Shown piece by piece: positions 1 to 64,000 of a stretch of DNA of 64,000 bases. The stretch's first letter is position 1, and each line of letters opens with the position of its first letter. The notes below the pieces were generated by a model that made no database searches, was not told where the DNA came from, and saw only the letters and a list, made by a program, of their open reading frames with translations. Where the stretch lies: NCBI GenBank assembly GCA_901420285.1, contig CABDVE010000001.1:806001-870000 (forward strand), read 5' to 3'. Both the position numbers and the translations under genes were made by a program. Source of the stretch: Stutzerimonas stutzeri. Its GTDB lineage: Bacteria; Pseudomonadota; Gammaproteobacteria; Enterobacterales; Pasteurellaceae.

Positions 1-119
1 GGGCGGTACGAAAAGTATTATTTAGATCAAAGTTTCACTAAATAGGCGTTTAAATTTTGCCGTTTTTCCGCTAGTCTATCCGCAATTCGTAATTGTCTTT
101 TAACTTAGGAAGGTGAACT
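1..119. other. Leader region of the first gene
   Basis: This is non-coding sequence between the window edge and the phosphohexomutase gene. A good ribosome binding site (aggaaggtga) sits just before the ATG at 120. No other gene or clear promoter could be identified in this short piece. Confidence 0.5.
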
Positions 120-1778
120 ATGACAACTCTCTTTAATATAGCTCAAAATTGGTTGAATCAAGATCCTGATGCAGAAACCCGTGCAGAGTTAAACACACTT
201 TTAGATGCGGCGAAAGCGGGTGATAAAGCAGCGGAAACGGAATTACAGGCGCGTTTTGATGGACGCTTACAATTCGGTACCGCCGGTTTGCGCGGTCGTT
301 TGCAAGCGGGTTCCATGGGTATGAACCGTGTGTTGGTGGCGCAGGCTGCCGGCGGTTTGGCATTGTTCTTAAAAGAATACGACCAACAACCTTCCATTGT
401 GATTGGCTACGACGGACGTAAAAACTCCGATGTGTTCGCGCGCGATACCGCCGAAATTATGGCAGGTGCCGGTATCAAAGCTTATTTATTACCGCGTAAA
501 TTACCGACACCGGTACTGGCTTACGCCATTCAATATTTCGACACTACCGCCGGTGTGATGGTCACCGCCAGCCATAACCCACCGGAAGATAATGGTTACA
601 AAGTGTATTTAGGCAAAGCGAACGGCGGTGGGCAAATCGTTTCACCGGCAGATCAACAAATCGCGGCGCTAATTGATAAGGTCGCCGCCGGTAGCGTTAA
701 AGATTTACCGCGCAGTCAGGAATATGTGGTATTAGACGACACCGTAGTGGATGCCTATATTGCAAAAACCGCCTCTCTCGCCAAAGAGCCACAAGCAAAT
801 ATTAACTATGTTTATACCGCCATGCACGGTGTGGGTTACGAAGTGTTGAGCAAAACCTTGGCAAAAGCAGGATTGCCGCAACCGCATATTGTTGCCGAAC
901 AAGTATGGCCGGACGGTACGTTCCCGACCGTCAACTTCCCTAATCCGGAAGAAAAAGGCGCGTTGGATTTGGCGATTAAAATAGCAAAAGAAAACAACGC
1001 CGAATTTATTATCGCGAATGATCCCGACGCCGACCGACTGGCGGTGGCTGTGCCTGATGCGCAAGGCAATTGGAAACCGTTGCACGGCAATGTGGTTGGT
1101 TGTTTCTTAGGCTGGTATTTGGCGAAACAATATCATGCGCAAGGCAAAAAAGGCATATTCGCTTGCTCCTTAGTTTCCTCGCCTGCGCTGGCGGAAATTG
1201 CCAAACGTTATGGTTTTGAATCACAAGAAACGCTCACCGGGTTTAAATATATCGGTAAAGTGCAAGGCTTGTTATTCGGCTTTGAAGAAGCCCTCGGTTA
1301 TTTGGTGGACCCGGATAAAGTGCGCGACAAAGATGGCATTTCCGCCGCCATCATGTTCTTGGATTTAGTCCGTAATCTGAAAAAACAAGGCAAAACCTTG
1401 GCGGATTACGCGGCGGAGTTCACCAAAGAATTCGGCGCTTATGTAAGTGGACAAATTTCTATTCGCGTAAGCGATCTGTCTGAAATTGGCAAATTAATGA
1501 GCGCATTTCGCAATAATCCGCCGAGTGTAATCGGCGGTGTGAATGTGGCGCAATTTATCGATCACACCAAAACTGATCGCCAAAGTGACATTCTGGTGTT
1601 CGTGCTGGAAAATGGTAGTCGTCTCATCGCCCGTCCGTCCGGTACGGAACCGAAAATCAAGTTCTACCTCGACGCCCGCGGTAGCGATCCGAAACATGCC
1701 GAACAAGTGCTTGTTGCATTTGACGAAGCCGTACGCAATATTCTTCGTCAAGCCGAATTTGGTAAACAAGATTGTTAA
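120..1778 (+). CDS. Phosphohexomutase (phosphomannomutase/phosphoglucomutase family)
   Basis: This 552-residue cytosolic enzyme moves a phosphate between C1 and C6 of a hexose phosphate (glucose or mannose), feeding glycogen, cell-envelope sugars or both. All four alpha-D-phosphohexomutase motifs are visible in order: the catalytic phosphoserine loop TASHNP (Ser151), the metal loop DPDADR (Asp301, Asp303, Asp305), the sugar loop GFEEALGY from about residue 387, and the phosphate-binding loop RPSGTEPK from about 506. The length fits the PGM2/ManB-like subgroup common in Pasteurellaceae rather than GlmM (about 445 residues). The start is supported by the AGGAAGGTGA ribosome site. The gene stands alone and ends at its own hairpin terminator. 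Which sugar it prefers cannot be read from sequence. Confidence 0.88.
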   Translation: MTTLFNIAQNWLNQDPDAETRAELNTLLDAAKAGDKAAETELQARFDGRLQFGTAGLRGRLQAGSMGMNRVLVAQAAGGLALFLKEYDQQPSIVIGYDGRKNSDVFARDTAEIMAGAGIKAYLLPRKLPTPVLAYAIQYFDTTAGVMVTASHNPPEDNGYKVYLGKANGGGQIVSPADQQIAALIDKVAAGSVKDLPRSQEYVVLDDTVVDAYIAKTASLAKEPQANINYVYTAMHGVGYEVLSKTLAKAGLPQPHIVAEQVWPDGTFPTVNFPNPEEKGALDLAIKIAKENNAEFIIANDPDADRLAVAVPDAQGNWKPLHGNVVGCFLGWYLAKQYHAQGKKGIFACSLVSSPALAEIAKRYGFESQETLTGFKYIGKVQGLLFGFEEALGYLVDPDKVRDKDGISAAIMFLDLVRNLKKQGKTLADYAAEFTKEFGAYVSGQISIRVSDLSEIGKLMSAFRNNPPSVIGGVNVAQFIDHTKTDRQSDILVFVLENGSRLIARPSGTEPKIKFYLDARGSDPKHAEQVLVAFDEAVRNILRQAEFGKQDC

Positions 1779-1799
1779 GAACATATTTGTTTAAGCGGA

Positions 1800-1826
1800 A
1801 GAGGCGCAGATTGCGCCTCTTTTTTT
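1800..1826 (+). terminator. Rho-independent terminator of the phosphohexomutase gene
   Basis: A 9-bp stem (agaggcgca / tgcgcctct) is followed by six T residues. It starts 22 bases after the stop codon and ends 28 bases before the next start, so the following efflux gene probably uses its own promoter or readthrough. Confidence 0.85.
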
Positions 1827-1854
1827 ATGAGGACTTTTCTTTTATGAGGAATCA

Positions 1855-2187
1855 ATGAACCCTTGGATTTTACTCGCGTTCTCCATTTGTCTGGAAATCG
1901 TCGCAACCAATTTACTAAAACTAAGCGACGGTTTTACCAAACCGCTACCGACGGTCAGCTCGTTAGGCCTTTATGCCGTATCTTTTTATTTGGTTTCCAT
2001 TGTTTTCCGTATGCTACCGGTCGGCTTAGTTTATGCGATTTGGTCAGGTGTGGGCATTGTTTTGACTACGCTTGCCGCCTATTTTGTCTTTGGGCAAAGA
2101 ATTGATACGGCGGGCCTCATCGGCATCGGCTTAATTATTGCCGGCGTGTTGGTAATTAATTTATTTTCCACGGTGTCTCATTCGTAA
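1855..2187 (+). CDS. emrE: EmrE-type small multidrug resistance pump
   Basis: A 110-residue inner-membrane protein of the SMR family with four predicted transmembrane helices. It would act as a dimeric proton antiporter for lipophilic cations such as quaternary ammonium compounds. The key EmrE residues are all at the expected places: Glu14 in helix 1 (ICLEI), Tyr40, Tyr60 and Trp63 in YAIWSGVGIVL, followed by the FGQR turn. The AIWSGVG signature and near-identical length favour EmrE over SugE. A gaggaatca ribosome site precedes ATG 1855. The gene is monocistronic and faces rho. Substrate range is inferred from the family. Confidence 0.9.
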   Translation: MNPWILLAFSICLEIVATNLLKLSDGFTKPLPTVSSLGLYAVSFYLVSIVFRMLPVGLVYAIWSGVGIVLTTLAAYFVFGQRIDTAGLIGIGLIIAGVLVINLFSTVSHS

Positions 2188-2287
2188 AAAGTGACCTTTG
2201 CTTTTTTCAAAATGTAAGCTTAAAGCTCAACTGAATGCTGTAAATATGTAAAAACGGCTTTTGAGTCGGAACGTGGATTGGCATTCC

Positions 2288-2331
2288 AAAATAGCACCGC
2301 ATTGGAGCTGCTTCCAATGCGGTGCTATTTT
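2288..2331. terminator. Repeat hairpin 1 (AGCACCGCATTGGA inverted pair)
   Basis: This is a perfect 19-bp inverted repeat (2288-2306 and 2313-2331) around a 6-base loop. The arm is aaaatagcaccgcattgga. The A and T tracts at either side make it a bidirectional terminator at the 3' end of emrE, in the converging space before rho. It is one of seven hairpins built from the same 10-mer. Confidence 0.85.
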
Positions 2332-2495
2332 GTGAGTGTAATTTTCCGCTTTGTGCGACCATCACATCATTTCAAAATTATGCCTATCGCTTAAGCTAGA
2401 AACACTTTGAAAATTAAAGAAAACAATCGGCCACAAGATTAAGCCTAAAACCGATTTGATTTTTCTGACCGAGAATTACAGGCATACCAAGCTAA

Positions 2496-2534
2496 ACAAA
2501 AAGGATCGAGTACTGGATTACAGCGCCCGATCCT
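2496..2534 (-). terminator. Terminator of rho
   Basis: Read on the minus strand, a 7-bp stem aggatcg / cgatcct encloses a 19-base loop and is followed directly by TTTTTG. It lies about 60 bases past the rho stop codon. The rest of 2188-2594 holds repeat hairpin 1 and no gene that I can see. Confidence 0.65.
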
Positions 2535-2594
2535 CTAATTAAATGCGGCTAATTATGCAGAGGCCGTACAGTTATTTTTCTTTTGTGTTTTGAA

Positions 2595-3857
2595 TTATGA
2601 GCGTTTCATAATTTCAAAAAATTCTTCGTTAGTTTTGGCCATGCCAAGTTTGTCAATGAGCCATTCCATCGCTTCCACTTCGCCCATCGGATTAAGGATT
2701 TTGCGTAGAATCCACATTTTTTGTAACTCATCAGGGGCGGTGAGCAAGTCCTCTTTACGGGTGCCTGAGCGGTTGAAGTCGATTGCCGGGAACACGCGTT
2801 TTTCCGCGATTTTACGGGATAGGTGCAATTCCATGTTACCGGTGCCTTTAAATTCCTCGAAGATTACTTCGTCCATTTTTGAGCCGGTATCCACTAACGC
2901 GGTAGCGATAATGGTTAGGCTGCCGCCTTCTTCCACGTTACGCGCCGCACCGAAGAAGCGTTTTGGACGATGTAACGCGTTGGCGTCCACCCCACCGGAT
3001 AAAATTTTACCGGATGCCGGAGTGACGGTATTGTAAGCACGCGCCAAACGGGTAATGGAGTCAAGCAAAATGACCACGTCTTTTTTGTGTTCGACGGAAC
3101 GTTTGGCTTTTTCGATTACCATTTCCGCCACTTGAACGTGACGGGTTGCCGGTTCGTCGAAGGTGGAAGCAATCACTTCGCCTTTTACGGAGCGTTGCAT
3201 TTCCGTTACCTCTTCTGGGCGCTCATCGATCAATAATACGATAAGTTCGACATCAGGGTAGTTGTGCGTAATGCTTTGTGCGATATTTTGCAGCAACATA
3301 GTTTTACCCGCTTTTGGCGGTGCCACGATTAAACCGCGCTGACCTTTCCCAATCGGAGAGGCTAAATCTAAAATGCGGGCAGTTAAATCTTCCGTAGAGC
3401 CGTTGCCGCGTTCCATTTTTAAACGGGAATTGGCATGTAATGGGGTTAAGTTTTCGAAAAGGATTTTGCTGCGGGAAACTTCCGGTTTGTCGTCATTGAC
3501 TTGATCTACTTTGAGGAGGGCAAAATAGCGTTCGCCTTCTTTCGGCGGTCGAATTTTTCCTTCGATTTTGTCGCCGGTTTGCAAATTGAAGCGACGAATT
3601 TGGCTTGGGCTGACATAAATATCGTCAGGGCCGGCTAAATAGGAACTGTCCGCCGAACGGAGGAAGCCAAAGCCATCCGGTAAAATTTCCAATACGCCGC
3701 CGCCGAAGATGTCTTCACCGCCTTTTGCGTGTTGTTTTAAAATGGCAAAGACAATATCTTGCTTGCGCAAACGCGCTAAATTTTCTAGGCCCATTTGCTC
3801 TTCGCCGAGTTTCACGAGATCGGAAACAGGCATATTTTTAAGTTCTGTTAAATGCAT
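2595..3857 (-). CDS. rho: Transcription termination factor Rho
   Basis: Rho is the hexameric RNA-dependent ATPase and helicase that ends transcription at unstructured C-rich transcripts. The 420-residue product starts [15 protein letters not shown], matching the N-terminal Rho domain. It continues with the RNA-binding cold-shock-like domain ([20 protein letters not shown]), Walker A (APPKAGKT, near residue 180), Walker B ([15 protein letters not shown]) and the conserved [22 protein letters not shown] region. The frame stays open upstream to 4052, but those 65 extra residues do not resemble Rho and run into the argH leader. I therefore place the start at 3857, which gives the family's normal length. 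It is monocistronic, with its own terminator. Confidence 0.96.
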
Positions 3858-4047
3858 AATGAATAATCGTTGGAATGAATGAGAGTTGAGTGAATGAATG
3901 GAGGACCGGCGTCCAAAAAGTGGTGCGTAAGGTATCACTAAAACCGCGTAGTGTCTAGTTCTTGTTATAAAAAAATCAGGCATTTTTATGATGCAACGAG
4001 GGAGATTTTGAGGAAGTTTTTTATTTTCTGAAGTAAAACTTGATTTG

Positions 4048-4061
4048 TGCATATTTATGCA
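4048..4061. promoter_or_regulatory. Possible ArgR (ARG box) operator before argH
   Basis: The palindrome TGCATATTTATGCA has two 6-bp arms and a 2-bp spacer. It resembles the AT-rich ARG box half-site (TGAAT...ATTCA) and lies about 70 bases before the argH start, in the rho-argH intergenic region. Two C/G positions differ from the E. coli consensus, so this is a suggestion only. Confidence 0.35.
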
Positions 4062-4131
4062 TAATAATGTAATAAATAATTACTTTGCTTGGCCGTTTGG
4101 GCGGTCGCATATAAGACATAGAGGAAATATT

Positions 4132-5511
4132 ATGGCACTTTGGGGTGGACGTTTTACGCAGGCTGCAGACAAGCGTTTTAAAGATTTTAACGATTCATTA
4201 CGTTTTGATTTCCGTTTGGCGGAACAAGATATTGCCGGTTCTATCGGTTGGTCAAAAGCCTTGGTAAAAGTGAATGTACTGAAGCAAGAAGAGCAACAAC
4301 AGTTGGAGCAAGCGTTAAACGAATTATTGATTGAAGTGCGCTCGAATCCGCAAGCGATTTTGCAAGACGATGCGGAAGATATTCACAGCTGGGTGGAAAG
4401 TAAACTCATCGATAAAGTAGGCAATTTGGGTAAAAAATTACATACCGGCCGTAGCCGTAACGACCAAGTAGCCCTTGATATCAAATTGTGGTGCAAAGAG
4501 CGCGTAATTGAATTGCAAAATTCCATCCGCAATTTGCAACGTCATTTGGTGCAAACTGCGGAAAATACGCAAGATGCTGTGATGCCGGGTTACACCCATT
4601 TGCAACGTGCGCAACCGATTACTTTTGCACATTGGTGCATGGCATACGTAGAAATGTTTGAACGCGATTACGGCCGTCTGGCCGATGCGTACAAACGTAT
4701 GAACAGCTGCCCGCTTGGTAGCGGCGCGCTTGCCGGTACGGCGTATGCGGTAGATCGCGAGGCGCTGGCACAAGATTTGGGTTTTGCCTTCGCGACGCGT
4801 AACAGCCTGGATAGCGTGTCCGACCGCGATCATATCGTCGAATTACTTTCAACCGCTGCATTAAGTATGGCGCATCTTTCCCGCTTTGCAGAAGATATGA
4901 TTATTTTCAATAGCGGCGAAGCAAATTTCGTGGAATTATCCGATCGCGTTACGTCCGGTTCTTCCTTAATGCCGCAAAAGAAAAATCCGGATGCATGCGA
5001 ATTAATCCGCGGCAAAGCAGGCCGCGTAATGGGGGCGTTAACCGGTATGTTAATGACTTTAAAAGGTTTGCCGTTGGCCTATAACAAAGATATGCAGGAA
5101 GATAAAGAAGGCATTTTTGACGCTTTAGATACGTGGCAAGATTGCGTTGATATGGCGACCTTTGTGTTAGACGAATTGAAAGTAAATGTGGAACGCACTC
5201 GTGAAGCGGCGTTAAAAGGCTATTCTAATGCAACGGAGCTTGCCGATTATTTGGTGGCAAAAGGTGTACCGTTCCGTGACTCGCATCATATCGTGGGCGA
5301 AACCGTGGTTTACGCGATTAAAAAAGGCAAAGGCTTGGAAGATTTAACTATTCCGGAATTCCGCCAATTCAGTGAAGTCGTGGGTGATGATGTGTACGAA
5401 ATTCTTTCACTTCAATCTTGCTTGAATAAACGTTGTGCCAAAGGCGGCGTTTCGCCGTTGCGCGTCGCTGAAGCAATTGCTGAAGCTAAAGTGCGATTTT
5501 CCGAAGATTAA
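4132..5511 (+). CDS. argH: Argininosuccinate lyase
   Basis: ArgH splits argininosuccinate into arginine and fumarate, the last step of arginine synthesis, as a cytosolic homotetramer. The 459-residue protein begins [16 protein letters not shown], typical for the family. It carries HTGRSRNDQ, the region [16 protein letters not shown], and the fumarase/aspartase superfamily signature [12 protein letters not shown] with the catalytic serine loop. The open frame extends upstream to 4045, but ATG 4132 is preceded by gaggaaat and matches the usual length, so I use it. No other arg genes are next to it. It ends at a repeat hairpin. A possible ArgR site lies upstream. Confidence 0.96.
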
Positions 5512-5563
5512 AATGAAACGGCGGCGATCCGGAAATAAACTTCCGGCGTTTGTATCGCGTAAC

Positions 5564-5604
5564 AGCACCGCATTGGAACTTGCTCCAATGCGGTGCTATT
5601 TTTT
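5564..5604. terminator. Repeat hairpin 2 after argH
   Basis: Arms agcaccgcattgga (5564-5577) and tccaatgcggtgct (5584-5597) enclose the loop acttgc. The right arm is followed by ATTTTTTT, which makes a strong intrinsic terminator for argH. The loop sequence differs from those of the other six hairpins. Confidence 0.87.
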
Positions 5605-5696
5605 ATGTTCGACAATGCCTTTTCCGATGTGCTTTGCAGATTCGTAAGAAGGCATCAATTAAGCACCAAAATCGTCCGCGGACGACGAATTCCTCA

Positions 5697-5725
5697 TTGT
5701 CTAACCGGCAAAATATCACTATAAT
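5697..5725 (+). promoter_or_regulatory. Sigma-70 promoter of uvrD
   Basis: TTGTCT (5697-5702) and TATAAT (5720-5725) are separated by 17 bases. The LexA box begins four bases after the -10 element, so repressor would cover the transcription start. Confidence 0.7.
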
Positions 5726-5728
5726 CCC

Positions 5729-5744
5729 CTGTAAATTTACACAG
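5729..5744. promoter_or_regulatory. LexA (SOS) box of uvrD
   Basis: CTGTAAATTTACACAG fits the gamma-proteobacterial LexA consensus CTGT-N8-ACAG exactly at both ends. It lies 15 bases before the uvrD start. uvrD is a known SOS gene in E. coli, and lexA itself is present at 46.9 kb in this window. Confidence 0.8.
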
Positions 5745-5758
5745 ATAAAATAAACAAA

Positions 5759-7939
5759 ATGGACATTTCCGAGTTACTTGACGGTTTGAATGATAAACAA
5801 CGGGAAGCGGTCGGCGTGCCGCCGGGCAATTATTTGGTGTTGGCGGGCGCAGGGAGCGGTAAAACCCGTGTGTTGACCCATCGAATTGCATGGCTTGTCG
5901 CTGTGGAAAATATTTCCGAAGGCAGCATTATGGCGGTAACGTTCACCAACAAAGCTGCAGCTGAAATGCGGCACCGCATTCAAACCACCTTGGGCAAGTA
6001 TTCTCAAACGAACTTATTTGGTATGTGGATCGGCACTTTTCACAGCATCGCGCACCGCTTGTTACGCGCGCATCATTTAGATGTGGGGTTGCCGCAAGAT
6101 TTCCAAATTCTGGATTCGGAAGATCAGCTGCGTTTGTTAAAACGTTTGTTAAAACTGCACAACTACGACGAAAAAGCGTTTCCGCCGAAGCAGGCTTGTT
6201 GGTACATCAACAATAAAAAAGACGAGGGTTTGCGGCCGCACGAAATTGAAGATTTTAACGATCGCCAAGAACGCGAATGGATTAAGATTTATCAGATTTA
6301 TCAAGATACTTGTGATCGCGCCGGCCTCGTGGATTTTGCCGAGCTTTTAATTCGCGCTTATGAATTGTTTAATAAAAAACCGTTGATTTTACAGCGTTAT
6401 CAGCAGCGCTTTCGACATATTTTGGTGGATGAGTTCCAGGACACCAACAAAATTCAGTATCAATGGATCAAAATTCTGGCGGGACAAACCGGCAATGTGA
6501 TGATTGTGGGCGATGACGATCAATCCATTTACGGTTGGCGCGGTGCGCAGATCGAAAATATCCAAAAATTTTTGAAAGATTTTAAAGCAGAAACCATTCG
6601 ACTTGAGCAAAATTACCGTTCTACCGCCAATATCCTAAATAGTGCGAACGAATTGATTGCCAACAACGGCGATCGCCTCGGTAAAAATTTATGGACGGAC
6701 GGTGAAAAAGGCGAGCCTGTGGGCATTTACGCCGCCTTCAATGAATTAGATGAAGCTAAATTTGTGGCTTCGCAAATTCAAGATTGGGTGGATAACGGCG
6801 GAAAACTAGACGATTGCGCGGTGCTTTATCGCAGTAACAGCCAGTCGCGTGTGATTGAAGAAGCCTTGATTCGTTGCCAAATTCCTTATCGAATTTACGG
6901 CGGAATGCGATTCTTTGAACGCCAAGAAATCAAAGATGCTTTAGCCTATTTACGTTTGATTAATAATCGCCAAGACGATGCGGCATTTGAACGCGTGATT
7001 AATACGCCGACACGCGGTATTGGCGAGCGTACGTTAGAAGTGTTGCGCCATCTCACGCGCGAACGCCAAATTACCTTATGGCAAGCGGTACAAGTGGCGA
7101 CACAAGAAAATAGGCTGACCGGGCGCGCTTCCACCGCATTATTACGATTCCAAGAATTAATTAATTCTTTGCAACTTGACACTGCCGAAATGCCACTTTT
7201 TGCCCAAACGGATTTTGTGATTAAACATTCCGGTTTATACGATATGTATCAGCAAGAAAAAGGCGAAAAGGGAGAAGTACGGATTGAAAACTTGGAAGAG
7301 TTGGTGAGTGCAACCCGTGAATTTGTAAAACCTGATGAAGCCGAAGAAATGACGGATCTCACCGCCTTTTTAACCCACGCCTCCCTTGAAGCAGGCGAAG
7401 AGCAAGCGTCACCGCATCAATCCAGTGTGGAAATGATGACGTTGCATTCGGCAAAAGGATTAGAGTTTCCACGCGTGTTTATGGTGGGGGTGGAAGAAGG
7501 CCTGTTCCCGAGTTTTCGTTCTTTTGAAGAACCGGGTCGTTTGGAAGAAGAGCGCCGTTTGGCTTACGTGGGGATTACGCGCGCAAAACAAAAATTGACG
7601 ATTTCTTATGCCGAAAGTCGTCGTTTGTATGCGAAAGAAGAACGCCATTTGCCGTCGCGTTTTATTGCCGAGTTACCGCAAGAATGCATTCAAGAAATTC
7701 GTTTACGTGGCACGGTGACACGTGCGATGAATTTGGCGAAAGTCGGTTCGCTGTCTCATTCAAATCCAAACGAAAACGAATGGAAAATGGGACAAAAAGT
7801 GAAACATGAGAAATTCGGCTTCGGCACGGTGATTAATGTGGAAGGTTCGGATAATAACACGCGTCTGCAAATCGCATTCCAAGCGCAGGGAATTAAGTGG
7901 TTAATTGCGCATTTGGCGAAATTGGAAAAAGTGCGGTAA
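5759..7939 (+). CDS. uvrD: DNA helicase II (UvrD)
   Basis: UvrD is a 3'-to-5' SF1 helicase that removes incised strands in nucleotide excision repair and mismatch repair. The 726-residue length is normal. Visible motifs are Walker A AGAGSGKT (29-36), motif Ia FTNKAAAEM, motif II DEFQDTN (about 223), motif III GDDDQSIYGWRGA (about 250), motif V TLHSAKGLEF and motif VI YVGITRAKQ (about 602). The C-terminal Tudor-like region (WKMGQKVKHEKFGFGTV) binds RNA polymerase in relatives. The last codons (KVR) and the stop form a Haemophilus-type uptake signal (7929-7937). It is driven by its own SOS-controlled promoter and followed by dppBCDF, as in Haemophilus influenzae. Confidence 0.97.
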   Translation: MDISELLDGLNDKQREAVGVPPGNYLVLAGAGSGKTRVLTHRIAWLVAVENISEGSIMAVTFTNKAAAEMRHRIQTTLGKYSQTNLFGMWIGTFHSIAHRLLRAHHLDVGLPQDFQILDSEDQLRLLKRLLKLHNYDEKAFPPKQACWYINNKKDEGLRPHEIEDFNDRQEREWIKIYQIYQDTCDRAGLVDFAELLIRAYELFNKKPLILQRYQQRFRHILVDEFQDTNKIQYQWIKILAGQTGNVMIVGDDDQSIYGWRGAQIENIQKFLKDFKAETIRLEQNYRSTANILNSANELIANNGDRLGKNLWTDGEKGEPVGIYAAFNELDEAKFVASQIQDWVDNGGKLDDCAVLYRSNSQSRVIEEALIRCQIPYRIYGGMRFFERQEIKDALAYLRLINNRQDDAAFERVINTPTRGIGERTLEVLRHLTRERQITLWQAVQVATQENRLTGRASTALLRFQELINSLQLDTAEMPLFAQTDFVIKHSGLYDMYQQEKGEKGEVRIENLEELVSATREFVKPDEAEEMTDLTAFLTHASLEAGEEQASPHQSSVEMMTLHSAKGLEFPRVFMVGVEEGLFPSFRSFEEPGRLEEERRLAYVGITRAKQKLTISYAESRRLYAKEERHLPSRFIAELPQECIQEIRLRGTVTRAMNLAKVGSLSHSNPNENEWKMGQKVKHEKFGFGTVINVEGSDNNTRLQIAFQAQGIKWLIAHLAKLEKVR

Positions 7940-8017
7940 TTTTACCCTGTATTAAATCATGCTTGTTCCGGCTAACGTGAAATAATTTTAACTCGCTTGT
8001 CGGTTTTTGGCGGAAAC

Positions 8018-8057
8018 AGCACCGCATTGGAGGCGCTTTCAATGCGGTGCTATTTTT
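8018..8057. terminator. Repeat hairpin 3 after uvrD
   Basis: The 12-bp arms agcaccgcattg (8018-8029) and caatgcggtgct (8040-8051) are followed by ATTTTT. This ends uvrD transcription. The rest of the 397-base gap (7940-8336) contains the dpp promoter and leader hairpin. A start-less open stretch at 8062-8199 is listed under rejected items. Confidence 0.85.
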
Positions 8058-8217
8058 ACCTTTCAACGAATCCTTCGACAAGCGTTCAGCCGGCTTACAA
8101 TCGCTCGTCAATTCTCTGATTAATCGCTACGCTAATCGACTTCATATTGATTACGTAATACCGCTTATTTCGGCGTTACGATATGCCGAAAAGGAATGAT
8201 TGATAACAACAGGTAAT

Positions 8218-8247
8218 TTGGAAAAATACCGACAAGTACGGTAGAAT
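8218..8247 (+). promoter_or_regulatory. Candidate sigma-70 promoter of dppBCDF
   Basis: TTGGAA (8218-8223) and TAGAAT (8242-8247) are separated by 18 bases. This would give a leader of about 80 bases before dppB that contains the USS hairpin at 8287-8316. Confidence 0.5.
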
Positions 8248-8286
8248 CTGGCGGTTTTTAATGTTTCCCATTGATGTTGAAGAGAA

Positions 8287-8316
8287 AAGTGCGGTCAATT
8301 TTTAACCGCATTTTTT
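8287..8316 (+). terminator. USS-based hairpin in the dpp leader
   Basis: The uptake signal AAGTGCGGT (8287-8295) pairs with accgcattt (one G-T wobble) around the loop caattttta. The stem is followed by T residues and ends 20 bases before the dppB start. Because the candidate promoter lies upstream, this could act as a leader attenuator rather than only as a terminator for earlier genes. Confidence 0.5.
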
Positions 8317-8336
8317 GTTATTTGTTGAGTGATTGA

Positions 8337-9338
8337 ATGTTTAAATTTATTTTCAAACGTATTTTAATGGTGATTCCTACTTTCATTGCGATTACTTTTA
8401 TCACCTTTGCCCTTGTTCATTTTATTCCCGGCGATCCGGTGGAGATTATGATGGGCGAGCGCGGTTTAACGCCGGAAGTTCATCAGCAAATGATGCATCA
8501 ACTTGGCCTTGATCTGCCTTTGTATCAGCAATATTTCAATTACATCGGCAATGTGATTCGAGGAGATTTCGGTTCGTCTTTTCGCACTCAGCAACCTGTC
8601 ATTTCGGAATTCTTTACGCTTTTTCCGGCAACGGCGGAATTGGCGTTTTTTGCGCTGTTTTGGTCGTTACTGGGTGGCATTATTTTCGGCACTTTTGCGG
8701 CGATAAAAAAAGAGAGCTGGATTTCACATACGGTAACGGCTGTATCACTGACCGGTTATTCTATGCCGATTTTCTGGTGGGGGTTGATTCTGATTTTATA
8801 CGTTTCGCCGCTCTTGGGTTTGCCGCAAGGCGGACGCTTAGAAAATGATTTTTGGATCGATACGCCGACCGGTTTTATGCTGATTGATACTTGGCTTTCC
8901 GGTGTACCCGGCGCGTTTGAAAATGCGCTGAAATCGTTAATTCTTCCGGCCATTGTGCTTGGTACGATTCCGCTTGCGATTATTACTCGCATGACCCGTT
9001 CGGCGATGCTTGAAGTATTGGGCGAAGATTATATTCGCACGGCAAAAGCGAAAGGTTTAAGTTACTCCCGTATCGTGATTGTGCACGCTTTGCGTAATGC
9101 GTTGATTCCGGTGGTGACGGTAGTCGGACTGATTGTCGGGCAACTGCTTTCCGGTGCGGTGCTGACGGAAACGATCTTTTCTTGGCCGGGTATTGGTAAA
9201 TGGATTATTGATGCGATTTACGCGCGCGATTATCCGGTGTTGCAAGGTTCGGTATTGATTATTGCCACTATTATTATTGCGGTGAATTTGACTATTGATT
9301 TACTTTACGGCGTGGTGAATCCGCGTATTCGTCATTAA
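8337..9338 (+). CDS. dppB: Dipeptide/glutathione-type ABC transporter permease DppB
   Basis: This 333-residue inner-membrane subunit forms half of the pore of a peptide ABC importer. The N-terminal TM and RxxMxxPTF-like start (MFKFIFKRILMVIPTFIAI) are typical of DppB/OppB. So are the periplasmic loop after TM1, about six transmembrane segments, and the EAA loop near residues 228-250 (EDYIRTAKAKG). The order dppB-C-D-F directly after uvrD matches H. influenzae. No binding protein gene dppA is present. In H. influenzae the same permease is served by an unlinked heme/glutathione-binding protein, so a similar arrangement is inferred here. Confidence 0.92.
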   Translation: MFKFIFKRILMVIPTFIAITFITFALVHFIPGDPVEIMMGERGLTPEVHQQMMHQLGLDLPLYQQYFNYIGNVIRGDFGSSFRTQQPVISEFFTLFPATAELAFFALFWSLLGGIIFGTFAAIKKESWISHTVTAVSLTGYSMPIFWWGLILILYVSPLLGLPQGGRLENDFWIDTPTGFMLIDTWLSGVPGAFENALKSLILPAIVLGTIPLAIITRMTRSAMLEVLGEDYIRTAKAKGLSYSRIVIVHALRNALIPVVTVVGLIVGQLLSGAVLTETIFSWPGIGKWIIDAIYARDYPVLQGSVLIIATIIIAVNLTIDLLYGVVNPRIRH

Positions 9339-9350
9339 TTGGGAGAAATG

Positions 9351-10238
9351 ATGGCAGACACGACTTCAATTTTAACGCCAAGAACGCCTTTGCAGGAATT
9401 TTGGTTTTATTTTAAACAAAATCGCGGGGCGTTAATCGGTTTAATTTTTATTCTTTTCATCGCGCTCGTCAGTATTTTCGCGCCGTACATCGCGCCTTTT
9501 GATCCGGCGGAACAAAATCGCACCGCATTGCTACTGCCGCCCGCTTGGTATGAGGGTGGCAATCCCGCATATTTGCTCGGTACCGACGATATCGGCCGCG
9601 ATATTTTTTCGCGCATTATTTATGGTACGCGGATTTCCGTTTTTGCCGGTCTTGTGATTGTGCTGCTGTCCTGTATTTTAGGTACCGGCCTTGGCTTATT
9701 TGCCGGTTATTACGGCGGTGTGTTAGATACGGTGATTGTGCGTCTGATCGATATTATGCTTGCTATTCCGAATTTGCTGTTGACGATTGTCGTGGTTTCG
9801 ATTTTAGAGCCTTCATTAGCAAATGCCACCTTAGCCATTGCAGTGGTTTCCATTCCTAGTTATGTGCGCCTAACTCGTGCGGCGGTAATGAATGAAAAAA
9901 ATCGCGATTATGTGATTTCTTCTAAAGTTGCAGGTGCAGGCGTTTTACGGTTAATGTTTATTGTGATTTTGCCGAACTGCCTGGCGCCGTTAATCGTACA
10001 AATGACGATGGGGATTTCCAACGCGATTTTAGAATTGGCGACACTTGGCTTTTTGGGCATCGGGGCGAAACCGCCGACACCGGAACTCGGCACGATGCTA
10101 TCTGAAGCGCGCAGTTTTATGCAGGCGGCGAACTGGCTGGTAACGATTCCCGGCTTGGTGATTTTATCTCTTGTACTGGCTTTTAACTTAATGGGCGACG
10201 GTTTACGTGACGCGCTTGATCCGAAACTTAAACAATAG
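9351..10238 (+). CDS. dppC: Dipeptide-type ABC transporter permease DppC
   Basis: The second membrane subunit of the Dpp importer has 295 residues with the start at ATG 9351, preceded by gggaga. An upstream TTG in frame at 9339 and an ATG at 9348 are possible but less well placed. The OppC_N segment (PLQEFWFYFKQNRGALIGL) is followed by a periplasmic stretch and five further helices. The EAA-like loop includes RDYVISSKVAGAG. The segment RTALLLPP (9520-9529) is encoded by a copy of the GCACCGCATT repeat. It is cotranscribed with dppB (12-base gap) and dppD (9-base gap). Confidence 0.92.
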   Translation: MADTTSILTPRTPLQEFWFYFKQNRGALIGLIFILFIALVSIFAPYIAPFDPAEQNRTALLLPPAWYEGGNPAYLLGTDDIGRDIFSRIIYGTRISVFAGLVIVLLSCILGTGLGLFAGYYGGVLDTVIVRLIDIMLAIPNLLLTIVVVSILEPSLANATLAIAVVSIPSYVRLTRAAVMNEKNRDYVISSKVAGAGVLRLMFIVILPNCLAPLIVQMTMGISNAILELATLGFLGIGAKPPTPELGTMLSEARSFMQAANWLVTIPGLVILSLVLAFNLMGDGLRDALDPKLKQ

Positions 10239-10247
10239 GAAAACAGA

Positions 10248-11240
10248 ATGGCATTATTAGATGTAAAAGAACTTTCTGTTCATTTCGGCGATAAAAACAC
10301 ACCTTTTAAAGCGGTGGATCACATTAGTTATCAGGTGGAACAAGGCGAAGTGCTGGGTATTGTCGGCGAGTCAGGTTCGGGTAAATCGGTAAGTTCCTTG
10401 GCAATTATGGGGTTAATTGATTTCCCCGGACGAGTATTCGCTGAAGAATTAACTTTTGAAAATCAAGATTTGCTTAAGCTTAATGATAAAGCAAAACGTC
10501 AACTGATTGGTGCCGACGTAGCAATGATTTTTCAAGACCCGATGACCAGCCTTAATCCCGCGTACACCATCGGTTTTCAAATTATGGAAGCCTTGCAAGC
10601 GCATGAGGGAGGAAGCCGAAAAACCAGACGCGAACGTGCTTTGGCATTGTTACGTTTAGTCGGCATTCCCGATCCGGAATCCCGTATTGATGCGTATCCG
10701 CATCAATTGTCCGGCGGCATGAGCCAGCGCGTGATGATCGCGATGGCGATTGCGTGCAAGCCTAAATTATTGATCGCCGATGAACCGACCACCGCCTTGG
10801 ATGTGACAATTCAAGCGCAAATTATGGATTTATTGCTCGATTTACAGAAAAAAGAATGTATGTCGTTGATTTTAATTACCCACGATTTAGCGCTCGTGGC
10901 TGAAGCCGCGCATCGCATTATTGTGATGTATGCCGGACAAGTGGTGGAAGAAGGTCGCGCGGAAGAGATTTTCCGTGAACCGAAACATCCTTACACGCAA
11001 GCGTTGTTGCATTCCTTGCCGGAATTTGCCGAAGGCAAGGCGCGTTTGGCATCGCTTCCCGGCGTAGTACCCGGACGTTATGATCGCCCGACCGGTTGTT
11101 TGCTTAACCCGCGTTGTCCGTATGCCACCGAGCATTGTCGTCGCGTAGAGCCGAAACAGCACCGCATTGGAATGCGCAAAGTGAAGTGCCATACGCCGTT
11201 GAATGCGCAAGGCAAACCGGTGGAGTATCAAGGAGAATAA
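10248..11240 (+). CDS. dppD: Dipeptide-type ABC transporter ATPase DppD
   Basis: One of two ATP-hydrolysing subunits on the cytoplasmic face of the Dpp importer (330 residues). Walker A GESGSGKS is at 40-47, the signature LSGGMSQRV lies near 154-162, Walker [13 protein letters not shown] near 175, and the H-loop is ITHDLALV. The C-terminal oligopeptide-transporter extension contains the cysteine-rich [16 protein letters not shown] motif, which in some homologues binds an iron-sulfur cluster. KQHRIGM near the C-terminus is encoded across a GCACCGCATT repeat (11159-11168). It pairs with DppF, whose start lies only 3 bases downstream. Confidence 0.93.
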
Positions 11241-11243
11241 ACG

Positions 11244-12245
11244 ATGACGATCGAAATCAAAGGAAATGCGCCATTGTCCGAGATGCCGCTTTTACGTGCT
11301 GTCGGCTTAAAAAAGTATTATCCGGTAAAAAAAGGCTTGTTCGCCAAACCGCAGCAAGTGAAGGCTTTAGATGGCATTTCATTCCGGTTGGAACGAGGTA
11401 AAACTCTTGCTATTGTCGGGGAGTCCGGTTGTGGAAAGTCGACACTCGGGCGCTTACTCACCATGATTGAAGAGCCAACGGAAGGTGAGCTTTATTACAA
11501 CGGGCATAATTTTTTAGAAAAAGATAAGGCGACAAAAGCCTTGCGCCGCAAAAAAATTCAAATCGTCTTCCAGAATCCTTATGCGTCGCTTAATCCGCGT
11601 AAAAAAATCGGCTCAATTTTAGAAGAACCGCTTATTATTAACAGCAAACTTTCTGCTAAAGAACGCAAAGAAAAAGTCCTGTTGATGATGGCAAAAGTCG
11701 GTTTGCGGCCGGAATTTTATGACCGTTATCCGCATATGTTTTCCGGCGGTCAACGGCAAAGAATCGCTATTGCGCGCGGCTTAATGCTTGAGCCGGATAT
11801 CGTGGTGGCGGACGAACCGGTTTCCGCACTGGATGTGTCCGTGCGTGCGCAAGTGCTAAATTTGATGATGGATTTGCAGTCTGAACTCGGACTTTCTTAT
11901 GTGTTCATTTCACACGATCTTTCCGTAGTGGAACATATTGCCGACGAAGTAATGGTGATGTATCTAGGACGTTGTGTGGAACAAGGCTCGAGCGAGCAAA
12001 TTTTTGCAAATCCGCAGCATCCTTACACGCAGGCTTTGCTTTCCGCCACGCCGCGTTTATCACCGCATTTACGCCGCCAACGCATAAAATTAACCGGTGA
12101 ATTGCCTAGCCCGATTAATCCACCGCAAGGTTGCGCTTTTAATCCGCGCTGTTGGAAAGCCACGGAAAAATGTCGGGAAGCACAACCGAAATTGGAGCAA
12201 TATCCGGACGGCAAATTGATAGCTTGTTTTCATGTTGACCGCTAA
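11244..12245 (+). CDS. dppF: Dipeptide-type ABC transporter ATPase DppF
   Basis: The second ATPase of the Dpp importer has 333 residues. It shows Walker A GESGCGKST (59-67), the Q-loop IVFQNPYASLNPR, the signature FSGGQRQRIAIARGL, Walker B IVVADEPVSALD and the H-loop ISHDLSVVEH. The C-terminal cysteine motif GCAFNPRCWKATEKC matches that of DppD. It is the last gene of dppBCDF and ends upstream of repeat hairpin 4. DppD and DppF are expected to form an asymmetric ATPase pair powering peptide or glutathione uptake. Confidence 0.93.
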   Translation: MTIEIKGNAPLSEMPLLRAVGLKKYYPVKKGLFAKPQQVKALDGISFRLERGKTLAIVGESGCGKSTLGRLLTMIEEPTEGELYYNGHNFLEKDKATKALRRKKIQIVFQNPYASLNPRKKIGSILEEPLIINSKLSAKERKEKVLLMMAKVGLRPEFYDRYPHMFSGGQRQRIAIARGLMLEPDIVVADEPVSALDVSVRAQVLNLMMDLQSELGLSYVFISHDLSVVEHIADEVMVMYLGRCVEQGSSEQIFANPQHPYTQALLSATPRLSPHLRRQRIKLTGELPSPINPPQGCAFNPRCWKATEKCREAQPKLEQYPDGKLIACFHVDR

Positions 12246-12322
12246 AAGGTTTCTAATTGGGGCGCTTGATACAGGCGTGGCAGTGGTTATTGCTTCTCTT
12301 CTTTAAAAATGGCGCCGTATTG

Positions 12323-12364
12323 AAATAGCACCGCATTGGAAGCCGTTCCAATGCGGTGCTATTT
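12323..12364. terminator. Repeat hairpin 4 between dppF and sotB
   Basis: A perfect 19-bp inverted repeat (12323-12341 and 12346-12364; arm aaatagcaccgcattggaa) has the 4-base loop gccg. It lies between the converging dppF and sotB genes and can terminate both strands. Confidence 0.87.
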
Positions 12365-12448
12365 TGGAGAGTGAAATTTATATTTGGCGAACGATTCGTC
12401 AAAGCCGCGATATGGGCATGTTGCGCATTTGTTTCATGCCGGGGATTT

Positions 12449-13621
12449 TTAGCCGTTTTGTTCGTGATAACGTACATTAACGAACACAAAGACGGCGAGT
12501 CCGACGATGGCCGTGAGCGCACCAGCAAAGCCGATATATTCAAGTCCGATGTGGCGCATCATTTGGCTGCCAAGCAAGGCGCCGCCACCGATCCCTGCAT
12601 TAAAAATGCCCGAATAAATAGCCGTGGCCACATCTGTCGCATCGGGTGCAAATTGCAGTACGCGCATTTGTAGCGAAAGTCCGATGCAAGCGATGCCGAT
12701 TCCCCAAATAAAAGCGAGCGTAAACATGGTGAGTTTGTAATCTGCCGAGACAAGCAATAGCGCGAGCGAAACGACTAATAAGCTCATCGCACCGAGAATA
12801 AATTGAGTCGGACCGAAGCGATATAGGCGATTAAATAGTAAGCTGGCGATCACGCCGGAAACGCCGAAAACGAGCAAGATTATGGTTGCGAGATTAGGAT
12901 CCAATTGCCCGATTTGAATCATGAACGGCTCGATATAGGTGTAAGCGGTAAAGTGCGCCGCGACAAGGATGAGGGTGGTAATATAAATCCCGATCAATAA
13001 CGGGCGTTTCGCCAATAACGGTAAACTTGCCAAGGAACCGGCATTTTTGCTTGGTAAATTCGGCAAAAGGCGAATAATTAAGAACATCGCAGCTAACGCT
13101 AATATGCCAATTACAGCAAAAGTGACACGCCATCCAACGAATTGGCCGATTATGCGGCCCAGCGGTAAGCCCAAAATCGTAGCCAGCGAAGAACCGATGG
13201 CAAGCATACCGAGAGCTTGGGTTTTCTTATTTTTCGGTGCGATGCGTATGACCAAAGAAGCCGTAATCGACCAAAATATGGCGTGTGCTAATGCAATGCA
13301 CATTCGCGCAATGAGCAAAATCCAAAAATTCCACGCTATAATCGAAACGAGATGCCCGATAATAAAAATTACAAAAAGCTTAATTAGCAAGCTTTTACGT
13401 TCCATTTTTCCGGTAAACAGCATTCCCGGTAATGACATGAGCAACACTGTCCAAGCATAAACCGTAATCATCAATCCGACTTCCGAGGTCTGCATCTCAA
13501 AACTTTGTGCGATATCGGTTAATAACGCAACCGGTACGAATTCCGTGGTATTAAAAATAAAAGCGGCGCAAGCCATTACCGCTACACGCCAATATTGAAT
13601 GGATTCGATTTTTTTAAACAT
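12449..13621 (-). CDS. sotB: Sugar efflux transporter SotB (MFS)
   Basis: A 390-residue, 12-helix major-facilitator protein closely resembling E. coli SotB (YdeA), which exports arabinose, IPTG and related sugars. Shared signatures include AAFIFNTTEFVPVALL near the N-terminus, the helix-2/3 segment ending MERKSLLI, FWSITASL in helix 4, GLPLGRIIGQFVGWR, and APDATDVATAIYSGIFN near helix 10-11. Its ATG overlaps the stop codon of the AsmA-like gene by one base (TAATG), so it is probably translationally coupled to the udk-dcd-asmA unit. That linkage is unusual for sotB. A role in drug or sugar export is inferred from the family. Confidence 0.88.
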   Translation of the reverse strand: MFKKIESIQYWRVAVMACAAFIFNTTEFVPVALLTDIAQSFEMQTSEVGLMITVYAWTVLLMSLPGMLFTGKMERKSLLIKLFVIFIIGHLVSIIAWNFWILLIARMCIALAHAIFWSITASLVIRIAPKNKKTQALGMLAIGSSLATILGLPLGRIIGQFVGWRVTFAVIGILALAAMFLIIRLLPNLPSKNAGSLASLPLLAKRPLLIGIYITTLILVAAHFTAYTYIEPFMIQIGQLDPNLATIILLVFGVSGVIASLLFNRLYRFGPTQFILGAMSLLVVSLALLLVSADYKLTMFTLAFIWGIGIACIGLSLQMRVLQFAPDATDVATAIYSGIFNAGIGGGALLGSQMMRHIGLEYIGFAGALTAIVGLAVFVFVNVRYHEQNG

Positions 13622-14808
13622 TAATTTAATTTCTCTTTAAGTAAATCTTTTAATTGCTTTCTAAAAAATTTGTTAAATTCAATTTTATATTGTGGGGAAT
13701 AACAACTGTCGAAAAAACGAATTGGCAAGGTGAAATCTTTATATTTTTCATCGGTAGATGATAAGTTTAATATTGCATCGCATTGCATGGTATGTAAATT
13801 AATCAAACCGTTTCCTCGGCCTAAAAGCTCGGGTGTTATTAGATTAAATTTATTCACGCGCAGCAAATTGTTGTCTAAGGAAAGTTGAGAATCAAGCCGT
13901 TCGAATGCGGTGCTCATTCGTCTCTTCGATAAATCGTCGCGGTAGTTTATGGGCCAATATTGCGTGGCTAAGTCTAATAAGTTCATACCTAAAATTTCGC
14001 CATCACGCGCATTAAAATCAAATGTTCCTTGGATTAATTCCGAATTATTAAATGCCAGTCGAATGTTAAAATCCGTTGTGCCGGTGAGCGCTTTGGGTAA
14101 ATTAAGTAATGTGAGCAACCGTTCTGTCGGAAAATTTTTACCGGAAAAATTAACCGTACTTTGTTGCGCGATACCGTTGAATTTCAATACCGCAAGGCAA
14201 TTCGTTGTGCAAATCGGCTTGATGTAGCCGATTAATACTTTTTGCGGTTTAGAAAAATCGGCGTGAATTTCGATATAATCGAGCGCCTGTTCGTTTAGTT
14301 TTGCTCCGTCAATTTGCAACAGCGATTCACGATCTTGATGAAGGGCGAGACTGGCTTTATTAAAGGTAAAAGTATATTTTGTCGTTTTGCCGTAAATTGG
14401 TTTTGCCAGTTCAACCGAAATAAGATTCGCACCACTAAACAGAATTTCTTTTGTGAATAATTTATTTAGAGAAATATTAGCAAAACGCATCATTATTTGG
14501 GCGCTGTTTGTTGCGTTTTGAGTTAATTTCGCTTGTGCAATGGTGAGCTCTTCAAGTTTTACATCGCCCGCAAACAAAGGTAAAAACGCCACTTTCCCTT
14601 TGGTTTGTGTTAAGGAAAACGTGTGATAATTTAATTGTTCAATGGAAAAATGAGGCTGTGGAATTAAACCGACTTTAAGGGATTTTACCGAAATATCGTG
14701 TTGTGCAAGTTGTTCAAGGAGTAAGCTTTTAGCTTGTTGAAGTTGAACATAAAAAAACGCAAAGATCGCAACTACCACGATCGACAGGCTTAGTGCGATC
14801 TTTTTCAT
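13621..14808 (-). CDS. AsmA-like envelope protein
   Basis: A 395-residue protein with one N-terminal membrane helix (IALSLSIVVVAIFAFFYV) and a long beta-rich periplasmic body. It begins with the AsmA-type pattern (LLLEQLAQHDISVKSLKVGLIPQPHFSIEQL). E. coli AsmA sits in the same udk-dcd-asmA order, affects outer-membrane assembly and belongs to the bridge-like lipid-transfer superfamily. This version is much shorter than E. coli AsmA (about 617 residues), so it may be a reduced form. The gene follows dcd directly and overlaps sotB by one base. The segment STAFERL (13904-13913) contains a repeat copy. Confidence 0.75.
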   Translation of the reverse strand: MKKIALSLSIVVVAIFAFFYVQLQQAKSLLLEQLAQHDISVKSLKVGLIPQPHFSIEQLNYHTFSLTQTKGKVAFLPLFAGDVKLEELTIAQAKLTQNATNSAQIMMRFANISLNKLFTKEILFSGANLISVELAKPIYGKTTKYTFTFNKASLALHQDRESLLQIDGAKLNEQALDYIEIHADFSKPQKVLIGYIKPICTTNCLAVLKFNGIAQQSTVNFSGKNFPTERLLTLLNLPKALTGTTDFNIRLAFNNSELIQGTFDFNARDGEILGMNLLDLATQYWPINYRDDLSKRRMSTAFERLDSQLSLDNNLLRVNKFNLITPELLGRGNGLINLHTMQCDAILNLSSTDEKYKDFTLPIRFFDSCYSPQYKIEFNKFFRKQLKDLLKEKLN

Positions 14809-15393
14809 TTATTTGTCCTCGCCGATACGGCTGGCGACGGCATTTTGTTGATTTTTGTATTTGGCATCTTTACGGCTGCTGTACGGACGCGCGGCCGCTC
14901 CGCTTAATACTTCAAAACTCAGCGCGCCGATGATCATATTTGGGCGTAAAGCCAGCGGCAGTTTACCGGAATTGTAAAACTCTAATACGATTTTTCCTTC
15001 CCAACCCGGGTCAATGCGGTGCGCTGTGACGTGTACCATTAAGCCCAGACGCGCTAAAGAAGAACGCCCGTCTAGCCAACCGATAATATTCGCCGGTAGT
15101 TTTACCGATTCCAAAGTGGTGGCAAGCGCCAACACGCCGGGGTGTAAGAAAAAGGCTTCATCGTCACCGATAATAATTTCATCGCTCATTACCGATTCCA
15201 GCTGCGCCGACACTTCATCTTTCGGGCCGCTTAAATCAATGTAAGGTGCGGAATGTTCACGAAACACGCGAAAGGAATTTCCCAAACGTACATCAATGGT
15301 TGCACCATTGATTTTGTCGTTATCCGGACGCGGCGTTAAAGAAATAATGCCATCATTCAAGTAGCGTTCAATATCGGTGTCGCAAAGACGCAT
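14809..15393 (-). CDS. dcd: dCTP deaminase
   Basis: Dcd converts dCTP to dUTP plus ammonia, supplying dUMP for thymidylate synthesis, and acts as a cytosolic homotrimer. The 194-residue length equals that of the E. coli enzyme. Motifs include [12 protein letters not shown] at the N-terminus, [22 protein letters not shown] around the active-site arginine/serine, and [17 protein letters not shown] containing the catalytic glutamate. HRIDPG (15013-15022) coincides with a repeat copy. It is flanked by udk upstream (8-base gap) and the AsmA-like gene downstream (adjacent), as in enterobacteria. Confidence 0.96.
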
Positions 15394-15401
15394 GATTTCT
15401 C

Positions 15402-16043
15402 CTATTTTTGATCCAGTAAATGTAAGATTTGAGCCTTTAACATATTAATTGCAATGCGGTTTTTGCCGCCGCGCGGAATGATAATATCCGCATATTGTTT
15501 TGACGGTTCAATAAATTGCAAGAACATCGGGCGAACAGTCGCGCGGTATTGTTCAATGACGGATTGGAGTGAGCGACCGCGCTCTTCCATATCGCGTTGT
15601 AAACGACGAATAAAACAAATATCTAACGGGGTATCCACAAATACGGAAATATTCGCTTGTTGGCGTATTCGTTCGTCCGTGAGCAATAGAATACCTTCTA
15701 AAATTACGATTTTTTTCGGTGTGAAGTGGGTAGTTTCGTTCATTCGAGTATGTTCGACATAACTATAAACCGGTACATCTACCGCTTTGCCGGCTTTCAA
15801 ATCTTGCAAATGTTTAATCAGTAAATCGCGATCCATCGAGTTTGGATGGTCATAATTGGTTTTTATGCGCTCGTTCATTGCTAAATGGCTTTGATCTTTA
15901 TAGTAACTATCTTCCGCAATAATACCGATTTCTTCGCAACCTAATTCGTTACACAGTTCCTTGTGTACAGTGGAAGCAATGGAACTTTTTCCGGAAGCGG
16001 AAGCGCCGGTAATGGCAATGATGATACAAGATGAATCCGGCAT
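15402..16043 (-). CDS. udk: Uridine/cytidine kinase
   Basis: Udk phosphorylates uridine and cytidine to UMP and CMP in pyrimidine salvage. From the start [13 protein letters not shown] at 16043 the protein has 213 residues, the same as E. coli Udk. The open frame reaches 16151, but the extra residues are AT-rich leader. Walker [10 protein letters not shown] follows the first strand. [17 protein letters not shown] and the lid region [13 protein letters not shown] are characteristic. It heads the minus-strand unit udk-dcd-asmA-like-sotB, with its leader shared with the divergent afu operon. Confidence 0.95.
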
Positions 16044-16136
16044 AAATTTAACCTGATAGAAGAAGTAAAAATTTGCTGAATTATAAAGAAAAGCATGGTC
16101 TATTTCATCTTTATTTTCGGGACTACTTTTCAAAAT

Positions 16137-16152
16137 TGTGAGAGTTATCACG
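16137..16152. promoter_or_regulatory. CRP-cAMP site of the afu operon
   Basis: TGTGAGAGTTATCACG matches the CRP consensus TGTGA-N6-TCACA with one mismatch. Its centre (16144.5) is about 41.5 bases before the start point predicted from the -10 element TAGTAT (16174-16179). That is the classic class II activator position. It could also affect divergent udk. Confidence 0.7.
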
Positions 16153-16173
16153 GTATTGTTTTTTGTTTTCGAG

Positions 16174-16179
16174 TAGTAT
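16174..16179 (+). promoter_or_regulatory. -10 element of the afu promoter
   Basis: TAGTAT lies about 33 bases before the first afuA start codon. No good -35 element is present at the right distance. This fits a promoter that depends on CRP bound at 16137-16152. Confidence 0.5.
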
Positions 16180-16211
16180 CTAGGCGTTTTAATCCAACAG
16201 GAGTGTGTATT

Positions 16212-17252
16212 ATGAAGTTCAACAAAATTTCTCTTTCAATTTCAACCGCGTTTTTAGCTGTCGGTTTATTGTCTTCCACTGCAGCAAACGCGCAAGGTCG
16301 TTTAGTAGTGTATTGTAGTGCCACAAATATTTTATGTGAAACTACCACCAAAGCTTTTGGCGAAAAATATGATGTCAAAACCTCTTTTATTCGTAACGGT
16401 TCCGGCAGCACTTTCGCCAAAGTGGAAGCAGAAAAAAATAACCCTCAAGCGGACGTTTGGTTTGGTGGCACGTTTGACCCACAGGCCCAAGCTGCCGAGC
16501 TCGGTTTAATCGAGCCGTACAAATCTAAACATATTGATGAAATCGTAGAACGCTTCCGCGACCCGGCAAAAACCAAAGGTCACTATGTTTCCGCCATTTA
16601 TATGGGAATTTTAGGTTTCGGTGTGAACACGGAACGTCTTGAAAAATTAGGCATTAAAGAGGTGCCGAAATGCTGGAAAGACTTAACTGATCCGCGCTTA
16701 AAAGGCGAAGTGCAAATTGCAGATCCACAAAGCGCCGGTACGGCTTACACCGCCTTAGCAACTTTTGTACAACTTTGGGGTGAAAATCAAGCCTTTGATT
16801 ACTTAAAAGCCTTACATCCGAATGTTTCCCAATACACTAAATCCGGCGTCACTCCGTCTCGTAATGCGGCACGCGGCGAAACGGCCATTGGTATCGGCTT
16901 CTTACATGATTACGCCCTTGAAAAACGTAATGGCGCACCGTTAGAGCTAGTGGTTCCTTGTGAAGGTACCGGGTATGAATTAGGTGGTGTGAGTATCTTA
17001 AAAGGTGCACGTAATCTTGATAATGCAAAATTATTTGTGGATTGGGCGTTATCCAAAGAAGGGCAGGAATTGGCATGGAAACAAGGCGAATCCTTACAAA
17101 TCTTAACCAACACCACTGCAGAACAATCTCCGACCGCGTTTGATCCAAACAAATTGAACCTGATCAATTACGACTTTGAGAAATATGGTGCCACCGAACA
17201 ACGCAAAGCCTTAATTGAAAAATGGGTTCAAGAGGTTAAATTAGCGAAATAA
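16212..17252 (+). CDS. afuA: Hexose-phosphate binding protein AfuA (copy 1)
   Basis: Periplasmic substrate-binding protein of 346 residues with a signal peptide cut after ANA (residue 27). AfuABC was first annotated as an iron importer, but AfuA of Actinobacillus pleuropneumoniae binds hexose-6-phosphates. Ligand residues I recall from that work map cleanly in mature numbering: Ser37 (NGSGST), His205-Asp206 (FLHDY) and Glu229 (TGYELGG). Further family blocks are [10 protein letters not shown] and [18 protein letters not shown] 16212 has an aggagtg site; the longer open frame from 16095 is leader. It is followed by a second afuA, afuB and afuC. Confidence 0.88.
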
Positions 17253-17258
17253 CGTTGT

Positions 17259-17282
17259 AGGGGCAAATTACATTTGCCTCTA
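17259..17282 (+). other. Hairpin between the two afuA genes
   Basis: An inverted repeat (aggggcaaat / atttgcctct) lies just after the first afuA stop and lacks a T-run. Such hairpins often protect the 3' end of binding-protein mRNA or partly reduce downstream transcription, giving more binding protein than permease. Confidence 0.5.
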
Positions 17283-17353
17283 TCAGTAATCTTCATTAAT
17301 GACGCAATCATCTAGGCTTGCGTTCATAAAATAAAAAATACAGGAGTGTTCCA

Positions 17354-18397
17354 ATGAAACTCTCAAAAATCTCCTTAGCCGTATCTACATCCGCAACTTT
17401 ATTAAGTGGTGTATTCTTCCCTGCTCAGGCGCTGGCCGAAGGTCGGTTGGTCGTGTATTGCAGTGCACAAAATTCAGTTTGTGAAACCCAAGTTCAAGAA
17501 TTTGCTAAAAAATATGATGTTAATACCACATTTGTTCGTAATAGCTCAGGCAGTACCTTGGCAAAAATGAAAGCGGAAGCCAATAACCCGCAAGCGGATG
17601 TGTGGTATGGCGGTACTTTTGATACCCACTCGCAAGCGGCTGAAATGGATTTATTAACTGCATATCAATCTCCAATGCTTAATGAGGTTATGCCTGAATT
17701 TAAAGATCCGGGTCGTCGTAAAGGTAACTACAGTTCCGTTGTTTATATGGGTGTGCTAGGTTTTGGTGTGAATACCGAAAAATTGAAAAAATTGGGTATT
17801 ACCGAAGTGCCAAAATGTTGGAAGGATTTATTAGATCCAAGACTTAAAAATGAAGTTCAAATTTCGGACCCGCAAAGCGCTGGAACTGCATATACGGCGA
17901 TTGCAACATTTGTCCAACTTTGGGGCGAAGACGCCGCATTCAAATATTTAAAAGATCTTGATAAAAATATTTCACAATACCCTAAAGCCGGCACCGCACC
18001 CGCACACAACTTAGCACGCGGAGAAACAACGGTCGGAATCGGTTTCTTGCAAAATTATTCTTTTGAGAAACAAAACGGAGCCCCGATTGAAATTGTCGTT
18101 CCTTGCGAAGGAACAGGCTATGAATTAGGAGGCGTAAGCATTATTAAAAATGCCCGTAATTTAAAAAACGCTCAGTTATTTGTGGATTGGGCAATGTCTA
18201 AAGAATCCCAAGAACTTTCTTGGGAAAAAGGTCAATCTCATCACATCTTAACCAATGTAAATGCTAAAGGTTCTCCTTATGCTTTGAAGTCAAACGAATT
18301 AAATTTAATTAAATATGACTTTGATAAATTTGGTTCTTCCGATGTGCGAAGTGGTTTAATTGATCGCTGGGTACGTGACGTCAAATTAAATAAATAA
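17354..18397 (+). CDS. AfuA paralogue (copy 2) with altered ligand residues
   Basis: A 347-residue periplasmic binding protein and tandem paralogue of the preceding afuA, aligning along its whole length with few gaps. The signal peptide ends AQALA (residue 28). The family blocks [21 protein letters not shown] and EGTGYELGG are kept, as is the equivalent of Ser37. The His-Asp pair at mature 205-206, however, is Gln-Asn here (FLQNY, residues 233-234 of the precursor). In copy 1 these are ligand contacts, so this copy probably binds a different sugar phosphate or binds weakly. It has its own caggagtg ribosome site and lies directly before afuB. Confidence 0.85.
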   Translation: MKLSKISLAVSTSATLLSGVFFPAQALAEGRLVVYCSAQNSVCETQVQEFAKKYDVNTTFVRNSSGSTLAKMKAEANNPQADVWYGGTFDTHSQAAEMDLLTAYQSPMLNEVMPEFKDPGRRKGNYSSVVYMGVLGFGVNTEKLKKLGITEVPKCWKDLLDPRLKNEVQISDPQSAGTAYTAIATFVQLWGEDAAFKYLKDLDKNISQYPKAGTAPAHNLARGETTVGIGFLQNYSFEKQNGAPIEIVVPCEGTGYELGGVSIIKNARNLKNAQLFVDWAMSKESQELSWEKGQSHHILTNVNAKGSPYALKSNELNLIKYDFDKFGSSDVRSGLIDRWVRDVKLNK

Positions 18398-18425
18398 TTT
18401 ATTTATTACCAAAAACGGAGGCTTT

Positions 18426-20483
18426 ATGAGAAAGCAGTATAATTTTCTCAATTCCAATCTCTTTTGGGTAATGTTCGCTATGGTAGGCTTTATTTGCCTA
18501 CCATCACTAGCGTTATATTACGGCATTTTTGATTCTACTTCGGATGAAATACTTGCAGCGATGGGGTGGTATCAGCCTAATCTTAGTTGGATGTGGTTTG
18601 GTTCACTCTTTCTTATCCCTGTATTTTCTGGTTTATGGAAAACGAAAGGTGTTATATCTCAAGGAAAAATTGAGTTTATTTTATCCTGTATTATTTTTGC
18701 GTTTGTTATGATTTCTGCGACAATCGCAAAAATAAGTTTAGGGTATTCTATTTTTATTCTTACTGTAGCGTTAATTGGTATTTCTACTAATGCGCTAGCT
18801 AAAATGAAGGTAATGCAAAGCGATAAATTTATTATCGGATCGTTAATTAGCATTATTCTGCTTATCTTCTTTTTTATTGTTTACCCAACGTTGGCAATTT
18901 TTATATCAATGTTCTATAAAGGTTCGGAATTTGTTCCGGGACAAGTCATTGATATAGTAAAACAACCTTATGTTATTAGAATTATTCTGAATTCTCTCTC
19001 TGTGGCTGGGACGATTGGGGTTCTCGCCACCGCATTCGGTTTAGTATTTGCGTTATATACAACAAGAATTGCTAAACGTAGTGCTGTAATAGGCAAAATA
19101 TTTTCTATATTACCTATCGTAACACCGCCATTTGTAGTGGGATTGGGTGTAACCTTAATGTTGGGACGATCCGGTTACATCACTCAATATTTAGTGGAAT
19201 ATTTAGGTTTTGATAGTAACTGGCTATATGGTTTCACCGGCATCGTGATTGCGCATACACTTGCGTTAACACCGATGTCTTTTATGATTTTGGAAGGCGC
19301 ATTAAAGTCAATTCATCCTTCAATTGAGGAGGCCTCTTATACATTAAGAGCAAATCGCTATCAAACCTTTTTCAACATTATTTTTCCATTACTGAAACCA
19401 GCTTTAGCAAATTCATTCTTGGTCGTTGCTATTCAGTCTATTGCCGACTTTAGTACACCATTGGTTTTAGGTGGAAGTTTTGACGTAATTTCATCACAAA
19501 TATACTTTTATATTGCGGGTTCTCAACTAGATTACGCTTCTGCTAGTACACTAGGGACAATCTTATTAATTTTCTCTTTAGGTATTTTCATTATCCAATA
19601 TTGGTGGATTGGTAACCGTTCTTACACAACGGTATCAGGGAAATCTTATCGTGGTGATGTACAAGAATTACCAACTACCATGAAATATACCATCACTTTT
19701 ATTCTAGGGTTTTGGGTAGTGTTTAACGTAATGCTTTACGGCAGTATTTTCTACGGTAGTTTCACTGTAAACTGGGGCGTAAACTATACGTTAACATTGA
19801 AAAACTATATAACCCTGTTTGGGCAAGGTTTCAGTGACGGAGCTTGGCCATCATTAATTCAAACGGTCATTTTTGCCGCAACAGCTGCACCTATTACCGC
19901 ATTATTTGGCTTATTAATTGCTTACATTACAGTACGTCGTGAATTTAAAGGTAAGAAGACACTAGAGTTTTTAACATTGCTTTGTTTTGCAGTGCCAGGG
20001 ACGGTAGCCGGTGTGTCTTATATTCTTGCGTTTAATGATGCGCCGATTTATATCACCGGTACCGGCTTAATCGTTATTCTGTCCATGGTGATGCGTAATA
20101 TGCCTATAGGAATGCGTGCAGCCATAGCAGGGTTAGGCCAATTAGATAAATCTCTGGACGAGGCCTCTCTTTCATTAAAAGGTAGTTCGTTTAAAACAAT
20201 CTGTTTTATTGTATTTCCATTGTTGAAACCGGCTTTGCTATCTGCTTTGGTAACAAGTTTTGTTCGTGCAATGACAACCGTGAGTGCTATTGTATTCTTA
20301 GTTACTGCCGATACCCGAGTCGCTACGTCTTATATCCTAAACCGCGTTGAAGATGGTGAATACGGTATTGCCATTGCGTACGGTTCTATCTTGATCGTGG
20401 TGATGATGGCGATTATTTTATTCTTCGACTGGATTGTCGGTGACACCCGCATTTCCCGTTCCAAAGCGAAAAAAATGAATTAA
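18426..20483 (+). CDS. afuB: AfuB-type fused ABC permease
   Basis: A 685-residue inner-membrane permease made of two fused binding-protein-dependent transport domains, so one chain supplies both pore halves. Two EAA loops are visible, ending in the same block: EEASYTLRANRYQTFF and DEASLSLKGSSFKTI, each followed by FPLLKPAL. There are roughly 12-14 hydrophobic segments, with several extra helices before the first domain (residues 1-155). Codon use is AT-richer than in afuC, notably in the first third. It sits between the afuA paralogues and afuC and presumably accepts both binding proteins. Confidence 0.87.
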   Translation: MRKQYNFLNSNLFWVMFAMVGFICLPSLALYYGIFDSTSDEILAAMGWYQPNLSWMWFGSLFLIPVFSGLWKTKGVISQGKIEFILSCIIFAFVMISATIAKISLGYSIFILTVALIGISTNALAKMKVMQSDKFIIGSLISIILLIFFFIVYPTLAIFISMFYKGSEFVPGQVIDIVKQPYVIRIILNSLSVAGTIGVLATAFGLVFALYTTRIAKRSAVIGKIFSILPIVTPPFVVGLGVTLMLGRSGYITQYLVEYLGFDSNWLYGFTGIVIAHTLALTPMSFMILEGALKSIHPSIEEASYTLRANRYQTFFNIIFPLLKPALANSFLVVAIQSIADFSTPLVLGGSFDVISSQIYFYIAGSQLDYASASTLGTILLIFSLGIFIIQYWWIGNRSYTTVSGKSYRGDVQELPTTMKYTITFILGFWVVFNVMLYGSIFYGSFTVNWGVNYTLTLKNYITLFGQGFSDGAWPSLIQTVIFAATAAPITALFGLLIAYITVRREFKGKKTLEFLTLLCFAVPGTVAGVSYILAFNDAPIYITGTGLIVILSMVMRNMPIGMRAAIAGLGQLDKSLDEASLSLKGSSFKTICFIVFPLLKPALLSALVTSFVRAMTTVSAIVFLVTADTRVATSYILNRVEDGEYGIAIAYGSILIVVMMAIILFFDWIVGDTRISRSKAKKMN

Positions 20484-20499
20484 GTTGTAGGTAAAAAAT

Positions 20500-21546
20500 A
20501 TGAGTAATGATTTCTTAGTATTAAAAAACGTCACTAAAGCTTTTGGTAAATCCGTGGTCATTGACGATTTGGATTTAAACATCAAACGCGGCACTATGGT
20601 TACCTTGCTTGGTCCGTCCGGCTGCGGTAAAACTACAGTTTTGCGTTTAGTGGCAGGCTTGGAAAGCCCGACTTCCGGTCAAATTTTCATTGATGGCGAA
20701 GATGTCACCAAATCTTCCATTCAAAACCGCGATATTTGTATCGTGTTCCAATCTTATGCACTGTTTCCGCATATGAGTATCGGCGATAATGTAGGCTACG
20801 GCTTGCGTATGCAAAACGTGAGCAAGGAAGAGCGTAAACAACGGGTGAAAGAAGCCTTGGAATTGGTAGATTTAGCCGGATTTGAAGATCGTTATGTGGA
20901 CCAAATTTCCGGCGGTCAGCAACAACGCGTCGCACTAGCTCGCGCACTCGTGTTAAAACCGAAAGTGTTACTGTTCGATGAACCATTGAGTAATTTGGAT
21001 GCCAATTTACGTCGTGCCATGCGGGAAAAAATCCGTGAGCTGCAACAAAGCCTAGGTATCACCTCCCTTTATGTCACCCATGACCAAACCGAGGCCTTTG
21101 CGGTATCGGATGAAGTCATCGTGATGAATAAAGGCAAAATTATGCAAAAAGCACCGGCAAAAGAGCTTTATTTACGTCCGAACTCTTTGTTCTTAGCCAA
21201 TTTTATGGGGGAATCCAGTATTTTTGACGGCGAATTGGCAAACGGTACGGTGAATATTCATGGCTACTGTATTCCGCTTTCCGATGCGGCACAATTTAGT
21301 TTACCGGATGGTCCATGCCTTGTAGGTATTCGGCCGGAAGCAATTTTTCTTGCCGCGGAAGGTAGCGAAGCGCAACATTGTGAGATTAAAAGCGCAGTCT
21401 ATATGGGCAATCACTGGGAAGTGATAGCATCTTGGGCGGGTAAGGATTTATTGGTAAATTGCAAACCGGAAGATTTTAATGCGAATTTAAAACAGGCTTA
21501 TGTGAATTTATCCGAACACGGTATTTTCTTATTGAAGAAAGAATAA
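20500..21546 (+). CDS. afuC: AfuC-type ABC transporter ATPase
   Basis: The ATP-hydrolysing subunit of the afu importer has 348 residues. Walker [10 protein letters not shown] is at 38-46, followed by the Q-loop [11 protein letters not shown], the signature [14 protein letters not shown], Walker [13 protein letters not shown] and the H-loop VTHDQTEAF. The C-terminal TOBE-like domain (about 240-348) is typical of the MalK/FbpC group. The older annotation as ferric transporter FbpC is possible on sequence alone. Linkage to AfuA, AfuB and a CRP site favours sugar phosphates. It ends the operon at a clear terminator. Confidence 0.88.
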
Positions 21547-21553
21547 TAACCAC

Positions 21554-21582
21554 AAGGCGCATAATTATGCGCCTTCTTTTTT
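21554..21582 (+). terminator. Terminator of the afu operon
   Basis: A perfect palindrome (aaggcgcataattatgcgcctt, 21554-21575, cut here only by its centre) is followed by CTTTTTT. It lies directly after the afuC stop. Confidence 0.88.
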
Positions 21583-21686
21583 CGGTAATTTTCGGTAATA
21601 TTGATTTGAGAAACGCCATGTTGTTATAAAATGAACATTCAGCGATTTCTCTTATTATTCTTTCTAAATCAGAGAGGTGCGCTTTC

Positions 21687-21700
21687 AGCACCGCATTGAA
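21687..21700. repeat. Single repeat copy in the afuC-menH gap
   Basis: agcaccgcattgaa is a lone copy of the window-wide 10-mer without a pairing partner nearby. Apart from this and the two terminators, I see nothing in 21583-21815. Confidence 0.7.
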
Positions 21701-21815
21701 GCCACTAAAATTCATATCATCGTATCAAACAGATTTTATTGTAGCTTGCGTGGTGCACTGGCGCATAAAGTCTTCATTCATACACTTCATGTGAAAAATA
21801 AAAGCATTTCATCAA

Positions 21816-21841
21816 TAAAAATGGGCGAAAGCCCATGTGTT
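21816..21841 (-). terminator. Terminator of the men genes
   Basis: The hairpin atgggc-gaaa-gcccat (21821-21836) has T-runs on both strands. On the minus strand it follows the menH stop at once and is trailed by TTTTTATT. Confidence 0.75.
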
Positions 21842-21844
21842 TTT

Positions 21845-22588
21845 CTAAGTTTGAGCAATTTTTAAAATTAATTTTTCGAGCGCTTTAGTAAAAAATTCTG
21901 GATTTTCCGCGTGGGCATTGTGACCGGCTTGGGGAATTGTGGTGAGATTGAGCTGCAGATTTCGCGCCAGTTTTTGGAATTTTCGATCATGTTCACCGCA
22001 AAAATAAAAAAATGTTTCTGCGTTTGATTGTACTTCCAGACTGAAATCCGCCTGTTTGGCTAGGCTGGTGGCAAGTAGCATGTTGCCGATATTAGCACCG
22101 CATTGGGCTTGTCGTTTTTGAATTAAGGCGGTTCTATCAGCTTCGGTTAAATGGGCGAAAACCGGCTGCCGGTACCAATCATCCAATACGCTTTCGGGCG
22201 CTTCATTGCCAAATCGTTTGGCCCAGTATTTGTCATGGCATAAACGCGCTTGCCTTTCTTGTTCTGTTTTCAAGCCAAAATTGGCGCCTTCTAAAATCAC
22301 TGCTCGCAGCTTGCCCTTGTCTGCTTTCGATTGTAACGCATAATGTAATGCCAGTCGTCCACCTAAGGAATAGCCGACGAGAACGTAAGGTTCGTTTAGC
22401 ACCGCATTAGAAATTTGTTTGGCAAGGTATTGCGTGGCTTCGTCAAAATCCGTTACTTCGATTTCTTGCGCCACGCCGTGAAAAGGTAAATCTAATGCAA
22501 TGCAACGAAATTGCGTGAGATTTTTGATGATGTTTTGCCAGTCCGATGCGGTGCCGAGCAGGCCGTGTAGGAAAATAACGTTGAGCAT
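21845..22588 (-). CDS. menH: SHCHC synthase MenH
   Basis: MenH removes pyruvate from SEPHCHC to give SHCHC in menaquinone synthesis. It is a 247-residue alpha/beta hydrolase. The oxyanion region is FLHGLLG, the nucleophile elbow GYSLGGR contains Ser74, the acid is Asp201 (CGEHDRKF), and the base is His223 (AGHNAH). All fit MenH, not a generic esterase. Two repeat copies fall inside the gene and encode QCGAN (22095-22104) and SNAVLNE (22399-22408). It is the last gene of the menF-menD-menH set, 54 bases after menD. Confidence 0.92.
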   Translation of the reverse strand: MLNVIFLHGLLGTASDWQNIIKNLTQFRCIALDLPFHGVAQEIEVTDFDEATQYLAKQISNAVLNEPYVLVGYSLGGRLALHYALQSKADKGKLRAVILEGANFGLKTEQERQARLCHDKYWAKRFGNEAPESVLDDWYRQPVFAHLTEADRTALIQKRQAQCGANIGNMLLATSLAKQADFSLEVQSNAETFFYFCGEHDRKFQKLARNLQLNLTTIPQAGHNAHAENPEFFTKALEKLILKIAQT

Positions 22589-22642
22589 AAAATAAAGGGC
22601 GCATCGCGATGAGAATCGTTAATGGCGCCCGTACCCTTATTT

Positions 22643-24349
22643 TTATTCGCCGATGACGGCGTGACTGATTTGTTCGATTAAATGCTTGTAAGTGTTGCTG
22701 CCATCGCTCGGATTGGTTTTGATTTCGATTAACGTGGTTTTACGGCGCGCGTAGGCTTGTTTCAACACGCTAGTTAAATCCGCCCAAGTGTAAGGATGGG
22801 CATATTTTATGTCGAACATGGCCGCGATCTGTGAAAAATCGCCGTTGTGCGGTAAGCGATAGAATCGATCTTTCACTTCTTCGTCTACCGGCAACATATC
22901 GAAAATTGCTCCGCCATTATTGTTGATTACAAAAATAATCGTTGGTTGAGTGACGTTTTTGAACAATGCCAAAGAGTTGAGATCGTAAAGCGTAGACGTA
23001 TCACCAATCATTGCAACGACCGGTTGTTCGGAGCCGACAGCGATGCCGGCAGCAGTCGCCAATAAGCCGTCGATACCGCTGGCGCCGCGATTAGTATAAA
23101 TCGGGTAGCCTTCCGGCAATTTGGTCAGTGCATCGACCAAGCGCACGAATAAACTGTTACCGAGAAATAAAATGCCGTTATAAGGCAACACGCGTTCAAT
23201 ATGATGCGCAAGGGAGGCTTCGTTTAAATTGCCACCGACTTGCTGTTCAATAAAACCAGCACAGAATTTGGACAGCGCAAGCGGTTCCAATAACCAAGGT
23301 TTTTGGCGAAGCGGCGGATGGGCGCGCAACCAGTGATGTGCTTTGGCGTTAAAGCGAGTTTGTGCATGATGGTACGGATCTAGCGCATTGTCGCTTTGTT
23401 CCACTAGCCAAAATTCCCCGTTGAAAGCTTGCAGGAATTGATTTATTCGTTTACTGATAAAGTGCGATCCGAACTGAATCACAATATCCGCCTGCAATAA
23501 TTTTTCGCGTACGGTTTGGTTCGCCAGCCAAATATCGGCGTAAGGCATCATAGGCTCTACACCGGATTGAATATCGGTGAGCAACACCCAACCCATTGCG
23601 GTCGCCCAGGCGTTGATGCCCATGGCTTGTTCGGTTGGCAGCCGTCCGGCCACAATCACACCGCGTTTGGTGCGCCAATGATCCCAATTTTCGTGTGGAA
23701 TCACTTCTTGTTGCAATACTTCGTGTTTCACCCAAGGTTTGTTTTGCGGCAGCCAACGGTGTAACGATTGCAACCAAGGATGGCGATCCACCGCACTTTC
23801 GTCAGTATCGTAAAGCGGTTCGGCAAAAGGCACGTTGATATGAATGACGCCGTGTCGTTGTTTTTGTCGGAATGCGGCTTGTTCAATATAAGAAACCAAC
23901 CATTGGGCGGAATAGTCAGCGTTTGGTTTAGGCAAGTTTACGTTGGCGACGGGATAATCGCCGAACATATTTTGTTGCAAGATGGCCTGATTGGCACCAC
24001 ATTCCCATAGTTCGGGCGGACGATCTGCGGTGAGTACTACCAGATCGACACCGCTTTGGCGGGCTTCAACAATGGCCGGATAAAGATTGGCGGCGGCGGT
24101 ACCGGATGTGACAATGACGGCGACCGGCGCTTGTACGGATTTGGCAATGCCGAGCGCAAAAAAGCCTAAGCCGCGTTCGTCAAAATGGCTATAGCAAGTG
24201 GCGCGACCGGCATTTTGTAAGCGCACCGCTTCTAAGGTTAATGGGGTGGAACGCGAACCGGGTGCGATGCAGAAGTGAGTAACCCTTTGGCGTACCAAAG
24301 TTTCTAAGATCACTTTCGACCAACAACGATTAAACACGCTTACAGACAT
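22643..24349 (-). CDS. menD: SEPHCHC synthase MenD
   Basis: MenD is a thiamine-diphosphate enzyme that joins 2-oxoglutarate and isochorismate to SEPHCHC, the first committed step of menaquinone synthesis. The 568-residue protein starts MSVSVFNRCWSKVILETLV. It shows the family block CIAPGSRSTPLTLEA, the ThDP-contacting region TSGTAAANLYPAIVEA, and the cofactor-binding GDTSTLYDLNSLAL...NNNGGAIFDMLP, a GDX25-30N motif. Its ribosome site is gagaaaaagaa. It lies between menF (127 bases upstream) and menH. Menaquinone supports anaerobic respiration, which fits the FNR-controlled grcA elsewhere in the window. Confidence 0.96.
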   Translation of the reverse strand: MSVSVFNRCWSKVILETLVRQRVTHFCIAPGSRSTPLTLEAVRLQNAGRATCYSHFDERGLGFFALGIAKSVQAPVAVIVTSGTAAANLYPAIVEARQSGVDLVVLTADRPPELWECGANQAILQQNMFGDYPVANVNLPKPNADYSAQWLVSYIEQAAFRQKQRHGVIHINVPFAEPLYDTDESAVDRHPWLQSLHRWLPQNKPWVKHEVLQQEVIPHENWDHWRTKRGVIVAGRLPTEQAMGINAWATAMGWVLLTDIQSGVEPMMPYADIWLANQTVREKLLQADIVIQFGSHFISKRINQFLQAFNGEFWLVEQSDNALDPYHHAQTRFNAKAHHWLRAHPPLRQKPWLLEPLALSKFCAGFIEQQVGGNLNEASLAHHIERVLPYNGILFLGNSLFVRLVDALTKLPEGYPIYTNRGASGIDGLLATAAGIAVGSEQPVVAMIGDTSTLYDLNSLALFKNVTQPTIIFVINNNGGAIFDMLPVDEEVKDRFYRLPHNGDFSQIAAMFDIKYAHPYTWADLTSVLKQAYARRKTTLIEIKTNPSDGSNTYKHLIEQISHAVIGE

Positions 24350-24425
24350 TTCTTTTTCTCCGTTATTCTTAGTATTCTTCGCTCCTTTCGTTTACGCGGG
24401 ATGCCGCCGAAGGCCGAGGGAAAAT

Positions 24426-24456
24426 TTCCTCCGCTCTTTGCCCACCAGCGGAGGAA
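24426..24456. other. Stem-loop between menF and menD
   Basis: A 10-bp stem (ttcctccgct / agcggaggaa) has an 11-base loop. On the minus strand it is followed by ATTTTCCC, which is a weak T-run. It may reduce or partly end transcription between menF and menD. Confidence 0.5.
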
Positions 24457-24476
24457 GATAAGGAAATAATATATTA

Positions 24477-25745
24477 TTAATTTTTAGCAAACAAAGAGAT
24501 TAATCCTGCAGCCTTACGTTCGATTTCTTGCCATTCTTCCAACGGTTGTGAACCTTCTACAATACCGGCACCGGCAAACACACGAATGCGGTGCGATTCA
24601 ACGAAGGCGGAACGAATCGCCACGCAAAATTCCGCATCAGTTTTGCTCATTACGCCGAAAGTACCGGCGTACCAACCGCGCTCGAAGGTTTCGATTTTCG
24701 ATAAAATCATTTTGGCTTGTTGCTGTGGCAAACCGGATACCGCTGCCGTGGGATGAATCGCATTGAGTAGAGCGGCATCTTGGTAATGGGCGGCTAAGTT
24801 GGCACGAATTTTACGCAGCAAATGTTGTACTTTGCGCAGCGGTTTGAGTTCCAGCTCGCCGACCTCAAAGGTTTCCGTTAGATCGCGCAGATTCTGTGCA
24901 ATATCTTGTACCACCAACCAATTTTCATTGCGATTTTTTTCATCGCGCAGCAACCAATCTGCTTGTCGTTGATTTTCTTGCGGATCATCGCTAACCGGTG
25001 CGGTGCCGGCCAACGCTTCCGTTAAAAATAAGTTGTATTCCCGCACAAATAGGCGTTCCGGCGTTGAGCCGACGAACTGAGAATTTGGATTTTCTGCCCA
25101 TAAAAAATGATAGCAGCCTTGATTGTATTTTTCGCTTTCCCCTAAAAAATCGTAGGCATTGATTGATTGTTTTAAGTGTAGCCGGGTTTCGTTTGCTAGC
25201 ACGAGTTTGCTGAGCTTGCCTTGTCTGATTTCAAATAGCGCTTGATTAACCCAATCGCACCAAGTTTGGCGGTCGGCGCGTCGTTCTGTGCGTAACGGGA
25301 TTTGTTTGGGTAATGGGCTAAGCGGTGTTGTGTTCGACAGTGTTTTTAGCGCCGCCAATGCGGTGCTCGCCGAGTCTGCGCCTTCAACAAAACAATTCAA
25401 TGCGGTGCTGTTTTCACTTTGCAGCAGTAAAAACTGCGGTAAAACAAATTGTCCGTAACCTTGAAATTGCAAGCCGCCGACTAAAGGATAATCGCATTGT
25501 TCGATAAATTCTTGTGCAGCGTCTAAATCGGAAAATGTGCGAACCTTGCCCGACGCGGCAAGAATTTTCGTTTTATCGCGAAAATTCAAATAAAATTGCG
25601 GATAAGCTGTTTGCGATTTTAACCAGGCTAACAAATCGACATTGTTGATTTTTACTTGAAAACACACAAGAACAGTTTGTTTTTGCTGCAAATAATCTGT
25701 AATTTGCTCACTGAGTCGTTTTGTGGCTTGCTTTAAATTGCCCAT
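24477..25745 (-). CDS. menF: Isochorismate synthase MenF
   Basis: MenF isomerises chorismate to isochorismate, opening menaquinone synthesis. It is a 422-residue member of the chorismate-binding family. The C-terminal catalytic half shows LFLTEALAGTAP, DEKNRNENWLVVQDI, HPTAAVSGLP, FERGWYAGTFG and the GIVEGSQPLEEWQE metal-binding end. The N-terminal third is variable, as is usual. Three copies of the 10-mer repeat lie in this gene (24585, 25357, 25399). Two of them encode the tetrapeptide STAL only 42 bases apart in the variable region (ENSTALN and ASTALAA). It is the first gene of the men set. Confidence 0.93.
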   Translation of the reverse strand: MGNLKQATKRLSEQITDYLQQKQTVLVCFQVKINNVDLLAWLKSQTAYPQFYLNFRDKTKILAASGKVRTFSDLDAAQEFIEQCDYPLVGGLQFQGYGQFVLPQFLLLQSENSTALNCFVEGADSASTALAALKTLSNTTPLSPLPKQIPLRTERRADRQTWCDWVNQALFEIRQGKLSKLVLANETRLHLKQSINAYDFLGESEKYNQGCYHFLWAENPNSQFVGSTPERLFVREYNLFLTEALAGTAPVSDDPQENQRQADWLLRDEKNRNENWLVVQDIAQNLRDLTETFEVGELELKPLRKVQHLLRKIRANLAAHYQDAALLNAIHPTAAVSGLPQQQAKMILSKIETFERGWYAGTFGVMSKTDAEFCVAIRSAFVESHRIRVFAGAGIVEGSQPLEEWQEIERKAAGLISLFAKN

Positions 25746-25896
25746 TGTAAATTATTTTTAATACACAAAAATTAGCCCGTATTCTACCGTACTTTGCGAG
25801 TGACAAAAAATTTTTTTACAAAATCTTTTCAAGGTTAAAAATTCAGCGTAAATTAGCGAACATTTCTCATTTAAAATAACAAAAAAGGACACAACC

Positions 25897-27111
25897 ATGC
25901 GATTATTTCCTAAATCCGACAAGCTAGAACACGTCTGTTACGACATTCGCGGGCCGGTGCATAAAGAAGCGTTACGTTTGGAAGAGGAGGGCAATAAAAT
26001 TTTAAAACTTAATATCGGCAATCCTGCACCTTTCGGCTTTGAAGCGCCCGATGAAATTTTGGTGGATGTGATTCGCAATTTGCCGTCGGCGCAAGGTTAT
26101 TGCGATTCCAAAGGGTTATATTCGGCGCGTAAAGCGATTGTGCAATATTACCAATCTAAAGGCATTCAGGGGGCAACAGTAAACGACGTGTATATCGGCA
26201 ACGGCGTATCCGAATTGATTACCATGTCCATGCAGGCGTTGCTTAATGAAGGCGATGAAGTGCTGGTACCGATGCCGGATTATCCGTTGTGGACGGCAGC
26301 GGTGACGCTTGCCGGCGGGAAAGCGGTACATTATTTGTGCGATGAAGACGCTGATTGGTTTCCGGCAATTGACGATATTAAAGCTAAAGTCAACCCGAAA
26401 ACTAAAGCAATTGTGGTGATCAATCCGAATAACCCGACGGGCGCGGTGTATAGTAAAGAATTGTTGGAACAAATCGTGGAAGTGGCGCGAGAAAATAATC
26501 TGATTATTTTCGCCGATGAAATTTACGACAAAATTTTATATGACGGTGCCGTGCATCATCATATTGCAGCGTTGGCACCGGATCTTTTAACGGTAACCTT
26601 AAACGGGTTATCAAAAGCTTATCGAGTCGCCGGTTTCCGTCAAGGTTGGATGATTTTAAATGGCCCGAAACAGCATGCCAAAGGTTACATTGAGGGCTTG
26701 GATATGCTGGCTTCAATGCGGTTGTGTGCAACGGTACCGATGCAACATGCGATTCAAACCGCACTGGGTGGCTATCAAAGCATTAACGAATTTATTTTAC
26801 CGGGCGGACGTTTGCTTGAACAGCGTAATCGGGCTTATGAGCTCATTACGCAAATTTCCGGTGTGAGTTGCGTGAAGCCGAAGGGCGCAATGTATATGTT
26901 TCCGAAACTTGACATCAAGAAATTCAATATTCACAGCGATGAAAAAATGGTGTTGGATTTGCTACGTCAAGAAAAAGTATTGTTGGTGCACGGCAAAGGT
27001 TTTAACTGGCACTCACCGGATCACTTCCGTGTAGTGACGTTACCTTATGTAAATCAATTGGAAGAAGCCATTGGAAAACTAGCCCGCTTCCTCGAAAATT
27101 ATCGCCAGTAA
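25897..27111 (+). CDS. alaA: Alanine-synthesising transaminase AlaA
   Basis: A 404-residue PLP-dependent class I aminotransferase that makes alanine from pyruvate and glutamate in E. coli (AlaA/YfbQ). The N-terminal block (DKLEHVCYDIRGPVHKEA) and length are diagnostic for this subgroup. The PLP lysine is Lys240 in LSKAYRVAGFRQGW. NPNNPTGAVYS, FADEIYDKILYDG and FRVVTLPY supply the other cofactor and carboxylate contacts. It is transcribed divergently from menF and has an aaaaagga ribosome site. It is monocistronic. Confidence 0.93.
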   Translation: MRLFPKSDKLEHVCYDIRGPVHKEALRLEEEGNKILKLNIGNPAPFGFEAPDEILVDVIRNLPSAQGYCDSKGLYSARKAIVQYYQSKGIQGATVNDVYIGNGVSELITMSMQALLNEGDEVLVPMPDYPLWTAAVTLAGGKAVHYLCDEDADWFPAIDDIKAKVNPKTKAIVVINPNNPTGAVYSKELLEQIVEVARENNLIIFADEIYDKILYDGAVHHHIAALAPDLLTVTLNGLSKAYRVAGFRQGWMILNGPKQHAKGYIEGLDMLASMRLCATVPMQHAIQTALGGYQSINEFILPGGRLLEQRNRAYELITQISGVSCVKPKGAMYMFPKLDIKKFNIHSDEKMVLDLLRQEKVLLVHGKGFNWHSPDHFRVVTLPYVNQLEEAIGKLARFLENYRQ

Positions 27112-27334
27112 TAACGTTGTCTACGATTGCCGCGGGCGTAAAAAAGAAAAGGAATGCCGAGTAAATCCATAAAGATTAAAAGTTTTTTTGCGCTATCGCG
27201 GTTCGTTATAAATCTCTCAATTTACAATTTTTAAACTTGGCCTACAGTTTTCTTGCTAAAAATTTGTGCGGCAAATTTCAGCAAAAACTGCTATACTTCT
27301 GACGTTTTTAACTCAATAAAACAAAGGAAAAACA
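27112..27334. other. alaA-ppa intergenic region with ppa promoter
   Basis: The region has an extended -10 box (TGCTATACT, 27289-27297) about 38 bases before ppa. No clear -35 element, hairpin or small gene was found in the rest. Confidence 0.45.
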
Positions 27335-27865
27335 ATGGCTGATTTTAATCAAATTTTAACGCCGGGCGATGTGGATGCCGGTATTATCAATGTGGTGAAC
27401 GAAATTCCGCAAGGCAGTTGCCACAAAATTGAATGGAATCGTAAGGTCGCGGCGTTCCAATTAGACCGCGTCGAACCGGCGATTTTCGCTAAACCGACCA
27501 ATTACGGTTTTATTCCGCAAACTTTAGACGAAGACGGTGATGAGTTAGACGTTTTGTTATTAACTCGTCAACCGCTTGCCACCGGTGTTTTTCTTGAAGC
27601 GAAAGTGATTGGCGTAATGAAATTCGTAGATGATGGTGAAGTGGACGATAAAATCGTCTGTGTACCGGCGGATGATCGCGATACCGGCAATGCGTATAAC
27701 AGTCTTTCCGATGTGCCTGCGCAGTTAATCAAACAAATCGAATTCCACTTCAATAACTACAAAGCTTTGAAAAAGCCCGGTTCGACCAAAGTCACTCATT
27801 GGGGCGATGTGGAAGAAGCTAAAAAGGTCATTCGGGAATCAATTAAACGTTGGGACGAACGTTAA
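27335..27865 (+). CDS. ppa: Inorganic pyrophosphatase
   Basis: Ppa hydrolyses pyrophosphate to two phosphates, pulling biosynthetic reactions forward; it is a soluble hexamer. The 176-residue length equals E. coli Ppa. The metal-binding signature DEDGDELD (Asp65, Asp67, Asp72) is intact, and KIEWNRK, FAKPTNYGFIP and CVPADDRD complete the active site. The start has a caaaggaaaa ribosome site. It is monocistronic with its own promoter and terminator. Confidence 0.97.
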   Translation: MADFNQILTPGDVDAGIINVVNEIPQGSCHKIEWNRKVAAFQLDRVEPAIFAKPTNYGFIPQTLDEDGDELDVLLLTRQPLATGVFLEAKVIGVMKFVDDGEVDDKIVCVPADDRDTGNAYNSLSDVPAQLIKQIEFHFNNYKALKKPGSTKVTHWGDVEEAKKVIRESIKRWDER

Positions 27866-27883
27866 TTCCATGTATTCCAAAAG

Positions 27884-27909
27884 AAAGGCATCCATTGGAT
27901 GCCTTTTTT
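27884..27909 (+). terminator. Terminator of ppa
   Basis: The 10-bp stem aaaggcatcc / ggatgccttt with a 3-base loop runs into six T residues, about 20 bases after the stop codon. Confidence 0.87.
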
Positions 27910-27973
27910 GTTTCCTAGGTAAGGCACGAATAACGTACAGTAAAAGTAGAGAATTTTTTGGTGGGTAAAATAG

Positions 27974-27982
27974 TGCTATAAT
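27974..27982 (+). promoter_or_regulatory. Extended -10 promoter of galE
   Basis: TGCTATAAT is a consensus extended -10 element about 33 bases before the galE start. The -35 region is a run of T residues. Confidence 0.55.
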
Positions 27983-28015
27983 TTGCCCATTAATCGAACA
28001 ATAAAGGAGCATTAA

Positions 28016-29032
28016 ATGGCTATTTTAGTGACCGGCGGTGCCGGCTATATCGGTTCCCATACCGTTGTGGAATTATTAAATGCGGGAGAAAAAGTAGTGG
28101 TATTGGATAACCTTTGCAATTCCTCGCCCAAATCCCTTGAGCGCGTCAAACAAATCACCAGTAAAGAGGTGATTTTTTATCAAGGGGATATTTTAGATCG
28201 AGCACTGTTACAAAAGATCTTCGCAGAGCACCGCATTCGTTCCGTAATTCATTTCGCTGGCTTGAAGGCGGTGGGTGAAAGTGTGCAAAAACCGGCGGAA
28301 TATTATATGAACAACGTAGCGGGCACCATCGTATTAATCCAAGAAATGAAAAAAGCAGGCGTGTGGAATTTCGTATTCAGTTCGTCAGCCACGGTTTATG
28401 GCGATCCGAAAGTGGTGCCTATTACCGAAGATTGCGAAGTGGGTGGCACCACCAATCCTTACGGCACTTCCAAATACATGGTGGAACAAATTTTACGCGA
28501 TGTAGCCAAAGCCGAACCGCAATTTAGCATGACGATTTTACGCTATTTCAATCCGGTCGGCGCACATGAAAGCGGTTTAATTGGTGAAGATCCGAACGGC
28601 ATTCCGAATAATTTATTGCCGTATATCAGTCAGGTGGCCATTGGCAAATTGTCACAACTTTCCGTATTTGGTAGCGATTACGATACCCACGACGGTACCG
28701 GCGTGCGCGATTATATCCATGTGGTGGATCTTGCCGTTGGTCATTTAAAGGCGTTGCAACGCCACGAAGATGATGCCGGATTACATATTTATAATCTCGG
28801 CACCGGGCATGGTTATTCGGTGTTGGATATGGTGAAAGCTTTCGAGAAAGCCAACGGCATCGAAATTCTTTACAAATTGGTCGAACGACGCCCGGGTGAT
28901 ATTGCCACCTGTTATTCCGATCCAAGTTTAGCCGCTAAAGAATTAGGCTGGACGGCACAGCGCGATCTTCAAACAATGATGAAAGATACATGGAACTGGC
29001 AGAAAAATAATCCAAAAGGGTACAAAGACTAA
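28016..29032 (+). CDS. galE: UDP-glucose 4-epimerase
   Basis: GalE interconverts UDP-glucose and UDP-galactose, which in Pasteurellaceae supplies galactose for lipooligosaccharide. The 338-residue NAD-binding SDR protein has GGAGYIGSH (Gly7, Gly10, Gly13), the catalytic serine region FSSSATVYG and the YxxxK pair Tyr149/Lys153. EHRIRS at 71-76 is encoded across a repeat copy (28228-28237). It has an aaaggagc ribosome site. It may supply sugars for the glycosyltransferases at 58-64 kb; that link is inference. Confidence 0.96.
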
Positions 29033-29140
29033 CTTTTCCACGACTCATTTTTTCATTGAGGCGAAATAACTCTCGCTCCCTCTATTTACGGATTACAGAG
29101 GGAGCAGAGTGAGGCGGCGCGAAATTGTAATGCCAAATGA

Positions 29141-29150
29141 GCACCGCATT
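29141..29150. repeat. Single repeat copy before ampG
   Basis: GCACCGCATT lies 30 bases before the ampG start codon and has no pairing arm. The galE-ampG gap has no clear terminator. Confidence 0.65.
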
Positions 29151-29180
29151 GAAATCGCCTCCTGTCTGCCCGTGTCATGA

Positions 29181-30479
29181 ATGAAAACGTCTGAATTACG
29201 AAATCGACTGTATTCTATGCCGAATTCCCTCTCCTCCCAAATTTTTACGCGCAAGATGTTAATTTGTGTGTTTACCGGTTTTAGTTCAGGTTTGCCACTG
29301 TTTGTCTTATTGCAAATGTTACCGGTGTGGCTAACGGATAAACATCTTTCCATTGAGCTTATCGGAGCAGTCACCGGTGTGATGTTGCCTTACGGCTTGA
29401 AATTTCTTTGGGCGCCGTTACTGGATCGCTATTTCCCGAGTTTTTTGGGGCGTCGCCGCAGTTGGCTTTTGATTTCTCAAGCGACACTATTGATTTTGCT
29501 ATATGCCATCAGCCTATTTGATCCGCTCACCCAACTCAGCGTCGTGGCGAACATTGCCTTGCTCATCGCTTTTTTCTCGGCGACGCAAGATATTGTGCTA
29601 GACGCTTATCGCCGTGAAATCTTAAGCGATCGCGAACTCGGTTTGGGAAACACCATCCATATTAATGCTTATCGCGTAGCGGGCTTGATTCCCGGCGGGC
29701 TCTCACTTTATTTGGCGACCCTTTATCCTTGGGAAACGGTGTTTTTATGGACCGCACTATGTATGCTGGTGGGCATTTTTATGACGCTGCTTCTTGCCAA
29801 AGAGCCTAAAATTGACACACCGAGTTTCGATCAACCGTTCTACCAAGCCTTTTGGATTCCATTGCAAGAATTTTTCCAACGCAAAGGCGTGGCGCAAGCA
29901 ATCGGTTTTTTGCTATTTTTATTTCTGTATAAATTCGGCGATTCTTTTGCCACCACGCTGCAAACCAAATTCATCTACGATATGGGTTTTGGCAAAGAAG
30001 ATATCGCGTTGGTCGTGAAAAGCACTTCGCTGTGGGCGAGCATTTTGTCCGGACTTGCCGGCGGCGTGATGATGTTGAAACTCGGCATTAACCGCGCATT
30101 ATGGTTATTCGGTTTAGTGCAAATGGTGACTATCGGCGGCTTTATTTGGTTAGCCGAGTTCGGACATTTCGATTCGATTGGTTCGGCCGAATTGTGGAAA
30201 TTAGGTGTGGTGATCGCGGCGGAATATATCGGCGTAGGGTTAGGCACTGCCGCATTTGTAGCTTTTATGGCGCGTGAAACGAATCAGCTTTACACCGCCA
30301 CTCAACTTGCCCTGTTTACTAGTCTTTCCGCATTGCCGAGTAAAGGCTTGGGGATGCTGTCCGGTTATGCCGTGAGTGCGCTCGGCTATTATCAATATTT
30401 TTGGCTTTGTTTCTTTTTCGCGATTCCCGGTATGCTTTGCTTGTTTTGGGTCGCGCCTTGGACGGACGGAAAGCGCTAA
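29181..30479 (+). CDS. ampG: Muropeptide permease AmpG
   Basis: An MFS-type inner-membrane permease that imports GlcNAc-anhydroMurNAc peptides for cell-wall recycling. The 432-residue length and the segments FTGFSSGLPLFVLLQMLPVW, PYGLKFLWAPLLDRY, AFFSATQDIVLDAYRRE and the C-terminal ALPSKGLGMLSGY are typical of AmpG. Neither the ATG at 29181 nor the in-frame ATG at 29217 has a strong ribosome site, so the start may be 12 codons later. About 12 hydrophobic helices are present. The gene faces emrB. Confidence 0.88.
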   Translation: MKTSELRNRLYSMPNSLSSQIFTRKMLICVFTGFSSGLPLFVLLQMLPVWLTDKHLSIELIGAVTGVMLPYGLKFLWAPLLDRYFPSFLGRRRSWLLISQATLLILLYAISLFDPLTQLSVVANIALLIAFFSATQDIVLDAYRREILSDRELGLGNTIHINAYRVAGLIPGGLSLYLATLYPWETVFLWTALCMLVGIFMTLLLAKEPKIDTPSFDQPFYQAFWIPLQEFFQRKGVAQAIGFLLFLFLYKFGDSFATTLQTKFIYDMGFGKEDIALVVKSTSLWASILSGLAGGVMMLKLGINRALWLFGLVQMVTIGGFIWLAEFGHFDSIGSAELWKLGVVIAAEYIGVGLGTAAFVAFMARETNQLYTATQLALFTSLSALPSKGLGMLSGYAVSALGYYQYFWLCFFFAIPGMLCLFWVAPWTDGKR

Positions 30480-30491
30480 TTATGGGCCTTC

Positions 30492-30501
30492 AATGCGGTG
30501 C
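30492..30501. repeat. Single repeat copy between ampG and emrB
   Basis: AATGCGGTGC lies in the 39-base gap between the converging ampG and emrB genes. There is no room for a full hairpin, and no other terminator is visible here. Confidence 0.65.
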
Positions 30502-30518
30502 TAAAATCGATGAGCGTT

Positions 30519-32048
30519 TTATCTTGATTTGGTGCCGAAAGGCGGTTTGGCGAACCAAACGATAATGAAAAGCACAAGAAAACAAATGGCAGAAAGCCAA
30601 AATATTTCGTTGGCGCTTAAAATAAAACCCTGCGCAGTAATTTGCTGTGCGATGTAGCCGGAGGTTTGTGTATCACTTAAACCGAAGTGATTCATTTGCT
30701 GATAAAACTGCTGCGAAATCGGGTTATAGGGATTAATAGATTCGGTAAATTGGCTGTGATGGATTGCTTCCCGTTGATACCACAAAAATGTCGTTAAAGA
30801 CGTGCCGATCGAGCCGGCGAGGGTGCGTAAAAAATTAAATAAACTGGCAGCCGATGCTATTTTTTGCGGTGGCAACCCTGACAGCGTAATTGTGGTGAGC
30901 GGCATAAAAAAGCACGCCACGGCAAACCCTTGCATGAGCTGCGGCAGAGCGACGTCAGCGAACGTCATATTCGGTTCGAAAGTGATCGCGCGCCAGTAGA
31001 AGGTCGCGGCGTACATCACGAAACTAATGGTTACCAATATACGCATATCGATTTTATAGCCAAAACGCCCAATTAGCGGAGACAGTAAAATCGGGAATAA
31101 GCCTACTGGCGCGGCGGCAAGTCCGGCCCAGGTGGCGGTGTAGCCGTAAACCTGTTGCAGCAATAACGGAATTAGCACTACGGAGCCGAGATAAACCAAA
31201 AAAGCCAAACTGGTGCAAAGGCAGCCCACACTGAAATTACGCGAGCGGAATAACGAAATATCCACCACCGGATTCTCGTCGGTCAATTCCCAAATCACCA
31301 GCGCGGTTAAACAAATCGCTGCCGTTATAGCAAACAGAATAATTTCGTTGGAATTAAACCAGTCCAGTTCGCGTCCTTGATCGAGCATTAATTGCAAACC
31401 GCCAACACCGAGCACCAATAAAATCAAGCCGATCGTATCAATTGGTTGATGGGAAACAGCGGTTTCCCGCCCGCTTAATAATTTCCAGCAAATCAGCACG
31501 ACGAATAAACCAATCGGTACGTTAATAAAGAAAATCCAGCCCCAATGAATATTATCGCTGATCCAACCGCCGATAATTGGGCCGAAAATGGGCGCAACTA
31601 CAATGGTCATCGACCAAAATGCCAATGCCATACCGCGTTTTTCCGGTGGATAGTTATTGAGTAATAGACTTTGTGAAAGCGGAATAATCGGGCCGGCGAC
31701 AGCGCCTTGAATGATGCGGTAAATAATCAGCGTTTCTAAACTGTGCGCAATGCCGCAAAGCCACGAGGCGACCACGAATAAAAAGGTAGAGAGCAAAAAT
31801 AAGCGCACCTCACCGAAGCGTTTGGCAAGCCACCCTGTGATTGGAATGGAAATGGCGTTCGCTACGCCGAAAGAAGTGATAACCCAAGTGCCTTGACTAA
31901 AAGATGCGCCGAGATCACCGGCAATGGTAGGAATCGCTACGTTAGCAATGGTGGAATCCAATATTTGCATAAAGGTGGCGAGGGCGAGAGCGAGGGTGAG
32001 TAACACCAAAGCGCCGCCTTTGATCGGGGCGTGAGTCGCAGCTTGCAT
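30519..32048 (-). CDS. emrB: Multidrug efflux MFS pump EmrB
   Basis: A 509-residue, 14-helix DHA2-family proton antiporter. With EmrA and a TolC-like channel it exports hydrophobic toxins across both membranes. Signatures are LALATFMQILDSTIANVAIPTIAGDL in helix 1 (motif D1), the helix 2-3 motif GWLAKRFGEVRLF, RIIQGAVAGPIIPLSQ (motif B), and GPIIGGWISDNIHWGWIFFINVPIG (motif C). It starts 8 bases after emrA and is probably cotranscribed with it. Substrates are inferred from E. coli. Confidence 0.9.
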   Translation of the reverse strand: MQAATHAPIKGGALVLLTLALALATFMQILDSTIANVAIPTIAGDLGASFSQGTWVITSFGVANAISIPITGWLAKRFGEVRLFLLSTFLFVVASWLCGIAHSLETLIIYRIIQGAVAGPIIPLSQSLLLNNYPPEKRGMALAFWSMTIVVAPIFGPIIGGWISDNIHWGWIFFINVPIGLFVVLICWKLLSGRETAVSHQPIDTIGLILLVLGVGGLQLMLDQGRELDWFNSNEIILFAITAAICLTALVIWELTDENPVVDISLFRSRNFSVGCLCTSLAFLVYLGSVVLIPLLLQQVYGYTATWAGLAAAPVGLFPILLSPLIGRFGYKIDMRILVTISFVMYAATFYWRAITFEPNMTFADVALPQLMQGFAVACFFMPLTTITLSGLPPQKIASAASLFNFLRTLAGSIGTSLTTFLWYQREAIHHSQFTESINPYNPISQQFYQQMNHFGLSDTQTSGYIAQQITAQGFILSANEIFWLSAICFLVLFIIVWFAKPPFGTKSR

Positions 32049-32056
32049 GATCGCCC

Positions 32057-33211
32057 CTAATGCAGATTTTGTTCGATAATGGATTGAATTAGGCTATCCA
32101 CCGCACTTTCATCATAATGCAGCGTGTCGGTGGTGTAGTGCGTACGCGGTGCGTCGATTTCGCGCAAGAAGGCGCCGTCTTTATTCGCTACGTTCACTTT
32201 GACGGTGGCGGATAAACCGATGCGTAGCGGATTTTCGGCGATTTGTTGGGCATCGAGCTGAATCCGCACAGGTATGCGTTGCACCACTTTAATCCAGTTG
32301 CCACTGGCATTTTGTGATGGCAGCAAAGAAAATGCACTGCCGGTACCTATATCGATGCCGACTACGGTGCCGTGAAAGACTTTATCTTTACCGTACAAAT
32401 CAAAATGAACTTCGGCCGGCTGACCCAAACGCATGTCGGTGAGTTGGGTTTCTTTAAAGTTGGCATCAAGCCACATTTGTTCGGTGGAAATCACCGCCAT
32501 TAACGGGCTGCCGACGGAAACTGCTTGTCCCACTTGGGCGCTGCGACGCGCCACGTAGCCGTCAATAGGGCTTTTAATCTGCGTACGTTGCAAATTCAGC
32601 CAAGCTTGTTTGACGGCGGCGACGGCGTTTTGAATTTGCGGTTGTTGCATTAACGGACGAGCCAACAACAATGCCTGATTGGCCGCCAGCTGATTTTGTG
32701 ATGAACTCAAGTTGGCTTTGGCGAGCGCCACTGCTTCTTTGGCGTGTTGGAAGGATTCCTGATCGATCGCACCGGATTTTTCCAATTGCACGCGACGATT
32801 AAGATTGCCTTGTGCTTGAGCAAGCGTGATTTCATTGGCATTCACCGCGGCTTGCAATTGTTGCACGGTAAATTCAAGCTGCTTGATTTGGCGCACCGCA
32901 TTGGCGAGGTTACTTTGCGCTTGTTCGAAACTAAGTTTGGCATTGGTATCATCAAGTTCAATAAGTATGTCGCCCGCTCGCACTTTGTCCATATTATCCA
33001 CGTTAATTTTCGCCACATTGCCTGCGACTTGGCCGGACACCATAATTTGATTGCCGCCTACATAGGCATCCTCCGTGCTTTCTATATCTTTTAGAAAAAA
33101 GAGCCAATAAAATGCGGCCAAAATACCGCTGACAATCAGTAATAAGATAAAGATAGATAAGCCTTTTTTACGGTTTTTTGTTTTATTTGAGGGCGCGGAA
33201 GCTTCGCTCAT
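32057..33211 (-). CDS. emrA: Multidrug efflux adaptor EmrA
   Basis: A periplasmic membrane-fusion protein that links EmrB to an outer-membrane channel. From ATG 33211, preceded by aggagaacagc, the protein has 384 residues; the longer frame to 33244 overlaps ung and lacks a ribosome site. One N-terminal helix (GLSIFILLLIVSGILAAFYWLFFL) is followed by a lipoyl half-motif (EDAYVGGNQIMVSGQVAG). A coiled-coil hairpin (about 95-190) precedes the second half-motif (IKSPIDGYVARRSAQVGQAV) and the beta barrel. A repeat copy (32893) encodes NAVRQ within the coiled coil. It lies 16 bases after ung. Confidence 0.9.
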   Translation of the reverse strand: MSEASAPSNKTKNRKKGLSIFILLLIVSGILAAFYWLFFLKDIESTEDAYVGGNQIMVSGQVAGNVAKINVDNMDKVRAGDILIELDDTNAKLSFEQAQSNLANAVRQIKQLEFTVQQLQAAVNANEITLAQAQGNLNRRVQLEKSGAIDQESFQHAKEAVALAKANLSSSQNQLAANQALLLARPLMQQPQIQNAVAAVKQAWLNLQRTQIKSPIDGYVARRSAQVGQAVSVGSPLMAVISTEQMWLDANFKETQLTDMRLGQPAEVHFDLYGKDKVFHGTVVGIDIGTGSAFSLLPSQNASGNWIKVVQRIPVRIQLDAQQIAENPLRIGLSATVKVNVANKDGAFLREIDAPRTHYTTDTLHYDESAVDSLIQSIIEQNLH

Positions 33212-33227
33212 GCTGTTCTCCTTTGGA

Positions 33228-33887
33228 CTAAATTTGCCAATCAATTGCTTGTTGTCCTTGTGCTTTTAAATAATCGTTGGTTTGGGAAAAATGGTGGCAG
33301 CCGAAGAAACCGCGATGCGCCGATAACGGCGATGGATGCGGTGCTGTTAGGACAAGGTGACGAGTACGGTCGATCATTTGGCCTTTTTTCTGCGCATGGC
33401 TACCCCAAAGCAAAAACACTAAATTCTCACGATGTTCATTGAGCGCTGCGACGACGCGATCGGTAAAGGTTTCCCAACCCAGATTGGCGTGAGAATGCGC
33501 CAGTCCGCGTTCCACAGTGAGTACGGTGTTAAGCAGCAATACGCCTTGTTCTGCCCATTTCACCAAGTAGCCGTTTGTCGGCATATGAAAACCGGCAATA
33601 TCTTCGGCGAGTTCTTTATACATATTTAATAAGGACGGGGGGATGGCAACCTCAGGTTTTACCGAAAAAGCCAGTCCGTGGGCTTGGTTTGGACCGTGGT
33701 AAGGATCTTGTCCTAAAATGACGACTTTTACATCATCAAATGCCGTGTATTTAAATGCGTTAAACACATCTTCTTGTGGTGGGTAAATAGTTTTTCCGCT
33801 TTGGCGAGCGAGATGAACTTGTTGTAAGCAGTGTTGAAAATACGGCTGTTGTTTTTCTTGGCCGATGACATCAGTCCATGTTTTCAT
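33228..33887 (-). CDS. ung: Uracil-DNA glycosylase
   Basis: Ung removes uracil from DNA to start base excision repair. The 219-residue protein has the water-activating loop GQDPYHG (Asp61) and the leucine-intercalation loop [13 protein letters not shown] (His184); both are intact. The triplet TAPHPS spans a near copy of the repeat (ggatgcggtgct). It is divergent from grcA, as in enterobacteria, and emrA follows after 16 bases. An operon of a repair gene with an efflux pump is unusual and may be only read-through. Confidence 0.96.
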
Positions 33888-34019
33888 AATCCGCTCCCAA
33901 TTAAATTGATGGCGGTATTATAAACCAAATCGGATTGCGTCGGGGAGATAAATTGTTATCAAAATGTAGTTTAAATGTTAATTAGTGGTGTAATTTTAAA
34001 TGTATTGTGAATAAATAAT

Positions 34020-34033
34020 TTAATCTAGATCAA
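34020..34033. promoter_or_regulatory. FNR-like site I of grcA
   Basis: TTAATCTAGATCAA differs from the FNR consensus TTGAT-N4-ATCAA at one base. It lies 44 bases, about four helical turns, upstream of site II. Confidence 0.55.
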
Positions 34034-34063
34034 TGTGGTTAAAAAGCGTTCGAAAAAACTAAC

Positions 34064-34077
34064 TTGTTCTTTATCAA
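34064..34077. promoter_or_regulatory. FNR-like site II of grcA
   Basis: TTGTTCTTTATCAA also differs from TTGAT-N4-ATCAA at one base. Its centre lies roughly 41-46 bases before the start point expected from the -10 region GATAAAAT (34104-34111), the usual position for FNR activation. Confidence 0.6.
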
Positions 34078-34157
34078 AAGAATTTGAAGTCTTAGAATTT
34101 TTTGATAAAATTTGCGCAGTTTTTTATGATTATTTAAACGCCAATTAGGAGGCTTTT

Positions 34158-34541
34158 ATGATTAAAGGTATTCAAATTACTCAAGCAGCGAACGACAACT
34201 TACTCAATTCATTTTGGTTGTTAGACAGTGATACCAACGAAGCGCGTTGCTTATGTGCGAAAGGGGAATTTGCCGAAGATCAAGTGATTGCGGTGAGCGA
34301 ATTAGGTCAAATCGAATATCGCGAATTGCCGGTAAACGTTGCACCGACTGTTAAAGTGGAAGGCGGCCAGCATTTAAACGTAAACGTATTGCGTCGCGAA
34401 ACTTTAGAAGATGCGGTTAACAACCCGGATAAATATCCACAATTGACGATTCGTGTTTCAGGCTACGCCGTACGTTTTAACTCTTTAACGCCGGAACAAC
34501 AACGCGACGTGATTACCCGTACTTTCACCGAAAGTCTATAA
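34158..34541 (+). CDS. grcA: Autonomous glycyl radical cofactor GrcA
   Basis: GrcA (YfiD) is a small spare part for pyruvate formate-lyase: it carries a glycyl radical and restores PFL activity after oxygen damage. The 127-residue protein is nearly the C-terminal domain of PFL. The radical motif [10 protein letters not shown] has Gly102 at the same position as in E. coli. The start has an aggaggc-type site. It is preceded by two FNR-like sites, matching E. coli yfiD control, and is monocistronic with a strong terminator. Confidence 0.96.
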
Positions 34542-34601
34542 TTTTTGATTGAGTTGAGAATAGTGATTAAAAAATAATTTTGAGCTATTCCGGAGAGTAA
34601 G

Positions 34602-34634
34602 AACCGAGTGCCGTATTTTGCACTCGGTTTTTTT
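34602..34634 (+). terminator. Terminator of grcA
   Basis: A 10-bp stem aaccgagtgc / gcactcggtt is followed by T residues to 34634. It lies between the converging grcA and mreD genes. Confidence 0.88.
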
Positions 34635-34656
34635 ATTCTTCGAAATTTAGTGTCGA

Positions 34657-35145
34657 TTAATGTAATCTCACTTTTCGACGGATTTTTCGCATAAGCAAAA
34701 ATACCCACGGCCATAATATGCCGGAAGCGACGGCGCCGAAGATTTCTTGCCAGTTGAAGACGGCGTCGTGTAGAAATAATTCTACAAGGAAAATAGCGAT
34801 GCGGATGAAGAATACGAAAATAATCACCAACAGACTTTGAAACCACAAAGACAGGTTACGCAGTACCAAATAATTTTTCGCAATGAAATAAAACGCCACG
34901 GATAATACTAAGGCGTGGATGCCGAGCGTGGAACCGAGCAGTAAATCCCAAATAACGCCGAGCAAAAAGGCGACACCGATACTGACTTTGTTCGGAATGG
35001 CGAGTATCCAGTAAGTCAGTACCAAGATCAACCAAGCAGGCTTAAATACTTGGAAACCGGTGGGCCATGGGGCGAGCTCCATCACCAGTGCGATGATGAA
35101 AAATACAAGGATTGTCGTCCATTGCAAAATTAAACGAATTTGCAT
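34657..35145 (-). CDS. mreD: Rod-shape protein MreD
   Basis: A 162-residue inner-membrane protein with five or six helices, part of the MreBCD elongasome that guides sidewall peptidoglycan synthesis. The pattern LAPWPTGFQVFKPAWLILVLTYW followed by GVIWDLLLGSTLGIHAL is typical of MreD. Its ATG overlaps the mreC stop by one base (TAATG), indicating translational coupling. It is the last gene of mreB-mreC-mreD. Confidence 0.92.
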   Translation of the reverse strand: MQIRLILQWTTILVFFIIALVMELAPWPTGFQVFKPAWLILVLTYWILAIPNKVSIGVAFLLGVIWDLLLGSTLGIHALVLSVAFYFIAKNYLVLRNLSLWFQSLLVIIFVFFIRIAIFLVELFLHDAVFNWQEIFGAVASGILWPWVFLLMRKIRRKVRLH

Positions 35146-36191
35146 TAGTCCTCCTCCCGGTGTTTTTGTTGTTCCGGCGTAGGTGATTCTTCTTGCGGCG
35201 CTTCTGCCGGAATTTCCTCAATGATTTCCTTACCGGCCTCCGGTTGTGTTTCCTCATCGGTGACCTTCTCTTTGAGCACCGCATTGGAGCCTTCATTGGA
35301 TTGGCTTGCTAAGCGTTTTTGTACTAACTCGCGCACTTCTTGCGGCGATATGGATTTCGCTTTCGACATATCCGAATTACTCGGCCAGAGCAACAGCACA
35401 TAACGTAATCGTTCTAATGAGGCGAGCGGTTTGGCTTTGATGGTGGCAAAATAATTCGAGCCGTCGCGAGATACGTTTTGAACCACGGCAACCGGATAAC
35501 CTTCGATAAAACGACCGCCCAAACCGGACGTAACCAATAAATCCCCTTTTTCAATATCCACTGAGCGTGGCACATTATCAAGCGTCAGCTCATCGGTATG
35601 GCCGGTACCGCTGGCGATTACGCGCACATCGTTACGCAACACTTGTACGGGAATAGAATGGGTGACATCGGTGAGCAATAATACGCGGCTGCTGTTTGCA
35701 CCGACGGAAATAATTTGTCCGATGACACCTTTTTCATCAATTACCGCTTGCCCTACGTAAGCGCCGTCTTTTTCTCCTTGATTGATGACGATTTGTTGAC
35801 GATACACATCGGTTTCCGCCGTTAGCACTTCACCGATTTTTTTGTATTCATCGGTACGTAGCGGAGAGTTGAGCAACAAACGCAAACGCTGATTTTCCAC
35901 TTTGAGTTGATCCAACAATAATAAATCAGCGTTTTTTTCACGTAGTTGCTCGCGCAACACTTTATTTTCGATTTGCAGTTTGCCGGTATCCGCTAAATTA
36001 TCGGATACGCCGTCTAATACGCTGCGGGGGCTGTTTGCCAAATAATATAAACCGCCCACGGCCGTTTCTAGCAGACTGCGGGCTTGGCTCATAGAATTTT
36101 GCCCGTCAGTAAGTATGAGCCCAATGGAGGCCATTACTGTAAGAATTAAGCGAATGCCCAGTGGCGGGGCTTTAGCAAAAATCGGTTTCAT
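35145..36191 (-). CDS. mreC: Rod-shape protein MreC
   Basis: A 348-residue bitopic protein with one N-terminal membrane helix, a coiled coil (about 65-105, NKVLREQLREKNADLLLLDQL) and a periplasmic beta-barrel domain (about 120-270). It binds elongation PBPs and MreD. The family block LVTSGLGGRFIEGYPVA is present. The C-terminus carries an acidic, proline- and glutamate-rich tail of about 60 residues (from about 290). In its first part SNAVLKE is encoded by a repeat copy (35276-35285). It is separated from mreB by 65 bases that contain a USS hairpin. Confidence 0.93.
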   Translation of the reverse strand: MKPIFAKAPPLGIRLILTVMASIGLILTDGQNSMSQARSLLETAVGGLYYLANSPRSVLDGVSDNLADTGKLQIENKVLREQLREKNADLLLLDQLKVENQRLRLLLNSPLRTDEYKKIGEVLTAETDVYRQQIVINQGEKDGAYVGQAVIDEKGVIGQIISVGANSSRVLLLTDVTHSIPVQVLRNDVRVIASGTGHTDELTLDNVPRSVDIEKGDLLVTSGLGGRFIEGYPVAVVQNVSRDGSNYFATIKAKPLASLERLRYVLLLWPSNSDMSKAKSISPQEVRELVQKRLASQSNEGSNAVLKEKVTDEETQPEAGKEIIEEIPAEAPQEESPTPEQQKHREED

Positions 36192-36215
36192 TCCAGTTCC
36201 TAAATGCTCAAAACA

Positions 36216-36243
36216 AAAGTGCGGTTTAATTTAACCGCACTTT
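36216..36243. terminator. USS inverted repeat between mreB and mreC
   Basis: AAAGTGCGGTT (36216-36226) and its complement (36233-36243) form an 11-bp stem with a 6-base loop. Two Haemophilus-type uptake signals are thus paired inside an operon. There is no long T-run on the minus strand, so it is more likely to attenuate mreCD than to stop transcription. Confidence 0.7.
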
Positions 36244-36256
36244 GATTGATGATAAA

Positions 36257-37628
<1,372 letters not shown>

Positions 37629-39413
37629 CTAAATTTCATTGAGCGTCCAACTGCCGTCGACAAAAATTTGCAGTTGTTGACGGTGATAGCGTTTTAATGT
37701 GGAACGATGTCCTACGCTGATGAGGGTCATATTCGGTAGCTCCGATTTTAATAGGCGATACATGGCGTCTTCCAAACCTTCATCCATACTGGCTGTTGCT
37801 TCGTCCAAAAAGGCGACTTTGGGTTTATGCAGCAACAGACGGCCGAACGCCAAGCGTTGTTGTTCGCCGAGAGAAAGAATGCGCGTCCAGTCTTGTTCTT
37901 GTTCCAAGCGTTCGATTAAATGCCCAAGTTGAACTTTGCGCAAAATCTCTTCCGCCAAGGGGCGGTCGATGTCCGCTGAATTTTTCGGATAGGCCAATGC
38001 GGTGCTCAAATCACCCTGCGGCAAATAGTTTTTCTGCGCAAGGAAAAGTTGCGAATCCAGCGGGCAATATACGGTTCCCTGCGAATAAGACCAAAGCCCT
38101 GCAGCCGTACGTAATAAAGTGGTTTTGCCTACACCGGAATCGCCTTGAATCAGTAAACTTGCCCCTTGCGGCAAAGTAAGATTGACGTTATTGATTAACG
38201 TGCGACCGAATGGATTTTTAATGCTCAAGCCTTTGAAAATCACATCGTTTTCGCTGTTTCGAATATCCGTTTCCGACTCGTGATTAGCCATGTCGATGGC
38301 ATAAGTGAAGCCGGTTAAACGATCGAGTGTGGCTTTGTAGCCGGCAAAATTATCGTAACTGTTACGGAAAAAAGACAGATTGGTATGCAGTTTGCCGAAT
38401 ACCTGCAAGGTTTGCATTAAATCGCCCAGTTTGATTTGCTTTTCAAAATAGCGACCGACCTGAATTAATAATGGAAAAACTACCGAAATTTGGCTGACGA
38501 TTAAGTTGAAACCGGAAAATTTCAGCGTTCTGAACACGATACTCCACATGTTGTTAATGACCGCGCGAAATTGGCGATAAAGTTGGTTTTGTTCCACTTT
38601 TTCGCCGGCGTAAAAGGCAATGCTTTCGGCATATTCTTTAACGCGAATGAGGGAATAACGATAGTTTGCGTTAAGCCGTTCGTTAGCGAAATTCAAATGA
38701 ATTAACGGGCGACCGAGCCAGAAGGCGATTAACGTGGTAAAAATGACGTAAGCGAAGACTAAGAACACCATCATATGGGGAATTTCTACGCCAAGCACCA
38801 GCATCGGTCCCGCCAAGCCCCACAATAAAATAGTGTAGGAAATCATTGATGTGACCGCATCAATTACGCCGGTGCTTAGGGAAAGCGTGGTTTTTACGTA
38901 AGATTGAACGTCTTGTTGAATACGTTGATCGGGGTTATCCAGATTGGCGGATAAATATTGCGTTTTGTAATAGGCGCGGTTTGTCATCCATTTATTGGTT
39001 AATTCATCATTAAGCCAAGCGATCCAGCTGATGATAAAGCGTTGTTCGATGTAATAACTTGCTAATGAGGTGGATACCGCACAGGCTGCGATGACGCAAA
39101 ATAACCCCATTTGTTGCCAAAATACCGCTTGGTTAAATTCTTGCAGCGAAGTGTACATATTGTTGTACCATTCCGAATACACCAAGCTAATGCGCACGCT
39201 CACCAAGGTCAGCGCCACGATTAGTAAGAAAAACAACAATGGTTTAACGCTTCGTTTCGGTGATAGATAACCGCCGGCGAATTGCCAAAATTGTTTGCCC
39301 CAACGGCTAAAACGTACTAATAAAAAAATACCGAAGCTAAAGATCAATGTGGTAATCGCTAAGGTTTGTAGCACCCAAAGGAGAGAAGTTATCGCTTCTT
39401 GTCCGTAATCCAT
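37629..39413 (-). CDS. YddA/SbmA-type ABC exporter or importer
   Basis: A 594-residue half-transporter with an N-terminal SbmA/BacA-like membrane domain (about six helices, residues 1-330) fused to a C-terminal ATPase. The membrane domain shows VYSEWYNNMYTSLQ, IEQRFIISWIAWLNDELTNKWM, NPDQRIQQDV and the EAA-like AGEKVEQNQLYRQF. The ATPase has Walker A GDSGVGKTTL (about 421-430), the signature LSLGEQQRLAFGRLL and Walker B VAFLDEATASMD. E. coli YddA and a Haemophilus protein next to mreB share this build. Relatives move peptides, bleomycin or cobalamin; the substrate here is unknown. STALAYP (37996-38005) is encoded on a repeat copy. Confidence 0.8.
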   Translation of the reverse strand: MDYGQEAITSLLWVLQTLAITTLIFSFGIFLLVRFSRWGKQFWQFAGGYLSPKRSVKPLLFFLLIVALTLVSVRISLVYSEWYNNMYTSLQEFNQAVFWQQMGLFCVIAACAVSTSLASYYIEQRFIISWIAWLNDELTNKWMTNRAYYKTQYLSANLDNPDQRIQQDVQSYVKTTLSLSTGVIDAVTSMISYTILLWGLAGPMLVLGVEIPHMMVFLVFAYVIFTTLIAFWLGRPLIHLNFANERLNANYRYSLIRVKEYAESIAFYAGEKVEQNQLYRQFRAVINNMWSIVFRTLKFSGFNLIVSQISVVFPLLIQVGRYFEKQIKLGDLMQTLQVFGKLHTNLSFFRNSYDNFAGYKATLDRLTGFTYAIDMANHESETDIRNSENDVIFKGLSIKNPFGRTLINNVNLTLPQGASLLIQGDSGVGKTTLLRTAAGLWSYSQGTVYCPLDSQLFLAQKNYLPQGDLSTALAYPKNSADIDRPLAEEILRKVQLGHLIERLEQEQDWTRILSLGEQQRLAFGRLLLHKPKVAFLDEATASMDEGLEDAMYRLLKSELPNMTLISVGHRSTLKRYHRQQLQIFVDGSWTLNEI

Positions 39414-39593
39414 AAATTTATCCGTAAAACAAAAAATGCCGCCACAAAAACAACCTATTAAACTTGTCCTGCCATAGCAGCGAAGTCGTTAAGCAATGCG
39501 GCCTAATTTTAGGCGGTGATTATGATTAAGCAAGAAAAAATGTGATGAAGTTATCATTTTTTCTGTTTCCTTCAGGTTTTAAAAAATCAACTT

Positions 39594-39601
39594 GTTATAA
39601 T
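39594..39601 (+). promoter_or_regulatory. -10 element of the YidE-like gene
   Basis: TGTTATAAT (39593-39601) is an extended -10 consensus about 35 bases before the start codon, in the divergent gap 39414-39636. I see no repressor site in the gap. Confidence 0.5.
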
Positions 39602-39636
39602 TTCGCCTAGTTAAATTTAGTTATAAAGAGGTTACT

Positions 39637-41292
39637 ATGAGTGATATTGCAATCACCATTAGTCTTCTTGCCCTCGTTGCCGTGATAGGTTTATGGATTG
39701 GACATTGGAAGATTAAAGGGGTGGGCTTAGGCATCGGTGGGGTGTTGTTCGGCGGTATTATTGTTGCCCATTTTACCAACCAATACGGAATTGCTCTTGA
39801 TTCTCACACACTACATTTTATTCAAGAATTCGGTTTAATTTTGTTCGTTTATACCATTGGGATTCAAGTTGGCCCCGGATTTTTTGCCTCTTTGCGAAAA
39901 TCGGGCTTAAAGCTCAACGGGTTAGCAATTTTAATCGTGGTATTGGGGTCAGTTTCCGTTGTCGTACTCACCAAAGCCATTGGCGTGCCGCTGGACATCG
40001 CTTTGGGGATTTATTCCGGTGCGATTACCAATACGCCTTCGCTCGGTGCTGGACAACAAATTTTAACGGAACTCGGTTTAAGCCATGCCACGTCAACCAT
40101 GGGGATGGCTTACGCGATGGCTTATCCTTTCGGGATTTGCGGAATTTTACTGGTTATGTGGTTGATCCGCTTGTTTTTTAACATCAAAATTGACGAGGAA
40201 GCTAATCGCTTTAATCAAGAAAGCGGTTATGACAAAGAAAGTTTGCATACTATTTCCGTGAAAGTGACCAACTATAATTTAGACGGTTTAGGCTTGCTTG
40301 AAATTCCCGGTTTTGAGGAAGAGGATGTCGTATGTTCCCGCTTAAAGCGTGGCGAAAATGTCATCGTGCCGAAAGCGGATACAGAAATTCATCTGGATGA
40401 CGTGCTTCATTTGGTAGGCGATGATCATGCATTAAGAAAAATGCGACTTGTTATCGGTGAAGAAGTGGATATGCCGGTACTTTCCGCCAGCGGGGAAATT
40501 CGAGCTGAACGCGTGGTGGTGACTAACGAAAAGGTACTGGGCAAGAAAATTCGTGCTCTTAACGTACATTCCAAATATGGCGTGGTGATTTCCCGTTTAA
40601 ATCGGGCCGGCGTAGAACTGGTTCCAAGCGGCGATACCTCTTTGCAGTTCGGCGATGTGTTGCATATGGTCGGCCGCACCGATGTATTGAATCAAGCCAT
40701 TTCGGTGATAGGGAATGCACAACAAAAACTCCTGCAAGTACAAATGTTACCGGTGTTTATCGGGATTGGCTTGGGGGTATTATTCGGTTCTATTCCGTTT
40801 TATATTCCCGGTTTTCCTGTTGCCCTAAAACTCGGTTTAGCTGGTGGACCGCTAGTCGTTGCGCTTATTCTTGCCCGAATCGGTAGCATCGGTAAACTTT
40901 ACTGGTTTATGCCACCAAGTGCGAACTTGGCATTACGTGAAATCGGCATCGTGCTTTTCTTGGCGATAGTCGGATTAAAATCGGGTGGTAATTTTATCGA
41001 TACGTTAGTGAACGGTTCCGGTCTTGAGTGGATGGGCTACGGTATTTTCATCACCTTTGTTCCGTTAATGATTGTCGGTGTTATTGCCCGTCTTTACGCC
41101 AAATTGAACTATTTAAGCATCTGCGGCTTACTTGCCGGTTCTATGACCGATCCTCCCGCGCTCGCTTTCGCCAATGAAATGAAAGAAGACAACGGCGCTG
41201 CTTCGCTTTCATATGCAACGGTTTACCCTCTCGTCATGTTCTTGCGAATTATTTCGCCGCAATTGTTAGCGGTGCTGCTTTGGGTCGCATAA
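39637..41292 (+). CDS. YidE-type putative transporter
   Basis: A 551-residue inner-membrane protein of the AspT/YidE duplication family. Two membrane halves of about five helices each (1-180 and about 370-551) contain the repeated signatures [13 protein letters not shown] / [14 protein letters not shown] and [14 protein letters not shown] / [15 protein letters not shown]. Between them lie two RCK_C (TrkA-C) regulatory domains (about 205-375; [19 protein letters not shown] and [19 protein letters not shown]). A homologue sits in the same place beside mreB in Haemophilus. AspT exchanges aspartate and alanine, but the substrate of YidE proteins is not known. Its ribosome site is aagagg. Confidence 0.85.
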
Positions 41293-41318
41293 AAAATTCC
41301 GCATCGCTCATACGATTA

Positions 41319-41368
41319 AAGTGCGGTCAAATTTTACGGAAAACGCCACAAAAAATTTGACCGCACTT
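41319..41368. terminator. USS inverted repeat after the YidE-like gene
   Basis: Two uptake signals AAGTGCGGT with their AT-rich 3' flank (aagtgcggtcaaatttt and complement) form a 17-bp stem around a 16-base loop. This is the usual Haemophilus-type USS terminator and includes the extended consensus. Confidence 0.8.
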
Positions 41369-41410
41369 CGCTTTATCAGTATCTTAGCCGGGTTTTATTT
41401 ATCCGATTGA

Positions 41411-42070
<660 letters not shown>

Positions 42071-42086
42071 AAACGTCTCTGATATC

Positions 42087-42121
42087 GACCGCGCTTTTTC
42101 CGGAGAGCGCGGTCAATTTTT
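42087..42121 (+). terminator. Terminator of adk
   Basis: The 9-bp stem gaccgcgct / agcgcggtc is followed by AATTTTT. It lies 17 bases after the stop. Confidence 0.85.
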
Positions 42122-42165
42122 CTGTTCGATTTATTATCGCGATTTTATGTTGCTCGGAAGATAGT

Positions 42166-44184
42166 ATGACTAAAAGAAAAAAAATCACCTTAACTCTCGC
42201 CGCCTTGATTGCGTTTGTCGGCATGGGCGCACAGTTTTATACCAACTATAAAGTAGATCAGCTGTTGCAGAATTTCCCGTATTCTTTAGATAATCAGGCA
42301 ATATTAAATGTAACGGAAAGTAACAAAAATTTTTTAAGTCGCGAGCTCACGTTCAGTGTGCAAGATAGCGATGGTGTGGCGAGCGATATCATTTCCGCCA
42401 AACTTACCGCGCTGCCTTTTTTTATTACGGCCGAATCTAAATTATCGGATCAGTTCGTTCGTCGGCTTAACAAAAGCTTAAATATTGCGTTGGATAAAAA
42501 CACGATTAACAGTAAATTTTCTCCGGTAGGTGATTATTTACAGTCGGATATTTCAATGGAATTTCGTGATTTTGCCAATAAACCGCAGCAAATGACGATG
42601 TCGTTAAATTTTCTTAACGATAATGAAATCGAGCTGAAAACCCGTTTAAGCGGGTTCAATTATGATAAAGAAAGCCGAGTAGAAAAAATTGAAGGCCGGG
42701 TTCGACTCATGCCGGTTAGTAGCCGACAATATGACTTGGTCGATGCGGAATTTATGGCAGAAAATGCTGAGCTTGTGTTGTTAAATGGTGAAAATACGCG
42801 TCTTCAACTTAAAAATGCCACTTATGTTTTTAGTCGCAAAAATGATGAGAATAATCAGGCTAAACGTAATCTTAATACCAAATTTAGCAGCGATATTTTA
42901 CGAATTTCCAATAAAAACCGTATTACCGAAGAAAGCCAAACTACGTTTGGCGGATTAAATCTCACTGTTAACCAGTATGGTGTGGCAAGTTCGATCAATT
43001 TTTACGATGAATTTAAAAAGCTTGAACTAAAAAATCAAAACCTAAAAGCCGGAATCAACTGGCTTGTGATCTTATTGACGCAAAACGATTCCTTCGATAG
43101 CAAACTTTCCGTACTTTCGGTAAACGCACCGAAAAATCAGCAACCATATTTCAATCTGCAAAATGGCGAGGTGATAGTCAAATTGGATAATCGCGATCTC
43201 ACCAACGCAAATTTAGATTTTTCCCTGAAGGTGGAAAGCGTAAAACAAATGCAAGAAGGCGAAGGTTTGAAATGGAAGGCGAGTGGCGGATATTTTTCAG
43301 GGAAATTGAATGCTTATAATTTGAGCAATGAACTTGCTTTGATTCCATTCTTTTTAGATGCTTTATCCGTTGAAACGCCTCCGACGAAAGATAATAAAGA
43401 ATTATTGAAGTTGAAAGAAAAATGGGCGAGGGAATTTCACGGTAGCACAGAATTCAGTGCTGCGTTACAAGCATTTAACGATGCCAATGCGGTGCTGGAT
43501 CTGGAGGACGTTCAATTTCATTTGCAAAGTGAAGCGTTGGAAAATGAGCAATATAATGGAAATATTCATGTAAATGCGAAAAGACTTGCACTGCCTTCTG
43601 AGGGCATGCAATTCGAAGAGGCTGCGGTTTCATTGCCGGTGCGACTACCGCATTATAAAACCTATCTTCAAAGTGCATTTTGCCGGAATCTCTTCAAGTC
43701 GCTCTGTGAGGTTTATTTAACTCAAGAAACGCGCAATCAATACGATGAAAACCAATTGAAAGCACCAGACTTAAGCGTAGATGGCGCCACATTAACCGCC
43801 TTGCTCAATACTTACCCTGAAACCAAAGCCTATCCGATTAAATTAAACGCTGACGGTGTGCTAAACAAAGCATTGGAGGAAAAACAAGAGGTGGATATTC
43901 ACAACTTCTTGTTCAATCATATTGAGGGCTCTCTCAACCTTGCCGTTAATAAGGCGTTAATCGACGGCGCCGATGAAAAGACTGATACCATTAAAGCGCA
44001 AAGCCCATTTTGGCAATTATTCCGAGAAAGTGTGAAACCGCAAGGTGAATTATCGCAAGCCTTTGTGGTGGACAACGAGAATTATGTGTTGAAACTTGAA
44101 AAAAATGAAAATGACTATTTCATTAACGGCAAACCTTTGCAAGAGCTTGAAAATGAAGTTGAACAAGATCATGTCGATGATTAA
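42166..44184 (+). CDS. Large membrane-anchored periplasmic protein of unknown function
   Basis: I do not recognise this 672-residue protein with certainty. It has one N-terminal membrane helix (ITLTLAALIAFVGMGAQFY, residues 7-25) and a long hydrophilic, strand-rich body with many Leu/Asn/Lys repeats but no metal-binding or catalytic motif that I can see. The organisation resembles the YdgA/DUF945 family and, more loosely, AsmA/TamB-type lipid-transfer proteins. YdgA is shorter (about 500 residues). Two cysteines near residues 505-512 (SAFCRNLFKSLCEV) could form a disulfide. NAVLDL is encoded on a repeat copy (43486-43495). It follows adk behind a terminator and ends at repeat hairpin 6. Confidence 0.55.
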   Translation: MTKRKKITLTLAALIAFVGMGAQFYTNYKVDQLLQNFPYSLDNQAILNVTESNKNFLSRELTFSVQDSDGVASDIISAKLTALPFFITAESKLSDQFVRRLNKSLNIALDKNTINSKFSPVGDYLQSDISMEFRDFANKPQQMTMSLNFLNDNEIELKTRLSGFNYDKESRVEKIEGRVRLMPVSSRQYDLVDAEFMAENAELVLLNGENTRLQLKNATYVFSRKNDENNQAKRNLNTKFSSDILRISNKNRITEESQTTFGGLNLTVNQYGVASSINFYDEFKKLELKNQNLKAGINWLVILLTQNDSFDSKLSVLSVNAPKNQQPYFNLQNGEVIVKLDNRDLTNANLDFSLKVESVKQMQEGEGLKWKASGGYFSGKLNAYNLSNELALIPFFLDALSVETPPTKDNKELLKLKEKWAREFHGSTEFSAALQAFNDANAVLDLEDVQFHLQSEALENEQYNGNIHVNAKRLALPSEGMQFEEAAVSLPVRLPHYKTYLQSAFCRNLFKSLCEVYLTQETRNQYDENQLKAPDLSVDGATLTALLNTYPETKAYPIKLNADGVLNKALEEKQEVDIHNFLFNHIEGSLNLAVNKALIDGADEKTDTIKAQSPFWQLFRESVKPQGELSQAFVVDNENYVLKLEKNENDYFINGKPLQELENEVEQDHVDD

Positions 44185-44253
44185 CGCAAGCAACCCGATT
44201 TTTAGCAATTTATCCGAATGACGTAGCTATCGCAAAGCCGGAATTAAGGTCAT

Positions 44254-44298
44254 AAAACAGCACCGCATTGAAACTTCTTCCAATGCGGTGCTGTTTTT
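44254..44298. terminator. Repeat hairpin 6 before plsB
   Basis: Arms aaaacagcaccgcattg (44254-44270) and its complement (44281-44297) form a 17-bp stem with loop aaacttcttc and flanking A/T tracts. It lies between converging genes and can terminate both. Here the flank reads acag instead of atag, and the partner arm carries the matching change, so pairing is kept. Confidence 0.87.
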
Positions 44299-44331
44299 GT
44301 TTGTCAGTTTTTTGTATTTTATTGTGACAAA

Positions 44332-46761
44332 TTATTCCGGATTTTCCGTTTTTTCCATTGTGCCGCGAATGGTGAGGCTGATTTCGGAAGAAATGAGATG
44401 ATCAAGAATTGAGGCGAGCGTGTTTAAATGCTCGAGGTGGCCGTTACCTTGTTCATCGAAGTAACCTTCGTCTTTCAAATTCGCGATGAAGGTCGAGAAC
44501 ACCGCTTTATCGAAAAATTCCGGTGCGTTAATGCCATGCAACACGGAAAGACGTTGCGCCACCAATTGGCTTTCTTTTTCCAATAGGCCGCGAGAAATTT
44601 GCGGTTCTCTTTGCAAAATGCTTACGGTAATGTAGTAACGTTGCAAAATTTCACGCACACCGGCGGACCAGAGCTGCAAGATGCGCACTTTCGGTCGATT
44701 GATTGAAAGCAGGTTTTCGCTGGAATGAATCACTTCTTGGCGGGTAAATTCATCAATAATTTTGCTGATTTGTGCTTTTAGTTCATCTCGATTGAAATGT
44801 AAGAACAATTCGCCTTGCAAGAACGGATAAATTTTGCTCACAGCATCCAACAATAAATCTTTTTGAATCGCTTCATAATGCAATACGATGCTTGCCACTA
44901 AAGACGGCAATACGAAAGCGTGTTGAATGTTATTACGGTAATAAGTCATCAATACGGCAGAAGCGCGTTCCAAGCGAACAATTTCGCCGAAATTATCTTT
45001 TTCTACCAGCACGCCGACTCGATCCAGACTTAATACATGTCCTAACATGGCTTTTGGCGTATCAGTTGGACTCAGCATATCTTCGGAATAAGGCGCATTT
45101 CGCAACATTTGTTGGTAACTGCCGAGTTGCTCAAGCAATTGTTCGCGAGAAAGCGCACGCTGGCGGGAAGAAAGTAATGCGGTGCCGACAAGATTCATCG
45201 CATTGACGGCAGCGGCTTTGTTGATGTTTATCATCACTTGGTTGGATACCGCATCTACCGCTTGATTAAACCATTGTGGCTTCTCTTCATGATGTTGCTC
45301 TTTCCATTCCGGGAAATGCTGATTAAGGTAATTGGATAAAGTAATCGGCTCACCGAAATTAACGAATCCTTGACCTAAATTGCGTAATTTTTTGATCACG
45401 CGAATCACTAAACCGGCGTTTTCTTTTTCTTTCGCCGCACCACGTAATTCTTTCGCGTAGGTATCTACTTCCAATACATGTTCATAGCCTACATACACCG
45501 GCACCACGGAAATCGGACGAGTTTGGTTATGTTGCAATGCTTGTAAGGTCATCGACATCATTCCGGTTTTGGGTGCAAGCAAACGACCGGTGCGCGAACG
45601 ACCGCCTTCGATAAAATACTCGACGGAATAACCGCGATGGAAAAGTTCTGCCAAATATTCGCGGAAAATCGCTGAATAAAGACGATTCCCTTTAAACGTA
45701 CGGCGAATAAAAAACGCGCCCCAGCTACGGAAAAGTCGTCCCACCGGCCAGAAATTTAAGTTGATCCCCGCGGCAATGTGCGGCGGCACCAAGCCTTGAT
45801 GATAAAGCACATAGGAAAGTAATAAATAGTCGATGTGGCTGCGATGACAAGGTACATAGACGATTTCATGCCCTTCGAGTGCCAATTTACGCACGCGATC
45901 GGCATTTTGTACGTTAATGCCGGAATACAGTTTATTCCATAACCAACGCAAAAAGCGATCTGCCGCGCGCAAGCTGGAATGACTCACGTCTGCGGCAATT
46001 TCATCCAAAATTTTATAGGCTTCTTTTTCCGCTTTTTCGCGGCTGATATTTTTGCTTTTCGCTTCGTCATCAATTGCGGCACGAATCGCGGTGGATTGTA
46101 ACAATTTGTTAAACATTGCCTCGCGATTCGGCAAACGCGGGCCGGTGGCGGAAATACGTTGGCGTGCAAAGTGCATTTTTGCCACCCGCGCTAATTTTTG
46201 TGCCATTTTTTCATCGGCACCGTGTTCGTTCGCCATATAACGTAAAGAAACCGCTTGGGAAAAACACACGAAAGTATCGCGCCCGAACCAAATGGCGGCG
46301 AAGGTTTTTTGCATGCCGTTTAATAAGCGCAAGTTCGGTAAACCGGCTTTATCTTCTTTGCCCGGCGAACGTCCCCAAAGTACGGAAACCGGCACCATTT
46401 GGACGTCTAAGTCGGCAAAAGTGCGGTGTAATTCCAAATATTTATTGAACGCTTGAATGGTTTCGTCTTTTGCACCTTTCGACTTGAAAAAGCGACGCCC
46501 TTCATCCAAATAGATATAACGCGGTAAGCGTGTGCCGTGAATATCATTATTTTCGGCTGGATCGGGTAATCCGACGTTCAAACAATTACGACGGAAAATG
46601 ACAAAATCCGTCTGCGAAGTATAAGGCAAAACATAAACGATGGGTTGGGAAAGGTTGAGTGCAAGTTCTTCTGCGGGATGGGACGGAATAGGGTTATTTT
46701 TGACCAAGAACGACAAAGGAAATTCTAATAATTTGCGATAGGCATTCACGATACTTGACAT
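44332..46761 (-). CDS. plsB: Glycerol-3-phosphate acyltransferase
   Basis: PlsB puts the first acyl chain on sn-glycerol-3-phosphate in phospholipid synthesis and is an inner-membrane protein. The 809-residue length fits the E. coli enzyme (807). Acyltransferase block I is [13 protein letters not shown] (HX4D, near residue 304), block II is [15 protein letters not shown], block III is [11 protein letters not shown] and block IV is [12 protein letters not shown] Haemophilus USS (46419) and a repeat copy (45176, encoding GTALLSS) both lie in this gene. It is divergent from lexA, as in enterobacteria. Confidence 0.97.
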
Positions 46762-46855
46762 AATGATGTTCTCTTTTGTTATAAAAAAGTCGCCGGCATT
46801 TTAGCACATTAGACCAGTGCGCTTATAAAAATTTTTCTTCATCGATAAATAACGG

Positions 46856-46883
46856 TTGCAACCATATTTGGTCTGTATATAAT
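46856..46883 (+). promoter_or_regulatory. Promoter of lexA
   Basis: TTGCAA (46856-46861) and TATAAT (46878-46883) are 16 bases apart. LexA box 1 overlaps the -10 element and box 2 covers the start region, giving negative autoregulation. Confidence 0.7.
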
Positions 46884-46888
46884 AACAC
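46873..46888. promoter_or_regulatory. LexA box 1 of lexA
   Basis: CTGTATATAATAACAC matches CTGT-N8-ACAG with one mismatch in the last base and contains the promoter -10 element. Confidence 0.7.
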
Positions 46889-46893
46889 TGTTT

Positions 46894-46909
46894 CTGTATA
46901 AAACAACAG
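46894..46909. promoter_or_regulatory. LexA box 2 of lexA
   Basis: CTGTATAAAACAACAG matches CTGT-N8-ACAG fully. The two boxes are offset by 21 bases (two helical turns), as in E. coli lexA. Confidence 0.82.
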
Positions 46910-46917
46910 GAGTAAAC

Positions 46918-47544
46918 ATGAAACCCCTAACAAACAGGCAACAAGAAGTGCTGGATTTGCTGAAACGGCATTTGGAAACCACCGGTATGCCACCGACGCG
47001 CGCCGAAATTTCGCGCGAATTGGGCTTCAAATCACCGAATGCGGCGGAAGAGCACTTAAAAGCGCTTGCGCGTAAAGGCGCGATCGAAATTATTTCGGGT
47101 GCATCGCGTGGTATTCGCATTTTAACCGATGATAGTGCCAATGAAGCGCCCGAAGGTTTGCCTCTCATCGGTCGCGTCGCCGCCGGAGAACCGATTCTTG
47201 CTGAACAACACATCGAAGGAACCTATCGCGTGGATGCGGATATGTTCAAACCGCAAGCGGATTTCTTGCTTAAAGTGTATGGGCAATCCATGAAAAATAT
47301 CGGTATATTGGATGGCGATTTGCTAGCGGTACACAGCACTAAGGACGTGCGCAATGGACAAATCGTGGTTGCGCGCATCGAAGATGAAGTTACGGTAAAA
47401 CGTTTAGAACGCAAAGGTTCGGTGATTTATCTGCATGCCGAAAACGAAGAATTTCAACCGATTGTGGTGAATTTGGAAGAGCAACCGCATTTTGAAATCG
47501 AAGGCATTGCGGTAGGCATTATTCGTAACAATGCGTGGATGTAA
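46918..47544 (+). CDS. lexA: LexA repressor (SOS regulator)
   Basis: LexA represses DNA-damage genes and cleaves itself when RecA forms filaments. The 208-residue protein has an N-terminal winged-helix domain (1-70; [19 protein letters not shown]) and a peptidase domain. The cleavage bond Ala89-Gly90 (VAAGEP), nucleophile Ser124 (GQSMKNIGI) and base Lys161 (TVKRLERK) are all present, each shifted by five from E. coli numbering. Two LexA boxes precede it. The uvrD box at 5729 is one further target in the window. Confidence 0.97.
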
Positions 47545-47575
47545 TTTTTAGATCGATATAACGATTTACCCAATC

Positions 47576-47614
47576 AGCACCGCATTGGGAGCAGTTCCAA
47601 TGCGGTGCTATTTT
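47576..47614. terminator. Repeat hairpin 7 after lexA
   Basis: Arms agcaccgcattgg (47576-47588) and ccaatgcggtgct (47597-47609) with loop gagcagtt are followed by ATTTT. It ends lexA transcription 31 bases after the stop. Confidence 0.85.
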
Positions 47615-47699
47615 AAGCGTTCGGCAAAACGGCCGAAATAACTTACACCTCGACCAGTTAAGCGTTATTTTTTCTATCAACCACCGACGCCTTGCTCAT

Positions 47700-47728
47700 T
47701 TGCCATTCCGGTGCTTGCTCACTATAAT
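47700..47728 (+). promoter_or_regulatory. Promoter of dapF
   Basis: TTGCCA (47700-47705) and TATAAT (47723-47728) are 17 bases apart, close to the sigma-70 ideal. The start codon is 37 bases past the -10 element. Confidence 0.7.
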
Positions 47729-47764
47729 GCCGAGCAATCATTTTTTAAGAATTAAGGACAGGAA

Positions 47765-48589
47765 ATGCAGTTTTCCAAGATGCACGGTTTAGGCAATGAT
47801 TTTGTGGTGGTGGACGCCATTACGCAAAACGTGTATTTCACGCCCGAAATCATCAAACGTCTTTCCGATCGCCACCGCGGCATCGGGTTTGATCAACTTC
47901 TGATTGTCGAACCGCCTTATGATCCCGATCTTGATTTTCATTATCGTATTTTTAACGCCGATGGTAGCGAAGTGTCCCAATGTGGTAACGGTGCGCGTTG
48001 TTTTGCCCGCTTTGTGAGACTAAAAGGTTTAATCGACAAAAAAGACATTTCGGTGAGCACGCAAAAAGGCAAAATGATTTTAACCGTGAAAGACGACGGG
48101 CAAGTTCGCGTTAATATGGGTGAACCCATTTGGGAACCGGCAAAAATTCCTTTTAGTGCCAATAAATTCGAAAAAAATTACATTTTGCGTACCGAAATCC
48201 AAACTGTCCTGTGTGGCGCAGTATCCATGGGCAACCCGCATTGCGTGGTGCAAGTGGAGGATATTCGCACGGCAAAGGTAGAGCAACTCGGGCCACTGCT
48301 GGAAAACCACGAACGTTTCCCCGAACGGGTAAATGCGGGTTTTATGCAAATTCTCAATCGCGGTCACATCAAACTGCGCGTGTACGAACGCGGTGCCGGC
48401 GAAACCCAAGCCTGCGGCAGCGGCGCTTGTGCAGCAGTGGCAGTGGGCATCATGCAAGGCTTATTGGACAGTAAAGTGCAAGTTGATTTACCGGGCGGCA
48501 GCCTTATCATTGAATGGCAAGGCGAAGGCCATCCGCTTTATATGACGGGCGACGCTGTTCATATTTACGATGGAAATATTCAACTCTAA
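47765..48589 (+). CDS. dapF: Diaminopimelate epimerase
   Basis: DapF converts LL- to meso-diaminopimelate for lysine and peptidoglycan. The 274-residue, PLP-independent racemase has both catalytic cysteines at the E. coli positions: Cys73 in QCGNGARCF and Cys217 in [22 protein letters not shown] at the N-terminus is diagnostic. Its ribosome site is aaggacagga. It has its own promoter and terminator. Confidence 0.97.
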
Positions 48590-48592
48590 ACA

Positions 48593-48620
48593 AAAATGCG
48601 GTGAAAATTCACCGCATTTT
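48593..48620 (+). terminator. Terminator of dapF
   Basis: The hairpin aaaatgcggtga / tcaccgcatttt ends in TTTT directly after the stop codon. Its arm contains AAATGCGGT, a sequence intermediate between the uptake signal AAGTGCGGT and the new repeat CAATGCGGT. Confidence 0.75.
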
Positions 48621-48651
48621 AATTCCGCTCCCTAAATCATCATTAACTCCG

Positions 48652-48671
48652 GCTCCAATGCGGTGCTATTT
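48652..48671. repeat. Single repeat copy after dapF
   Basis: tccaatgcggtgctatttt is the right-hand half of the hairpin element without its partner. It includes the AT-rich flank and lies about 60 bases past the dapF stop, in the gap before dusC. Confidence 0.7.
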
Positions 48672-48777
48672 TGGATAACCAATTCATCTTTAGATTAAGG
48701 ATGCGCCAAGGCGGGCAAGTGAAATGTTTATGTTAGGCCAGCGTTGCAATCCAAATCTCAATTGCGTTTTTATCGTT

Positions 48778-49713
48778 CTAAGCCATAAGACGCAATCGCG
48801 CGCGCAACTCTTCCGCCGTTTGGCTCGTTTTAATTCTCTCAAACACCTGATTTGCTTCATCATATTCTTTATTCAAATAACGCAACCACTGCTTAATTCG
48901 AGCGACATGATAAAAACCGGAATCATGGAAATTTTCCATTTCGGCGTATTTTTGTATGATCTTTTGAATCTCTGTCCAAGGCATTTTTGCGATATTTTGT
49001 TTTAGCACACGGCTTAAATTCGGGATATTGAGCGCGCCGCGGCCGACCATTAAATCATCACAACCCGTTTGTTTTAAACAATCCTGCCCGTCTTGCCATC
49101 GCCAAATTTCGCCGTTGGCGATAACGGGAATGGATAAACGCTCGCGAATTTCACCGATTTTCGGCCAATTAATGCGATCGGCGCGATAGCCGTCCATTTT
49201 CGTTCGCCCATGCACGGTGATTTCTGTGGCACCGCCTTGTTGTACCGCATCGGCGATTTCAAAGGCTTGCGAAATATTGTCCCAACCTAACCGCACTTTG
49301 ACGCTGACGGACTGTGTTTTCGGCACCGCATTGCGCAACGCACGGACGGCGCGATAAATCAATTCAGGTTGCTTCAATAACGCTGCACCGCCGTTGCTAC
49401 CGTTGACGGTTTTCGACGGGCAACCGCAGTTCAAATCAATGCCGTGCGAACCGAGTTCAATGGCGCGATTCGCATTCTCGGCAAGATAATCGGGATGTTG
49501 GCCGAGTAATTGCACGCGCACCGGCGTGCCGGAAGGGGTGAAGCCCTGATTTTTGAGTTCAGGGCATAAGCGATAAAACACTTTTTCGGGGAGAAGTTGA
49601 TCAACCACGCGGACAAATTCCGTAATGCATAAATCGTAGTCGTTCACTTCAGTGAGAAGTTGGCGCACAAAAGGATCAAGCACGCCCTGCATCGGCGCAA
49701 GCAGCACGCGCAC
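48778..49713 (-). CDS. dusC: tRNA-dihydrouridine(16) synthase DusC
   Basis: An FMN enzyme that reduces uridine 16 in the tRNA D-loop. The 311-residue protein starts [20 protein letters not shown], which is specific to the DusC branch. The catalytic cysteine is Cys98 in [16 protein letters not shown], followed by the FMN-phosphate region [10 protein letters not shown] and [17 protein letters not shown] is encoded on a repeat copy (49323-49332). It begins 3 bases after djlA, so the two are cotranscribed. Confidence 0.94.
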
Positions 49714-49716
49714 GGC

Positions 49717-50583
49717 TTATTTCCAGCCTTTCGCTTTACAAATTAAATCGTAAGCCGCTTGAATTTGTTGTGCTTTTTCTTTCGCCATTTCCATCATTTC
49801 CGGCGGCAGGCCTTTCGCCACCAATTTGTCCGGATGATGTTCGTTCATTAAGCGACGATACGCGCGTTTCACGGTTTGTTGGTCGTCGGCATCGCTCACG
49901 CCTAAAACCTTGTACGCGTCGTTTAAGGTCGGGCCCGAAGATTGTTGATAGCCGCTGCTTTGTTGATATTCATAACCGCCGCGTTGTTGGTATGCGCCTT
50001 GCTGAGATTGCCGATAGAAACCGCCTTGCGTAAACGCCCGCGCGGCCATTTCCATGGCGATCATTTGCTCGAATTGCATACGCGATAAGCCCAATTCTTC
50101 GGCAATCACATAAAGGACTTCTTTTTCACCTTCGTGTAACTGTGAATCGGCAAACGCCGCCTGCACTTGCACATGCAAGAACATCCGCAATAAGTCGGCA
50201 CGCTGTCCGCAACCGATACGAAATTCGCGAATCACCTGACGAATTGGGAAATCCGCTTCTTTGCCACGACGGAACGCTTCTTGCGCCAGTTTGCGGCCGG
50301 CATCGTCCAGTTTCATTTGCGCCATCAATTGATTGGCAAGCTGAATGTCTTCTTCCGTGACACGCCCTTTGGATTTGCTCAAATGCCCTAACACCGCGAA
50401 AGTGGTTTGCATAAACAAATCCTGACGGGTCGTTTTGCGTTTAAAGAAGCTGGAATTGACGGCACCCAGTTCGTACAGCTTTTTATCTGCAATGGAGCCC
50501 AAAATCAGCCCAGCGATGGCGCCGAAAAAGCCGCCTATTTTCCAACCGATAAATACGCCTAAAATTTTTCCGATAAAATTCAT
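49717..50583 (-). CDS. djlA: DnaJ-like membrane co-chaperone DjlA
   Basis: DjlA is a DnaK co-chaperone anchored in the inner membrane by one N-terminal glycine-rich helix (IGWKIGGFFGAIAGLILGSIA). The 288-residue protein has a TerB-like middle domain (about 55-185), a Gln/Tyr/Gly-rich linker (about 190-220), and a C-terminal J domain with the HPD triad (NEHHPDKLV). The layout matches E. coli DjlA. A Haemophilus USS (50599-50607) lies just upstream of the gaggaaag ribosome site. Confidence 0.93.
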   Translation of the reverse strand: MNFIGKILGVFIGWKIGGFFGAIAGLILGSIADKKLYELGAVNSSFFKRKTTRQDLFMQTTFAVLGHLSKSKGRVTEEDIQLANQLMAQMKLDDAGRKLAQEAFRRGKEADFPIRQVIREFRIGCGQRADLLRMFLHVQVQAAFADSQLHEGEKEVLYVIAEELGLSRMQFEQMIAMEMAARAFTQGGFYRQSQQGAYQQRGGYEYQQSSGYQQSSGPTLNDAYKVLGVSDADDQQTVKRAYRRLMNEHHPDKLVAKGLPPEMMEMAKEKAQQIQAAYDLICKAKGWK

Positions 50584-50686
50584 TCTTTCCTCAATTTAAA
50601 GTGCGGTTAAAAATCCAATCGTTTTTAAAGCCCGCTTGCAATGACAAGATTTGTTTATAATGGCGCCCAAAATCCATTTCTCAAGT

Positions 50687-51328
50687 TTATACGCCGAATT
50701 CAGCGCGATAGGCACGCATTGCCGGAAGATGCGCGGTATATCGTGGATCTTGTTCGATAAATTGCATTAAATCGTCTAAATCAATAATCGACAATACGCG
50801 GCATTGATAATCGCGCTCCACTTCCTGAATCGCCGAAAGTTTGCCTTTGCCGCGCTCTTTACGGTTTAACGCAATCAACACGGCAGCCAGTTCGGCATTG
50901 TTCGCGTCGATTAATTCCATGGATTCGCGAATCGCCGTACCGGCCGTGATAACATCGTCCACCAATAGAATTTTGCCTTGTAATGGGCTACCGATTAAAT
51001 TGCCGCCTTCGCCGTGATCTTTGGTTTCTTTGCGGTTAAAGCAAACCGGTTTATCTACGCCGTAGCGGTTAAATAATGCCACGGAAACCGTGGTGCCGAT
51101 GGGAATGCCTTTGTAAGCCGGCCCAAAGACCACGTCAAACAGCACCGCATTGGAGGCAATGGCGGCGGCATAAAATTCGCCCAAGCGGGCTAAGTCCGCA
51201 CCGGTATTAAATAAGCCCGCATTGAAAAAATATGGGCTTTTACGACCGGATTTCAAGGTGAATTCGCCGAATTTCAACACGTTTCGGTTCAAGGCGAATT
51301 CAATAAAATCGCGTTTATATTGTTCCAT
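50687..51328 (-). CDS. pyrE: Orotate phosphoribosyltransferase
   Basis: PyrE adds phosphoribose from PRPP to orotate in UMP synthesis. The 213-residue length is normal. The PRPP motif [16 protein letters not shown] and the flexible loop [14 protein letters not shown] are present. The stretch [19 protein letters not shown] includes SNAVL encoded on a repeat copy (51142-51151). It follows rph by 9 bases, the same order as in E. coli, where the leader tunes pyrE. Confidence 0.97.
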
Positions 51329-51337
51329 TTTTAATCC

Positions 51338-52054
51338 TTATAAACCCAATGCTTCGCGTTGTGCGGCAAAAATCTGTTTGCAACCTTGTTTGGCTAAATC
51401 TAATAAAGTCAGTAATTCTTCATGGCTAAACGGCTCACCTTCCGCCGTGCCTTGTACTTCAATCATGCGGCCGTCTTCCATCATGACAACGTTCATATCG
51501 GTTTCTGCGACAGAATCTTCCTCATATTCCAAATCGCACACCGCTTCGCCATTGACGATGCCGACGGAAATCGCCGAAACCAAACCTTTAATCGGATTGG
51601 TTTTAAGCGTACTGTCGGCGATTAAAGCATGAATCGCATCATACAATGCCACCGCCGCACCGGTAATGGATGCGGTGCGCGTACCACCATCCGCTTGAAT
51701 CACGTCACAATCTAAGGTAATTGCGCGTTCGCCGAGCGCTTGCAAATCCACCATTGCGCGTAAAGAACGGGCGATTAAGCGCTGAATTTCCATGGTGCGC
51801 CCGCCTTGTTTGCCTTTTGCCGCTTCGCGTTGCATACGGCTATGAGTGGAGCGCGGTAACATGCCGTATTCCGCCGTTACCCAGCCTTGCCCTTGACCTT
51901 TTAAGAAACGTGGAACCGTATCTTCCACTGTGGCGGTGCAAAGCACTTTAGTATCGCCGAATTCCACTAATACCGAGCCTTCGGCGTGTTTTGTGTAATT
52001 ACGGGTAATTTTGATCGAACGCGGTTGGTTATTTTCTCGATTATTCGGACGCAT
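51338..52054 (-). CDS. rph: Ribonuclease PH
   Basis: RNase PH trims tRNA 3' ends by phosphorolysis. With ATG 52054 ([18 protein letters not shown]), preceded by agga, the protein has 238 residues, exactly as in E. coli; in-frame codons upstream to 52096 are not needed. TYAEGSVL-like [31 protein letters not shown] and [14 protein letters not shown] are the phosphate- and RNA-binding motifs. The C-terminus is complete, unlike the frameshifted gene of E. coli K-12. It is cotranscribed with pyrE. Confidence 0.96.
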
Positions 52055-52074
52055 AAACATTCCTATGGTTAATA

Positions 52075-52104
52075 AAAAAGCGCGCCATTTTAGCACGCTT
52101 TTAT
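52075..52104 (-). terminator. Terminator of the SulP gene
   Basis: On the minus strand, aaagcgtgc and gcgcgcttt pair with one G-T wobble and are followed by a T-run. It lies just after the SulP stop and just before rph, so rph-pyrE need their own promoter or read-through. Confidence 0.65.
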
Positions 52105-52109
52105 TTTCG

Positions 52110-53852
52110 TTACGGATTTGATTGTTCGAAAGCGCGAATTTTGTTAAAGGTTTCGTTCAAATCCGCGGAAAAATTAATTTTTTGCAATTCCGGTGTTGAA
52201 TTTGATTTCACCAACATGCGTAGTGGCTGGAATTGCATATTGCACATATAAAGTTGCTGATGCGGCAACATATGTTGCACAAACCGCGTTAACGCGTGAA
52301 TGCCGCCTGTATCTAACACGGTCACTGCATCGCATTGTAATACGATATGTTTAATTTCATGGTCCGTATGTACGGTTTTGTCGTGCAAATCAGCGAACAA
52401 TTTATCTGCTGCGGCGAAGAATAACGGACCGCTAATGCGATAGACCAATACATCACTCAAATCCTCCGGCGCATTATGTTCAATGGCTTTGGTCATTTCG
52501 GCAATGGTGCGAATAAATAATAAACTCGCTAATAATACGCCGACGCTAATAGCGATGACCATATCGAATAACACGGTTAAAATTAAGCAAGTGAACAACA
52601 CCGCCATTTCATTTTTACCGGAACGACGGGCAAGACGAATAATTTCAGGCACATTCGCCATATTCCATGCCACCATTAATAACAACGCGGCCATTGAGGA
52701 AAGCGGCAAATAAGAAAGTGCTTGGGCAAATAACATTAATGCAAACAACACGAGAAGTGCATGTACTACGCTGGCAATCGGCGATACTGCACCGGATTTC
52801 ACATTTGCCGCCGAGCGGGCGATTGCTGCTGTCGCGGTAATTCCACCAAAGAACGGCGACACAATATTCCCCAAACCTTGTGCGAGTAATTCGTCATTGG
52901 AATGGTGTTTGGTGTCTGTCATATTATCTAAAACAACGACACACAATAACGATTCGATTGCGCCAAGCACCGCCATTGAAAATGCAGCCGGCAATAAGGC
53001 TTGTAAGCTAGAAAAATTCCATTGCACCAGTTCGCCTTGCGTATTCGGGATATTCCACGGCAATGCGAAATCCGGCAGTACGTTCGGAATACCGTTGCCG
53101 ATTGAACCGTCCGGCAACGTATATTGGAATGCGGTGCCAATTGTTGCTACGTCAAAGCCGAAATATTTCAACGTCAGTGCCAATAACGTACCGATGATTA
53201 CCGCCGGCAAATGCCCCGGAATTGATAGGCGTAACTTGTGCCATTGGGTTAAAACCAGCAAAGTGACCACGCCTACCGCCGTATCCGCCCAGTTAATCGT
53301 CGGAAGCGCGCTCAAAATCGCGTGAATTTTTTCAGGATAATGCGCCGGCATTTGAGGAATGGTTAGACCAAGGAAATCCTTAATCTGCAAGGTGCCGATG
53401 GTAATCCCAATCCCACAGGTAAAGCCTAAGGTGACAGGCAGCGGAATATATTCAATTAAGCGTCCGAGGCGAAATAACGCCATCAAAATTAGAATTACGC
53501 CCGATAACAAGGTCGCCATCAACAAGCCACTTAAGCCGAATTGTTGAGTGACCGGATAAAGAATGACCACAAAAGCGGCAGTTGGCCCGGAAATATTAAA
53601 GCGCGAGCCACCGGTCAGGGCGATCACAATCCCGGCAATAATCGCGGTGTAAAGCCCGTGTTGAGGAGGGACGCCACTAGCGATAGCCAGCGCCATGGAA
53701 AGCGGAATGGCGATTACGCCGACGGTTAATCCTGCCACGATATCTCGCATCAAAGATTTTTTCGTATAACCGGCACGAAATGCATCTTTCAATGCACTGA
53801 AAGGTTTCACCGCTAAAAAGACATTTTTTGAAAAAAGAGACTTAAGATGCAT
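52110..53852 (-). CDS. SulP-family anion transporter with STAS domain
   Basis: A 580-residue inner-membrane transporter of the SLC26/SulP family. The membrane part (about 30-430) begins with [24 protein letters not shown] and continues [29 protein letters not shown], the two SulP signatures. A cytoplasmic STAS domain follows (about 455-575; [18 protein letters not shown]). E. coli DauA carries C4-dicarboxylates; others carry sulfate or bicarbonate. The substrate cannot be told here, though bicarbonate or dicarboxylate uptake would suit a capnophilic organism. GTAFQYT is encoded on a repeat copy (53128-53137). Confidence 0.85.
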
Positions 53853-53979
53853 AAAAAACCGACAAAATAAATATAAAAGAGCCGTTATTTTAGCGAAAAT
53901 TTAAAAAGATTTTTATGTTCTAGCGCAAAAAACTTGACTAAACCCAAACAAATCTTTATAGTTTGCGCCACCTCAACAC

Positions 53980-54069
53980 GGTGAGATGTCCGAGTGGTTG
54001 AAGGAGCACGCCTGGAAAGCGTGTATGTGGGAAACTGCATCGAGGGTTCGAATCCCTCTCTCACCGCCA
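53980..54069 (+). tRNA. tRNA-Ser (anticodon GGA)
   Basis: A 90-base class II tRNA gene with encoded CCA. The acceptor stem ggtgaga / tctcacc, anticodon stem cacgc / gcgtg, loop ctGGAaa, a long variable arm, and the T loop gttcgaatc are all visible. It reads UCC and UCU serine codons. It stands alone, downstream of the divergent SulP gene. Confidence 0.96.
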
Positions 54070-54403
54070 GAATACAATTCTTTAACGTTCGCCAACGTTT
54101 TCTAATGACTTCAAATCCTAATAAATTCAATAAGTTATCGTTTCTAACGTCGTCTAGTGTTTTTTAGTGATTGCTTGTAACCGTGATTTTTAGATCAGAG
54201 ATTTAGAAAATATGAGCAGAATTGTTACCCTCCTAAATTGACACCGCATTGAACCTCGCTATGCACCACAGTGAACTTTCAAAATAGCACCGCATTGAAC
54301 TGGCTAAACGCCTGCAGAAAGGTATTATTGAGAGGGGGGGAAGTCTGAAATTGAATTTCTCTTGTCGTATCGACATGATTTGCGGTTGGTGAATTGAAGA
54401 AAT
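54070..54403. other. tRNA-Ser 3' flank with two repeat half-sites
   Basis: There is no gene in this 334-base stretch. The first 110 bases are rich in variants of taacgt and ctaacg/ctagtg, a pattern seen where integrative elements attach beside tRNA genes, but no integrase is present. Two repeat-type motifs follow: acaccgcattgaa (54241-54253, inexact) and tagcaccgcattgaa (54285-54299, exact). Confidence 0.5.
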
Positions 54404-54432
54404 AAAAATGGGATCGTTGTGATCCCATTTTT
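54404..54432. terminator. Terminator of typA
   Basis: The 12-bp stem aaaaatgggatc / gatcccattttt with loop gttgt has T-runs on both strands and abuts the typA stop. Confidence 0.87.
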
Positions 54433-54433
54433 G

Positions 54434-56284
54434 TTAGTGTGTGCTGGTACTGGTTGTAGTACGGTTGGCTCGTTTACGATCGTTTTCCGTAAGCAGTTTT
54501 TTGCGGATGCGGATCGATTCCGGTGTGACCTCTACCAGTTCGTCATCATCAATAAATTCGATGGCTTGTTCGAGGCTAAATTTCACCGGTGTGGTGAGGA
54601 CGATAGCGTCATCTTTACCGGAAGCGCGCATATTGGTGAGCTTTTTGCCTTGTAAGCAGTTGACGGTTAAGTCGTTGGAACGGCTGTGAATGCCGATAAT
54701 TTGACCTTCATACACTTCTACGTTCGCCTCGATCATTAATTTGCCACGTTCTTGCAAGCCGAATAATGCATAGCCTAACGCTTTACCGGTGGCGTTAGAA
54801 ATTAATACGCCGTTTTTGCGTTGGCCGATTTCGCCGCCTTTGATGTCGTCGTAATGGCTGAAACTGGAGTAAAGCAAGCCGGTGCCGGAGGTCATGGTCA
54901 TAAATTCGCCGCGAAAGCCAATTAAGCCGCGACTTGGAATGACGTATTCCAAACGTACGCGGCCTTTACCGTCCGGTAACATATCACGTACTTCGCCTTT
55001 ACGGATGCCTAAGGCTTCCATCACGGAACCTTGGTGTTGTTCTTCAACATCGATGGTAACTTGTTCGTAGGGTTCTTGTTTTTTGCCGTCGATTTCACGA
55101 TAAATTACACGCGGACGAGATACGGCGAGTTCGTAGCCTTCACGGCGCATATTTTCGATTAACACAGAAAGGTGCAATTCGCCGCGACCGGAAACGCGGA
55201 ATTCATCCGGGTTAGGTGTTTCTTCTACGCGTAATGCGACGTTGTGAACAAGTTCTTTATTTAAACGTTCGAGAATTTGACGAGAAGTGACATATTTGCC
55301 CTCTTGACCGGCAAACGGCGAGGTGTTAACACAGAAGAACATACTGACGGTTGGTTCATCCACACTTAATGAAGGTAGCGCTTCAACTTCATTGATATCG
55401 CAGATGGTATCGGAAATATTGAGCTCGCCTAAACCGGTAATCGCGATGATGTCGCCGGCGTAAGCCACGTCTTCTTCATAGCGTTGTAAACCAAGGTGCC
55501 CAAGAACTTGACCGATGCGGCCTTGGCGGGTTTTGCCTTCGCCGTTGATGATAGTAACCGGTTGGTTGGGTTTAATTGAGCCGCGTTTGATACGACCGAT
55601 ACCAATAACGCCTACATAGCTGTTATAGTCTAGTTGGGAAATTTGCATTTGGAACGGCGCATCAAGTTCTACTTTCGGCGGTTCGACGTGTTCGACGATG
55701 GCTTCAAATAACGGTGTCATATCTGTCGCAAGTGCTTCGTGTTCTAAACCGGCGACGCCGTTCAATGCGGAGGCATAAATAATCGGGAAGTCTAGTTGTT
55801 CGTCCGTTGCGCCAAGGTTCACGAATAAGTCGAACACTTGATCTACCACCCAATCGGGACGTGCCCCCGGGCGGTCAACTTTATTGATCACGACAATCGG
55901 TTTTAAGCCGTGCGCAAAGGCTTTTTGGGTGACAAAACGGGTTTGCGGCATTGGGCCGTCGAAAGCATCTACCACCAATAAAACTGAATCCACCATAGAA
56001 AGTACGCGTTCTACTTCGCCACCAAAGTCTGCGTGTCCCGGAGTGTCCACGATATTAATGCGGTAACCGTTCCAGTTGATTGCAGTATTTTTCGCCAAAA
56101 TGGTAATGCCGCGTTCTTTTTCAATATCGTTAGAGTCCATCACGCGTTCGTCTACATCGCCGCGGATGGATTCAAATGTGCCGGATTGTTGGAGTAATTT
56201 ATCTACAAGGGTGGTTTTACCATGGTCAACGTGCGCAATAATCGCAATGTTGCGCAGTTTGTTAATATCGATTTCGTTTTTCAT
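54434..56284 (-). CDS. typA: Ribosome-associated GTPase TypA/BipA
   Basis: TypA is a translational GTPase of the EF-G class that helps 50S assembly and stress adaptation. The 616-residue protein has G1 AHVDHGKTT (17-25), G2 [10 protein letters not shown]3 [12 protein letters not shown]4 NKVDRPGA and G5 YASALNG. Domains II and III are followed by the BipA-specific C-terminal domain ending in a basic tail. No repeat or USS copy lies in this gene. It is divergent from glnA, as in enterobacteria. Confidence 0.96.
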
Positions 56285-56301
56285 TGTTTAATCTTAAGTT
56301 G

Positions 56302-56371
56302 TGTAGGTGGGATTTAACCCAGCGAGAATATTTCAAGTAGTTTGAGTTGGTGGGATAAATCCCACCCTACA
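56302..56371. repeat. Dispersed-type inverted repeat between typA and glnA
   Basis: tgtaggtgggattta (56302-56316) is repeated inverted as taaatcccaccctaca (56356-56371, one inserted C). The inner part gtgggataaatcccac is itself a palindrome. It resembles REP-like intergenic elements and would fold into a long stem in the typA/glnA leader region. Confidence 0.6.
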
Positions 56372-56461
56372 GCCGAAAGGGCGGGAATTATACACGACTT
56401 TTTGAGTGCCCGCTATGTCGGGTAGGAAAATAAATCCAATGAAAAAAATGAGGAAATAGGT

Positions 56462-56467
56462 TATAAT
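56462..56467 (+). promoter_or_regulatory. -10 element of glnA
   Basis: TATAAT stands 46 bases before the glnA start. No convincing -35 or NtrC-type element was seen. Confidence 0.4.
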
Positions 56468-56512
56468 GCAGCCTTATTTTAATAATACTCGTAGCAAAAT
56501 AGAGGGCTCCTT

Positions 56513-57925
56513 ATGTCAAACGCAATTGCCAAGGTATTTAAGTTAATTGAAGAAAACGATGTTAAATTCGTGCTTCTTCGTTTCACCGATATTAAAGGCA
56601 AAGAACATGGTGTATCTATCCCAGTTAGCCTTGTGGATGAAGATATGTTCGAAGATGGTAAAATGTTCGACGGCTCGTCCGTGGAAGGTTGGAAAACCAT
56701 TAATAAAGCCGATATGCTGTTAATGCCGATGGCTGAAACCGCCGTGCTGGATCCTTTTGCGCAGATTCCGACACTTTCGCTTCGTTGTAGTGTATATGAA
56801 CCAACAACAATGCAAAGCTATGAGCGAGATCCTCGTTCGATCGCTATTCGAGCGGAGAATTATATGCGTTCTACAGGTATTGCCGATCAAGCTTTGTTTG
56901 GTCCGGAACCAGAGTTTTTCTTATTTGATGATGTGCGTTTTGACGTATCAATGAACCGTGCGTCTTTCTCCATCGACGACGTGGAAGCTGCTTGGAATAC
57001 CAACAAGAAATACGAAGGTGGCAACAATGCGTATCGTCCGTTGAAAAAAGGCGGTTATTGTGCTGTTGCACCAATCGACAGTGCGCACGATATTCGTTCT
57101 GAAATGTGCTTGATTCTAGAAGAAATGGGACTGGTGGTGGAAGCGCATCACCACGAAGTGGCGACCGCCGGTCAAAATGAAATTGCGACGAAATTTAATA
57201 GCTTAACCTTAAAAGCGGATGAAACCCAAATTTATAAATATGTGGTACAAAACGTTGCGCTTGAACATGGCAAAACCGCCTGCTTTATGCCGAAACCGAT
57301 TACCGGTGATAATGGCTCGGGCATGCACTGTAATATGTCCTTAAGTAAAGATGGTAAAAATATCTTCCAAGGCGACAAATATGCCGGTCTTTCGGAAACT
57401 GCACTTTACTATATCGGCGGGATCATCAAACATGCAAAAGCCCTAAACGCGTTTACCAATCCAAGTACTAATTCTTATAAACGCTTGGTGCCGGGCTTTG
57501 AGGCACCTGTATTATTGGCTTATTCCGCCAGTAACCGTTCCGCCTCGATTCGTATTCCAGCGGTAACTAACCCGAAAGCCATTCGTGTGGAAGCGCGCTT
57601 TCCGGATCCATTGGCAAATCCATATTTAGCCTTCGCCGCGTTATTAATGGCAGGCTTGGACGGCGTAGTGAATAAAATTCATCCGGGTGATGCGATGGAT
57701 AAAAACCTCTACGATCTTCCTCCGGAAGAACTTAAAGATATCCCAACCGTGGCAAGTTCTTTAGATGAAGCCTTAAATGCGTTAGAAAAAGACTACGAAT
57801 TCTTAACTCAAGGCAGCGTATTTAGCAAAGAATTTGTGGAAGCTTTTATTGGCATTAAACGTAAAGAAGTAGAACGTTTGAATATGGCACCGCATCCGGT
57901 TGAGTTTGAAATGTATTATGTGTAG
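56513..57925 (+). CDS. glnA: Glutamine synthetase (type I)
   Basis: GlnA makes glutamine from glutamate, ammonia and ATP as a cytosolic dodecamer. The 470-residue length is normal for GSI-beta. Visible are the N-terminal motif [17 protein letters not shown], the metal-binding [11 protein letters not shown], the ATP site [16 protein letters not shown], the glutamate flap [18 protein letters not shown], and the adenylylation-loop tyrosine in [10 protein letters not shown]. It has a gggctcc-poor leader and no linked glnL/glnG. The polysaccharide cluster begins 148 bases downstream. Confidence 0.97.
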
Positions 57926-57945
57926 TTTATGTAGGGTTTAATATG

Positions 57946-57973
57946 GAAATGCGGGTAGTTTGTGCCGCATTTC
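57946..57973 (+). terminator. Hairpin after glnA
   Basis: The 9-bp stem gaaatgcgg / ccgcatttc with loop gtagtttgtg is followed by TGTTATAAA, so the T-run is weak. It is the only likely end point for glnA transcripts. Confidence 0.5.
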
Positions 57974-58021
57974 TGTTATAAATTTCAATATTTACAATGA
58001 TTTATATGGTTTTTTATTGTC

Positions 58022-58027
58022 TATAAT
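58022..58027 (+). promoter_or_regulatory. -10 element of the polysaccharide operon
   Basis: TATAAT stands 46 bases before the wzz start. The -35 region is AT-rich and unclear. Confidence 0.4.
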
Positions 58028-58073
58028 GGACCGATTATTTTTTTGGTAATAAGATTCTCTTAAAGGAATAAAT

Positions 58074-59183
58074 ATGAGCGAATTATCTTCTCAAAAACAA
58101 GATGAAATTGATTTAATAGAACTTTTCCGAGAACTTTGGAATAAAAAAAATTGGATTGCGCTTTGCGTGCTTGTGTGTACTTTCATTGCGGGTATTTATG
58201 CATTTACAGCGAAAGAGCAGTGGACTTCAAAAGCGGAAGTGATTGCGCCGAGAACAGCAGATCTAGGGGATTATTTCTTTGTGAGAAAAGAGTATGCTCG
58301 AATTGTCGGTGGTGAGTTTGATGCCGGTGTGACGGCAAGTAATTTATTCGGGCAGTTTAATTTGCTTTCAGAATCTTTAGACGAAAGAAGAAAATTCTTT
58401 GAGCAATCTGATTTTTATAAGAAAGAAACTGAAGGAAAATCAGAAACAGAAAAATTGCGCATTCTTTCGGATTTGATGACAAAAAATATTGCTATCAAAA
58501 AGCCGGATAGCAAAAAAGAGCCGGATCTCATTGGTAATCAAATTCGTTTTTATGCTGAAACCCCTGCTGAAGCGCAAGCTGTCTTATCACAGTTTATTTC
58601 TGCTATAAACAAGTCTGCGTATCAAATAGAGTTAGATGGTTTTCTTCTTTATTTCAATGAATTAGTATCCGATTTGAACTATGAAAAAACAAAGTTTGAG
58701 AGAGATTTGGCGATAAATAAATCTGTCCAGTTAGAAAATCTAGAAAATGCCTTAAGCATTGCGAAAGAAGCAGGGATAAAAGAATATTCAAAGTCTTTTA
58801 ATTCAGCAACTAATGATAATGCATTACAGGCAATAGCAATGTCTGATACAAAAATACCTCTCTCTGATTCTAAATTAAGTGATGGTGCATATCTTTTTAT
58901 GCTTGGGGAAAAATATCTCAAAGCACAAATTGAGGTTTTGAAAAAGAATAACATTATTTATCCCCCAAGATATTATCAAGTTTCTTCTTTACTTTCCGAA
59001 TTAGAACCCTTGTTAATTAAGGCAAAAGAAGTTAAAGCAAATGCATTTCGGTATCAGGCCTCACCGGATTATCCAGTGGTGAAGGATAAGCCTAAGAGAA
59101 TAATTATTCTGAGTATTGGATTTATTTTAGGTATGATTATTTCTTCTGCAATTATTCTAATTAGAAAACAAATAACTAAATAA
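58074..59183 (+). CDS. wzz: Wzz-type polysaccharide chain-length determinant
   Basis: A polysaccharide co-polymerase that sets how long polymerised chains grow. The 369-residue inner-membrane protein has TM1 at about 27-45 (WIALCVLVCTFIAGIYAFT) and a large coiled-coil periplasmic region. A proline motif (SPDYPVVKDKPKR) leads into TM2 (about 343-362). It also has the Wzz N-terminal block EIDLIELFRELWNKK. A good ribosome site (aaggaat) precedes it. It starts the AT-rich cluster directly after glnA. In H. influenzae a wzz homologue lies in the same place and begins a locus for high-molecular-weight lipooligosaccharide glycoforms. Confidence 0.9.
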   Translation: MSELSSQKQDEIDLIELFRELWNKKNWIALCVLVCTFIAGIYAFTAKEQWTSKAEVIAPRTADLGDYFFVRKEYARIVGGEFDAGVTASNLFGQFNLLSESLDERRKFFEQSDFYKKETEGKSETEKLRILSDLMTKNIAIKKPDSKKEPDLIGNQIRFYAETPAEAQAVLSQFISAINKSAYQIELDGFLLYFNELVSDLNYEKTKFERDLAINKSVQLENLENALSIAKEAGIKEYSKSFNSATNDNALQAIAMSDTKIPLSDSKLSDGAYLFMLGEKYLKAQIEVLKKNNIIYPPRYYQVSSLLSELEPLLIKAKEVKANAFRYQASPDYPVVKDKPKRIIILSIGFILGMIISSAIILIRKQITK

Positions 59184-59197
59184 AATTCTTGTTATAT

Positions 59198-60754
59198 ATG
59201 AGTATAGCTAAGAAAAGCTTTAAAAATATGAGAGTTGCATTCTCTCTATTTTTAATAAATCTTGTTATTACATTCCTAGCACGGCGATATTTCTTAGATA
59301 ACCTAGGATCTGAAATTCTTGGCATGAATACTATTGCCATGAATATTATAGGTTTTTTAAGCTTGGCTGAACTTGGAATAATGAACGCTATCTCTTATGC
59401 TCTTTATAAGCCAATTTCAAAAAATGATAGAGAAAGTATATCTGAAATTATCAGTGTTCAAGGTTGGATATATAGAAAAGTAGCCTATATCATTATTTTA
59501 TGCTCTGTCATTATATTTTTTTGTTTACCTGTGCTATTTAGTAAAACTATATTACCGATTTGGTATGCATATGTAGCATTTACCTCTTTCTTAATATCAT
59601 CATTATCAACCTATTTTGTCAGCTATGTTCAGGTGCTTCTGGTTGCAGATTTACAAGAGTATAAAGTAAATTATATTAACCAGTTAATGAAATTTACTAA
59701 ATATGTATTACAAATTTTTGTAATAATATTGGTAGAAAATATCGAGAATAAATTTTTAGCTTGGTGTTTTATTGAGGTTATACTAAGTATTCTTATCGCT
59801 TTGCTTATAAAATATGTTGTAAATAGGGATTATCCTTGGTTAGTGATTAATCTATCAAATGGAAAAATATTAAGAAATAAACATACAGAAATTATTACAA
59901 AAATAAAACAAATATTTTTTCATCAAGTAGGCGGAATTATTATAACACAAGTGACACCTATTATTATTTATTCTTATATTTCTCTTTATACTGTAACAAA
60001 GTATGAAAATTATATGATTATTGTTACTGCAATATATTCTTTAGTTGGAGCTACATTTGCAGGCATTCAAGCTAGCATAGGTAATTTAATTGCACAAGGT
60101 GATAAGAATAAAGTAATTACTTTTTTTAACCAATTCTTAGTTTTTAGATATTGGATGATTTCTATCATCTGTTTTACTTTCTATTTACAGTCAGAATACT
60201 TTATTACATTATGGATTGGTTCTGATTTTATAATTGAGAAACAAGTATTATTCGTTTTAACTTTGTATGCATTTATTCGTCTAGCAAGATCTTTTATTGA
60301 TAGTTTTTTAGTTGGTTATGGACTATTTAGTGACGTATATGCCCCTATTATTGAAAGCGTTATGACGATTACCTTATCAATTATTTTAGGTAAATACTTT
60401 GGTTTATTTGGCATTATTTTAGGCAGTGTCATTAGCTTGTTTATTATAGTGATTGGATGGAAAGCCTATTTTTTATTTTCTAGAGGATTTAGTGTATCTA
60501 TTGATTTATATATAAAAAAATTAGTTATATTAAGCATAACCTTACTTATTTCTATTATGTGTTCTATATTTATAATAGATAAACTACAGGCTTTCAACCT
60601 TATGATGGATAATGCATCTTTCATAAAATGGACAATAAACTCAGCAATTGTAGCTGTGATATACATTCTTGTAAGTGTCCTGATGCTTCTTGTATTTAAT
60701 AAAGACATGAGAGCATTTTCAGTTAGAGTTAAAAATATGTTTATTAGTAAATAA
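59198..60754 (+). CDS. wzx: Wzx-type polysaccharide flippase
   Basis: A 518-residue integral membrane protein of the MATE/polysaccharide-export superfamily with about 12-14 hydrophobic segments. It would move lipid-linked sugar units across the inner membrane for assembly. I place the start at ATG 59198 (MSIAKKSFKNMRVAFS); the frame is open from a TTG at 59189. Features such as FLSLAELGIMNAISYALYKPI near the N-terminus and LVGYGLFSDVYAPIIES are typical of Wzx. Base composition is about 30% GC, far below the core genes. It follows wzz by 14 bases. Confidence 0.85.
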   Translation: MSIAKKSFKNMRVAFSLFLINLVITFLARRYFLDNLGSEILGMNTIAMNIIGFLSLAELGIMNAISYALYKPISKNDRESISEIISVQGWIYRKVAYIIILCSVIIFFCLPVLFSKTILPIWYAYVAFTSFLISSLSTYFVSYVQVLLVADLQEYKVNYINQLMKFTKYVLQIFVIILVENIENKFLAWCFIEVILSILIALLIKYVVNRDYPWLVINLSNGKILRNKHTEIITKIKQIFFHQVGGIIITQVTPIIIYSYISLYTVTKYENYMIIVTAIYSLVGATFAGIQASIGNLIAQGDKNKVITFFNQFLVFRYWMISIICFTFYLQSEYFITLWIGSDFIIEKQVLFVLTLYAFIRLARSFIDSFLVGYGLFSDVYAPIIESVMTITLSIILGKYFGLFGIILGSVISLFIIVIGWKAYFLFSRGFSVSIDLYIKKLVILSITLLISIMCSIFIIDKLQAFNLMMDNASFIKWTINSAIVAVIYILVSVLMLLVFNKDMRAFSVRVKNMFISK

Positions 60755-60762
60755 ATTACAAA

Positions 60763-61860
60763 ATGAAAAATAAAAAAATAAAAGTACTACATTTCACACA
60801 AGCAAACGGCGGTGGTATAGATACTTATCTTAGAATGTATCTTAAACATTCTAATGTAGATAAATTTAGTAATGTATTGATTACTACAGGAGAAAATAAA
60901 TTCTCAAACCTAGATGGCTTTTATCATGTAGATATTGAGCAAACATTTTCTCTAATTAGGCTATTCAAATACGCCTATAATATTCGTAAAATCATTAAAG
61001 CTGAAAAGCCAGACGTAGTTTATTTACATAGTACATTTGGTGGGCTAATTGGTCGAATGGCTAATATAGGGTTAAAGTCAAAAGTTGCTTATAATCCTCA
61101 TGGCTGGTCATTCAAGATGAATGCCTCTAAGGTTAAAATTGTTATTTATAAACTAGTAGAAAAAATTCTTTCTTATTTTACTGATAAATTTATTCTTATT
61201 TCGAAATCCGAATATGAAGAAGCCCAAAAAATCGGCATTTCTGTAAGGAAATTAGAATTGATTTATAATGGCATTGATGTAGAAACTCTAGATGCCTCAA
61301 GCAATATTGAAAATCCATTGCCTAAAGATAGATACATTATTGGTATGGTTGGGCGAATTACAGAGCAAAAAAATCCTCTATTTTTCGTTGAATTTGCAAA
61401 AGAAGTTGTGAAAAAATACCCAGAAACATTATTTGTTATAGTAGGTGATGGAGAACTACGGAAACAGGTAGAGAATAGAATAGCTGAATATAACATAGCT
61501 AACAATTTCTTAATTACTGGTTGGGTATCAACGCCAGAAAAATATATTAAACAATTTAATCAAGCTGTTCTATTTTCTAAGTGGGAAGGTTTTGGATTAG
61601 CTGTGGCTGAATATATGTTATATCAGAAAAATATACTCATTACGGGTATTGATGGTATGGTAGATCTAATAGAAGATAGCTATTGTGGTTTTATTATTAA
61701 AGATATAGATGATGCTGTAAAAAAATCACATATATTACGAGAAGATAGCGTATTATCAAATAAACTTTCTATTAATGCTTACAAAAAAGTAATTAACAAT
61801 TTTAATGTAAAAGACAAAACAGCCGAAATTGAACAATTGTTTATTAATTTAGTAAAATGA
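60763..61860 (+). CDS. Glycosyltransferase family 4 (GT-B fold)
   Basis: A 365-residue cytoplasmic or membrane-associated transferase. The N-terminal donor-binding half begins KVLHFTQANGGGIDTYLR. The C-terminal half shows GMVGRITEQKNPLFF and the GT4 EX7E motif in EGFGLAVAE. Domain order and length are normal. It lies 8 bases after wzx, overlaps the next gene by four bases (ATGA), and is AT-rich. The sugar and linkage cannot be deduced. Confidence 0.85.
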   Translation: MKNKKIKVLHFTQANGGGIDTYLRMYLKHSNVDKFSNVLITTGENKFSNLDGFYHVDIEQTFSLIRLFKYAYNIRKIIKAEKPDVVYLHSTFGGLIGRMANIGLKSKVAYNPHGWSFKMNASKVKIVIYKLVEKILSYFTDKFILISKSEYEEAQKIGISVRKLELIYNGIDVETLDASSNIENPLPKDRYIIGMVGRITEQKNPLFFVEFAKEVVKKYPETLFVIVGDGELRKQVENRIAEYNIANNFLITGWVSTPEKYIKQFNQAVLFSKWEGFGLAVAEYMLYQKNILITGIDGMVDLIEDSYCGFIIKDIDDAVKKSHILREDSVLSNKLSINAYKKVINNFNVKDKTAEIEQLFINLVK

Positions 61861-62711
61861 AAAAAAATACTTCTTGTGTCGTAGTTGCGTACAATCCGAG
61901 TATTGATGTAATTGAGAATATTTCAAGTTACATTCATTACTTTGATAAAGTCTTTGTGATTGATAATTCTGATTCAGATAATGTGCAACTTTTTGAACCT
62001 TTAATTAGAACATTTAATTTAGAATATATTCCTTTATTGGATAATACAGGGATCGCAAAGGCATTAAATATTGGTTTTGAGAAGAGCACCCAAGCTGGTT
62101 ACTTATTTATTGTATCAATGGATCAAGATAGCCAGTTTAATAATAACATTTTAGATGTTTATAAAGCCTATATTGACGAATTCGGTTTAAAACAGCTTGG
62201 AGCTTTATCTCCAAGATATAAAGTTGAACGAGCAATGTCGAAAGTTTCCTCTAAACCATATGAAGAAAAAACTATTACCATGCAATCTGGAGTATTATTC
62301 ATAAAAGAAGCATTTCAAAAAGTAGGGCTATTTAATGAGGCTCTTTTTATTGATGTGGTCGATTGGGAGTATTTTATTCGCATGAATAAATTAGGCTTTA
62401 AACTTATTCAGTGTAATAAAGCTGTTTTAGCTCATCAACCGGCTGAAAATCTTCATTTATTTACGTTTAAAGGTAAAAAATTTGGAGTGGGTGTTGCATC
62501 TCCATTAAGATATTATTATCAAGTACGAAACTTATTATGGTGTTTATTACATCAAAAATCTTTCTTTATGCTAAAAACTATTCTTTATAAGTTATTTAAA
62601 GTTTTATTCTTATTTGAAAATAAAAAAAACTATTTAAGATTTATATTTAAGGGTGTCATAGATGCTTTTAAAAATCAGTTAGGTAGATTTGATAAAATTC
62701 ATGGTAAATAA
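61857..62711 (+). CDS. Glycosyltransferase family 2, rhamnosyltransferase-like
   Basis: A 284-residue GT-A enzyme. The N-terminus VVVAYNPSIDVIENI and metal motif MDQDSQF (a DxD variant) match the rhamnosyltransferase-like branch of GT2. The C-terminal stretch (about 210-284) is basic and hydrophobic, fitting membrane contact. Its start overlaps the previous gene's stop (ATGA), so the two are translationally coupled. The actual sugar is unknown. Confidence 0.82.
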   Translation: MKKNTSCVVVAYNPSIDVIENISSYIHYFDKVFVIDNSDSDNVQLFEPLIRTFNLEYIPLLDNTGIAKALNIGFEKSTQAGYLFIVSMDQDSQFNNNILDVYKAYIDEFGLKQLGALSPRYKVERAMSKVSSKPYEEKTITMQSGVLFIKEAFQKVGLFNEALFIDVVDWEYFIRMNKLGFKLIQCNKAVLAHQPAENLHLFTFKGKKFGVGVASPLRYYYQVRNLLWCLLHQKSFFMLKTILYKLFKVLFLFENKKNYLRFIFKGVIDAFKNQLGRFDKIHGK

Positions 62712-62715
62712 CGAT

Positions 62716-63702
62716 ATGAAAACGAATCCATTAATTTCTGTTATTGTTCCTATCTACAATGTAGAAGCATATCTAGAAAAATGTATAGAGAGTATTCTTG
62801 CTCAAGATTACACACCATTAGAAATTATCTTGGTTAATGACGGTGCAACAGATAGCTCTGGAGAGATTTGCGATAGATATGCAAAACAATATAAAAATAT
62901 TACCGCTCTTCATAAAAAAAATGGCGGATTATCTTCTGCACGAAATGCAGGTATGGAAATTATGCAGGGTGAGTACGTCTCTTTTATTGATAGTGATGAT
63001 CATATTGCTCCAGATATGATTTCGACTTTATATGCTGATTTAAGTAAAAATAAGGCAGATATAAGTTGCGTTAGTGCATACAATGTTTACCCTAATAAAA
63101 CTATTGCAAACTCAAATTTAAATAGTTTACTTATTCTTTCTAAACAAGAGGCATTAGACTGTTTCTTATTTAATAACTATTTAACTCCTTGTGCTTGGGG
63201 AAAGCTATATAAGAGAGAATTATGGAATAATATAAAATTTCCTGAGGGTAGATTATTTGAAGATCAATTAACTACATATAAAGTTATTGATTTAGCTGAA
63301 AAAGTCGTTTTTAACCCTTCACCAAAATATTTTTATTTAAAAAGAGGAGGTTCTATTGGTCATTCTAAATTTAATGAAAAAACATATGATTTATATCAGG
63401 CAATCAATGAGGAATATGACTTTATTGTAGGTAAATATCCCGAATTAAAAGCGAATGTGAGTGTAGCAAAAGTCACATGGGAAATTGTTTTCATTAATAT
63501 GATGATTCAAGCAGATAAGCACTGGCACGATAAGAATTTGATTAAAAAATCAAGAAAATTTGCTAAAGACAATATATTATCAGTGCTTAAATGTCCTTAT
63601 ATTAATTTAACTCGAAAAGTTCAGATCAGTCTATTCGCATATGTTTTTGATACCTATCAGAAGTTATATGATATGTATAAGCAAATGAAAGGCATCACCT
63701 AA
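62716..63702 (+). CDS. Glycosyltransferase family 2
   Basis: A 328-residue GT-A transferase with the classic start NPLISVIVPIYNVEAYLEKC, the acceptor region GGLSSARNAGME and the metal motif FIDSDDHI. I use ATG 62716, since it gives the normal N-terminus; ATG 62701 and a TTG at 62689 are in frame but overlap the previous gene. It adds one further sugar to the unit made by the cluster. No sugar specificity can be inferred. Confidence 0.85.
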   Translation: MKTNPLISVIVPIYNVEAYLEKCIESILAQDYTPLEIILVNDGATDSSGEICDRYAKQYKNITALHKKNGGLSSARNAGMEIMQGEYVSFIDSDDHIAPDMISTLYADLSKNKADISCVSAYNVYPNKTIANSNLNSLLILSKQEALDCFLFNNYLTPCAWGKLYKRELWNNIKFPEGRLFEDQLTTYKVIDLAEKVVFNPSPKYFYLKRGGSIGHSKFNEKTYDLYQAINEEYDFIVGKYPELKANVSVAKVTWEIVFINMMIQADKHWHDKNLIKKSRKFAKDNILSVLKCPYINLTRKVQISLFAYVFDTYQKLYDMYKQMKGIT

Positions 63703-63727
63703 TTATTTTATAAATTTTGGATATTCT

Positions 63728-64000
63728 ATGATACCTAAAAAAATACATTATTGTTGGTTTGGTAATAATCCATTACCAGAAAGTGTACAGCGTTGCATTA
63801 AATCGTGGGAAAAATACTGCTCCGACTATGAGATTATTGAATGGAATGAAAGCAATTATAATGTAAATAAGATTCCATTTATTGAAAAAGCATATAAAGA
63901 AAGAAAATATGCTTTTGTTTCAGATTATGCTAGGTTAGATATTATTTATAATGAAGGCGGAATTTATTTAGATACAGATGTTGAAATTATTAATAATATT
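63728..64000 (+). CDS. Glycosyltransferase family 32-like, truncated by window end
   Basis: Ninety-one codons from ATG 63728 stay open to the last base. The product begins MIPKKIHYCWFGNNPLPES and continues SDYARLDIIYNEGGIYLDTDVE, the DxD motif of the GT32 family (OCH1-like and capsule synthesis sugar transferases). The ORF starts 25 bases after the previous gene. Only the N-terminal third is visible. Confidence 0.8.
   Translation, partial: MIPKKIHYCWFGNNPLPESVQRCIKSWEKYCSDYEIIEWNESNYNVNKIPFIEKAYKERKYAFVSDYARLDIIYNEGGIYLDTDVEIINNI

Follow-up and report, generated by a model that had tools for sequence, protein, structure and literature searches.

Sugar phosphates are taken up by way of AfuABC, a system that depends on a binding protein, in Pasteurellaceae as well as a number of enteric and Vibrio pathogens. 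According to the paper that describes it, the binding protein AfuA of A. pleuropneumoniae binds glucose 6-phosphate (G6P), fructose 6-phosphate (F6P) and sedoheptulose 7-phosphate (S7P) with nanomolar Kd; the changes H205A, D206A and E229A each abolish binding of G6P, and S37A and T150A weaken it. AfuA homologues are defined there by a His205, Asp206 and Glu229 motif, and the passage on these homologues says nothing of a second binding gene (PMC4546632). A relative of AfuA in Pasteurellaceae, P5PA (PDB 6wce), is 54% identical to it and binds pyridoxal phosphate, not G6P, and it has been tested together with AfuC of the Afu system. The P5PA pocket retains a His at the position matching 205; the residues matching 206 and 229 are both Ala, and position 105 is Leu (PMC8427247).

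The afu operon and its paired binding-protein genes

The window analysed here is a stretch of 64,000 nucleotides (G000:C1:806001-870000) of a 1.93 Mb Pasteurellaceae genome. It contains an afu operon (16212-21546) in which afuA1, afuA2, afuB and afuC follow one another on the + strand, the first two as a tandem pair with intact open reading frames. Binding proteins are classed by their residues at AfuA positions 205, 206 and 229, and are called HD, QN or HE after the first two of these.

16212..17252, + strand: afuA1, HD-class binding protein (His205-Asp206-Glu229), 346 aa including the signal peptide
16905..16910, + strand: His205-Asp206 codons of afuA1 (cat gat)
17257..17283, + strand: perfectly paired 12-pair hairpin, without a T run after it, in the 101-base afuA1-afuA2 spacer
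17354..18397, + strand: afuA2, QN-class binding protein (Gln205-Asn206-Glu229), 347 aa including the signal peptide
17365..20354, + strand: tract of about 3 kb exchanged relative to the same-species genome G129, from identity per 100-base bin
18050..18055, + strand: Gln205-Asn206 codons of afuA2 (caa aat)
18426..20483, + strand: afuB, fused permease, type I
20500..21546, + strand: afuC, ATPase
21554..21575, + strand: terminator-like hairpin with a T run 3' of afuC; such matches are no commoner in the region than in shuffled sequence

The two binding-protein genes are likely to be co-transcribed, because no promoter-like site is seen within the spacer between them, the spacer hairpin lacks a T run and a terminator-like hairpin follows afuC. 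The nearest promoter-like match on the + strand (17215-17242) falls within the afuA1 gene, and shuffled sequence yields such matches more often. The spacer folds with a z-score of -3.4, more strongly than 200 of 200 shuffles, and its hairpin may protect or attenuate the transcript. A dispersed repeat was ruled out as the origin of the hairpin, which occurs as a single genome copy at up to 3 mismatches.

AfuA1 and AfuA2 share 64% identity over 347 alignment columns, and both are well above the curated cut-off of the SBP_bac_6 profile (PF13343; 95.5 bits for copy 1 and 90.1 for copy 2, cut-off 24.6). The closest solved sequence to either is AfuA of A. pleuropneumoniae (PDB 4r72-4r75; 1.5e-176 for copy 1, 2e-143 for copy 2), with which both have in common the fold, the AfuB and AfuC partners and the residues Ser37, Thr150, Tyr103 and Glu229. 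Copy 1 carries the His205-Asp206-Glu229 motif of AfuA, whereas copy 2 departs from it with Gln205-Asn206-Glu229, and proteins of the QN class could not have been recognised by the three-residue motif given in PMC4546632. The initial annotation had placed tandem afuA genes at 16212-18397, with His-Asp in copy 1 and Gln-Asn in copy 2 at positions 205-206 and the Ser37 and Glu229 equivalents kept by both; two intact + strand frames and the alignment with 4r72-4r75 bear this out. It rightly named Asp206 and Glu229 as needed for binding and left out His205, and besides the 205-206 pair it missed five further differences between the copies at AfuA ligand contacts, namely T11Q, G36S, S184A, V186T and Q269H. 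Position 186 is Ile in the A. pleuropneumoniae protein, Val in copy 1 and Thr in copy 2. Besides Gln205, Asn206 and Glu229, AfuA2 has Q11, S36, S37, T60, A184, T186 and H269. For copy 2, a structure prediction built on a 29-row alignment reaches a mean pLDDT of 66 and is weak at 135-176, 206-230 and 245-255, the pocket included.

Copy 2 resembles P5PA in being related to it (376 bits to 6wce) and in having Gln at position 11. An identification of copy 2 as P5PA is nevertheless rejected, as it scores 480.8 bits against 4r72 and the pocket residues differ, the QN class having Gln205, Asn206, Glu229 and Gly105. It was also rejected as a ferric binding protein since AfuA and P5PA are by far its closest solved relatives. 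The second closest solved sequence to both copies, 8x1a chain B, is named a 'periplasmic iron-compound-binding protein' and has the His-Asp pair, so it belongs to the HD class; a text search for the entry code alone found no paper on it. A separate P5PA-like gene lies outside the window in the same genome (L001:1429-2526, G000:C1 near 568157), with 434.7 bits to 6wce against 353.5 to 4r72.

Pocket classes across the Pasteurellaceae

AfuA-like proteins were classified in 109 genomes (that of the window and 108 others) within stretches around the best AfuA matches; the survey holds among the matches listed, down to about 496 bits, and a weak QN copy elsewhere in a genome could be missed. By the residues at 205, 206 and 229 there are 109 HDE, 38 HEE and 26 QNE proteins, one QN protein cut by a contig end and one HGT protein. 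An HD copy is present in 109/109 genomes, a QN copy in at least 27, an HE copy in at least 38 and both QN and HE in at least 8. The HD copy comes first in the operon where several are present, and the HE class sits at the afuA2 position in other genomes. All of the QN genomes (27/27) also have an HD copy, as would be expected of an added specificity. The loci returned from 21 further family genomes are HD in 13, HE in 2 and QN in 0, along with P5PA-like proteins and four listed matches that had no locus and were left unclassified; the last 10 family genomes have a best match no better than E 1e-9. The QN class is thus found in at least 27 of 140 Pasteurellaceae genomes. Across 394 genomes in the order, 34 from the family and 360 from outside it, the pattern GIGF-[LMI]-QNY has 6 hits; these are 6 of the 8 known QN carriers among the 34, with 0 hits among the 360. 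A scan of named genomes found HD plus HE in Cardiobacterium hominis and C. valvarum. No description of the QN or HE class or of an exchange within the operon was found in the titles and abstracts listed from mostly open-access literature. In G132 (L117) the gene immediately preceding the HD copy of an afu operon encodes an AfuA-like protein whose residues at 205/206/229, His-Gly-Thr, resemble the P5PA pocket.

In a tree of 164 proteins the HD, QN and HE classes each occupy one side of one branch (support 94, 97 and 100, SH-aLRT by the quick method), and the P5PA-like protein of the window's genome falls outside all three on a long branch of unsure placement. The QN class is named by its Gln-Asn pair, but its clade comes from the whole-protein tree, and the pair is more than chance because 26/26 distinct sequences of this one clade carry it.

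The pair is part of a larger set. At the 19 AfuA contact positions, as named in PMC8427247 and counted on distinct sequences (26 QN, 105 HD and 31 HE), the QN class has Q11 in 24/26, A184 in 24/26 and S36, T186, Q205 and N206 in 26/26 each, with H269 in 25 sequences, the remaining one being cut off. The HD class has T11 in 104/105 and G36, S184, I/V186, H205, D206 and Q269 in 105/105 each, and the QN pocket therefore differs from it by T11Q, G36S, S184A, I/V186T, H205Q, D206N and Q269H. Nine contacts (S9, S37, G38, G59, Y103, G149, T150, G185 and F203) are invariant over all QN and HD sequences, Ser37, Gly38, Gly149, Thr150 and Gly185 being kept in 26/26 distinct QN sequences, and E229 is present in every QN sequence that reaches that position. 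Position 60, a phosphate neighbour occupied by Thr in AfuA, varies among the 26 QN sequences, with Pro in 18, Thr in 7 and Ser in 1 (Thr in copy 2 of the window), so that the phosphate anchor is not wholly kept. Differences fixed between HD and QN at 90% or more affect 11 of 319 mature positions and are concentrated in the pocket (6/19 contacts against 5/300 elsewhere; Fisher 7.5e-6), also without the class-naming positions 205 and 206 (Fisher 0.0006). By residue volumes the seven changes leave the net side-chain volume almost unchanged, and one acidic group is lost. The QN pocket looks like a rebuilt head-group site, and not like random decay.

The HE class has Q11, T37, N186 and E206 in 31/31 each; the enrichment of HD-HE differences at contacts gives Fisher 0.028, and 0.12 without position 206, hence it is not significant. 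At contact position 269 the HE sequences split into Ser (16/31) and Gln (15/31), which perhaps marks two sub-specificities.

In codon comparisons by the Nei-Gojobori method the median dN/dS rises from 0.035 in HE (193 pairs) through 0.086 in HD (1204 pairs) to 0.139 in QN (46 pairs from 22 sequences), with 5 of the 27 QN sequences left out, four for want of the trimming anchor motif and one cut by a contig end. For copy 2 of the window, 15 of 21 pairs gave values of 0.022-0.128 and 6 of 21 gave none, most pairs being saturated at synonymous sites. By this measure the QN class is clearly under purifying selection, though less constrained than HD and HE, a point against the reading of afuA2 as a working gene given below. 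These values bear on the proposal of a loss of function, made in the initial annotation, by which copy 2 would be a decaying duplicate. Such decay would fit the replacement of two of the three essential sugar-binding residues, and it is consistent with repeated loss that most afu loci lack QN, as do 23 of 48 loci with type I AfuB. Set against this are the same pair and pocket set in 26/26 distinct sequences, the low dN/dS, the intact frame and signal peptide of AfuA2 and the presence of QN genes inside exchanged tracts, by which the class has spread (see below). Loss of function is accordingly unsupported and, judged from the genomes compared, very improbable; afuA2 is, by its descent, a member of a conserved clade and not a decaying duplicate.

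The other proposal of the initial annotation, a second ligand, fares better, in that the pocket has changed as a set, is kept across many genera and mostly retains its phosphate anchor. These features suggest that copy 2 would bind a phosphate ester, and that its ligand would differ from that of AfuA. P5PA is a precedent for a change of ligand with the phosphate grip kept, which counts towards a new ligand for copy 2. It could also be that copy 2 binds the same G6P, F6P and S7P with other affinities or rates, so that uptake would gain capacity or work at two affinities. This is possible because Gln and Asn are still able to form hydrogen bonds to the hydroxyls of a sugar, in place of His and Asp, and the published AfuA mutants were changes to Ala; copy 2 also retains Glu229, Tyr103, Phe203 and the majority of the phosphate contacts, and afuA2 lies in the same operon as afuA1. 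It is unlikely all the same, as the class departs from AfuA jointly at 7 of the 19 contacts, 6 of which are fixed at 90% or more in QN and HD alike, and a single Ala at 205 or 206 abolishes binding in AfuA (PMC4546632). As to what the different ligand may be, the loss of an acid with Glu229 retained leads, purely as a chemical guess, to a sugar phosphate bearing an acyl group, an acidic group or a group at another position, for example an N-acetylhexosamine 6-phosphate, 6-phosphogluconate or a pentose phosphate.

Exchange of the operon middle

A genome of the same species by its search label, G129, encodes AfuA1 and AfuC proteins 100% (rounded) identical to those of the window. Where the window has copy 2, however, it encodes an HE protein, and its AfuB is only 74% identical to that of the window; the AfuB of G022, a genome placed in the Aggregatibacter group, matches it at 98.4% identity. 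At the DNA level the flanks, afuA1 and afuC of the two genomes are about 98% identical. In bins of 100 bases, identity stands at 94-100% between 14080 and the spacer, falls to 42-83% over about 17365 to 20354 and regains 94-100% across afuC; one bin further on is at 0.90, and identity drops where the compared stretch ends. The exchanged tract has its left edge somewhere in 17279-17371, where afuA2 starts, and its right edge in 20354-20604, which is in the final part of afuB or immediately beyond it. The afuA1-afuA2 spacer is outside the tract and has high identity in G129 despite the other cassette.

The same pattern, a low-identity middle with high identity regained near +3200 bases, is seen in the pairs G014/G016 and G081/G072, and has thus also been met in Aggregatibacter and Haemophilus. 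In all three compared pairs the right edge falls at a similar place, close to where afuB ends. Pairs of one class (G016/G019, G073/G072 and G081/G080) show no dip over the binding-protein and permease genes, the single low bin of G016/G019 being in the spacer; G080 against G072 is less clear, its upstream flank being low too. In the 164-protein tree a single group, at support 100, holds the QN proteins of G000 (the genome of the window), G014, G015, G080 and G081. Their HD copies are placed differently, that of G000 with G129 and those of G014 and G015 with other Aggregatibacter. This conflict indicates that the middle of the operon has been transferred between lineages.

Taken together, it is probable that afuA2 is a working QN-class gene whose product takes a different phosphorylated ligand through AfuBC, and that afuA2 and afuB are exchanged as one stretch. 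It is proposed that both binding proteins are secreted and, most likely, dock on AfuBC, with AfuA1 delivering hexose and heptose phosphates. Copy 2 would grip the phosphate of its ligand in the fashion of AfuA, with the head-group side of the pocket rebuilt, and would thereby capture another phosphorylated small molecule and hand it over to the neighbouring AfuBC beside AfuA1. Recombination between the constant afuA1 and afuC would swap afuA2 and afuB as one stretch and could give strains of one species different accessory specificities. QN would then be an established accessory class of the known AfuA family, exchanged with its permease, rather than one odd duplicate.

Permease types

A FastTree tree of 103 full-length AfuB proteins out of the 109 genomes, cut at its longest separating branch, gives a type I (n=48) and a type II (n=55), with mean identities of 0.82 and 0.87 within the types and 0.74 between them and with 18 diagnostic positions. 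Type I genomes are HD only in 23 cases, HD+QN in 17 and HD+QN+HE in 8; type II genomes are HD only in 26, HD+HE in 28 and HD+HG in 1. In this tree, from which G024 (split AfuB) and G057 (AfuB on a different contig) are absent, the QN genomes have type I AfuB in 25/25 cases, and none of the 55 type II proteins comes from a QN genome. Genomes with HE and without QN have type II in 28/28 cases, HE occurring with type I only in the 8 triple carriers. The permease shared by both copies, as first assumed, therefore needs qualification: AfuB comes in two deep types, and as only type I occurs among the 25 full-length proteins of QN genomes, the changes in afuA2 and afuB have gone together. The AfuB type may matter as well. 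A literature search on shared-permease cases found nothing to the point among the papers listed.

The exchange could also have no consequence for transport, neighbouring genes being carried along and the permease type following descent only. Contiguity alone could explain the joint movement of afuA2 and the adjoining afuB, and shared descent could explain the pairing of QN with type I, as the AfuB types are clades and the QN label changes 9 times on the AfuB tree by the most economical count, at least 5 of these forced by well-supported branches, which means that independent events are few. Such neutrality is quite plausible, if a little short of evenly poised; it sits less easily with the lack of QN beside type II (0/55) and of an HE-only locus with type I (0/48), the junction being between adjacent genes, and with the similarly placed right edges, close to the afuB end, of the three compared pairs. 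That the afu locus is instead a specificity switch, with QN and HE each having a ligand new to the family and matched to its own AfuB type, is suggested tentatively and remains on the doubtful side. If QN and HE do bind other phosphorylated compounds, many genomes annotated with 'two AfuA (iron) binding proteins' would have an unrecognised uptake ability. The locus also offers natural sets of binding protein and permease with which to test how specificity is divided, and three pockets on one scaffold allow a clean comparison of ring recognition in phosphate-ester binding proteins.

A few loci depart from the usual layout. In G057 the QN gene (L111:9115-10170) has the full QN pocket set and stands alone, between what we take from sequence reading to be mutS-like and hslU-like neighbours, with the HD copy and an AfuB 81% identical to that of the window on other contigs; the linkage of QN to afuB is thus not obligatory. 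The AfuB frame is in two pieces in G079 (L156), G123 (L148) and G024 (L235, L236), and these split frames are possible pseudogenes or sequencing errors.
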